Shown here: positions 1 to 34,772 of the stretch, piece by piece
Numbering within the stretch: the stretch's first letter is position 1
Layout of the letters: the number at the start of each line of letters is the position of its first letter
From: an uncultured Candidatus Poseidoniales archaeon
Lineage (GTDB): Archaea > Thermoplasmatota > Poseidoniia > Poseidoniales > Thalassarchaeaceae
Assembly: GCA_902625325.1 (NCBI GenBank)
Contig: CACOAW010000012.1
Location: 1-34,772, forward strand
Reading direction: 5' to 3'
DNA length: 34,772 bases
Position numbers and translations under genes: made by a program
Notes under the pieces: model-generated
Databases searched by the model: none
Seen by the model: only the letters and a program-made list of their open reading frames with translations
What the model was told of the DNA's origin: nothing

Positions 1-396
1 GACACTGGTTTGGCATACGACAACACCGATCTCGCGATTGATGTCGGCCAGACTGTATGCTGGATTTGGGAGGGCGAGTCTATGGCCCATAACGTTGCTG
101 AAATCTCGGAAGAGGGGGACACGTTGAGGATGATTGGTGGAGAGTACAGTGGGGAATCCATGGCGACAGTCGATTACAGACTGACCTTCACCGAGGACGA
201 GACCTTCCACTACATTTGCGAGCCACATGCGACAATGGGGATGGCCGGAAAAGTCACCGTTGGGACTGGTGTGCAAGAGGTTACCACCCCTGAGCCAGTC
301 TACGAAGAGGAGAACAACACCCCTGGATTCACAGCTCTAGTCCTTGGAGTTGCGGCAATATCTGCTGTGGCCCTATCTGGAAGAAGGAGATGGTAG
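1..396 (+). CDS. Plastocyanin/halocyanin-like blue copper protein, 5'-truncated
   Basis: The reading frame is open at the left edge, so the true start lies outside the window; the TTG at position 10 is probably not the start. What is visible is a type I copper (cupredoxin) domain. It has a first-ligand His in 'MAHNV' and the ligand cluster C-x2-H-x4-M in 'CEPHATMGM', followed by 'AGKVTV', as in halocyanins. The C-terminus carries a short Glu/Thr/Pro-rich linker, then 'TPGF', a hydrophobic helix and a terminal Arg cluster ('GRRRW'). That is the tripartite PGF-CTERM signal processed by archaeosortase A, so the protein is probably exported and anchored on the outer membrane face. Blue copper proteins of this type carry single electrons between membrane complexes. 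The partner is not visible. The family call is firm; the exact donor and acceptor are unknown. Confidence 0.9.
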   Translation, partial: DTGLAYDNTDLAIDVGQTVCWIWEGESMAHNVAEISEEGDTLRMIGGEYSGESMATVDYRLTFTEDETFHYICEPHATMGMAGKVTVGTGVQEVTTPEPVYEEENNTPGFTALVLGVAAISAVALSGRRRW

Positions 397-474
397 GGGC
401 TTGAATCTCCCGTTGAAGAAGGTAAAGACTAGTTCCCGTCTGGATTGGTGGAATTTAGTCTGAAAGGGAGTAGT

Positions 475-507
475 CTACGGAAGTGATCCCAACCGGGTGA
501 TCCGTAG
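475..507. other. Inverted repeat in the 397-615 intergenic region
   Basis: CTACGGA (475-481) is matched by TCCGTAG (501-507) with a 19-nt loop that contains a partly complementary core (TCCC/GGG). It lies about 80 nt after the copper protein stop and 110 nt before the likely start of the aldo/keto reductase. It could be a 3' mRNA structure or a regulatory palindrome. The rest of 397-615 shows no gene or RNA that I recognise. Confidence 0.35.
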
Positions 508-615
508 GCCTCCAAAATCCTTTGAAAATTGGGAAAAATTATCAAATTTTTTACCCATGTGCACTCCACTGTACTACCCCAGAGACTTCTCAAAGGACTA
601 CTGGTTCGAAGCGTC

Positions 616-1707
616 ATGGTAGACGAACAGAGTGAGCACATGTACTACAGAATGATGGGCAATACGGGAATCCAAGTCTCGGTCCTGTCTTACGGATTCT
701 GGGCCACGTATGGCATCAAAGACAGATTGTCCGGCGAAGAAGGGGTAAAGACGGCGAAGGAATTGATGAGAATCGTCAGAAATGCAGGAGTAAACTGCTT
801 CGACCATGCCGAGGCATACGGCAACCCTAACGGCGAGGCGGAGAGGATTTTCGGTATTGCTCTGAAGGACTTGCAAGAGGAGGACCCGCACTTGTGGCGA
901 CGCTCTGACTTAGTCATCACGACCAAGATTTTCTGGGGCGGATCTGGAGTCAATGAGTCTGGGCTTTCCCTGAAGCACTGCAGAGAAGGGCTGGATGATT
1001 CTCTCTCTCGTCTACAACTTGAGTATGTCGATTTACTGTTCTGCCACAGACCCGACCCCCATACCCCGACCTCAACGGTTGTGAGATCTATGACGCAGAT
1101 GGTTCGTTCAGGAAGGGCCACGGCATGGGGGACGAGCGAGTGGTCTGCGCAACAGATCACCGAGGCCTTCTGGATTGCGAAGAGCGAGGGCCTAGAACCT
1201 CCACAATTCGAGCAGCCCCAGTACAACATGCTGCACAGAAATAGATTCGAAAGCGAGTACTTCCCGATTTTCAATCCACCATACAACATTGGGACTACCA
1301 TCTGGAGTCCGCTTAGGTCCGGATTCCTCACGGGGAAGTACCTAAAGAGCATCCCTGATGACTCCAGAGCAACCCAAGAGGGTTACGAATGGCTAATAGA
1401 TGATCTAGCAGAGAGGAAGGAAAGAGGGGAGTTCGAAGTTGTCTCCAAACTAATCGATTATGCCAAGAGTATTGGTTGCACTCCTGCTCAGTTGGCACTA
1501 GGGTGGTGCCTCAAGAATCCTAATGTCTCCACAATCCTGATGGGTGCAACGACCGCTAGCCAGATCGAAGAAAACATAGGCTGCATAGATGTGGCAAAGC
1601 AACTCACCGACGAAAACCTGGCAGACTTGGAAGAGATCCTCGGGAACAGGCCGGAATCTTGGATGGGACCAGGGGGTGCGGGGACCAGGAATCTGAAAAC
1701 ACTATGA
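616..1707 (+). CDS. Aldo/keto reductase, voltage-gated K+ channel beta-subunit type
   Basis: NADPH-dependent (beta/alpha)8-barrel oxidoreductase of 363 aa. The catalytic tetrad is visible as Asp63 and Tyr68 ('FDHAEAYG'), Lys104 ('ITTKIFWGG') and His144 ('CHRPDPHTP'). 'TTKIFWGG', 'LQLEYVDLLFCHRPDP', 'WGTSEWS' and 'WSPLRSG' closely match the Kv-beta/YghZ branch. That branch reduces small aldehydes, including methylglyoxal-like substrates; in animals it docks on K+ channels. No channel is visible nearby, so a free cytosolic aldehyde reductase is the better reading. The frame is open further upstream (to 529), but the first 29 residues before the ATG at 616 do not resemble the family, so 616 is preferred; the ATG at 640 is also possible. 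The 3' end overlaps the convergent DUF2237 gene by 6 bp. Confidence 0.9.
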   Translation: MVDEQSEHMYYRMMGNTGIQVSVLSYGFWATYGIKDRLSGEEGVKTAKELMRIVRNAGVNCFDHAEAYGNPNGEAERIFGIALKDLQEEDPHLWRRSDLVITTKIFWGGSGVNESGLSLKHCREGLDDSLSRLQLEYVDLLFCHRPDPHTPTSTVVRSMTQMVRSGRATAWGTSEWSAQQITEAFWIAKSEGLEPPQFEQPQYNMLHRNRFESEYFPIFNPPYNIGTTIWSPLRSGFLTGKYLKSIPDDSRATQEGYEWLIDDLAERKERGEFEVVSKLIDYAKSIGCTPAQLALGWCLKNPNVSTILMGATTASQIEENIGCIDVAKQLTDENLADLEEILGNRPESWMGPGGAGTRNLKTL

Positions 1708-2100
1708 AGTGGAATCAGAATGGCTTGACTGATTTTTATCGAATGAATGCTGCACTAATACTTCCAAGGCAACTACCTGGAGTGTCTCCTCGTGTGTGGA
1801 AGCTAGTACGACTGGGCAGGCGACTCCCGCGTCAGCAGCATCCTGCCATGTCTGCGCGCAAACGCACCACCTATCGCCGGGTTCTAGCCCTGGGAAACCA
1901 TGCTGAGGAGCTGGGGTGATCAAATCATTTCCACGGGACCTGGCGAATTCTAGAAATTCGTCAGTCACGACACAGCAAACAGTATGCAACCCCAGATCAT
2001 TTCTATCGGTGTTGCAGCAACCATCGCGGAACCATCCTGTTAGAGGATCTGTGGAGCAGGTTTCCAAAACCCCCCCTAGTACGTTGAATGATGGTAGCAT
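1702..2100 (-). CDS. DUF2237 family protein
   Basis: Short protein (132 aa from the ATG at 2100; an in-frame TTG lies at 2106). It matches the DUF2237 pattern from end to end: 'NVLGGVLETCS', 'DPLTGWFRDGCCNT', 'GLHTVC', 'TDEFLEF...GNDL', 'GFPGLEPGDRWCVCA..W' and 'PVVLASTHEETL'. Several conserved Cys and His residues (GCC, CVC, THE) could bind metal, but no function is established for the family. It follows the nitronate monooxygenase-like gene by about 30 bp on the same strand, so the two are probably co-transcribed. It fills what would otherwise look like a gap after the aldo/keto reductase. Confidence 0.88.
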   Translation of the reverse strand: MLPSFNVLGGVLETCSTDPLTGWFRDGCCNTDRNDLGLHTVCCVVTDEFLEFARSRGNDLITPAPQHGFPGLEPGDRWCVCAQTWQDAADAGVACPVVLASTHEETLQVVALEVLVQHSFDKNQSSHSDSTS

Positions 2101-2134
2101 GGACAAGCCTCATTGATTCTGTAAATTAACCCAT

Positions 2135-3127
2135 TTATCCGGCTTCATGAGTTTTCATAGACTCGCCGAGACTTCTCATCACGGTTGTAGCAGATTCGAC
2201 GCTGCGTATCGTTTCCACGCTCTTTCCAGCGGACCAAATGTCTGACGACTGAGTGTTTTTGGTCATCTTACCCCATCTTCTAAAGGAGATTGCGTTCATG
2301 AGCCACCTAGTCCTGTGCTTGAACCTACCAGATAGGAGCTTCCTAATCAGCCAGTTGTTTTCTCTGCTATGTCTAGGTGTCTTGATTACGGAGACCGGGA
2401 TTCCGGTGAGTTTTGTGGTCCAATCGATGTCATCCTCGCCAGAACGAACTATCGCTTCCTTGTATCCGTCTGGCATTGAGCACTCACTGGTAGCGATGAA
2501 TCTCGTTCCCATCTGGACTCCGTCATATCCCACTCCCATGGCATCCTTAAGCTCGATCTCACTACCAATGCCTCCCGCGCAAACCATGGGGAGGCCTAAA
2601 TCCTCCAAGTCTCTATACATCTTATCCATGCTGTCTGTTCCTAGATGTCCCCCCGCTCTGTTGTTCACACAGATGAGCCCGTCTACCCCGCAATCAACTC
2701 CCTTCTCTGCATGATACCTCGTAGTAACGTCATGATAGACGAAACCCCCTCTGGCATGGACCATGTCGCAAACCCAGTCTGGCTTGCCCAAAGACGTCAC
2801 GAAGAACCTGATGCCCTCGTCAAGAGCGATTTCTATCCATTCGGACATCCTGCGAAGGTACTTCTCGCTACCCTTCTCTATCAACGCATTGAATCCTATC
2901 GGTTTATCCGTTAGGGTTCTAATGTAACGAATTCCCTCCGAGAGGCCTTGATTCAGATCTGGCTTGTCGAATCCGTGAGCTCCAGTTAGGGAAACTGGTT
3001 GGATTATCGACATCCCCCCGCCATTTGCGGCTGCTGCTACGAGTTCTGGGTTAGAGCAAGGGTACATGGCTCCGCAAATTATCGGAAACTCGACGCCTGT
3101 ATGATCTGTAAGCCTGTTTCGCCCCAC
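2135..3127 (-). CDS. Nitronate monooxygenase-like FMN oxidoreductase
   Basis: 330-aa TIM-barrel flavoprotein of the 2-nitropropane dioxygenase/nitronate monooxygenase family, which also includes FabK-like enoyl reductases. Visible hallmarks are the N-terminal 'FPIICGAMYPCSNPELVAAAANGGG', the FMN-binding central part 'NNRAGGHLG' and the phosphate-binding 'VCAGGIGSEIELKDAMGVGYDGVQMGTRFIAT'. The family oxidises alkyl nitronates with oxygen, though many members have unknown substrates. The start is GTG at 3127. It is divergent from the acyl-CoA dehydrogenase (95 bp between starts) and leads a two-gene minus-strand unit with DUF2237. The family is certain; the substrate is not. Confidence 0.88.
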   Translation of the reverse strand: MGRNRLTDHTGVEFPIICGAMYPCSNPELVAAAANGGGMSIIQPVSLTGAHGFDKPDLNQGLSEGIRYIRTLTDKPIGFNALIEKGSEKYLRRMSEWIEIALDEGIRFFVTSLGKPDWVCDMVHARGGFVYHDVTTRYHAEKGVDCGVDGLICVNNRAGGHLGTDSMDKMYRDLEDLGLPMVCAGGIGSEIELKDAMGVGYDGVQMGTRFIATSECSMPDGYKEAIVRSGEDDIDWTTKLTGIPVSVIKTPRHSRENNWLIRKLLSGRFKHRTRWLMNAISFRRWGKMTKNTQSSDIWSAGKSVETIRSVESATTVMRSLGESMKTHEAG

Positions 3128-3194
3128 TGAAATCGTTTTTTCCGAGCAGGGGCAGAGAAATAACAGTTGATGGGTGAGCGAGTTCTGAAATTGC

Positions 3195-3204
3195 TCAAAT
3201 AGTT
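3195..3204 (+). promoter_or_regulatory. TATA-like box of the acyl-CoA dehydrogenase
   Basis: TCAAATAGTT lies about 25 nt upstream of the ATG at 3223. That would place the transcript start at or within a few bases of the start codon. A GGAGGG stretch (3215-3220) sits very close to the ATG, so a Shine-Dalgarno role is uncertain. Confidence 0.35.
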
Positions 3205-3222
3205 CTATTCTCCGGAGGGATC

Positions 3223-4368
3223 ATGGTTGACTTCCAACTCACTGAAGAACAAAAGATGATCAGGGATATGGCAAGAGAGTTCAGCGAGGAAGTGGTCCTC
3301 CCCCACGCTGAGGAATGGGACCGAGAAGGCACTTATCCAAGGGACGCCATTACCAAGGCCCACGAATTGGGGCTTCTGAACGTCACAATTCCTGAGAAGT
3401 ACGGAGGAGCGGGGATGTCCACTGTGGACGAGATGGTCATATGTGAGGAGCTCTCGAGAGGGGACCCCGGGTTCGGGACTGCTTCTTACCACACTATGCT
3501 CGCTTCATTTCCCATCTTGACTGGTGGTACTGAAGAGCAGAAGAAAGAGTATCTGGGAAGAGTTACTGAGGGTAAGCTGGCTGCATACTGCGTAACAGAG
3601 CCAGATGCTGGATCTGACGTCCAGGCACTGAAGACCGAAGCAATCAGAGAGGGCGAAGAATACGTAATCAATGGAAGCAAGGCTTGGATATCTGGGGCAG
3701 GATACGCAGACTGGTTCTTCGTTCTGGCCTACACCGACAAGTCTGCAGGTTATGGTGGACTTAGCGGTTTCATTGTAGAAGCAGACACTCCTGGAGTCGA
3801 GCTTGGAAAGAAGGAGGTCAACATGGGCCAGAGGTGCTCGGACACGAGAGGCGTCAATTTCACCGATGTCAGAGTTCCAGCATCCAATCTGATTGGAGGG
3901 GTAGAGAACGGGGGGTGGATGAACGCGATGAAGGCGTTCGATCACTCCAGACCTGCCGTGGCTGCTGCCGCAGTAGGAAACGCGAGGGGGGCAATGGAGG
4001 AGGCTTGGGCTTATGCCAAAGAGAGGAAGACCTTCGGGAAGCCAATCATCATGCATCAGTCGATATCCTTCATTCTCGCAGACATGGCTACGAAGATCGA
4101 GGCTGCCAGGCTTCTGACCCTGAGTGCTGCCAGCGCTCTTGACTCGGGGGAAAGGGCCACGCTGAAGGCGGCGCATGCAAAGAGGTTCGCAGCCGATATG
4201 TGCATGGAGGTAACCACCGATGCAGTGCAAGTCCTGGGAGGTTACGGTTACTCAGAGGAGTACCCTGTAGCCAGAAGGATGAGGGGGTCCAAGATCTACC
4301 AGATATTCGAGGGAACCAGTCAGATTCAGAGGATGATCATCAGCAGAGAGCTCGAGAGGGAGCTCTAG
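3223..4368 (+). CDS. Acyl-CoA dehydrogenase
   Basis: 381 aa, the usual length for short/medium-chain acyl-CoA dehydrogenases. It performs the first, FAD-dependent step of beta-oxidation or amino-acid degradation, passing electrons to electron-transfer flavoprotein. The N-terminal helical domain begins 'DFQLTEEQKMIRDMAREF'. The family signature 'AYCVTEPDAGSDV' is at 121-133. The C-terminal signature 'QVLGGYGY' is followed by 'IYQIFEGTSQIQ', in which Glu363 sits at the catalytic-base position of the butyryl/medium-chain class. Chain-length preference cannot be read from sequence alone. The EtfD-like membrane protein at 17177-19165 is a plausible downstream acceptor via ETF, although it is not adjacent. 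The 3' end overlaps the convergent RNA methyltransferase by 4 bp. Confidence 0.95.
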   Translation: MVDFQLTEEQKMIRDMAREFSEEVVLPHAEEWDREGTYPRDAITKAHELGLLNVTIPEKYGGAGMSTVDEMVICEELSRGDPGFGTASYHTMLASFPILTGGTEEQKKEYLGRVTEGKLAAYCVTEPDAGSDVQALKTEAIREGEEYVINGSKAWISGAGYADWFFVLAYTDKSAGYGGLSGFIVEADTPGVELGKKEVNMGQRCSDTRGVNFTDVRVPASNLIGGVENGGWMNAMKAFDHSRPAVAAAAVGNARGAMEEAWAYAKERKTFGKPIIMHQSISFILADMATKIEAARLLTLSAASALDSGERATLKAAHAKRFAADMCMEVTTDAVQVLGGYGYSEEYPVARRMRGSKIYQIFEGTSQIQRMIISRELEREL

Positions 4369-5084
4369 ATTCTTGAGTTCCTCTGGCGTAGTGACTCTGC
4401 GGCTACGACAGCCATTGGCGCCTGGAGGTTGTACGATGGGACAAATCCCGACATAGGGACACGAATCACGGAATCGGAGCAATCGAGAATCGGTTTGGAG
4501 ATGCCATCATGCTCCCCGCCCACGACCAGAATGACGTTGCCAGATAGGTCCTCATCCCATGGTTCCAGATTACCGGAGTCCTCCAAGGAGATTATCCTGA
4601 ATCCAGCCGCCTTAGCCATCTTAACGAGTTCGAAACCATCCACCCAGTGTACGGGCATGAATCTATCAGCCTTCATTGATGCTCTCCTTGCTGCCTTTTT
4701 CTCCGCGTGGGATAGTTTACCGTCTACGAAAACCGCACTTGCTCCACTCACCTCAGCTGTTCTAATGGTGAAGCCTATGTTTACGGGATACCTAGCCCCG
4801 TCTAGAAGCCAGCAAAGTCCTCCTGATGACAATATTTCACCAGTCCCTGCATCTGGGTCTCTTCCCACCAAAGCAAGAATTGGCGGTGGCTCTTCCCCTT
4901 CGTTGACCCTTGACATCCTCCACATGTCATTTCTCGAGGTCTCGCGTACCCTGATCCCCCTCTCTTCTGCAATGTCTAGGAGTCTAGTCACTTCAATATC
5001 CCTGGATTCTCGAAGTGTGAGAATAAGAGAGACAGCCTCGGAATCGAGGGCTGAGGAAACCTCTGCTATCCCGCATCTTTGCAT
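4365..5084 (-). CDS. SpoU/TrmH-family RNA 2'-O-methyltransferase
   Basis: 239-aa SPOUT methyltransferase. The first ~80 residues form a small domain like the substrate-binding domain of TrmH/RlmB relatives. The knotted SAM domain follows, with motif 1 around 101-112 ('VNIGFTIRTAEVSG', Asn102 and Arg108), motif 2 at 185-195 ('ILVVGGEHDGI', Glu191) and motif 3 at 207-229 ('IRVPMSGFVPSYNLQAPMA'). These three motifs bind SAM and RNA in tRNA and rRNA ribose methylases. Motif 3 has Tyr-Asn-Leu where most members have Ser-Leu-Asn-Val, a mild deviation. The target RNA cannot be told from sequence. It is divergent from proteorhodopsin and convergent with the acyl-CoA dehydrogenase. Confidence 0.88.
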   Translation of the reverse strand: MQRCGIAEVSSALDSEAVSLILTLRESRDIEVTRLLDIAEERGIRVRETSRNDMWRMSRVNEGEEPPPILALVGRDPDAGTGEILSSGGLCWLLDGARYPVNIGFTIRTAEVSGASAVFVDGKLSHAEKKAARRASMKADRFMPVHWVDGFELVKMAKAAGFRIISLEDSGNLEPWDEDLSGNVILVVGGEHDGISKPILDCSDSVIRVPMSGFVPSYNLQAPMAVVAAESLRQRNSRI

Positions 5085-5198
5085 ACTTGCCGTTTAGGCC
5101 CTGGATTAATCTGTTTTCGGTATTGACATTATCCTAACATTTTGCTTATTGTCTGTCCGGAATTGGATGTTTGAAAAGGGTAGATTTTGTGTATAATC

Positions 5199-5243
5199 GC
5201 ACCTAAAAACAATCCAATAGTATATATTTGGCTATTTAGGCGC
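5199..5243 (+). promoter_or_regulatory. Proteorhodopsin promoter: TATA box inside an inverted repeat
   Basis: A TATATATTT box starts at 5221, about 26 nt before the ATG at 5250, which implies a leaderless transcript. The box is flanked by GCACCTAAA (5199-5207) and TTTAGGCGC (5235-5243), complementary at 8 of 9 positions and centred on the box. Such symmetry around a TATA box is where an archaeal regulator would compete with TBP. The repeat is visible; the regulatory role is inferred. Confidence 0.5.
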
Positions 5244-5249
5244 AGGAGC

Positions 5250-6071
5250 ATGGATAATATCCTAGTAAACAAAAACGGAAAAGCAAGAGGGCTTGCTATC
5301 GGCACATCGATAGCAGTCGGAGTCGTTATGCTGCCAACTGTGGCTGCAGAGACAACGGCCCTCGCTACTAATGATTGGGTGGGAATCAGCTTCTGGATTG
5401 CCACTGCGGCAATGCTTGCTTCCACTGTCTTCTTTCTAGTAGAAAGGCAGAACGTGGGTGACAAGTGGAAGACCTCCATGACGGTCGCAGCGCTGGTTAC
5501 TGGTGTCGCTTGGTACCACTACACCTACATGAGAGAGGTCTGGGCCTCCTCATACGCAGAGACCGGAATCGGCGTTTCACCTGTCGTGTACAGGTATATC
5601 GACTGGCTGATAACGGTGCCATTGCAGATAGTAGAGTTCTATCTGATCCTGGCAGCTGTAGGTGTTGCTACCGCGGCGATGTTCAGGAACCTCTTCGGTG
5701 CCTCTATCGTAATGCTGGTGGCCGGATTCTTCGGTGAAGCGATGTCCGGTGATGGGCAAACCTTCGATGGAATGGAGATGATTTGGTTCGCTGTCGGTAT
5801 GGCCGCTTACATTTACATCCTGTTCGAGATCAACAGGGGATCGGTTTTGGAAGCAGCAATGACGACCAGCGAGAGCACCCAATTCGCATTCAACGCGATG
5901 AGGGGTATCGTTACCATAGGGTGGCTAATCTACCCCATTGGTTACTTCCTAGGGACTGGAGATGATCCAGACACGGATGCCCTTAACACTCTGTACAACA
6001 TTGCTGACCTAGTCAACAAGACCGCATTCGGTATGATGATCTGGTACGCAGCCGTTAAGGACTCGGAATAG
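5250..6071 (+). CDS. Proteorhodopsin, blue-absorbing type proton pump
   Basis: 273-aa seven-helix retinal protein with a short N-terminal hydrophobic leader, as in marine proteorhodopsins. The 'RYIDWLITVPLQIVEFYLIL' segment carries the proton acceptor Asp118, Thr122 and the donor Glu129 (equivalents of D97, T101 and E108), so this is an outward proton pump. Lys257 in 'LYNIADLVNK' holds retinal and Asp253 completes the counter-ion. His90 (H75 equivalent) is present. Gln126 falls at the spectral tuning position 105, where Gln gives blue and Leu/Met green absorption. The B-C loop is about 6 residues longer than in the SAR86-type green pigment. The ATG at 5250 is chosen because it lies 26 nt after a TATA box; the open frame upstream has no family similarity. 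No retinal or carotenoid gene is in the window. Confidence 0.97.
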   Translation: MDNILVNKNGKARGLAIGTSIAVGVVMLPTVAAETTALATNDWVGISFWIATAAMLASTVFFLVERQNVGDKWKTSMTVAALVTGVAWYHYTYMREVWASSYAETGIGVSPVVYRYIDWLITVPLQIVEFYLILAAVGVATAAMFRNLFGASIVMLVAGFFGEAMSGDGQTFDGMEMIWFAVGMAAYIYILFEINRGSVLEAAMTTSESTQFAFNAMRGIVTIGWLIYPIGYFLGTGDDPDTDALNTLYNIADLVNKTAFGMMIWYAAVKDSE

Positions 6072-6101
6072 AATAACATCCGGACCGTCGGAACAACGTA
6101 A

Positions 6102-6134
6102 TCCGGATGGCTGGCTAGGTGCCAGCCATCCGGA
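6102..6134 (+). terminator. Perfect 14-bp hairpin after proteorhodopsin
   Basis: TCCGGATGGCTGGC (6102-6115) is followed by a 5-nt loop (6116-6120) and its exact reverse complement (6121-6134). The motif ATCCGGA also occurs at 6078-6084, giving three copies in 57 bases. There is no strong T-run just after the stem, unlike a bacterial terminator. Archaeal termination normally uses T-rich tracts, so a role in 3'-end protection or processing of the rhodopsin mRNA is equally possible. Confidence 0.5.
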
Positions 6135-6270
6135 GCAAACTAATCTCTCAATTAGCCTCTAAATCGGTTTAAGTTGGCTACAGCATCACTTGCGAAAATA
6201 TATCGAGAGTTCTTTTTGTGAGAATAGATAAACATCTATTGATAAGTACTCCAACATCGCTTATACACTC

Positions 6271-6888
6271 ATGACCATCCAGATAAGGACCCCGGAAGAA
6301 CCAACAGAAATTGACGCCGACGCATTCCTCCCGACGGAGTTCGGGAACTTCAGGATTAGAGTAACAGTAGACGAAGACGGAAATGAGCACTGCCTGGTGT
6401 ACGCAGGTGACCTTCAGAGTGCAGATGCCCCCCTGATCAGAATCCACTCCGAATGCCTAACTGGTGATGCATTCAGTTCAATGAAGTGTGACTGCGGCCC
6501 CCAGCTCCAGGCCTCACTCAAGCAGATACAGCAAGAAGGGTGCGGAGCGGTAGTCTACCTTCGTCAAGAGGGGAGAGGAATAGGGCTTCACTCCAAGATA
6601 CAGGCATATGCCCTTCAGGATCAAGGGTACGATACTCTAGATGCGAATCTCGCGCTCGGATTGCCTGCTGACGCTAGAACCTATGGAATAGCGGCTAGGA
6701 TGCTCAAAGAGGCAGGAGTCAGAAAGGTCAGGATGATGACTAACAACCCGTTGAAGGTGAGAGGTCTAGAAGAGAACGGAATTGATGTTGAGTTTCGCCT
6801 CCCCCACATGAGTGGGGTTTCCGTACAGAACATAGACTACCTCAGGACGAAAAACGAACGGATGGGGCACATGCTCGAACTAGAGTAG
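6271..6888 (+). CDS. ribA: GTP cyclohydrolase II
   Basis: 205 aa, the normal length of a stand-alone bacterial-type GTP cyclohydrolase II. It opens GTP to the diaminopyrimidine that begins riboflavin synthesis. The zinc site is clear: 'RIHSECLTGDAFSSMKCDCG' gives Cys62, Cys73 and Cys75. Next come 'YLRQEGRGIGL' and 'AYALQDQGYDTLDAN', the substrate and catalytic region, and then 'MTNNPLKV'. Most archaea use the unrelated ArfA/GTP cyclohydrolase III route, so a RibA-type enzyme in a euryarchaeon suggests ancient acquisition from bacteria. It is monocistronic: a 199-bp spacer with the rhodopsin hairpin lies upstream, and an 11-bp T-containing spacer (TATTTTTCC) separates it from the convergent SOUL gene. 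Confidence 0.95.
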   Translation: MTIQIRTPEEPTEIDADAFLPTEFGNFRIRVTVDEDGNEHCLVYAGDLQSADAPLIRIHSECLTGDAFSSMKCDCGPQLQASLKQIQQEGCGAVVYLRQEGRGIGLHSKIQAYALQDQGYDTLDANLALGLPADARTYGIAARMLKEAGVRKVRMMTNNPLKVRGLEENGIDVEFRLPHMSGVSVQNIDYLRTKNERMGHMLELE

Positions 6889-6899
6889 CACTATTTTTC

Positions 6900-7424
6900 C
6901 TAATAATCCTCAATCGGAAGGAGAATCTCATTTCTCCTCAGGAATGGAAGAGTAGATGTTGGGTTATCGTAGACAGCCAGCATAAAAGGGCCACTGGGGA
7001 CTAGTCCATTTTTCAAAACTAACCCTCTCAATTTCGTTTTCATTCTTTCTGACCTCCTAGGTCCAGAAAGACCCGAGAATGGAAGTGCAGCCAACGTACA
7101 TCCAGAGTATTTCACGAGATGTACGCCCTTATCATCGGGGCTAGGGAGATCTTCCAATGAGTATTCGAAGGGCATCGTGAATGCCATAATTGTCCCTTCG
7201 CCATCGTTCCACATATGTACGGGAGCAGTCATCGCAATCATCTCCTCCCTGTCGTTCCCTCCGAAGATGTATCCAGCGATCCTCCGGAATCCTCCGGTTG
7301 CCCCCCGCCAATTCTTCCCTTCAGTCCTCACTCTGGCCTGTACTGAGTCGGCGTAACTCCTGACCTCGAATCCGGGGAATGTCGATATCACCTCGTATCT
7401 TGGTTCCTCGTACCTCCCCGCCAT
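6900..7424 (-). CDS. SOUL family heme-binding protein
   Basis: 174 aa from the ATG at 7424. It shows the SOUL/HEBP pattern: 'EEPRYEVISTFPGFEVRSYADSV', then 'FRRIAGYIFGGN' with 'IAMTAPVHM', then 'MAFTMPFEYSLEDLPSPDD', and a C-terminal 'NPTSTLPFLRRNEILLPI'. Animal and plant relatives bind heme or tetrapyrroles, and archaeal members are uncharacterised. In-frame ATG codons at 7457 and 7478 would extend it, but 7457 abuts the ATG at 7458 of the divergent symporter frame, and the extra residues lack family similarity. It is cytosolic by sequence, with no signal peptide. No heme-synthesis gene is adjacent. Confidence 0.85.
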   Translation of the reverse strand: MAGRYEEPRYEVISTFPGFEVRSYADSVQARVRTEGKNWRGATGGFRRIAGYIFGGNDREEMIAMTAPVHMWNDGEGTIMAFTMPFEYSLEDLPSPDDKGVHLVKYSGCTLAALPFSGLSGPRRSERMKTKLRGLVLKNGLVPSGPFMLAVYDNPTSTLPFLRRNEILLPIEDY

Positions 7425-7466
7425 GAGTCTTCGAGCAGGAATGTGGCTTAATCCCATATGATTGGG

Positions 7467-9140
7467 ATGCACAGTCAAGATAATGCCATAGCGCCCCTTG
7501 GCACCTATGTGTCTCCTGCATGGGCGATTGTGGGCGGATACGCCTTGGCAATGGTGATTTTCGCGATATGGGCTCGTCGTGACTTGGGGCGTGGAGATGA
7601 GTCTTACTATCTAGCGGAGAGGAGTCTGACTGGCCCTATCCTCCTTGTGACGATGGCAGCTACTAACTTCAGCGCATTCACGGTGTACGGCTCGAGTGGA
7701 GCATCTTACCGAATCGGGTTGTCCTTCCTCCCCATAATGGCATTCGGTACCGGATTCATGGCGGTTTCCATGTATATTCTTGGAAGGAAGATTCGTTCCA
7801 GATCGGTGCAGCATGGGGCGATGACGGCTCCAGAGATGGTGATGGGTCAGACCGGGTCCAGATCGGCGCAACTTACCATGGCCTCTGTCCTTGTATTGGC
7901 CACTATTCCCTATCTTGCCCTGCAACCTCGTGCGGCAGGTATTGTTTTCTCGGCACTATTCGGGGGTCCTGATTGGATTGGTGCGGTCCTAGTTACGTTG
8001 CTTGTTGTAGCGTATACTCTTACTGGCGGGCTTAAGGCGGTAGTAAGAACCGACGCCGTCCAGGGTGCAATTGCACTGGGCCTGTTGTGGTTAGGTCTGG
8101 CATTGATTGTCAATGATGCAGGAGGCATTAGTGCTGCGATGGACGCAATTTCTTCATCGGAAAATACCGTAGGTCTTCTTGGTAGAGAGGGGAACTACAC
8201 TCTTCTTATCTGGTTGAGCACCATGTTACTTTGGCTCTTCGCTGATCCTATGTTCCCGCAGCTGTATCAGAGGCTCTGCGCAGCAGAGAGCGATGCTGCA
8301 ATAGGGAAAATGGCGACACTATACCCTGCTGTTGCATGGTTGGCTTTCCTACCTCCGATACTGATTGGGACAATCGGCCATCTTAGTTATCCTGACTTAG
8401 ACAGATCTGGTTCAGACAATATTCTGCCTACTATGATAATGGAGATAGGTGGTGAATGGCTGGGAGGTTTGGTTCTGGTCGCCGGGCTCGCTGCGCTGAT
8501 GTCGACTATGGATTCCCAGCTTCTGGCGACAGGGTCACTGGTTACAAGGGACTTACTTAACAGAGAAAGTCCGAAAGGATGGAGCAGGGAGTCTGTGATA
8601 ATCTCACTTTCTCTTCTAGGACTTTCCCTATCCCTCTGGTCAGATCTATCCATTCTGGATCTTGGCCTTCTAGCCTTCTCGATGTATGCCGTGATGTTTC
8701 CCTCGGTTCTCGCATCCGCTCACTTCGATGATATTGACGGCAGGGCCGTAGTTGCCTCGATCCTGGCTGGCGAGGCCGTCGTTATCCTAGCCGTATTCTC
8801 TCCCGAATCCTTCAATGGATGGTGGATTGAGCCGGTTAGAGGTGCTGTGCCCACTGCTGTGATTCCATCTATGTTCGCAGCGATATTGGGACTTGTTGTG
8901 ACTCAGCACTACTTCAAGATGAGAGAAGGTTTCTCTTGGAGATTTGAAATAAATAACTCGGAAATAGCCCCCTTGACTGGACTTTTGGCGGTTTTTGTTA
9001 TGGCTCAGGACTTCTGGTGGTGGGGGGAAACCGGAAGTTGGGCATTGGGCCTTCCTAAGTGGATTTGGTGGTCTGCAGCTCTTTCAATTGCTCAGACCGT
9101 GATTATGGCAAGATGGATTTGGAAAGATTCCCCCCGTTAG
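7467..9140 (+). CDS. Sodium:solute symporter (SSS family)
   Basis: Integral membrane protein of 557 aa with about 13-15 hydrophobic segments, consistent with the LeuT-fold SSS family (proline, pantothenate, sugar and acetate carriers). Typical elements are the N-terminal 'GRGDESYYLAERSLTG', 'MAATNFSAFTVYGSSG' in the first unwound helix region, 'VAYTLTGGLKAVVRTDAVQG' and 'ALMSTMDSQLLATGSLVTRDL', which matches the region supplying the sodium-site Ser/Thr residues. It imports an organic solute with Na+. The substrate cannot be assigned; the proline/pantothenate branch is the closest by eye. An alternative ATG lies at 7458, directly back to back with a possible SOUL start, so the two genes share a very compact divergent promoter. 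Confidence 0.9.
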   Translation: MHSQDNAIAPLGTYVSPAWAIVGGYALAMVIFAIWARRDLGRGDESYYLAERSLTGPILLVTMAATNFSAFTVYGSSGASYRIGLSFLPIMAFGTGFMAVSMYILGRKIRSRSVQHGAMTAPEMVMGQTGSRSAQLTMASVLVLATIPYLALQPRAAGIVFSALFGGPDWIGAVLVTLLVVAYTLTGGLKAVVRTDAVQGAIALGLLWLGLALIVNDAGGISAAMDAISSSENTVGLLGREGNYTLLIWLSTMLLWLFADPMFPQLYQRLCAAESDAAIGKMATLYPAVAWLAFLPPILIGTIGHLSYPDLDRSGSDNILPTMIMEIGGEWLGGLVLVAGLAALMSTMDSQLLATGSLVTRDLLNRESPKGWSRESVIISLSLLGLSLSLWSDLSILDLGLLAFSMYAVMFPSVLASAHFDDIDGRAVVASILAGEAVVILAVFSPESFNGWWIEPVRGAVPTAVIPSMFAAILGLVVTQHYFKMREGFSWRFEINNSEIAPLTGLLAVFVMAQDFWWWGETGSWALGLPKWIWWSAALSIAQTVIMARWIWKDSPR

Positions 9141-9170
9141 AGTCAAGTTTGGAACCTGACTGTTGGCATC

Positions 9171-9377
9171 ATGGGTGTGGGGCGAGCTTTGTTGTTCGGG
9201 GCTTTAGCGTCTGTGCCCGGAGTGTTACTTGCATTGATTGGGTGGGTAATGAGTGGAAGTCCTGAGGAGTGGGATACGACGCTCTGGCTTTCTTGCTATG
9301 TGCCATTCTTTGGTTGCATCGCAGCCGGCTTAATAATCGGATGGAGGGATGGCGAAAATCCAGATTTGGAGGCCTGA
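9171..9377 (+). CDS. Small two-helix membrane protein
   Basis: 68 aa with two hydrophobic helices (about residues 5-28 and 40-58) separated by a short polar loop, ending in an acidic tail ('GENPDLEA'). It sits 30 bp after the symporter and runs up to the probable start of endonuclease III. I do not recognise a family. Its codon content, ATG start and tight position between same-strand genes support a real gene. A role as an accessory subunit of the symporter is conceivable but only positional. Confidence 0.6.
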   Translation: MGVGRALLFGALASVPGVLLALIGWVMSGSPEEWDTTLWLSCYVPFFGCIAAGLIIGWRDGENPDLEA

Positions 9378-9379
9378 TA

Positions 9380-10027
9380 TTGCGTCGATCGGAGAAAGCG
9401 AGTAAGATAGGGGAAATTCTCGATTCTAAGTATCCAGAAACTCCCATACCCCTAGACCACGTGGATGCTTACACACTGCTTGTTGCAGTAATGCTGTCCG
9501 CTCAGTCAACTGACAAGAAGGTGAATGAAATCACTCCGAGGTTGTTTGAGGTCGCGGGAAGTCCTGAGAAGATGGCTCTTCTGGAGGTTGAGGAGATTCG
9601 TCAGATAATCAGAGAAATTGGGCTTGCCCCTACAAAGGCCAAGAATCTACGCAGAATGGCAGAGCAGATTCTTGAAGACGGGGGGGATGTAAGGCCCGAC
9701 TGGGATTTCCTTGAGTCGTTAGCAGGAGTAGGGCACAAGACAGCAAGCGTGGTAATGAGTCAAGCATTCGGAGTTCCGGCCTTCCCAGTAGACACCCACA
9801 TACACAGACTGGCAGCCAGATGGGGACTTTCTAACGGCAGGAACGTGGCTAAAACGGAGAAAGACCTGAAGGCTGTCTTCGCTGAAGAAACGTGGAATAG
9901 AAGGCATTTACAAATCATATATTTCGGACGAGAGTACTGTCCGGCTTTGAGGCATGATCTTTCATCTTGCCCGATCTGCTCATGGGCGGCCACAAAGAAG
10001 AGGATCAGGGAAGAAATGGGTGGTTGA
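9380..10027 (+). CDS. nth: Endonuclease III-like DNA glycosylase/AP lyase
   Basis: 215 aa from a TTG at 9380, close to the usual 211 aa. It excises oxidised pyrimidines and cuts the abasic site. The helix-hairpin-helix is 'LESLAGVGHKTASVVMSQAFG', with the catalytic Lys in 'GHKTA', followed by the catalytic Asp in 'VDTHIHR'. N-terminal 'LLVAVMLSAQSTDKKVNEITPRLF' is typical. The C-terminus is unusual: after 'FGREYC' the spacing to the next Cys is 9 residues, then C-x2-C, with no fourth cysteine. The canonical C-x6-C-x2-C-x5-C [4Fe-4S] loop is therefore incomplete. ATG codons at 9269 and 9341 are in frame but would overlap the small membrane protein and add residues outside the family. Confidence 0.9.
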   Translation: MRRSEKASKIGEILDSKYPETPIPLDHVDAYTLLVAVMLSAQSTDKKVNEITPRLFEVAGSPEKMALLEVEEIRQIIREIGLAPTKAKNLRRMAEQILEDGGDVRPDWDFLESLAGVGHKTASVVMSQAFGVPAFPVDTHIHRLAARWGLSNGRNVAKTEKDLKAVFAEETWNRRHLQIIYFGREYCPALRHDLSSCPICSWAATKKRIREEMGG

Positions 10028-10592
10028 TTTGGAAATTTTCACAGGCAGGATTACCTCGACAGGATTCTCTAGTGGCGATAGGATTGTGATTGGAGACTGG
10101 CACGACTCACCAATCGGTAGTTTCACCAACATAATGTGGGCCAAACCGGACGGGACCAGAGTCCTATTGTCCCCTTCCGAGGAACACGCGAAATATGTCT
10201 CTGATCTCTACAACTTCGAGAGTGTGGAGATTACCGATATTGTCGTCGATCGGACTCACAGAGGGATCTCTATCGAAGGAGGGGGGCTTTCCGTGGATAT
10301 CTCGTGGGGGATCGCCCTCCCCATCCCCATCTGGAGGCCGCTTTGGTTCATCGCAACTATAGAGTCATTTTTTGCAAGGGTTGTATTTGGTACTAAGACA
10401 CATGGGAGAACCAAGAACAATAGAAGGGAGTGGTACTCAATTAGGTCGATATCTAGGATTCTGCGTGCTGAGGCGAGCTTCGACGGCCATGAGCTTGGAG
10501 GGGCTGAGAGTTTCACCACTAACGCTTGCTTCGGATTCAGCGAGCCTCCGTCCATGCCTGCTTCGGTATCTCTGAAGAGCTATATCGAGTGA
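10020..10592 (+). CDS. Conserved hypothetical protein
   Basis: 190 aa from a GTG at 10020 that overlaps the nth stop by 8 bp; this start is preferred because the frame further upstream lies inside nth. No named family is recognised. The N-terminal half has 'GFSSGDRIVIGDWHDSPIGSFTNIMWAKPDGTRVLLSPS', a pattern resembling uncharacterised bacterial proteins with a similar 'GDR-hhhG-W--SP-G---DVMW--PDG-R-LL-P' layout. The C-terminal half has a Trp-rich stretch ('IPIWRPLWFIATIESFFARVVFG') that may be a membrane-associated or buried helix, then a basic region. Overlap with nth indicates co-transcription and possibly translational coupling. The function is unknown. Confidence 0.75.
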   Translation: MVDLEIFTGRITSTGFSSGDRIVIGDWHDSPIGSFTNIMWAKPDGTRVLLSPSEEHAKYVSDLYNFESVEITDIVVDRTHRGISIEGGGLSVDISWGIALPIPIWRPLWFIATIESFFARVVFGTKTHGRTKNNRREWYSIRSISRILRAEASFDGHELGGAESFTTNACFGFSEPPSMPASVSLKSYIE

Positions 10593-10629
10593 TGGTAGCC
10601 TTCATGAGTCGTGTTCGGTACGCACCTTC

Positions 10630-11109
10630 ATGGCAGCCATAGAACTAGCTATTGGAGATGAGGCCCCGAGTTTCGAGGCGGAAGTAACGGATGGAGGAAA
10701 GGTCTCCCTTTCTGAGATACTTTCCACCGGGACAGGGGTGATTCTGTACTTCTATCCCAGAGACAATACACCAGGTTGCACCACACAGGCATGCGACTTT
10801 AGGGATAACTTCGGGAGATTCGAAGATAGCTCTTGGAAGGTCATTGGAGTTTCCACGGATAGTGCGAAGTCACATCAGAAGTTCATTGACAAGCACGGGC
10901 TTCCATTCGACCTAATAGTTGATGAGGATGCCAGCCTACACGAATCCTATGGCACTTGGAGGGAGAAGAGCATGTATGGCAAGACATACATGGGAACTCT
11001 GCGATCAACCTTCGCGATAGGTGTAGACGGGAAAATAGCCTGGGTTGGTTACGGGGTGAAGACCAAGGGTCATGTTGATTCTCTGATCGAGGAATTAAAG
11101 GTAGGATAG
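10630..11109 (+). CDS. bcp: Peroxiredoxin, Bcp/PrxQ type
   Basis: 159 aa, the standard length for thiol peroxidases that reduce hydrogen and organic peroxides with thioredoxin. The peroxidatic site is 'PRDNTPGCTTQACDFRD'. Cys50 is the peroxidatic cysteine and Cys55, five residues later, is the resolving cysteine of the atypical 2-Cys Bcp class. 'VIGVSTDSAKSHQKFIDKHGLPFDLIVDED' and 'LRSTFAIGVDGKIAWVG' complete the fold. It lies close after the unknown gene and one base before the 67-aa gene, so it sits in a plus-strand run of repair and redox genes (nth, bcp). Confidence 0.95.
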   Translation: MAAIELAIGDEAPSFEAEVTDGGKVSLSEILSTGTGVILYFYPRDNTPGCTTQACDFRDNFGRFEDSSWKVIGVSTDSAKSHQKFIDKHGLPFDLIVDEDASLHESYGTWREKSMYGKTYMGTLRSTFAIGVDGKIAWVGYGVKTKGHVDSLIEELKVG

Positions 11110-11110
11110 T

Positions 11111-11314
11111 ATGGACTTAGAAGAAAGGCGTTCTCTGGTTACCTCCTTCCTTCGCAAATGCGTGACATACGCCGATGATTCCATCAAGAGGAAGAGGGAT
11201 AGGGGAGACTCAGAGGAAGAGATAGTGAAATGGGAAACCTATCGTGACTTCACCGAACACGCGGTGATGGAAGTCTCGAATGGCGAGCTTGACCAATGGC
11301 TGGAAGAGGAATAG
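11111..11314 (+). CDS. Small charged protein downstream of bcp
   Basis: 67 aa, soluble and highly charged, predicted all-helical, with one Cys ('FLRKCVTYADDSIKRKRDRG') and an acidic C-terminus ('GELDQWLEEE'). The ATG begins one base after the bcp stop, which argues for translation from the same message. I do not recognise a family. It is convergent with the SepF-like gene and separated from it by 10 bp. Confidence 0.65.
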   Translation: MDLEERRSLVTSFLRKCVTYADDSIKRKRDRGDSEEEIVKWETYRDFTEHAVMEVSNGELDQWLEEE

Positions 11315-11324
11315 CGGAGGAAAC

Positions 11325-11795
11325 CTAGTTCTCTATCGCTCGGTCCAGCGAGGGTGAGCCGAGCATGTGCTTGTGCGTGTCAACTCTCATCTTAGCACCC
11401 GGGATCATCAGTAGGGTATCGTCCTCGTTCAACGCAAATACGTGAAGGTTCGTTCGATCTCCTAGATCCTGGGCCCTCCTGGAGCATACCGATTGTTGGC
11501 TGGGCATGTGATTCAGTGAACTGAGGTCTATGATTACCATATCCCCCATGGAGAGATTCCCCTCCACCCCCTCCAATTGGAGTCTGTGTAGGCCATCTGG
11601 CTCCATGTAGATGACTCTCCTGGAGGGCCTCTCCGTTATCCTCTCCGTCCTCTCGGACCACCTAGACTCTCCAAGATCGTGGAATCGGTTTCCTGCCTTA
11701 GGCCCGGGTTCAGTCGCCCTCAGACTTCCTCCTTGAGTGGCCTTTGGCGTTGTGTTCGGATTGGGCAGACCCAGGAGCCGGAACAGATTGACCAC
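11325..11795 (-). CDS. SepF-like protein (possible cell-division factor)
   Basis: 156 aa from a GTG. The layout fits archaeal SepF. A short N-terminal amphipathic-looking stretch ('MVNLFRLLGL') could bind membrane, a polar Pro/Thr/Gly linker follows, and then comes a compact domain with 'RRVIYMEPDGLHRLQ', the core strand 'GDMVIIDLSSLNHM', a helix, and 'LHVFALNEDDTLLMIPG'. SepF anchors FtsZ at the division site in FtsZ-dividing archaea. The resemblance is in pattern rather than strict motifs, so the call is tentative. Its start lies 14 bp after the stop of the giant surface protein, so the two are almost certainly co-transcribed. Confidence 0.5.
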   Translation of the reverse strand: MVNLFRLLGLPNPNTTPKATQGGSLRATEPGPKAGNRFHDLGESRWSERTERITERPSRRVIYMEPDGLHRLQLEGVEGNLSMGDMVIIDLSSLNHMPSQQSVCSRRAQDLGDRTNLHVFALNEDDTLLMIPGAKMRVDTHKHMLGSPSLDRAIEN

Positions 11796-11809
11796 GGCTC
11801 GGCCGGCGA

Positions 11810-14800
11810 CTACTCCTCAAAGAGGGCTTCGATATCCTCGGGGTCAAGATTGCTGGTTGCGTCGTCGACTCTAGGTGCCGATGGGATTACTGGAGCATCT
11901 TCCTTGCCCAATCCTAGCTCGTCTAGAACTTCGTCCAAGCCATCCAGGATTGCCGCATCTTCCCGTGGCGATTCCTCTGGCGGTGCGAACATCTCATTGG
12001 GGTCTATGACAGGAGTCTCCGGTTCATCGAATGCTGCGTCAAAATCGATATCTGATGCTTTCTTTTCCTCTTCCGAGCGACTCATCTTCGGGTTCCTAAT
12101 CAATACCCAAGCACCTGCGGAGACTAGGATCAATGTGAAGATTATCGGGACGATATTGGAGGTCAGTTCTTCTGAGAACGATACGGGCGCCTCTGCCACT
12201 TGTAGATCCATAGTTACAGAATGGCTAGAGCTGTCATCGAGGACGGTTAATTTTGCTTTCTTGGAACCTCCCGAGTCATAGGAGAACTCGATCCATCGGC
12301 CGGTATAGTCGACATCGTTAGCGGGATCGCCGTCACCGTCCGAGTCTGAGGTGATGTCGATGTCCCAGTGGAACTCCAACGAGTCCATATCTGCTTGAGA
12401 GTCCACGGTCCCATTGGCTGAAAGCACGATTGAATCGCCCTCAGTGGGATTTGAGACACTTGCAGACGCGAAGGCAGCCGGAGGAGCGTTCACGATGGAG
12501 AAAGAGAACTCGATTGATGCCGATTCGCCATCATCATCAGTAACGTGGAAGATGAGGGATTCTGGGGCAGTAGTTGAATCTGGCCATGAGTGGACAAGAG
12601 AAGGCGATTCGACGTCGCAATCGTTTCCAGACTGCCCATCGGAGTCCGAGTCGTCGACAGGGTTCAAGTCAAAGCAGTGAACTAGACGCTCTGAGTCAGT
12701 TCCCGTTTCGATTACCTGGGGGGAAATGGTGAATTCCTCATCTTCGTCAAGCTGGCCCAAGGTCGTGGTGATTGGGGAAATTACAGGGGCTACGTTCTCC
12801 ACTTGTATCGGCACTATCAGGACTTCAGTAGACTCGCCGTCATCGTCGAATACCTGAAGGGTTGCAAGGTGCATCCCGGAGGTATTGTACGAAACCCCGG
12901 AAATAGTGCTCCTCTCACCGAAGCTAGAGAAATTCAGTTCAGGTAGGTCCTCTGCATCTGGCTTCCAGATGTGATTTAGAGATTCGATATCGTTTGAGGA
13001 GTCGTCGGCCTGGCCCCACAACGTGATCTCATCCCCCTCATGTACGATGAATACGCCCCTGCTATCGGGAAAAATCCTAATCTCACCCAGGTAGAGTTCA
13101 GCTATTGGATTATATGGGGCTATGTTGGTCACATTAACGGAGTGCTGGGCTGTCGTGATGGCTCCGTCATCATCGGTCGCCATGACTGAAACGGTCAGGT
13201 TCCCCTCGACTGTCGGAGTCAATGTACACGATTGCCCTACTTGGCCCTCCGAGCATCCTGCATCCCAAAGAATCTCTACTGGTGCGGATGGGTTCAGTGT
13301 GTCGATATCGCTGCTGTTAGTCACGAAGAAGGTGATTGGGTTGGTCACAACGACATCATCGTTGTCGGTTCCGATAGAAATCTCCGGGGGCCGATTGAGT
13401 ATCAATATCGTGGACTGGGCAGTGGCTTTGTCGCTCTCACCATCGGTGATTAATACCTCAACTGAGAATGAGCCGTCGTCTGGCCAAGACCATTCCAACA
13501 AACAGTCGTCATCTATGGTCTGGAACGTTGAGCCGTCGACTTTCTGGATAGTGAACTCGCATTCTATTTCTCCGCCATCGGAATCGTATGAGGAGGTAGC
13601 GTCGAGTGTCACCCCCTCAAAGGTTAGGGCTTCGTCGGTATGAGAGAGGAAGGCAAGAGGCAGCCCTCCTATGTACAACACGAAGGAGCCTTGGTTGTTG
13701 GTCCTGTTCCCATCCTCGGATATCTCCTCCTGGGGGTCAACCTCGAAGTAAAGGTACACGTTTCCGAACGACTGGGACTCGGGGACTGTCCAGTTCACGA
13801 GAACCCTAGATTCCTCCAGGCTCCCCAGTGGAGGGACTGTTCCAGATACTTCCGTACCATCAGGAGCGCTCACCACTATCGTAGAGTATGGGGACTGAAT
13901 TAGTCCACGATTTAATACGGGTACGGAGAAGGTCAGGATATCTCCGGAGATTGCCGCAAAACCGATAGATAAGTCGAGAGTCAACTGGTTCCCAGAGGCT
14001 GGTCGGAACCTCTGGACGGTAACCGCTGATGACCTAGTAACCAAGTCAATCTCGTGAATCTCAGAGTCTATCGAAAGAGTCCTACCTCCGATAATGCTCT
14101 CATTGCCAATCCAAGCGATTAATCCATGACTTCCTAACTCCCCGGGCCCATCGGTATCATCAGGATTATCCCCCGAATTGAATACGATGTGGTAGGTTCC
14201 GTTTTCGTCGGTTGTTATATTCCGAAACTGTTCATCTGATTCATACCTGAATTGTATCTCTTGCCCAGATACGCCCTGTCCCTGATCAGTTACGTTAATC
14301 CAAGCGGATATCTCGATATCAGTGGGGGAGAGGGGATACTGGACATCGATAGAAACCAACTTGCCCCTCTGGACTGGTTGATAGCTAACTAGCTCGTGTA
14401 CTGCTAGGAACCCGAAAGCTTGCTCCATTGTGCTCTTCACCTCTCCTCTCACGGCTGGACAGAACCAGTTGTATCCGGTCTCCTCCCCGTCAGAGTCGTA
14501 TGCTGTCACGTTGAACGACTGGTAGCATCCGGGGTAAGCAACACCGGAGTTGCCCTGGCTGACTACTGACCAACTGGTTGAGTTAGAGTCACTCGAATCT
14601 TCCGGTATGTCGACGTAATTGCTGGAACCGCTGTAATCAGTGGCTTGTTCGTAATCCATCCCCCAAGACTCTCCCACTGAGATCGGGAAGTCATAGTTCT
14701 CCAATGGGGGCTCATATGTGTTCTCGACGACGAGCTCACCGATATCCTGCCTCAGCCAAGCGGCGCATCCAAAGAATAGCGGATCGAAGTACACGTCAAC

Positions 14801-15274
14801 TGTTACTTCCTGGGAATAAGTTGCTAGATCAGAGACTCTGATGATCTCTGTTGTCTGCATATCCACATAGAGGCAGCCACTTGTTCCATCGATCTGTATT
14901 ACCCCGTCCGACTCGTATTCTCCGACCGATTCCACTTCGTAAACCAAGGTTTCTTTGCCGTCTATTTCCATTAGGTAGATGTCTTCGACCGTTCGATCTA
15001 GTGACCCATCTAGGGTCTCGACATTGGTGGACACCCCTGAGTCTGCAACGAAATCTCCCACATCTAGGAAACCATCGTACATCCAGTTGTCATTCACTCT
15101 CCATATAGGGACATCTGCAGTCCCGGTAGTTGTCATTGCCTGCACATGTGACTCATGGGAGCTGGAGTCTCTGATGTGAAAATCATCGGGTGAAAACGAA
15201 TAGGAAAATTGTGCAAAGCCGAGTATGGCCAGAGCCATTACAGACAAGCATGCGGCGCGCATGGCATCACGCAA
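11810..15274 (-). CDS. Giant CARDB/PKD-type surface protein with cytoplasmic tail
   Basis: 1154 aa. An N-terminal signal peptide ('AACLSVMALAILGFAQFSYSF') is followed by a ~400-residue Asp/Ser-rich extracellular region. A CARDB-like beta domain lies at about 430-540 ('VPVLNRGLIQSPYSTIVVSAPDG', 'EDGNRTNNQ'). Four or five PKD/cadherin-like repeats follow at about 545-1035 ('SYDSDGG', 'NRPPEISI', 'VTNIAPYNP', 'VENVAPVIS', 'VNAPPAAFAS'), with 'DSDGDGDPANDVD' stretches like calcium-binding loops. One transmembrane helix at about 1038-1060 ('PIIFTLILVSAGAWVLI') leads to a ~95-residue acidic cytoplasmic tail ending 'LDPEDIEALFEE'. It lacks a PGF-CTERM signal, so it is a true single-pass protein. It lies between TBP and the SepF-like gene on one strand. 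A role in adhesion, substrate binding or cell-envelope linkage is inferred. Confidence 0.85.
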   Translation of the reverse strand: MRDAMRAACLSVMALAILGFAQFSYSFSPDDFHIRDSSSHESHVQAMTTTGTADVPIWRVNDNWMYDGFLDVGDFVADSGVSTNVETLDGSLDRTVEDIYLMEIDGKETLVYEVESVGEYESDGVIQIDGTSGCLYVDMQTTEIIRVSDLATYSQEVTVDVYFDPLFFGCAAWLRQDIGELVVENTYEPPLENYDFPISVGESWGMDYEQATDYSGSSNYVDIPEDSSDSNSTSWSVVSQGNSGVAYPGCYQSFNVTAYDSDGEETGYNWFCPAVRGEVKSTMEQAFGFLAVHELVSYQPVQRGKLVSIDVQYPLSPTDIEISAWINVTDQGQGVSGQEIQFRYESDEQFRNITTDENGTYHIVFNSGDNPDDTDGPGELGSHGLIAWIGNESIIGGRTLSIDSEIHEIDLVTRSSAVTVQRFRPASGNQLTLDLSIGFAAISGDILTFSVPVLNRGLIQSPYSTIVVSAPDGTEVSGTVPPLGSLEESRVLVNWTVPESQSFGNVYLYFEVDPQEEISEDGNRTNNQGSFVLYIGGLPLAFLSHTDEALTFEGVTLDATSSYDSDGGEIECEFTIQKVDGSTFQTIDDDCLLEWSWPDDGSFSVEVLITDGESDKATAQSTILILNRPPEISIGTDNDDVVVTNPITFFVTNSSDIDTLNPSAPVEILWDAGCSEGQVGQSCTLTPTVEGNLTVSVMATDDDGAITTAQHSVNVTNIAPYNPIAELYLGEIRIFPDSRGVFIVHEGDEITLWGQADDSSNDIESLNHIWKPDAEDLPELNFSSFGERSTISGVSYNTSGMHLATLQVFDDDGESTEVLIVPIQVENVAPVISPITTTLGQLDEDEEFTISPQVIETGTDSERLVHCFDLNPVDDSDSDGQSGNDCDVESPSLVHSWPDSTTAPESLIFHVTDDDGESASIEFSFSIVNAPPAAFASASVSNPTEGDSIVLSANGTVDSQADMDSLEFHWDIDITSDSDGDGDPANDVDYTGRWIEFSYDSGGSKKAKLTVLDDSSSHSVTMDLQVAEAPVSFSEELTSNIVPIIFTLILVSAGAWVLIRNPKMSRSEEEKKASDIDFDAAFDEPETPVIDPNEMFAPPEESPREDAAILDGLDEVLDELGLGKEDAPVIPSAPRVDDATSNLDPEDIEALFEE

Positions 15275-15304
15275 GCAGGTCTGCCCAATAACGTTGGTTG
15301 AACC

Positions 15305-16021
15305 CTAGAGGAGGTCCGCTAGCTCGTCTTTAATCTGCTCTACTGCCTCAAGAATCTCATCCTTGTGTCTGGCTCCAGTAATCACCATCTTCCCACTACC
15401 GAAAATAAGGCAAACCACGCGAGGGTAGTCTAGCCTGTAGATCAAGCCCGGGAACTGCTCGGGCTCGTATTCCACCTTGTCGAACGGAAGGTGGAAGGTC
15501 AGGTTGTTTAGATTGAGTTTCCTGGGGAGGGCTGCCAAAGGCTCTCCCTCCAGTATTCCCCTAATCCTAGGGTCCTCGTTCTCAACTTCCTCGTCAGTTG
15601 CTGCTCTGATTCCACCGCCATCTTCATCGATAACCTTCGTGTTGATGTCGTCCATCTTTGCAACTTCCCCGTAGTCCTCGGGATAGAATAGTGAGTACGT
15701 TGCTACCATATTCTGAACCTCGATTTCAACATCCTTCAGTTCCCATGTCTCTATTCCGGCATTTCTTAGATCACCGATCATCCTCTCAATACCCGTCTGG
15801 ATGTTGTCCTCGTTCTTACCACCGGTACAAACTGCCCTTCCTGATCTGAACATCAGAATTGCTAACTTTGGATCAACTACTCTGTAGACGACCCCTGGGA
15901 ACTGCTCTGGCTCGTATTCGCAGTTCAACTGGATTGCTATGTCGGGGAGGTCCAGTTCCTCCGCTACCCTGGTGGATGCCACCACATTCACTACAGTAAG
16001 TCTCTCTTCATCGCTAAGCAT
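15305..16021 (-). CDS. tbp: TATA-box binding protein with an insertion in repeat 2
   Basis: General archaeal transcription factor that bends promoter DNA and recruits TFB. Repeat 1 spans about 6-90 ('VNVVASTRVAEELDLPDIAIQL', 'YEPEQFPGVVYRV', 'ILMFRSGRAVCTGGKNEDN'). Repeat 2 begins at 100 ('IEVQNMVATYSL') and resumes at 169 ('LNLNNLTFHL', 'VEYEPEQFPGLIYRL', 'CLIFGSGKMVITGARHKDE'). In ordinary TBPs these two parts of repeat 2 are almost contiguous. Here about 50 mostly acidic residues (roughly 112-166, 'IDEDGGGIRAATDEEVENED') interrupt them between the first strand and first helix. Length is 238 aa against the usual ~180-190. The DNA-contacting strands look intact. Confidence 0.95.
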   Translation of the reverse strand: MLSDEERLTVVNVVASTRVAEELDLPDIAIQLNCEYEPEQFPGVVYRVVDPKLAILMFRSGRAVCTGGKNEDNIQTGIERMIGDLRNAGIETWELKDVEIEVQNMVATYSLFYPEDYGEVAKMDDINTKVIDEDGGGIRAATDEEVENEDPRIRGILEGEPLAALPRKLNLNNLTFHLPFDKVEYEPEQFPGLIYRLDYPRVVCLIFGSGKMVITGARHKDEILEAVEQIKDELADLL

Positions 16022-16042
16022 ACATTACCGGTCGACTTCCTT

Positions 16043-16050
16043 CTTATAAA
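16043..16050 (-). promoter_or_regulatory. TATA box of the TBP gene
   Basis: On the minus strand TTTATAAG lies about 25 nt upstream of the ATG at 16021, implying a leaderless transcript. A second AT-rich box (TTTATATTA) lies about 10 nt further upstream, at about 16054-16062. Confidence 0.5.
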
Positions 16051-16101
16051 TGATAATATAAAGAACATGAACAATTAGATAGGGGGTCGCTTCAATTGCA
16101 A

Positions 16102-17073
16102 CTACAGAATACTCACTCCTTTTGAGCCTAATTTTGTCTTTAGGGGCCTGCCCCCGGCAATCTCGATAGCCTCAGAAACTCTATCGGGATTCTGGGTTAG
16201 TGCCACCATGCACCCCCCTCCACCGGCACCAGTAATTTTTGCACCTAGAGAATGGGGCCTTGCTGCACTGACCATGCGATCCAATTTATTGGTACTGACT
16301 TCCAACTTCCTGAGGCTTTCGTGACAAGCATCCATTGCTATTCCCAAGCCCTCCAGATTTCCAGCAGAGAGTGCTGTCAATCCCGCCCTCGTAATATTTG
16401 CAATCGCCTCCATTTCCTCCATCCTCTGTGGGAACTCAGAGATTAGATTAGCTACTTTGGCCACCATCCTACCTGTTGGGGAGCCGGTACCAGAGTATCC
16501 CACTACTAGCCATGCATCACCAATATCTGCAGGTAGGTCGACGACATTAATCGCCCAGTTCCGCGAACCTTCAGGAGTCTCCAAGCTAGTATCGAAAACG
16601 TGCCTGGTGCCTGTAACATGTTGTCCTGAAACCACGACACACCCTCCAAGAGCACTGGTCGCTGTATCTGTCGGACTGGCCCTGCCCTTCTGGGCTGTTG
16701 CTTCCGCGGAATGAGCCATTTTCGCCAATCTAATCGGGTCGAGGGGGGTGCTGGGGTTCAGATGTGAGTGCATTGCAGCCCCGAAGGCATTTGATAGGGC
16801 AGCGGAAGAGCCCATCCCAGCTGCTGAGAAAAGTGAGGATTGTACATCAATATCCAGAGGTTGGCCGTTGTACTGGAAGATATTTTGGATTATGTGAGAT
16901 ATATGCGGGTGCTTGGAGGGCTCGAATGGCTGACCCTCGAGGAGCCATTCATTAGAGCCTTGCACACTAACTCTTACCCCCTGCTCAATGGCCACCGCTA
17001 CGGCAGGATGACCGAAAACTACCGCATGCTCTCCGAAAAGGATGCACTTACCTGGTGCGAACGCGCTAGGCAT
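16102..17073 (-). CDS. mvk: Mevalonate kinase
   Basis: 323-aa GHMP kinase that phosphorylates mevalonate for archaeal isoprenoid lipid synthesis. The N-terminal motif is 'APGKCILFGEHAVVFGHPAVA'. The ATP loop is 'SAAGMGSSAAL' at 83-92, Glu124 is the likely Mg2+ ligand ('SAEATAQKG'), and Asp136 in 'ASPTDTATSALGG' is the catalytic base. C-terminal motif 3 is 'GAKITGAGGGGCMVAL'. The combination of 'GEHAVV' and the second motif separates it from homoserine and galactokinases. An ATG at 17091 would add six residues; 17073 fits the family start better. It is divergent from the Fe-S protein. The mevalonate pathway also supplies precursors for retinal, but no other pathway gene is here. Confidence 0.93.
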   Translation of the reverse strand: MPSAFAPGKCILFGEHAVVFGHPAVAVAIEQGVRVSVQGSNEWLLEGQPFEPSKHPHISHIIQNIFQYNGQPLDIDVQSSLFSAAGMGSSAALSNAFGAAMHSHLNPSTPLDPIRLAKMAHSAEATAQKGRASPTDTATSALGGCVVVSGQHVTGTRHVFDTSLETPEGSRNWAINVVDLPADIGDAWLVVGYSGTGSPTGRMVAKVANLISEFPQRMEEMEAIANITRAGLTALSAGNLEGLGIAMDACHESLRKLEVSTNKLDRMVSAARPHSLGAKITGAGGGGCMVALTQNPDRVSEAIEIAGGRPLKTKLGSKGVSIL

Positions 17074-17176
17074 ATCCTGGGGCCTACACATTAGAACATG
17101 ATTGTTGGCCTTATTAGCGGTTGTTTCAAGGTCTTGTTTGTAGGCGGAGGTTCCGGGAAAACCCAGGTGAGCCCAG

Positions 17177-19165
17177 ATGAAGCACCCCCTCTTACAGACT
17201 TACGGGCCATTGGATGGTTGGATGATTCTTCTCCTCATGGGCGGTCTTTCAATAGGATTCTTCGTCTATCAGGTACAGAAGGCAACGCGTCTAGTTATGA
17301 TTGGTTCTCCAGACTCGAGATTTGACTCATGGGGGCCTAGGGTCATGGAATTTGTCGTAGGTTGGTTGGGACAGAAGAAAGTTCTGAGGGATCGTGTTGC
17401 AGGGACCATGCACGTTCTGATGTTCTGGGGCTTCCTGATGCTAGCATCGGATATGTTTGATCTGGCTACGGCTAATGCATTCTCTGGAAAGATGCTGCCT
17501 GATGTCCTTGTTGGACCTTGGAACGGGATGGTAGAACTGGGCTATACGATGGCACTTATTGGATGTGTTTCGGCATTGATTCGTCGTCTGGTATTCACCC
17601 CTGAGAAGCTCAAAGGTAAGTCGCAGTTGGAAGGAAACGTAATCCTACTGCTAATTTTCACAATCACCACAACGTCATTTATGATAGAGTCGAAGGAAAA
17701 TCCCAGTGCATTCTGGGAGCCCATAGGCTACCAATTCAGCCTCTATGGCCTATCAGAAAATACCGTAGTAGCCTCGTATTGGTTGCACATGTTAGCAATA
17801 TCCGTATTCCTTTTCTTGATCCCTCTTTCAAAGCACATGCATCTGGTGATGGCCGTCCCTAACGTATTCTTCCATGATACCGGGCCTGCTGCAAAGATGC
17901 GACCCCTTTCTACCGATGAGCACGGTCTAGCCGTGCCGCTGGAGGAATTGGACATAGACTCTTTCGGGGTGAGCACATACACCCAGTTCACTTGGAGGCA
18001 ACTAATTGACGGATGGTCTTGTACCTCCTGTGCTAGGTGTCAGGACGTTTGTCCAGCATACGCTTCAGGCAAAGGCCTGAACCCTATGCAAGTGATTCAT
18101 GATGTCAGAGATTACGCTAACGAGCATGCTCCAATTCTCCTCTCAGGAGAGACTCCCGATGAGACGATGATGCAACGGATTACCGATGAGGCGGTTTGGG
18201 CGTGCACTACTTGCAATGCTTGTGTTGATGTTTGTCCGCTTTACATAGAACATGTTCCGAAACTAACGGACTTGAGGAGAAACGCGATGATGGAGACTAT
18301 GGAATACCCAGAGATTCTAAACACTGCGATGGGGAACATAGAATCTGCGTCTAATCCGTATGGTTTTGGAGAGCATGAGAGGGCAGATTGGGCCTCCGAT
18401 CTAGATGTCAAGATAGGAGAGCCCGCTGAGTACATCTACTTCGTGGGTTGTGCTGCCAGCTTTGATGAACGGAATCAGAAAGTAGCTAGATCCACAATCT
18501 CACTTCTGAAGGAAGCTGGACTAGATGTTGGGATTCTAGGTATGCAAGAGGGCTGCTCCGGGGATCCAGCAAGGAGAGCTGGGAACGAATATCTGTTCCA
18601 GATGCTAGCAGAGACGAATTTGATGACCTTCCAAGAGTTAGGCGTTAAGCGTATAATTGCCTCTTGTCCGCATTGTTTCCATACACTTGGAAAAGAATAC
18701 GGGGACTATGGCGGAGAAGAATTGGAGGTATTCCATCATTCGGAGATTCTAGCAAAATTACAGGAGGAGGATAAGCTCCCTGAGGTTGAGAAGAATGGTC
18801 GCAGCATTACTTTCCACGACCCATGCTACCTAGGGAGAATAGGAGGGATAATCGATGAGCCTAGGAGTGTGATTGGAGGAGTAGATGTAGAGACTGAGAA
18901 GAGTAGGGAGGAATCCTTCTGCTGTGGTGCAGGTGGTGCGCAGATGTGGATGGAGGAGGATGCGGACAAGCGGGTAAACGAGATCAGGGCCAAGGAGCTC
19001 GCAAAGACTGGTTGCGATACAGTAGCTGTAGGATGTCCTTTCTGCTCGATCATGGTCAAGGATGGGCTGGACTCAGTTGGAGCTGAGATGGAAGTGATGG
19101 ACGTTGCAGAACTGCTCTGGGAACAGATTGTGGCCAAGGACAAAGATATTCATAGCCAGACTTAA
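17177..19165 (+). CDS. Membrane Fe-S oxidoreductase, EtfD/HdrD-like
   Basis: 662 aa with three parts. Residues 1-240 hold about five transmembrane helices with several His, resembling the NarI/cytochrome-b-type domain. Two classic [4Fe-4S] motifs follow at about 280 ('CTSCARCQDVCP') and 342 ('CTTCNACVDVCP'). The C-terminus has two heterodisulfide-reductase-type cysteine-rich domains: the first is 'FVGCAASFDER', 'GCSGDPARRAG' and 'SCPHCFHTLG', the second 'FHDPCYLGR', 'SFCCGAGGAQMW' and 'GCPFCSIMV'. The first domain has Gly-Cys-Ser instead of Cys-Cys-Gly. This architecture matches membrane ETF:quinone reductases (mycobacterial EtfD, clostridial EMO), which move electrons from beta-oxidation to quinone. 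Pairing with the acyl-CoA dehydrogenase at 3223 is inferred. The gene is followed by a 69-bp spacer beginning with an A-run. Confidence 0.85.
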   Translation: MKHPLLQTYGPLDGWMILLLMGGLSIGFFVYQVQKATRLVMIGSPDSRFDSWGPRVMEFVVGWLGQKKVLRDRVAGTMHVLMFWGFLMLASDMFDLATANAFSGKMLPDVLVGPWNGMVELGYTMALIGCVSALIRRLVFTPEKLKGKSQLEGNVILLLIFTITTTSFMIESKENPSAFWEPIGYQFSLYGLSENTVVASYWLHMLAISVFLFLIPLSKHMHLVMAVPNVFFHDTGPAAKMRPLSTDEHGLAVPLEELDIDSFGVSTYTQFTWRQLIDGWSCTSCARCQDVCPAYASGKGLNPMQVIHDVRDYANEHAPILLSGETPDETMMQRITDEAVWACTTCNACVDVCPLYIEHVPKLTDLRRNAMMETMEYPEILNTAMGNIESASNPYGFGEHERADWASDLDVKIGEPAEYIYFVGCAASFDERNQKVARSTISLLKEAGLDVGILGMQEGCSGDPARRAGNEYLFQMLAETNLMTFQELGVKRIIASCPHCFHTLGKEYGDYGGEELEVFHHSEILAKLQEEDKLPEVEKNGRSITFHDPCYLGRIGGIIDEPRSVIGGVDVETEKSREESFCCGAGGAQMWMEEDADKRVNEIRAKELAKTGCDTVAVGCPFCSIMVKDGLDSVGAEMEVMDVAELLWEQIVAKDKDIHSQT

Positions 19166-19234
19166 AAAAATCCTCTGTCCAAATTCAGGCTCTCTAGTCG
19201 AGACAATCATTAATCTGAACACTCGCCGGAGTAT

Positions 19235-19639
19235 ATGAGTTCAGAGTTCAGGATGTTCGGGATGACCGTTCCCCAGATTGCTATTATGGATGGTGCAATT
19301 CTATCCTTATGGGGGTTAATTGCTTATTCCATCCAGAGTGCGGACCCTCCATCGATTACAGCGATGATTCCTGCCTTCTTCGGATTACCGATGATCGTTC
19401 TTGGATTCCTCTCACTGAAAAATCCTGTTAATAGGCACCACTACATGCATGCATCCATGGTATTTGGGCTTTTGATGGCGTTGGGAGGGGCTAGAATAGC
19501 AACAACTTTTGATGGGATGTCCTGGCTTGGAATTGTCTCCCATCTTCTTCTTCTTCTGGTAGGAGTCTCTTTCATGGTCGTGGGAATTATGTCATTCAGA
19601 AGTGCCAGACTAGAAAGAGAGTCCTCGGTGATTGGATGA
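19235..19639 (+). CDS. Four-helix membrane protein
   Basis: 134 aa with four predicted transmembrane helices (about 16-34, 42-60, 69-87 and 97-118), a short loop 'NPVNRHHYMHAS' and a basic C-terminus. I do not recognise a family by name; the layout resembles small uncharacterised membrane proteins common in marine archaea. Its stop overlaps the ATG of the next gene (ATGA, 19636-19639), so the two are probably translationally coupled. An AT-rich box (ATTAATCT, about 19209-19216) lies ~23 nt upstream of its ATG. Confidence 0.75.
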   Translation: MSSEFRMFGMTVPQIAIMDGAILSLWGLIAYSIQSADPPSITAMIPAFFGLPMIVLGFLSLKNPVNRHHYMHASMVFGLLMALGGARIATTFDGMSWLGIVSHLLLLLVGVSFMVVGIMSFRSARLERESSVIG

Positions 19640-20325
19640 AGCCAAACATTGGTATTACCTGCTTCATGAGGGAAGCCCAATACGGCAATTGGGTCAGGCA
19701 TGCTGCAATCTTGCCTTCGGCTTATGTGTCAATGGTTGACAAAGCTGGTGGTGTGCCGATGATTATTCCGCCGGCGGGAGACATGACCAGCCTGTTGGAT
19801 TCGATAGATGGGCTGATAGTTTCTGGGGGTCCGGACATTTCGCCAGCCAGCTATAACGAGGAGCCCGGTCCGATGACTACAGAATTCTACCCAGAGCAGG
19901 ACTATTCAGAGATGGGGCTAATCGAGGAGGCTCTTGAGAGAGACTTGCCCCTTCTGGGTATTTGCAGGGGAATGCAAATCCTAAGTGTTGCACATGGCGG
20001 TAAGATGTATCAACATCTTGACACCACTCCTGGGCATGAGGGTCACGGGGGTTTCAATGGGAAATCTACTGAGCACGGAGTAGTCGTGCAAGAAGATTCA
20101 CTATTGGCAAGCATCATGGGGGAGTCGTTCAAAGTCAACTCCCTACATCATCAGGGAGTATCAGATGCTGGGACCTTGGAGATTTCAGCAAAAGCGGAGC
20201 ATGATGGCCTAATAGAGGGAGTGGAGCGTAGGGACAAGCGATTCTGCATTGGGGTTCAATGGCACCCAGAAAGAAAGGGACATGACTTACTATTCTCTGC
20301 ACTAATTGAGGCAGCGAGGGGTTGA
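19636..20325 (+). CDS. Peptidase C26 / gamma-glutamyl-GABA hydrolase-like amidotransferase
   Basis: 229-aa class I glutamine-amidotransferase-fold hydrolase. The nucleophile is Cys110 in 'LLGICRGMQ'. His210 and Glu212 in 'VQWHPE' complete the triad, and 'GLIVSGGPDISPASY' forms the oxyanion region. This matches the PuuD group that cleaves gamma-glutamyl amide bonds, for example gamma-glutamyl-GABA in polyamine breakdown. No synthetase or polyamine gene is nearby, so the substrate is open. It overlaps the preceding membrane-protein gene by 4 bp and precedes cysS by 26 bp. Confidence 0.88.
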   Translation: MKPNIGITCFMREAQYGNWVRHAAILPSAYVSMVDKAGGVPMIIPPAGDMTSLLDSIDGLIVSGGPDISPASYNEEPGPMTTEFYPEQDYSEMGLIEEALERDLPLLGICRGMQILSVAHGGKMYQHLDTTPGHEGHGGFNGKSTEHGVVVQEDSLLASIMGESFKVNSLHHQGVSDAGTLEISAKAEHDGLIEGVERRDKRFCIGVQWHPERKGHDLLFSALIEAARG

Positions 20326-20351
20326 TGTCTGAAGTGCCATGTCAATAGGTA

Positions 20352-21785
20352 GTGGCAGTCAGGTTATTCGACACTCGATCTCGGAAAAAGAGGGAATTCG
20401 TGACCCTAGAAGAGGGGAAGGTTGGCCTATATGCCTGTGGCATTACCCCTTACTCGCCTAGTCACATTGGTCATGCTAGACAGGCTATTTCATTCGATAT
20501 CATAGTAAGATGGCTGCGCAAGAGGGACTTTGAAGTCAATTATATCACGAATTTCACGGATGTTGATGACAAGATTATCTCGGCTGCCAATAAAGAAGGT
20601 GTTGACTTCCTAGAAATTTCCAACAGATACATCGACGACTACTTCGAATCTATGGATGCCCTGAACGTAATTAGGGCAGATGCATACCCAAGAGTAACCG
20701 AAACTATTCCAGAAATAATCGAGATGGTCGAGTCACTTATTGAGAAGGGCAATGCCTACGTAGCCGAGGATGGGGTATACTTCGAAATTGATACTTCCCC
20801 AGATAAGTATGGGCAGCTCACCGGCCAAACCCTGGAAATGGTCAGATCCGGGGCCGGTGGGAGGGTCGACAAAACCGGTTCTGGAAAAAGGGACCATAGG
20901 GACTTCGCTCTTTGGAAGATGGCGAAGCCTGGAGAGCCTTCGTGGGAGAGCCCCTGGGGAGAGGGGAGGCCGGGTTGGCACATTGAGTGCTCTGCGATGT
21001 CACTCAAGCATCTTGGAGAGAGGTTCGACATCCACGGAGGTGGTTCTGATCTCATTTTCCCACACCATGAGGCCGAGATTTTCCAATCAGAGTGCTGCCT
21101 AGGTCACGATCCAGTGGTGCAGTACTGGATCCATAACGGCATGGTGAACGTTGATGGAGAGAAAATGAGTAAGTCATTGGGTAACTTCTGGACAATATCG
21201 GAGGCTTTGGAGAATGTTGACCCCCTTGTGTTGAGATACAGTCTGATAAACGCCCCGTATCGTCAGCCAGTAGACTTCAATCAGGTAATGATAGACGACT
21301 CGGAGGTACATCATCACAGACTTGTAACAAGCTATGGAGAAGGGCTTTCGAAGAAAGGAAGCACGGACTGGCGGGGGATCCAATGGTTGGAAGAAGCAAC
21401 TGGCAGATTTGAGTCGGGAATGGATGACGACTTCAATACGAGAGTCGCTCTTGTCGAAGTGCAGTCAGTGGCCAAGAGAATGAGGGTCCTTCTGGACTCC
21501 GAAAGGGACTCTGAAGAGATTGCTGGGGCCGTAAGATGGATTTCTGATTACGCTGGAAGTGTTCTAGGACTTCTTCCCGAGGATTCTGAGCTTCTTAGCA
21601 AAATACAGAGCCAAGAGATTGCGAAGGATGAGATCTCCCAGCATGTCGAAACTCTACTTTTGGAGAGGGATGAAGCGCGGGAATCCAAGGACTGGGCGAG
21701 AGCAGATGAAATTCGCGATGAGCTAACGGGAATGGGAGTAATAGTCGAGGATGGCCCTAACGGGGCTACTTGGAGAATTGAATAG
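20352..21785 (+). CDS. cysS: Cysteinyl-tRNA synthetase
   Basis: 477-aa class I synthetase charging tRNA-Cys. It starts at GTG. Zinc ligands are Cys29 ('YACGIT') and the later 'IECSAM' Cys with 'FPHHEAE' His/Glu. The HIGH motif is 'SHIGHARQ' at 37-44, and KMSKS is exact at 271-275 ('EKMSKSLGN'). The DALR-type anticodon region follows, and the end 'ARADEIRDELTGMGVIVEDGPNGATWRI' is the typical CysRS C-terminus. A direct CysRS means the cell need not rely on the SepRS/SepCysS route used by many methanogens. Confidence 0.97.
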   Translation: MAVRLFDTRSRKKREFVTLEEGKVGLYACGITPYSPSHIGHARQAISFDIIVRWLRKRDFEVNYITNFTDVDDKIISAANKEGVDFLEISNRYIDDYFESMDALNVIRADAYPRVTETIPEIIEMVESLIEKGNAYVAEDGVYFEIDTSPDKYGQLTGQTLEMVRSGAGGRVDKTGSGKRDHRDFALWKMAKPGEPSWESPWGEGRPGWHIECSAMSLKHLGERFDIHGGGSDLIFPHHEAEIFQSECCLGHDPVVQYWIHNGMVNVDGEKMSKSLGNFWTISEALENVDPLVLRYSLINAPYRQPVDFNQVMIDDSEVHHHRLVTSYGEGLSKKGSTDWRGIQWLEEATGRFESGMDDDFNTRVALVEVQSVAKRMRVLLDSERDSEEIAGAVRWISDYAGSVLGLLPEDSELLSKIQSQEIAKDEISQHVETLLLERDEARESKDWARADEIRDELTGMGVIVEDGPNGATWRIE

Positions 21786-21807
21786 TCATCAATTCTATGA
21801 AAGTGCG

Positions 21808-21816
21808 ATATAATAC
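21808..21816 (+). promoter_or_regulatory. TATA box of the BNR lipoprotein gene
   Basis: ATATAATAC lies about 25 nt upstream of the GTG at 21834 and ~32 nt upstream of the ATG at 21843. A GGAGG (21826-21830) also sits between them, so either a leaderless GTG start or a short-leader ATG start is possible. Confidence 0.4.
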
Positions 21817-21842
21817 CGTTATCACGGAGGTACGTGCACTCA

Positions 21843-23252
21843 ATGATGTCGAGGCGAATCATAGCATCTCTTACTCTGGCACTGATGATGCTCCTGCCGG
21901 GCTGTCTCGAGGAGGTAACCTCGAGCGAACAGGAGTTAGACTGGAATCGCGACTATGTACTAATTGACCCAAGCGGGCACGAGGATACGCGTATGTTCGT
22001 AGTAGCCGATCCAGTAGAAAATGAGACTTGGGGGAACGCCACATGGACGGTGTTCGGGAACGAGCATGGGGGAAACTGCTGCGAGCATTACCTAGCAGCG
22101 ACCAAGGAGGGATGGATCCTAAACTTTGGCGGGGAATATCCGACATGGTCGGAGGACAGAGGTCTGACTTGGCAGGAGTACAGGCCTACTATTTTCTCCC
22201 AATTGGGGTGTCTTGAGCCAAAGCCTACTGTCCCCGGACAGGAAGGACTAGGAGAAGGGAGCATAATTCAGGCAACCAATGGCGATCTTATCTCGATGGG
22301 GTGGTTCCCATACCCAAGTACAAGCGGGGCTGACCAATTCTACGCTTTCTTCTATGACGCTGAGGACCAGGAGTGGAGTTGGTGCTTCAATAGGACTCCA
22401 GAGCCTTTCTACGATAGATCTTGGCAGGTTGAGGTGGTGGGACCGATAAACGGCGGAATATATGGCAACGGACCTTGGGCCAGCTTAGTTATTTCCAATT
22501 TCTGGCACCAAGTCCAGAATGTTGGAGGGCAGATATCAACTGACGGTCTGAATTACGATTATTTCGGTTTCCCGGATAGAGATGGGAGCCTGGACGTTAT
22601 GGAGGTTGATTTGAGTCCCGAAAGCCTAGGACCAGAGTGGGACTTCACTAAGCCTCATAAAAAGATGAGGGCCTTTCCAGTTCCCTCTGGTGGCTTGTAC
22701 TTTCCCAACTACTTCATGGATGGAAGTGACGCGTTTTTGGACACTTCACTCAATTGGTGGACGGGAGTGACGCTGAATGGTTCCTCGTTGCCGTCACAGT
22801 ATTGCGCGTTTGACTCGTCCACTGCCTTGCACTGCGTAAGCTCGGGACAAACCTCTCTCGTGCATATGCTCTCATGGGATGGCGGGGAGACATGGGAAAA
22901 CAAGACATACAATCTCTCAGAAAGGGCCACTGAGATCGAGGAGTGGGAATTCCACTCTAGCGGGGTGTATGACCTATTCGTGCTTAACGTTAGGTTCCAG
23001 AGCGAAGATGGGCCGGACGTTGACGTTGCCTATCACGTGCGTGAGTTCTCCCAGAGCCTGGAGCCTGACGTCCTTACCTATCTCGGACAGGGGGATCTTG
23101 ACTCTACTTCTGGAGCGGGGAATGACATTAGATTCGACTTCGCCAGTATGGGGATACTCCCGGATGGAGGATCGTTCATTGCATATCATGACTCGACCGA
23201 TCCCGACCCACTCTTCGGGGTTGAGATGTTGATTCCCGAGCGATATCTATAG
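21843..23252 (+). CDS. Secreted lipoprotein with BNR/Asp-box repeats
   Basis: 469 aa from the ATG at 21843 (GTG at 21834 and ATG at 21846 are alternatives). The signal peptide ends in a lipobox 'LLPGC', so it is probably a membrane-anchored exolipoprotein. The mature part has at least two Asp-box motifs, 'TWSEDRGLTWQEY' and 'SWDGGETWENK', which mark turns of sialidase-type beta-propellers. There are many Trp and Tyr residues. No sialidase Arg triad could be identified, so it may be a carbohydrate- or protein-binding propeller rather than an enzyme. It follows cysS by 57 bp and is convergent with ileS. Confidence 0.82.
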   Translation: MMSRRIIASLTLALMMLLPGCLEEVTSSEQELDWNRDYVLIDPSGHEDTRMFVVADPVENETWGNATWTVFGNEHGGNCCEHYLAATKEGWILNFGGEYPTWSEDRGLTWQEYRPTIFSQLGCLEPKPTVPGQEGLGEGSIIQATNGDLISMGWFPYPSTSGADQFYAFFYDAEDQEWSWCFNRTPEPFYDRSWQVEVVGPINGGIYGNGPWASLVISNFWHQVQNVGGQISTDGLNYDYFGFPDRDGSLDVMEVDLSPESLGPEWDFTKPHKKMRAFPVPSGGLYFPNYFMDGSDAFLDTSLNWWTGVTLNGSSLPSQYCAFDSSTALHCVSSGQTSLVHMLSWDGGETWENKTYNLSERATEIEEWEFHSSGVYDLFVLNVRFQSEDGPDVDVAYHVREFSQSLEPDVLTYLGQGDLDSTSGAGNDIRFDFASMGILPDGGSFIAYHDSTDPDPLFGVEMLIPERYL

Positions 23253-23260
23253 TCAAAATT

Positions 23261-26200
23261 TCAACGAATTTGGAAGTGAACAATAGACCCATCGACTTCG
23301 AATTTGTCGCATTCTTCTGAGGGTCCACCTTCGTTCAATGAGGACTCTCCAGCTCTAGTCTCCGATGTTATATGCTGCCAATCTCTATCCTCTAATTCCA
23401 TTCCTTCAATCCAAACCGAAAGTACTATTGAAGACTCTACCTGTAAGTCAAGCTCCTTCCTTTTGGCTTGGATCCTTCTTGTGATGTCCCTAGCTAATCC
23501 CTTCGATAGGAGGTCTGAGTTTGTGTGCATATCCAGGACAATGGATATGTCGCCCTCCTCAAAGGATAGAGTCTGCGCGGCGAAACCATCCCTTTCGACC
23601 CTCCTGATCTCAATATCGGACATAGTGATCTCATATCCTCCCAGTGCGGCAATTCCTGCCTCTATCTCGAGCAGCAGTTCTTCGGGGTCGGCCATGTCTA
23701 GCTGGGCCAGAACGTCCGGGAGGTCGGAACGGCACTTGGCTCCGAGTGCCTTCCTATTCGGCTCAAGGACTATTCTCTGGAAGGCATCGAGGTCCCTTTC
23801 TGTAGAAAGTACCTCTACATTGAGCTCCTCTGCTAGTATCTCGCTGAAGCTCGTAATATCTGGGCCCCCGACTATCCATCCTGTCCTGCAAGGAAGCCTC
23901 TGCCTCCTGTTCGAATCCACTCTGATTCGTCTACCTGCCTCTGCTAGGGACCTAACTAGAGACATCTCCTGCTCAAGCCCGAAGTCCCTTTTGGGCAGAG
24001 ATCTGTCGACTATCTCCGAGCCGACCGGCCAATCGGCAAGATGGACCGATGTGCCGGTCAGGCTTCTGTGGATGTGATCTGGTGTGAAGGGGGATACCGG
24101 TGCCATGAGTCTGCAAACCACTAGCAGAACCTCATGCAAGGTGTGCTGGCACGCTCTCTTGTCGTTGCTATCTGCCTCATCCCATAGCCTCCTTCTTGAT
24201 CTACGGACGTACCAATTTGAGAGATCGTTGACAACGAAGTCCTCCAACCCCCTTCCTGCCTTATGGAAGTCCCATGAGACGAAGTTCGAGTGATAGCCAT
24301 CGGCCATCTCGGTGACCTTGGAGAGTATCCAACGATCCAATGGACTCCTTTCACCAACTGGAACGAAGCCTGATTCTTCATCTGGATCGAAACCATCCAG
24401 GGCAGCATAATCGGCATGGAACCTGTAGACGTTCCAGAGGGTGAGGAACATTTTTGCGTAGGACTCCCGAACTCCGTTGGGGTCAAAATTGGTGGGGGAC
24501 CACGGTGCGCTTTGTGTGGTCATGTACCACCTGATGGAATCGGCTCCTTCCTTGTTGAAGTGGTCCCAGGGGTTCACGACGTTTCCTCTTGATTTGCTCA
24601 TCTTTTTTCCGTCCTTGTCCAGTATATGCCCCAAGGATAGACATCTACGGAAGCAAGGCTCGTCGAACACTGTGGTTGCAACCGCGAGTAACGAGTAGAA
24701 CCAGCCTCTAGTCTGATCTACAGCCTCGCAGATGTAGTCTACTGGGAAGGATCCTTCGAACAATTCTTCGTTCTCGAATGGATAGTGCCACTGTGCGAAC
24801 GAAGCACATCCAGAATCAAACCAGCAATCCATGACATAGGGCTCCCTGACCATTTCGCCCGAGCATTCTTTGTTCGTACACACCAATTTCACATCATCGA
24901 CATATGGCCTGTGTAGTTCCGGTGGAGTAGGGGAGTGTTCAGTACTCATCGAATTCATCTCCTCGATGCTGCCGACGCAGTGCTCAGCTCCGCAATCGGG
25001 GCAGATCCATACTGGAATTGGAGTCCCCCAGTACCTCTCCCTGCTGATGGCCCAGTCCTTGATGTTGGACAGCCACTCGCCCATCCTCTTTGTCCCGGTC
25101 CACTCGGGTGCCCATTCAACGCTAGAGTTGTGAGAGAGAATTTGCTCCTTGACAGCCGTCATCCTGACGAACCAACTGTCCATTGCATAGTATAGGAGAG
25201 GGTGGTCAGTCCTCCAACAATGGGGATAGTCATGAGTGTAAGCATGCTCCCTGTACAAGAGCCCCTGGGCATCCAGTAGGCTGATAATCTCGTCATCGCA
25301 ATCCTTCACGTATCGCCCATCTAGATTCTCATGAACTCCGGAAACGAAAGACCCGTCCATACCAACCGTGTGCTGTGCCGGGAATCCGACCTCCATCCCT
25401 AACCTGTAGTCATCCTCCCCGTACATGACAGCAGTATGTACCACCCCTGTTCCATCGGTGGTGGTGACGAAGTCCGCAGACACTATCGTCCAAGCTGACT
25501 CGGATGACCCCCTATCAATTGCACCTGGGAATAGGGGCGAATATGACTTTCCGACTAGAGCCGATCCCGGGAATTCCTCTATCACGTCGGCATGATTCCT
25601 CATTACGTTCCCAATAAGGTCCTTGGCCAATATCAGTTCTTCGCCAACTTCGCCCCCTCCACGTCCTTCCCATGACTCAGAAGCCGGCTCAGTGATTCTC
25701 ACTCTGCAGTATGTCACATCTGGTCCAACGGCCAATCCAACGTTTCCCGGAAGAGTCCACGGAGTTGTAGTCCATGCAAGAATTGATGCATCGTCATCTT
25801 CAAGTCTGAACTTAACGAACACTGCGGGTTCCGTGACTTCCTTGTATCCCTGTGAGACCTCGTGAGTGGAGTAACTCGTTCCAGTCTGAGGGCAATAAGG
25901 AAGCACCTTGTGTCCACGGAACAATAGTCCCTTCTCGAACATCTGCTTAAGTGACCACCATGCCGATTCTATGTATTCATCATGCAGAGTGACGTATGGG
26001 TCCTCCATGTCTACCCAGAAGCCCATCCTCTCGGTCATCTCCCTCCATGCCTCTTCATAGGTCCAAACACTCTCCTTGCATTTCTTGTTGAATGCCTCCA
26101 TCCCATATTTCTCGATGGCTTCATTACTCATGAGTTCCAATTGTTTCTGGACCTCGATCTCAACAGGAAGACCGTGCGTGTCCCATCCTGCCTTCCTTTC

Positions 26201-26443
26201 TACTACATGGCCCTCCATTGTCTTCCATCTACAAACCAAGTCTTTGAATAATCTGGAAATGACATGGTGAATTCCGGGCTTCCCATTCGCTGTTGGGGGG
26301 CCTTCCAAGAATGTGAACGGAGATTCATGCACCCGTCTTTGGTCAATGCTTCGAACAAAAGCCTCTTCTTCCTGCCAATTGAGGATTTGGTTAGATTCTA
26401 GAGAAACAGGGTCCAATTCCCCTACTGACTCGGGCACTACCAC
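23261..26443 (-). CDS. ileS: Isoleucyl-tRNA synthetase
   Basis: 1060-aa class Ia synthetase with GTG start. The N-terminal 'FTFLEGPPTANGKPGIHHVISR' holds the HIGH counterpart 'GIHH' (57-60), and 'GWDTHGLPVEIEVQK' follows. KMSKS is exact at 614-618 ('DGKKMSKSRGN'). The editing domain has 'WTTTPWTLPGNVGLAVG'. The large C-terminal anticodon region carries the expected length for the archaeal/eukaryal type-2 enzyme. The 'PPTANGKPGIHH' wording is characteristic of type-2 IleRS, the class often tolerant to mupirocin. An oligo-A stretch on the minus strand (complement of 26465-26472) lies about 25 nt before the start and may be the promoter. Confidence 0.97.
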   Translation of the reverse strand: MVVPESVGELDPVSLESNQILNWQEEEAFVRSIDQRRVHESPFTFLEGPPTANGKPGIHHVISRLFKDLVCRWKTMEGHVVERKAGWDTHGLPVEIEVQKQLELMSNEAIEKYGMEAFNKKCKESVWTYEEAWREMTERMGFWVDMEDPYVTLHDEYIESAWWSLKQMFEKGLLFRGHKVLPYCPQTGTSYSTHEVSQGYKEVTEPAVFVKFRLEDDDASILAWTTTPWTLPGNVGLAVGPDVTYCRVRITEPASESWEGRGGGEVGEELILAKDLIGNVMRNHADVIEEFPGSALVGKSYSPLFPGAIDRGSSESAWTIVSADFVTTTDGTGVVHTAVMYGEDDYRLGMEVGFPAQHTVGMDGSFVSGVHENLDGRYVKDCDDEIISLLDAQGLLYREHAYTHDYPHCWRTDHPLLYYAMDSWFVRMTAVKEQILSHNSSVEWAPEWTGTKRMGEWLSNIKDWAISRERYWGTPIPVWICPDCGAEHCVGSIEEMNSMSTEHSPTPPELHRPYVDDVKLVCTNKECSGEMVREPYVMDCWFDSGCASFAQWHYPFENEELFEGSFPVDYICEAVDQTRGWFYSLLAVATTVFDEPCFRRCLSLGHILDKDGKKMSKSRGNVVNPWDHFNKEGADSIRWYMTTQSAPWSPTNFDPNGVRESYAKMFLTLWNVYRFHADYAALDGFDPDEESGFVPVGERSPLDRWILSKVTEMADGYHSNFVSWDFHKAGRGLEDFVVNDLSNWYVRRSRRRLWDEADSNDKRACQHTLHEVLLVVCRLMAPVSPFTPDHIHRSLTGTSVHLADWPVGSEIVDRSLPKRDFGLEQEMSLVRSLAEAGRRIRVDSNRRQRLPCRTGWIVGGPDITSFSEILAEELNVEVLSTERDLDAFQRIVLEPNRKALGAKCRSDLPDVLAQLDMADPEELLLEIEAGIAALGGYEITMSDIEIRRVERDGFAAQTLSFEEGDISIVLDMHTNSDLLSKGLARDITRRIQAKRKELDLQVESSIVLSVWIEGMELEDRDWQHITSETRAGESSLNEGGPSEECDKFEVDGSIVHFQIR

Positions 26444-26530
26444 AAGTTGATGCGGTTGATTGGTTTTTTTTGAAGTTGGGGGAGTCTAATATCAAAATTT
26501 ATGTTCTCTTTTTTGGAAATGTCAATTTAT

Positions 26531-26560
26531 GTAGTCAATAACAGTATTTATATTGACTAC
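26531..26560 (+). promoter_or_regulatory. Perfect inverted repeat over the TATA box of the copper operon
   Basis: GTAGTCAATA (26531-26540) and TATTGACTAC (26551-26560) are exact reverse complements separated by 10 bp. A third half-like GTCAAT occurs at 26521-26526. The candidate TATA box TTTATATT (26547-26554) overlaps the right arm and lies about 26 nt before the ATG at 26577, so the transcript is probably leaderless. A dimeric regulator bound here would block TBP. No regulator gene is in the window, so it must act in trans. The repeat is a direct observation; copper control is inferred from the genes downstream. Confidence 0.75.
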
Positions 26561-26576
26561 AATATTCGAGAGAACA

Positions 26577-26768
26577 ATGCCTAGAATACCAGCAAAGGCT
26601 TGTGACTGCGGCTGCAAAATGAAGCGCATTTACTCTCGTTCTGATGGTGGAAAGGGCTGGGACCCCGTTGGCTGGATGTGTACCTGCGGATGTGGGTGTG
26701 TTTCTCTGGATACAGGAGATTGGCAATTAACAGAGTGTTGTTCGAAACAGGAGGTTCTCGATGGATGA
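26577..26768 (+). CDS. Nine-cysteine small protein, first gene of the copper operon
   Basis: 63 aa with nine Cys (positions 9, 11, 13, 35, 37, 39, 41, 54, 55) in clusters CxCxC, CxCxCxC and CC, plus Trp28, Trp33 and Trp49. This looks like a metal-thiolate or zinc-ribbon-like protein. One subset of the cysteines (13, 35, 39) has the C-x21-C-x3-C spacing of TRASH metal-sensing domains, but with so many Cys the match may be chance. The stop overlaps the CopA ATG by 8 bp, which indicates translational coupling. The ATG at 26577 is preferred over the TTG at 26553 because it lies at the expected distance from the TATA box. I do not recognise the family; a copper chaperone, buffer or sensor is inferred. 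Confidence 0.75.
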   Translation: MPRIPAKACDCGCKMKRIYSRSDGGKGWDPVGWMCTCGCGCVSLDTGDWQLTECCSKQEVLDG

Positions 26769-29022
26769 TCGGAAATTAACGCTAAGTGTTACGGGAATGA
26801 CATGTGCGGCCTGTGCTTCATCCGTTGAGCGGGTTCTTTCTGGAATTGATTCAATCACTAAGGCTGAAGTGAATCTAACATTAGAAAGAGCGATGATATC
26901 ATTTCCTGAGCGATTTTCAGAATCACAAATTAAAGAATGTGTGGATGCGATAACCGGTGCTGGTTTTGGTGCGATGGAGTTGCTCCCAGCGCTTAAAGTC
27001 AGAAGGATGAGAGAAGAGAATGTCTCACAACAACTTACACGAGTGATTATTTCGCTCTCCCTTTCATGTGCCATTTTTTGGTTGACGATGGTGGGAGGTG
27101 ATATTGGCGAGTGGGGATCTTTGAATATCCGTCTTTTTATTGCCATGATTTTATCGTCAATAGTTTACTTTTACTGCGGATTAGAATTTCATCGAGGTGC
27201 ATGGAAATCAATCGCTAATAGAATCGCGAACATGGATGTATTAGTCCATATCGGCACTTCTGTGGCCATGTTTTGGTCTTGCTCTGTCACTCTCGCCCCC
27301 ATTGTTTCGGAGTTACCGGATTTTCTGAGAGAGACGAATCACGTATTCTTCGATGGTTCATCTTTCATTATCTCGTTTGTCTTGTTAGGCGGATACCTAG
27401 AATCGAGAGCCAAACTGAAGGCAACGGACTCCATTCACGGGTTAATGAAGCTCCAGCCGAGGAATGCCAGATTGGTAAAAGATGATGGAGAAATTCAAGA
27501 GGAAATAGTGGATTTAGTCCCAAGGGGTTCGCTAGTAAAAATACTGGCAGGCGAGACTGTTCCGTTAGACGGGACCATAGAAGACGGAATCGGTTTGATA
27601 GACGAGTCAATGATGACTGGAGAGTCCGCCCCAGTTCCGAAGGGTCCTGGTGACAGCGTTGTTGCGGGAACCATCGTAATGGACAGTACGATAGTGATCA
27701 GAACTACTTCACTCGTCCATGAAACTATGCTTTCTAAGGTAATCCATTTAGTGGAAGAAGCGCAAATGGGCAAGGCACAGATTCAAAGATTAGTTGACCG
27801 AGTGTCGGGAGTTTTCGTACCTGCAGTGATATTTGCGGCAATAATTGCTTCCTCGTTCTGGCTAATCTATGCGGACGATTTTGCTCCTGATTCAGCCATG
27901 TCATCGGCAGAGATATCTGTCATGGTATTGGTCAGTACACTGGTTATAGCTTGCCCATGCGCTTTGGGCCTGGCAACCCCAACCGCCTTGGTCGTGGGGA
28001 CTGGCACGGGAGCTTCACAGGGTTTATTGATCAAGGGAATATCAGCATTGGAGAAATCACATTCAACCTCAATAGTTGTCATGGACAAGACTGGAACCAT
28101 AACGGCCGGAAGACCAGGAGTTAGAGGAATCAATGTTATGCGAGGCAATAGGGAAAAGATTCTATCAATATCCTCCGGTTTAGAAAACGAGTCGACCCAT
28201 CCAATTGCTAGCGCAATAAACTCTGCATCAGCTGAGTATGGGTGTGGGGGGTACAAAATTGACTCCATTAAGACATTCCCAGGAATGGGTCTATCCGGAG
28301 TTCTGGATGGAGCTATTGTTGGAGTGGGAAATCTAGCAATGATGGAGCATTTAGACGTCGGGATACCAGAGGGAATTGAGGAAGAGATTAGGATAAGGGC
28401 AATGCTGGGAAGAACTGTAATTTTTGTCTCTGAAGATAGAAAGATATTGGGATACATCGAGGTAGAGGATGAAATCCGTGAGAATTCCGAGTCGTCTGTA
28501 TCGGCACTACAAAAAAATGGAATTGAAGTCGTGATGTTGACAGGCGACAGAGAAGAGGTCGCGAGCACAATAGCAGCTACTGTTGGAATTGACAGAGTGA
28601 TATCAGAGGTTAAGCCTCATGAAAAGGCGGAAGCAATTCTGGATTTGCAGAAGGGTGGAACAGTTGCCATGATCGGAGACGGCATAAACGATGCAGCTGC
28701 TTTAGCAGTTGCAGACGTAGGAATAGCGATGGGTTCGGGGAGTGAGATTGCTCTAGAGAGTGCGGACATAGTTCTAATTCGTAATGACCTATCAGATGCA
28801 GTGGCAGCATTGGATTTAGGAAAGGCAACGATGAACAAAATAAGGAGCAATTTAGTATGGGCGTTCCTTTACAATCTAATTGGAATCCCTATTGCAATGG
28901 GCTTATTCTATCCGTGGACTGGAGAATTGTTGCCACCTGCATTCGCTGCTGCGGCGATGTCGCTGTCTTCGGTGAGCGTGGTTGGAAATTCCCTTATGCT
29001 CAGGAGATGGAGCCCTAACTAA
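26761..29022 (+). CDS. copA: Cu(I)-exporting P1B-type ATPase
   Basis: 753 aa. The N-terminal heavy-metal-associated domain has 'GMTCAAC' (Cys15, Cys18). Two helices, then 'HIG' and further transmembrane helices, precede the actuator with 'MTGES'. The membrane metal site is 'CPC' (398-400). The phosphorylated Asp442 lies in 'DKTGT', 'ENESTHPIA' holds the P1B HP motif, and 'GDGIND' is at about 639-644. C-terminal 'YNLIG' and 'MSLSSVSV' provide the Asn/Tyr and Met/Ser residues of the Cu(I)-selective P1B-1 group. It pumps cuprous ion out of the cytosol. The gene is richer in A/T than the window average, and it is co-translated with the cysteine-rich protein. Silver transport is also common in this group. 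Confidence 0.96.
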   Translation: MDDRKLTLSVTGMTCAACASSVERVLSGIDSITKAEVNLTLERAMISFPERFSESQIKECVDAITGAGFGAMELLPALKVRRMREENVSQQLTRVIISLSLSCAIFWLTMVGGDIGEWGSLNIRLFIAMILSSIVYFYCGLEFHRGAWKSIANRIANMDVLVHIGTSVAMFWSCSVTLAPIVSELPDFLRETNHVFFDGSSFIISFVLLGGYLESRAKLKATDSIHGLMKLQPRNARLVKDDGEIQEEIVDLVPRGSLVKILAGETVPLDGTIEDGIGLIDESMMTGESAPVPKGPGDSVVAGTIVMDSTIVIRTTSLVHETMLSKVIHLVEEAQMGKAQIQRLVDRVSGVFVPAVIFAAIIASSFWLIYADDFAPDSAMSSAEISVMVLVSTLVIACPCALGLATPTALVVGTGTGASQGLLIKGISALEKSHSTSIVVMDKTGTITAGRPGVRGINVMRGNREKILSISSGLENESTHPIASAINSASAEYGCGGYKIDSIKTFPGMGLSGVLDGAIVGVGNLAMMEHLDVGIPEGIEEEIRIRAMLGRTVIFVSEDRKILGYIEVEDEIRENSESSVSALQKNGIEVVMLTGDREEVASTIAATVGIDRVISEVKPHEKAEAILDLQKGGTVAMIGDGINDAAALAVADVGIAMGSGSEIALESADIVLIRNDLSDAVAALDLGKATMNKIRSNLVWAFLYNLIGIPIAMGLFYPWTGELLPPAFAAAAMSLSSVSVVGNSLMLRRWSPN

Positions 29023-29040
29023 TCCACACTGAGAATACGA

Positions 29041-29069
29041 TAATTAAAATCACATGCGAAATTGCATGT
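29041..29069 (+). promoter_or_regulatory. Second promoter/operator before copZ-like gene
   Basis: TAATTAAA (29041-29048) is a TATA-like box about 28 nt before the ATG at 29073. Between them lies a perfect inverted repeat: ACATGC (29052-29057), 6-bp spacer, GCATGT (29064-29069). It has no sequence similarity to the first operator. This suggests that the chaperone and NAD synthetase genes have their own control. Confidence 0.5.
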
Positions 29070-29310
29070 AATATGGCACAAATTGTGCACAAGTTGAAGA
29101 TTGAGGGCATGACGTGTGGTGGATGCTCAAAAAGGATCAATACAGTCCTTAGCGGGGTCTCGTGGGTAATTGATGTCGATATATCTCATGAGTCAAGTAA
29201 TGGATATGTGACCACTCCGAGTGACGTTTCGGTTGACCGAGTAATTGAGATGATTAATTCAACGGGTTATCAAGCAATCAAAATCTAGGAGTTGCCTACA
29301 TGCGAAATTG
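29052..29310. repeat. 13-bp direct repeat flanking the copZ-like gene
   Basis: ACATGCGAAATTG occurs exactly at 29052-29064 and again at 29298-29310, where it contains the ATG and first codons of nadE. The upstream copy could encode the same first residues (Met-Arg-Asn) followed quickly by a stop. The pattern is what a target-site duplication or a short-homology insertion of the chaperone gene between promoter and nadE would leave. Chance cannot be excluded. Confidence 0.6.
29073..29288 (+). CDS. copZ: CopZ-like copper chaperone (HMA domain)
   Basis: 71 aa, a free heavy-metal-associated ferredoxin-fold domain with 'IEGMTCGGCSKRI' (Cys15 and Cys18). The end of the fold is 'VIEMINSTGYQAI'. It would bind Cu(I) and hand it to the CopA N-terminal domain. 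It lies 50 bp after copA, behind its own putative promoter, and 11 bp before nadE. The symbol rests on size, motif and context. Confidence 0.88.
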   Translation: MAQIVHKLKIEGMTCGGCSKRINTVLSGVSWVIDVDISHESSNGYVTTPSDVSVDRVIEMINSTGYQAIKI

Positions 29311-30076
29311 GAATACCTTGGCGGAAGAAATAACAAATTGGATTTCGGACTATGCTCTGGAAAATGATATTCGGTCGCTAGTTGTTGGAGTGTCGGGTGG
29401 AGTGGATTCTGCAGTAACCTCCACTCTTTCAGCACGAACTGGAATCCGCACCATAGTTCTGAATATGCCTATTCATCAAAAAAAATATCAGAACGATTTG
29501 TCCAAGAAACACATCCGTTGGTTAATGGACAATTATAGCAATGTAGAGGAAAGGACAGTAAATCTTTCGAAGACGTATGACAGTTTTGAAGAGGCGGTTT
29601 CAGTGGATGAAGTGTCCGACTTAGCATTGGCAAATTCCCGTGCCCGACTTCGAATGACTACTTTGTACGCAACTGCTGGTTCTAATGGAGGAATAGTGGT
29701 AGGAACAGGTAACAAAGTAGAAGATTTCGGGGTTGGTTTTTACACAAAATATGGCGATGGGGGAGTAGACATATCTCCGATTGCGGATTTACTTAAGAGT
29801 GAGGTATACCAAATTGCGCGAGAATTGGATATCATCGAGGAAATAATTCAAGCAGCACCTACTGACGGGTTATGGGGGGATGGAAGATCGGATGAAGAGC
29901 AGTTGGGAGCTTCATACGAAGAGTTAGAGTGGGCCATGAAGGAATCAAAAAATCCTAGCAACAAGGATTTATCTGAGCGCGAGAAGGAAATAATGGCTAT
30001 CTACCAGAGACTGAATAAATCAAATTCTCACAAAATGAATCCGATTCCGATTTTCAAGTTATATTCGAGTGATTGA
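29300..30076 (+). CDS. nadE: NH3-dependent NAD+ synthetase
   Basis: 258 aa; it amidates deamido-NAD with ammonia. The PP-loop ATP motif is 'GVSGGVDSAV' at 30-37 and beyond. 'NSRARLRMTTLYATAG', 'GTGNKVEDFGVGFYTKYGDGGVDISPIADL' and 'PTDGLWGDGRSDEEQLGASYEELEW' are family hallmarks. There is no N-terminal nitrilase (glutaminase) domain. The wording of these motifs resembles bacterial, notably Bacteroidetes-type, NadE more than the typical short archaeal enzymes, which together with the A/T-rich codons suggests transfer. It follows copZ by 11 bp, an unusual partnership. The start codon lies within a 13-bp direct repeat. Confidence 0.93.
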   Translation: MRNWNTLAEEITNWISDYALENDIRSLVVGVSGGVDSAVTSTLSARTGIRTIVLNMPIHQKKYQNDLSKKHIRWLMDNYSNVEERTVNLSKTYDSFEEAVSVDEVSDLALANSRARLRMTTLYATAGSNGGIVVGTGNKVEDFGVGFYTKYGDGGVDISPIADLLKSEVYQIARELDIIEEIIQAAPTDGLWGDGRSDEEQLGASYEELEWAMKESKNPSNKDLSEREKEIMAIYQRLNKSNSHKMNPIPIFKLYSSD

Positions 30077-30085
30077 GGCTAGGAA

Positions 30086-30241
30086 ATGGAAAAGGAAGAG
30101 GTTTCTCCGGTCTACGTGAGAAAGGCTCGTAAGCCCTACAGTGGCATGGTCCTTGATTCAATTTTCGGACTTCTAATTAAGTCAATAGGGGTAATCGTGT
30201 TTGTAGGATTACTTCTGATGTTCATTCCTCTGCTGCTATGA
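30086..30241 (+). CDS. Small single-helix membrane protein (51 aa)
   Basis: A 51-aa frame starting ATG at 30086, 9 bp after nadE, with a charged N-terminus ('MEKEEVSPVYVRKARKPYSG') and one strong transmembrane helix ('GVIVFVGLLLMFIPLLL') at the C-terminus. The stop lies one base before the end of the convergent membrane protein. An AGGA lies directly before the ATG. I do not recognise a family. Position, start and strong amphipathic-to-hydrophobic pattern support a real gene. Confidence 0.55.
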   Translation: MEKEEVSPVYVRKARKPYSGMVLDSIFGLLIKSIGVIVFVGLLLMFIPLLL

Positions 30242-30242
30242 G

Positions 30243-31106
30243 TCATCCTTTTCTCCTGTCTTCGACCTTTTTCTTGTATGCAGCATCTGAGTCTTCCGAT
30301 TTCCATCCCTCCAGATACAATCCACCCGACTTATGCACGCCACCGATTACATTTCCCTTCCTGGGCTTCCTAAAGATATCCTTCCTCTCGGAATGTCTGC
30401 TGAATGCCTTGGGCATGCCATCATCTCCCCTCTCCTGGCCAGAGAGTGAGTATGCCCGCCATTCAGCGGTTGGCCCGCTTCTCTTCTTTTTTACTGGTTC
30501 TTCCGACTGTTCCGGCAAGGCCACGGCGAGCACCATCGCGAGTAAAAACAAAATTACACCCCCACAAATCAGGGAAACTCCGGAAACTAGCCCGTCTCTG
30601 ATCCAACTGGCAATTGAGGACAATATGGAAACATCTGGTTTTTCGAACTCTTGTGAGATTCTGACGTATTGGCTCGACTCCATTGAGTAGTTGCCATCAC
30701 TACAATTAGGGGAGGAAGAGTTGTTAGGATCAAAGCAAAACTGGCCTATGTATATCATATCGATGACATCATCCCTTTGAGTGGAAACTTCACAAACTGG
30801 GTAATGGAAATCCACTCCCGATTCATTAAGAAGTGAAATCTCGACTGAGTAGCAATCGTCCCACAAACCATCTCCATTCGAGTCATTGTACATCCCATAC
30901 GTGTAAACTGCCCATCCATTGTTGGACCCGGATTCGGTTTGCTCAAACAATAGGGTTGTCGCTGTTCCAGAGAAGAAGAACTGTACCTCTGAGTCGTCAT
31001 CAGTAGAGTCGAGAAGGGGAATTGGGGTCCCGGTACCAAAGAAGAGGATTCCAATGAATAAAAGAGATCCGGAGATTGCAAAAGTCGCATTGGTTGCTGG
31101 GTGCAT
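30243..31106 (-). CDS. Two-helix membrane protein with extracellular domain
   Basis: 287 aa. An N-terminal helix ('FAISGSLLFIGILFFGTG') is followed by a ~140-residue extracellular part with four Cys ('DDCYSVEI', 'YPVCEV', 'QFCFDP', 'PNCSDG') that may form disulfides, and many Asn-X-Ser/Thr sites. A second helix is 'GLVSGVSLICGGVILFLLAMVLAVAL' at about 180-205. The C-terminal ~85 residues are basic and cytoplasmic ('KKKRSGPTAEW', 'RKPRKGN'). There is no recognised family. It is convergent with the 51-aa gene and lies downstream of another minus-strand membrane gene. Confidence 0.75.
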   Translation of the reverse strand: MHPATNATFAISGSLLFIGILFFGTGTPIPLLDSTDDDSEVQFFFSGTATTLLFEQTESGSNNGWAVYTYGMYNDSNGDGLWDDCYSVEISLLNESGVDFHYPVCEVSTQRDDVIDMIYIGQFCFDPNNSSSPNCSDGNYSMESSQYVRISQEFEKPDVSILSSIASWIRDGLVSGVSLICGGVILFLLAMVLAVALPEQSEEPVKKKRSGPTAEWRAYSLSGQERGDDGMPKAFSRHSERKDIFRKPRKGNVIGGVHKSGGLYLEGWKSEDSDAAYKKKVEDRRKG

Positions 31107-31138
31107 GGTGCTTATCAGTCTCCGGAGTACTTAGGCAC

Positions 31139-31528
31139 TCAAGTCAGTTGTGTCGCAAGGAGGAAGGAAAATAGCCAAATTCTAGCCATCCTCTTCCGCC
31201 TCCTAGGGGCTTTTCGGGAAAAGGATACTCTGAACAAAAAGAGGAATGAGGCGATTCCGAAGACTCCAGTCACCAGAAATGCCGATTCTCCCAGTGCCCA
31301 TGAGGTATTCTCCATAGACCCTGGATCGGGAGATTTTCCGGCATGCATCATTACCAATGTTAACACGCTTGTCAACTGCCCTACCATCAGCATTGATCCA
31401 GAAGCTTCTGCGAATGGCTCGGCCCATTTACTCGTCCTAGGCCTAATTCCTGATTTGGTTCCTGATCTCTGCTCCTTGTATGATGATTCATCGCGGTTTG
31501 ACCACCGAGATCTAGGCGATATCCCCAT
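31139..31528 (-). CDS. Hypothetical membrane protein
   Basis: 129 aa with a basic, polar N-terminus (~40 residues), then hydrophobic helices at about 45-63, 78-100 and 115-128. No family is recognised. A competing plus-strand frame covers 31101-31574, but the minus frame has coherent membrane helices separated by a basic loop ('RKAPRRRKRMAR'). It also has a TATA-like AATATATT (about 31548-31554) 23-25 nt before its ATG. It lies 32 bp upstream of the next minus-strand membrane gene, so they may be co-transcribed. Confidence 0.55.
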   Translation of the reverse strand: MGISPRSRWSNRDESSYKEQRSGTKSGIRPRTSKWAEPFAEASGSMLMVGQLTSVLTLVMMHAGKSPDPGSMENTSWALGESAFLVTGVFGIASFLFLFRVSFSRKAPRRRKRMARIWLFSFLLATQLT

Positions 31529-31606
31529 AAATGCCCATAATGGTACAATATATTGGCTTGTTGATAAACAATAACATACTCAAACCACCTCTAGTTGGGA
31601 CCTAAC

Positions 31607-31939
31607 ATGGAATATCTGGAGTTGATTGAGGCTGCCTCTCTGAGTCTTTGTGGACTTGCTACTTTCCTCTGGATGGCCATAGGTTCTCTGTCGAAGACAA
31701 TTAGAAGCGAGATACTAGCTCAGAGGCTGATTTCTGTGATTTGCCTGTCTTCGGCCGCACTTCTTTTCGCGTTGCACTACTCTGGAGGAGAGATATGGGG
31801 GTCAAAGAACATTGCAAGGCCATTTGCAGTGATTGCGGTAACGATGGCAATAGCATCGGTCATGAACATAAAGGGAAAGGATGTCCAAGGAGAGGCGAAT
31901 CCTCACAATATCATGAAGGCACGAAGGGATGAAAACTAG
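31607..31939 (+). CDS. Small three-helix membrane protein
   Basis: 110 aa from the ATG at 31607 (a TTG at 31595 is possible). Predicted helices are at about 8-26 ('AASLSLCGLATFLWMAIGS'), 40-60 ('LISVICLSSAALLFALHYSGG') and 69-86 ('PFAVIAVTMAIASVMNI'), followed by a polar tail. No family is recognised. It is divergent from the 31139-31528 gene and convergent, with no spacer, with the NifU-domain gene. Confidence 0.65.
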   Translation: MEYLELIEAASLSLCGLATFLWMAIGSLSKTIRSEILAQRLISVICLSSAALLFALHYSGGEIWGSKNIARPFAVIAVTMAIASVMNIKGKDVQGEANPHNIMKARRDEN

Positions 31940-32215
31940 TCACTCAGAATTTAGTTTGTCGTTAATGAAAGAACGCATGTAGTCTGGAAGCTCTCCGTTT
32001 ACGAAAACTACATCCTCAACCTCATCTAGTTTCATCAGAGAGTAGAAGATCTGCATAGCAGTCATAGGAGTGGCGCTGCAACCGGTGCATCCGCCCTCCA
32101 ATGAGATCATTATCACCCCATCAGTGGTGTCTACGACGTTTACCACTCCATCATGGGCGTCTAGAACGGCCTGGACAGGCCCGACGGAGTCAAGGATGAG
32201 TTGTTTGTCGACCAT
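31940..32215 (-). CDS. NifU-like domain protein (Fe-S scaffold/carrier)
   Basis: 91 aa, essentially only the NifU C-terminal (Nfu) domain. 'LEGGCTGCSATPMTAMQ' contains the conserved C-x2-C (Cys43 and Cys46) that binds a [4Fe-4S] cluster shared by a dimer; the usual 'L.G.C.GCP.S..TL' is recognisable, with Ala-Thr-Pro in place of Pro-Ser-Ser. It probably transfers clusters to enzymes such as the EtfD-like protein, but that link is inferred. It is divergent from the amidotransferase gene (53 bp between starts). Confidence 0.88.
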   Translation of the reverse strand: MVDKQLILDSVGPVQAVLDAHDGVVNVVDTTDGVIMISLEGGCTGCSATPMTAMQIFYSLMKLDEVEDVVFVNGELPDYMRSFINDKLNSE

Positions 32216-32268
32216 GTTGTTATCCTGAGGGGCGGGGGTCTTTCAAAGAATTGCCTCCTCGGAGCGCC

Positions 32269-33174
32269 GTGAGAAGAGCTACGCGAGTCATCCTAATCGA
32301 CCTCCTTGTCGAAAGATCAGAGTTTGGTCATGGCGGCAATCAAGAGGTGATTCAGCCTATTGCAGAGAGGAGTGCGGTGGAGGTCCTCCTAGTGACTCCG
32401 CAAATGCAGTCCGAGGAAGCTGGTTTACGCGCACAAGAGGAAGGGCTAGTCGAAATATCAGAGAAAGACGTACCTAATTGGGACTATGAGTATCCATTCT
32501 GGGAAGAGTGCAGCATGGAGATGCATGGGAATGAGGTGATCTTCAGGAGGATAGCAATGCCATTGCATGGAGACGATGAAATGACTCGGGATTGGGTTCG
32601 TGCCATTGGGCCAGATGCGGTAGTCTGCAGCGGCTCCAGAAGAAACGTGACAATGTGGGAAGAGTGGATGAGGGGCGGGGGGTCGCTGATGAGGTGCTCA
32701 TCGAGAATGAGCATTCCCACGCTCGGAATCTGCTTCGGTCATCAACTCCTATGCCATGCACTCGGAGCTAGCGTAGAAAGAGCAGAGTCTATGTCCAGCG
32801 GAGTCTGGGAGCTTGAACTCAATTCGCGTGGCGCCACTGACGAATTGTTTGCCAGCAGAGGAAGCGGTGAGGGAGGGGCTCTCGTAGCGTTATATTCTCA
32901 CCAAGATCATGTTACGACCGTTCCAGATAGTTGCTTGCTACTTGGCTCGGCTGAACACAACAGAGTTACCGCGGTTCGGGTAATGGGGGATAATGGCAGG
33001 GAGCTTCCTGCATGGGGGGTTCAGTTCCACCCCGAAGCAGCCAAAGCTAGAGTGGAACGAGCGTTCGATTGGGGGCACATTTCCTGGGAAGAAATGGTTG
33101 CATTCCAAAGAGAGCACGACGGGGCTGGGGTCTTGAATTCGTTTGCCTCGGTTGTTCACGCAAATATTGACTAA
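32269..33174 (+). CDS. Class I glutamine amidotransferase-like protein
   Basis: 301 aa from a GTG at 32269; the TTG at 32251 would add six residues. A variable N-terminal ~100 residues leads into the GATase fold: '[21 protein letters not shown]' (oxyanion strand), the nucleophile Cys155 in '[15 protein letters not shown]', and the triad His254 in 'WGVQFHPEA'. '[15 protein letters not shown]' is typical of GMP-synthase-like amidotransferases. It lacks a synthetase domain. Its partner or substrate is unknown. The next gene begins after a 77-bp spacer. Confidence 0.85.
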
Positions 33175-33206
33175 ACAGCAAAGGCAGTTTTACGATTGGA
33201 TTTGGG

Positions 33207-33237
33207 TTAAATAGAGCACTCGATTCGGCGAGCCGAA
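33207..33237 (+). promoter_or_regulatory. Promoter and inverted repeat before the pyrophosphatase
   Basis: TTAAATAG (33207-33214) is a TATA-like box 38-45 nt before the ATG at 33252. TTCGGC (33224-33229) and GCCGAA (33232-33237) form a 6-bp inverted repeat with a 2-bp centre between box and start. With a start near 33235, a short leader is likely; the repeat could be an operator. Confidence 0.35.
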
Positions 33238-33251
33238 CTGATGGTGTAACT

Positions 33252-34772
33252 ATGGATGGAGAACAACTAGGTATGATAGGGATTGCAGCGGGTCTTTTCG
33301 GACTTTTAGTTGCATTTTTCCTATACAACAAGGTGAATTCAATAAAGATCGAAAACGAGACGGTGGCGAAGATCACTGGGCGAATCTATGATGGTGCGAT
33401 GGCTTTCCTGTGGGCTGAATACAGGTTGCTATCTGGATTCATTGTGGTCGTTGCAATAGCCCTTCTCCTAGGAGGAGAAGAAAACGGCCTCGGGTTTGAG
33501 ACCATGATCGCATTCATCATTGGGGCTATATGCAGCGTTGCCGCAGGATTCTCCGGAATGCGATCTGCGACTAGTGCGAACGGACGAACTGCACAGGCTG
33601 CAGCCGATGGTGGCCAATCAGCCGCACTGACCACTTCATACAACGGAGGTGCAGTGATGGGTCTGGCCGTAGGAGGACTTGGTCTAGCCGGCATATCTCT
33701 GATGTACTACCTCACCCAAACCGGATCTGAACCGTTCCTGACGGTGGATAACATTGCAGGATTCGGTATGGGAGCGTCTTCGATAGCACTGTTCGCGAGA
33801 GTTGGAGGTGGCATTTACACCAAGGCAGCAGACGTTGGTGCGGACCTTGTTGGAAAGGTTGAGGCGGGAATTCCCGAGGACGACCCCAGGAACCCAGGCG
33901 TGATTGCAGATAACGTCGGGGACAACGTCGGAGATGTTGCGGGAATGGGCGCTGATATCTTCGAGTCATTCGTTGGAAGCATTATCGCAGCAATGGTGAT
34001 TGCAGCTGCAAGTGAAGATCTCCTTGGTCCTGACTACGTAATGATTCCAATCGTTCTGGCAGTGGTTGGGTACATTGCTTCCATCATTGGCGTATTCTCC
34101 ATTACTGCAATGCAGAACATGGATCCGGGGGCAGCATTGAGGAATACCACCTTCATAGCCGCTGGACTTTTCATAGTTGGCGGGTACTTTGCCCTGGACT
34201 TCCTTGATTTACCCACGAAGGTAATTCAAGCTGTGGCAATAGGTTCTCTTGTCGGCATTCTAATTGGACTGGTCACTGAGTACTACACTGGAATAGAAGA
34301 TGTGTTCTTCTTCAAGGTACAGGCCATCCCCTACATCGGGGAAGCAAGCAAGACCGGGAGCGCTACCAACGCCATCGCAGGATTAGCTGTAGGGATGCAG
34401 TCGGTGTTCATTCCGGTCCTACTGATGGCCGCAGGAATCTTCGGAGCAAACCATGTGATGGATGGCGGAGACCCTGGTCTGTATGGGATAGCAATGGCGG
34501 CTATGGGGATGCTAGGCACGGTTGGCGTTACCATGACTGTGGATGCTTATGGCCCTGTAGCAGATAACGCCGGCGGAATTGCAGAAATGTCCGGTCTAGG
34601 CGATGATGTCAGGGAGATAACAGATGGGCTCGACTCAATCGGAAACACGACCGCAGCAATCGGCAAGGGATTTGCGATTGGAAGTGCTGCTTTGACTGCC
34701 CTCGCTCTTTTCGCCGCATTCAAGACCAGTGCTAATCTTGAGGCAGCAGATCTGAGCCTGACCGAGCCAATG
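33252..34772 (+). CDS. hppA: Membrane-bound ion-pumping pyrophosphatase, 3'-truncated
   Basis: The frame from the ATG at 33252 stays open to the window end (507 residues; full-length members are ~650-750). Many transmembrane helices surround the PPi site, with hallmark sequences '[22 protein letters not shown]' (about 195-216) and '[22 protein letters not shown]', plus '[14 protein letters not shown]' later. The enzyme couples PPi hydrolysis to H+ or Na+ export. In '[10 protein letters not shown]' an Ala, not Lys, occupies the position that distinguishes potassium-dependent from independent enzymes, so this is the K+-dependent class, which includes both H+ and Na+ pumps. Which ion is moved cannot be decided here. 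It complements proteorhodopsin in membrane energisation. Confidence 0.96.

Follow-up and report, generated by a model that had tools for sequence, protein, structure and literature searches.

The window, a stretch of 34,772 nucleotides from a Candidatus Poseidoniales archaeon, carries a cluster of three genes on the + strand. The first gene (26577-26768) encodes a protein of 63 residues with nine cysteines (CxCxC ... CxCxCxC ... CC), a candidate copper-sensing regulator with the sequence MPRIPAKACDCGCKMKRIYSRSDGGKGWDPVGWMCTCGCGCVSLDTGDWQLTECCSKQEVLDG. The second, copA (26761-29022), encodes a copper-type P-type ATPase of 753 residues with an N-terminal HMA domain (PF00122, PF00702, PF00403) that scored 543.9 bits against TIGR01511, for which the cut-off is 397. 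The third (29073-29288) encodes a CopZ-like HMA protein of 71 residues, with a score of 42.1 bits against PF00403 (cut-off 24.8). An earlier note on this DNA had placed a 9-Cys open reading frame at the head of a copper operon, and this arrangement was confirmed. The upstream neighbor, on the opposite strand, is a class I tRNA synthetase resembling ileS and the downstream neighbor is an NAD synthase. No RNA structure or tRNA was found within the window.

The longest open reading frame of the 9-Cys gene has 71 codons and begins with a TTG at 26553. This start was rejected since it lies inside the second arm of the operator described below, and the conserved start is the ATG at 26577. The stop of the 9-Cys gene overlaps the start of copA by 8 nt (ATGGATGA), so that translational coupling of the two genes, as the earlier note had it, is plausible in the window. 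However, the coupling is not a constant feature of the relatives, where the distance is variable: the copA match may start as early as 8 nt ahead of the stop of the 9-Cys gene or as late as about 29 nt beyond it, a range that omits L042 (masked) and L043 (truncated gene).

The 9-Cys gene is preceded by a perfect inverted repeat with arms of 11 nt and a spacer of 10 nt, referred to here as the operator. It had been described before with the same spacer and arms of 10 nt, a combination that does not hold because arms of 10 nt would leave a spacer of 12 nt. Arm 1 (26527-26540, + strand) reads TTATGTAGTCAATA and is itself a dyad, TWWTG-TAGT-CAWWA, of which positions 26530-26540 (TGTAGTCAATA) belong to the perfect inverted repeat. 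Arm 2 (26551-26564, - strand) is an inverted copy of this dyad, the perfect part being 26551-26561. A TATA-like box, TTTATAT, was recognized by eye at 26547-26553 on the + strand. The earlier placement of a TATA sequence inside the palindrome was therefore correct as to its presence, but the box is only partly between the arms, its last bases falling within arm 2. The start codon is about 24 nt beyond this box, so the transcript of the operon is probably leaderless, with the promoter itself a predicted one.

Perfect inverted repeats with arms of at least 11 nt and spacers of 0-16 nt occur at two places in the window, the operator and 6102-6134, where a mean of 0.07 was expected by chance over 30 first-order Markov resamples of the window. 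The second repeat (TCCGGATGGCTGG...CCAGCCATCCGGA, arms of 11 nt or more) lies between open reading frames. The base composition of the operator was evaluated at the 62 of 71 loci with an exact core, nine being omitted. The arm consensus is TWWTGTAGTCAWWA, again a dyad in itself, and the outer T and A of the dyad were present in 61/62 and 58/62 loci for arm 1 and in 51/62 and 62/62 for arm 2. In the 62 aligned loci the flank of arm 2 that holds the TATA-like stretch is conserved (1.1-2.0 bits per position), whereas arm 1 has no such conserved flank (0.04-0.64 bits at the equivalent positions). The end of arm 2 is 13-16 nt from the ATG in all 62. The core-to-core gap is 15-18 nt in 54 loci and 11-13 nt in 8, two classes that are about half a helical turn apart.

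When the single sequence was used as the query, the 9-Cys protein was found in 10 of the 148 genomes of the window's family. A profile search (E<=0.01) retrieved it from 72/318 Poseidoniales genomes, and after two weak matches were dropped (G043 and G082, E 0.008) there remained 70 genomes with 71 places, 10 genomes belonging to the window's family and 60 to the other family, in ten genera. When one genome per species was scanned among 84,980, 70 loci were obtained, which are titled Poseidoniales or Euryarchaeota with the exception of L039 (Rhodobiaceae). L039, on contig CALDQY010000196.1, is a Poseidoniales-type copA locus under that title and is probably misbinned or mislabelled. In 68/70 loci copA lies downstream in the same direction, and a copZ-like homologue was counted by us in 51/70, some contigs stopping earlier. 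The earlier note had proposed a search of other Poseidoniales genomes for the gene and the palindrome, and both do recur before copA. The upstream context of the 70 loci is an RNB ribonuclease gene in 45, a GNAT-like gene in 6, a divergent ileS in 2 and unlabelled in 17, although one of the unlabelled contexts, L081, shows the end of an RNB gene. At two loci, L065 and L075, the 9-Cys gene and the operator lead a set without copA that consists of genes for a membrane protein and a choice_anch_V protein. One genome bin, G191, has two copies of the gene with copA on contigs C44 and C45 (L099 and L050), one with both operator arms and the other without arm 1; a contamination of 5% is reported, so the bin may be mixed.

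A CopR-type protein was found in 1/309 genomes of the order (G034 only), where copA is accompanied by a divergent gene for a regulator with an Lrp/AsnC helix-turn-helix plus TRASH (L189 679-1287, - strand), and there is no 9-Cys gene. Depending on the genome, this place is thus taken by the conventional CopR or by the 9-Cys gene, as judged from this one case of CopR. A literature search found no published account of the 9-Cys protein or its operator; for the arm sequence, the ten text matches listed out of 52 look unrelated by title.

The paired operator, TGTAGTCA-N4..24-TGACTACA, was present in 62/318 Poseidoniales genomes at one place each, and in 60 of the 62 it was directly before the 9-Cys gene, within 20 nt. 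The reversed pattern, used as a control, gave matches in 3 genomes. The exact paired form is missing in ten gene-bearing genomes, several of which have a near-exact form (L072 and L095, for example, are one base off). The extra operator of G277 falls inside an open reading frame of 813 codons and was taken as a chance match. The extra site of G313, a genome that is 57% complete and in which no 9-Cys gene was found, is a perfect operator with 11-nt arms and a TATA-like spacer (L130 3508-3539; G313:C23:18007-18038); by eye, it precedes small open reading frames and a gene for a thioredoxin-like lipoprotein.

The single arm was also used as a search pattern in 30 genomes that were picked by us out of the 70 gene-bearing ones. 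The exact dyad was found in 53 copies in 29 of the 30 genomes, all at the promoter of the 9-Cys gene and 0 elsewhere, and in the genome of the window it occurs solely as arm 1 and arm 2. There is consequently no visible regulon, nor does any unlinked regulator gene carry the operator, although the single-arm pattern is strict: the arms of G270 itself escape it, and degenerate sites elsewhere would escape as well. Since the reversed single-arm pattern gave 5 scattered matches in the 30 genomes, stray dyads are perhaps selected against.

Natural losses of the 9-Cys gene bear on the question of which protein reads the operator. A copA gene (E<=1e-80) was found in 111/318 genomes, 43 of them without the 9-Cys gene. 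The sequence upstream of copA was scanned in 37/43 of the gene-less genomes, which with the second locus of G266 gave 38 loci; L203 and L204 were outside the operator scan. The best operator match in these 38 loci was 18 of the 22 bases, compared with 20-22 of 22 in 63/67 loci with an intact gene. Relics of the operator were seen in G226 and G241 (18/22) and in G203 (17/22), and in G208, G221 and G225 the TATA-like box has been kept while the arms are mutated. The relics alone are fully informative, because at many of the gene-less loci one deletion may have taken the gene and the operator together. A tblastn search of the gene-less loci for remnants of the 9-Cys gene gave weak, chance-like matches alone. 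The nearest relative with copA, G147 (94% identical), was unusable as it is cut by the contig end.

Damage to the gene was likewise found beside damage to the operator. L039 and L043 have no arm 2 and arm 2 of L091 is changed at two positions, yet the operator of L092 is perfect beside a truncated gene. Conversely, one arm has been lost beside an intact gene in L044, L050 and L066 (arm 1, one clade) and in L055 (arm 2), and three loci (L087, L088 and L090) lack one knuckle cysteine and have kept the operator. A copA tree of 102 rows was constructed, 100 of which were scored for both traits. L058, L065 and L075 were left out because they have no long copA and G223 and G261 because they have no upstream sequence; the gene-less loci G260, G258, G263, G288, G176 and G266:C235 are also outside the tree. 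With an intact gene, the operator was present in 60 rows and missing in 4. With the gene absent or damaged, it was present in 2 rows and gone or decayed in 34/36, where both the label of damaged gene and the threshold of 19/22 were set after the sequences had been seen. About ten independent pairs could be drawn from the tree, of which on average 7.8 agree, 0 oppose and 2.2 are undecided (p 0.008-0.016). The plain Fisher value of 7e-20 takes no account of kinship and is not to be relied on.

The joint retention or loss of gene and operator suggests that the two may constitute an undescribed copper-sensing switch. Because copA survives in the gene-less lineages, the operator should have persisted there if it were read by an unlinked protein in the service of copA. 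The simplest reader would be the 9-Cys protein itself.

The possibility was considered that the 9-Cys protein belongs to a known family. The cysteines form the clusters C9-x-C11-x-C13 and C35-x-C37-x-C39-x-C41. Residues R3, K16, R17, Y19, R21, W28 and W33 are invariant, K14 and K26 are nearly so, and the non-Cys segment KMKRxYxR..GGKGW..xGW is strictly conserved; the invariant basic and aromatic residues would suit contact with DNA. In the relatives the protein is under purifying selection, with a median dN/dS of 0.15 for 96 pairs having a dS of 0.1-1.0 (six loci omitted), the highest value of 0.41 being that of a pair involving the damaged L039. Eight members (L077, L079, L081, L083-L086 and L089) are longer, 78-86 residues with 12 cysteines, and their acidic tail at the C terminus has CC as its last residues. 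The AF2 model, built with 67 sequences (pLDDT 72.8, pTM 0.50), has strands at 15-21, 28-35 and 42-44, in which a beta hairpin joins the two Cys knuckles as in a zinc ribbon, at moderate confidence. There is no helix-turn-helix in the model, and none was matched by the 67 members at E<=1. When the model was compared with the PDB by Foldseek, 37 matches were obtained, the best with an E of 1.7 and none useful.

The profile searches that had been proposed earlier gave no confident match: no family in Pfam, NCBIfam or the PDB matched the 9-Cys protein at E<=0.001. Metallothionein models of Pfam or NCBIfam did not match either. A content of 9 Cys in 63 residues is compatible with the binding of several Cu(I) or Zn ions in metallothionein-like thiolate clusters. 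The CbrC model NF040891 was touched by 21/67 members (best E 0.0037) and two chains of arenavirus nucleoprotein appeared at E 0.21-0.23; both were taken as chance. A viral origin was also considered, but 68 pattern matches in viral contigs yielded no relative. The TRASH domain has the cysteine spacing C-x19..22-C-x3-C. The earlier note had pointed to a subset of the cysteines with this spacing, and C13-x21-C35-x3-C39 is indeed present; among nine cysteines it is weak evidence. Kinship with TRASH did not survive, since 0/67 members matched PF08394 (Arc_trans_TRASH) at E<=1, whereas the same model as a positive control found the CopR-type protein of G034 with an E of 3.3e-6.

A possible kinship with archaeal CxxC zinc ribbons has better support. 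Across the phylum, profile matches were obtained in 46/389 genomes, 39 of them Poseidoniales; the seven others, all faint (E 6.7e-4 to 0.0096), comprise five CxxC ribbons and two proteins that are unrelated by eye. The CxxC ribbons of other Thermoplasmatota share the frame KRLYxR...VGWxC..C with the 9-Cys protein, and the alignment of the two profiles with hhalign had a probability of 94.8 over 35 columns, a score that is biased upward because the partners were preselected by the 9-Cys profile itself. The CxxC knuckles of a zinc ribbon are not present in the 9-Cys protein, which has CxCxC and CxCxCxC instead. We infer that it may be a zinc ribbon in which the CxxC knuckles became CxC clusters.

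The reading that we favor with modest confidence is that the 9-Cys protein would be a dedicated, autoregulating one-component copper regulator that acts as a repressor of its own operon. At low copper, the protein would bind both arms, one on either side of the TATA box, probably as dimers, one to each TWWTG-TAGT-CAWWA dyad and two per promoter. The bound protein would keep TBP and TFB off the promoter and the expression of the 9-Cys gene, copA and copZ would stay low. The CxCxC and CxCxCxC clusters would capture excess Cu(I), and with a changed fold the loaded protein would leave the DNA and the pump and the chaperone would be made. We infer DNA binding by the protein, Cu(I) as the signal, repression rather than activation, and the dimers. 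Repression is preferred on two grounds: the TATA box is flanked by the arms, and the gene-less lineages have retained copA, several of them together with the TATA-like box. The position of arm 2 at 13-16 nt from the start codon also fits occlusion of the promoter.

Several other observations were counted in favor of this repressor. The operator lies at the gene's own promoter and is lost with the gene, as autoregulation implies. The basic residues K14, K16, R17, R21 and K26 are conserved beside the Cys clusters. The block of gene and operator is found in several neighborhoods, also before the non-copA set of L065 and L075, and the sole TRASH-type CopR locus beside copA, that of G034, is without the 9-Cys gene. 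Against the regulator count the lack of a recognized DNA-binding fold, the intact genes with one arm lost, L092, the losses of a knuckle cysteine with the operator kept and the operator-like site of G313 with no gene found. Furthermore, the same pattern would result if an unlinked regulator had disappeared on the same occasions.

More tentatively, the protein may represent a new metalloregulator family, a proposal that we regard as possible, if not quite probable. Its members would be zinc ribbons with Cu(I)-thiolate CxC clusters, copper sensors and DNA binders of 60 residues without a helix-turn-helix that repress their own operon from a pair of dyads flanking the TATA box, each genome having one target and stray sites being selected against.

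Poseidoniales (Marine Group II) are abundant, uncultured archaea of the surface ocean, and copper is both needed and toxic. If the proposal is true, copper export in a sizeable minority of them would be under the control of an unknown regulator family, the sensor and the DNA-binding part would be united in one mini-protein, and the case would show how an ordinary zinc ribbon can turn into a copper sensor. Transcripts of halocyanin and plastocyanin are prominent in one genus of Poseidoniales, according to a published study (PMC9723583).

The proposed regulator was compared with known copper systems. As with CopR, CopT and VNG1179C, the putative regulator gene lies beside copA, the operator is at the copA promoter next to the BRE and TATA elements, and sensing by cysteines is proposed. 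However, those proteins combine an Lrp/AsnC helix-turn-helix with TRASH; the 9-Cys protein matches neither and is one third the size. The operators differ as well, TWWTGTAGTCAWWA occurring twice at the 9-Cys locus, whereas Pyrococcus furiosus CopR is reported to activate copA from TTNNCAWWWTGNNAA, just upstream of the BRE (PMC7830388). Moreover, the 9-Cys gene is first in its operon while the CopR-type gene is divergent.

In Firmicutes the repressor CopY, which is switched by Zn and Cu(I), combines a winged-helix domain (PF03965) with a cop box, TACANNTGTA. The logic proposed here resembles that of CopY, with CxC sites, a repressor that leaves the DNA on Cu(I) and a place as the first gene of the cop operon, but neither the winged helix nor the cop box is seen at the 9-Cys locus. 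CsoR is a small copper repressor without a helix-turn-helix that derepresses copA; it has an all-helical fold and a Cys-His-Cys site. The 9-Cys protein is likewise small, has no helix-turn-helix and would derepress copA by Cu(I), but it is modelled as a beta hairpin ribbon and has nine cysteines. The nearest known way of working for a Cys protein without a helix-turn-helix is that of the copper fist of yeast Ace1 and Mac1 (PF00649), a small Cys-rich DNA-binding module with a CxC Cu(I) cluster and basic residues. The 9-Cys protein is archaeal, however, and its cysteines are in a different order. None of the 67 members matched PF02583 (CsoR), PF03965 (CopY) or PF00649 (copper fist) at E<=1. Archaeal C-x2-C zinc-ribbon proteins (segments L210-L214) share the frame C..C - xKRLYxR - GW.C..C, but they keep the CxxC knuckles and have no known link to copper, whereas the 9-Cys protein has CxCxC and CxCxCxC.

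In the strongest rival to the repressor, the 9-Cys protein would do no more than share the promoter and would serve as a Cu(I) buffer or metallothionein-like chaperone supplying CopA and CopZ, while an unlinked conventional regulator reads the operator. The nine cysteines in CxC motifs within 63 residues, the 12 cysteines of some members (L077-L089), the co-transcription of the gene with those of the pump and the HMA chaperone, and the fact that no DNA-binding fold was recognized are all what a buffer would have. An unlinked regulator, however, should have retained its operator after loss of the gene, and in 34/36 rows of the tree it did not; no second operator was present at any other gene in the 30 genomes scanned, a CopR-type regulator was found in one of 309, and the strict KMKRxYxR..GGKGW..xGW segment exceeds the needs of a plain metallothionein. 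The buffer is considered unlikely, though worth keeping in view. The earlier suggestion of a novel copper-binding protein of archaea ahead of copA, either sensor or buffer, thus survives, with the evidence favoring the sensor. Two of the outcomes named in advance as refuting it, a confident match to a described family and the absence of gene or palindrome from related copA loci, did not arise.

Yeast has CxC-rich Cu-cluster regulators that bind DNA when loaded with copper. On this precedent of the copper-fist factors, a copper-activated activator might on Cu(I) loading bind the arms and recruit TBP and TFB. The position of arm 1 is comparable to that of the P. furiosus CopR site just upstream of the BRE (PMC7830388). 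Arm 2, however, follows the TATA box, and an activator bound there would stand in the way of initiation; moreover, no Pfam match to the copper fist was found. Furthermore, the gene-less lineages keep an intact copA and several TATA-like boxes (G226, G203, G208, G221 and G225), as expected for a lost repressor but not for a needed activator. Activation is considered improbable. A regulator with another signal, or with copper as one of several (Ag, Hg, Cd, persulfide; a soft metal or thiol stress), is very improbable: CxC clusters do bind many soft metals and the gene sets of L065 and L075 have no recognized copper role, but a copA homologue is led in 68/70 loci and the ATPase of the window is above the copper-subfamily cut-off of TIGR01511.

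Two minor observations were also made. At the non-copA loci, L065 (5998-6180) and L075 (5046-5234) with L131 and L132, the choice_anch_V protein carries a CTCHG motif. The genome of the window also has a second P-type ATPase, located at G000:C11:23588-24073 (L002), which matches PF00122.
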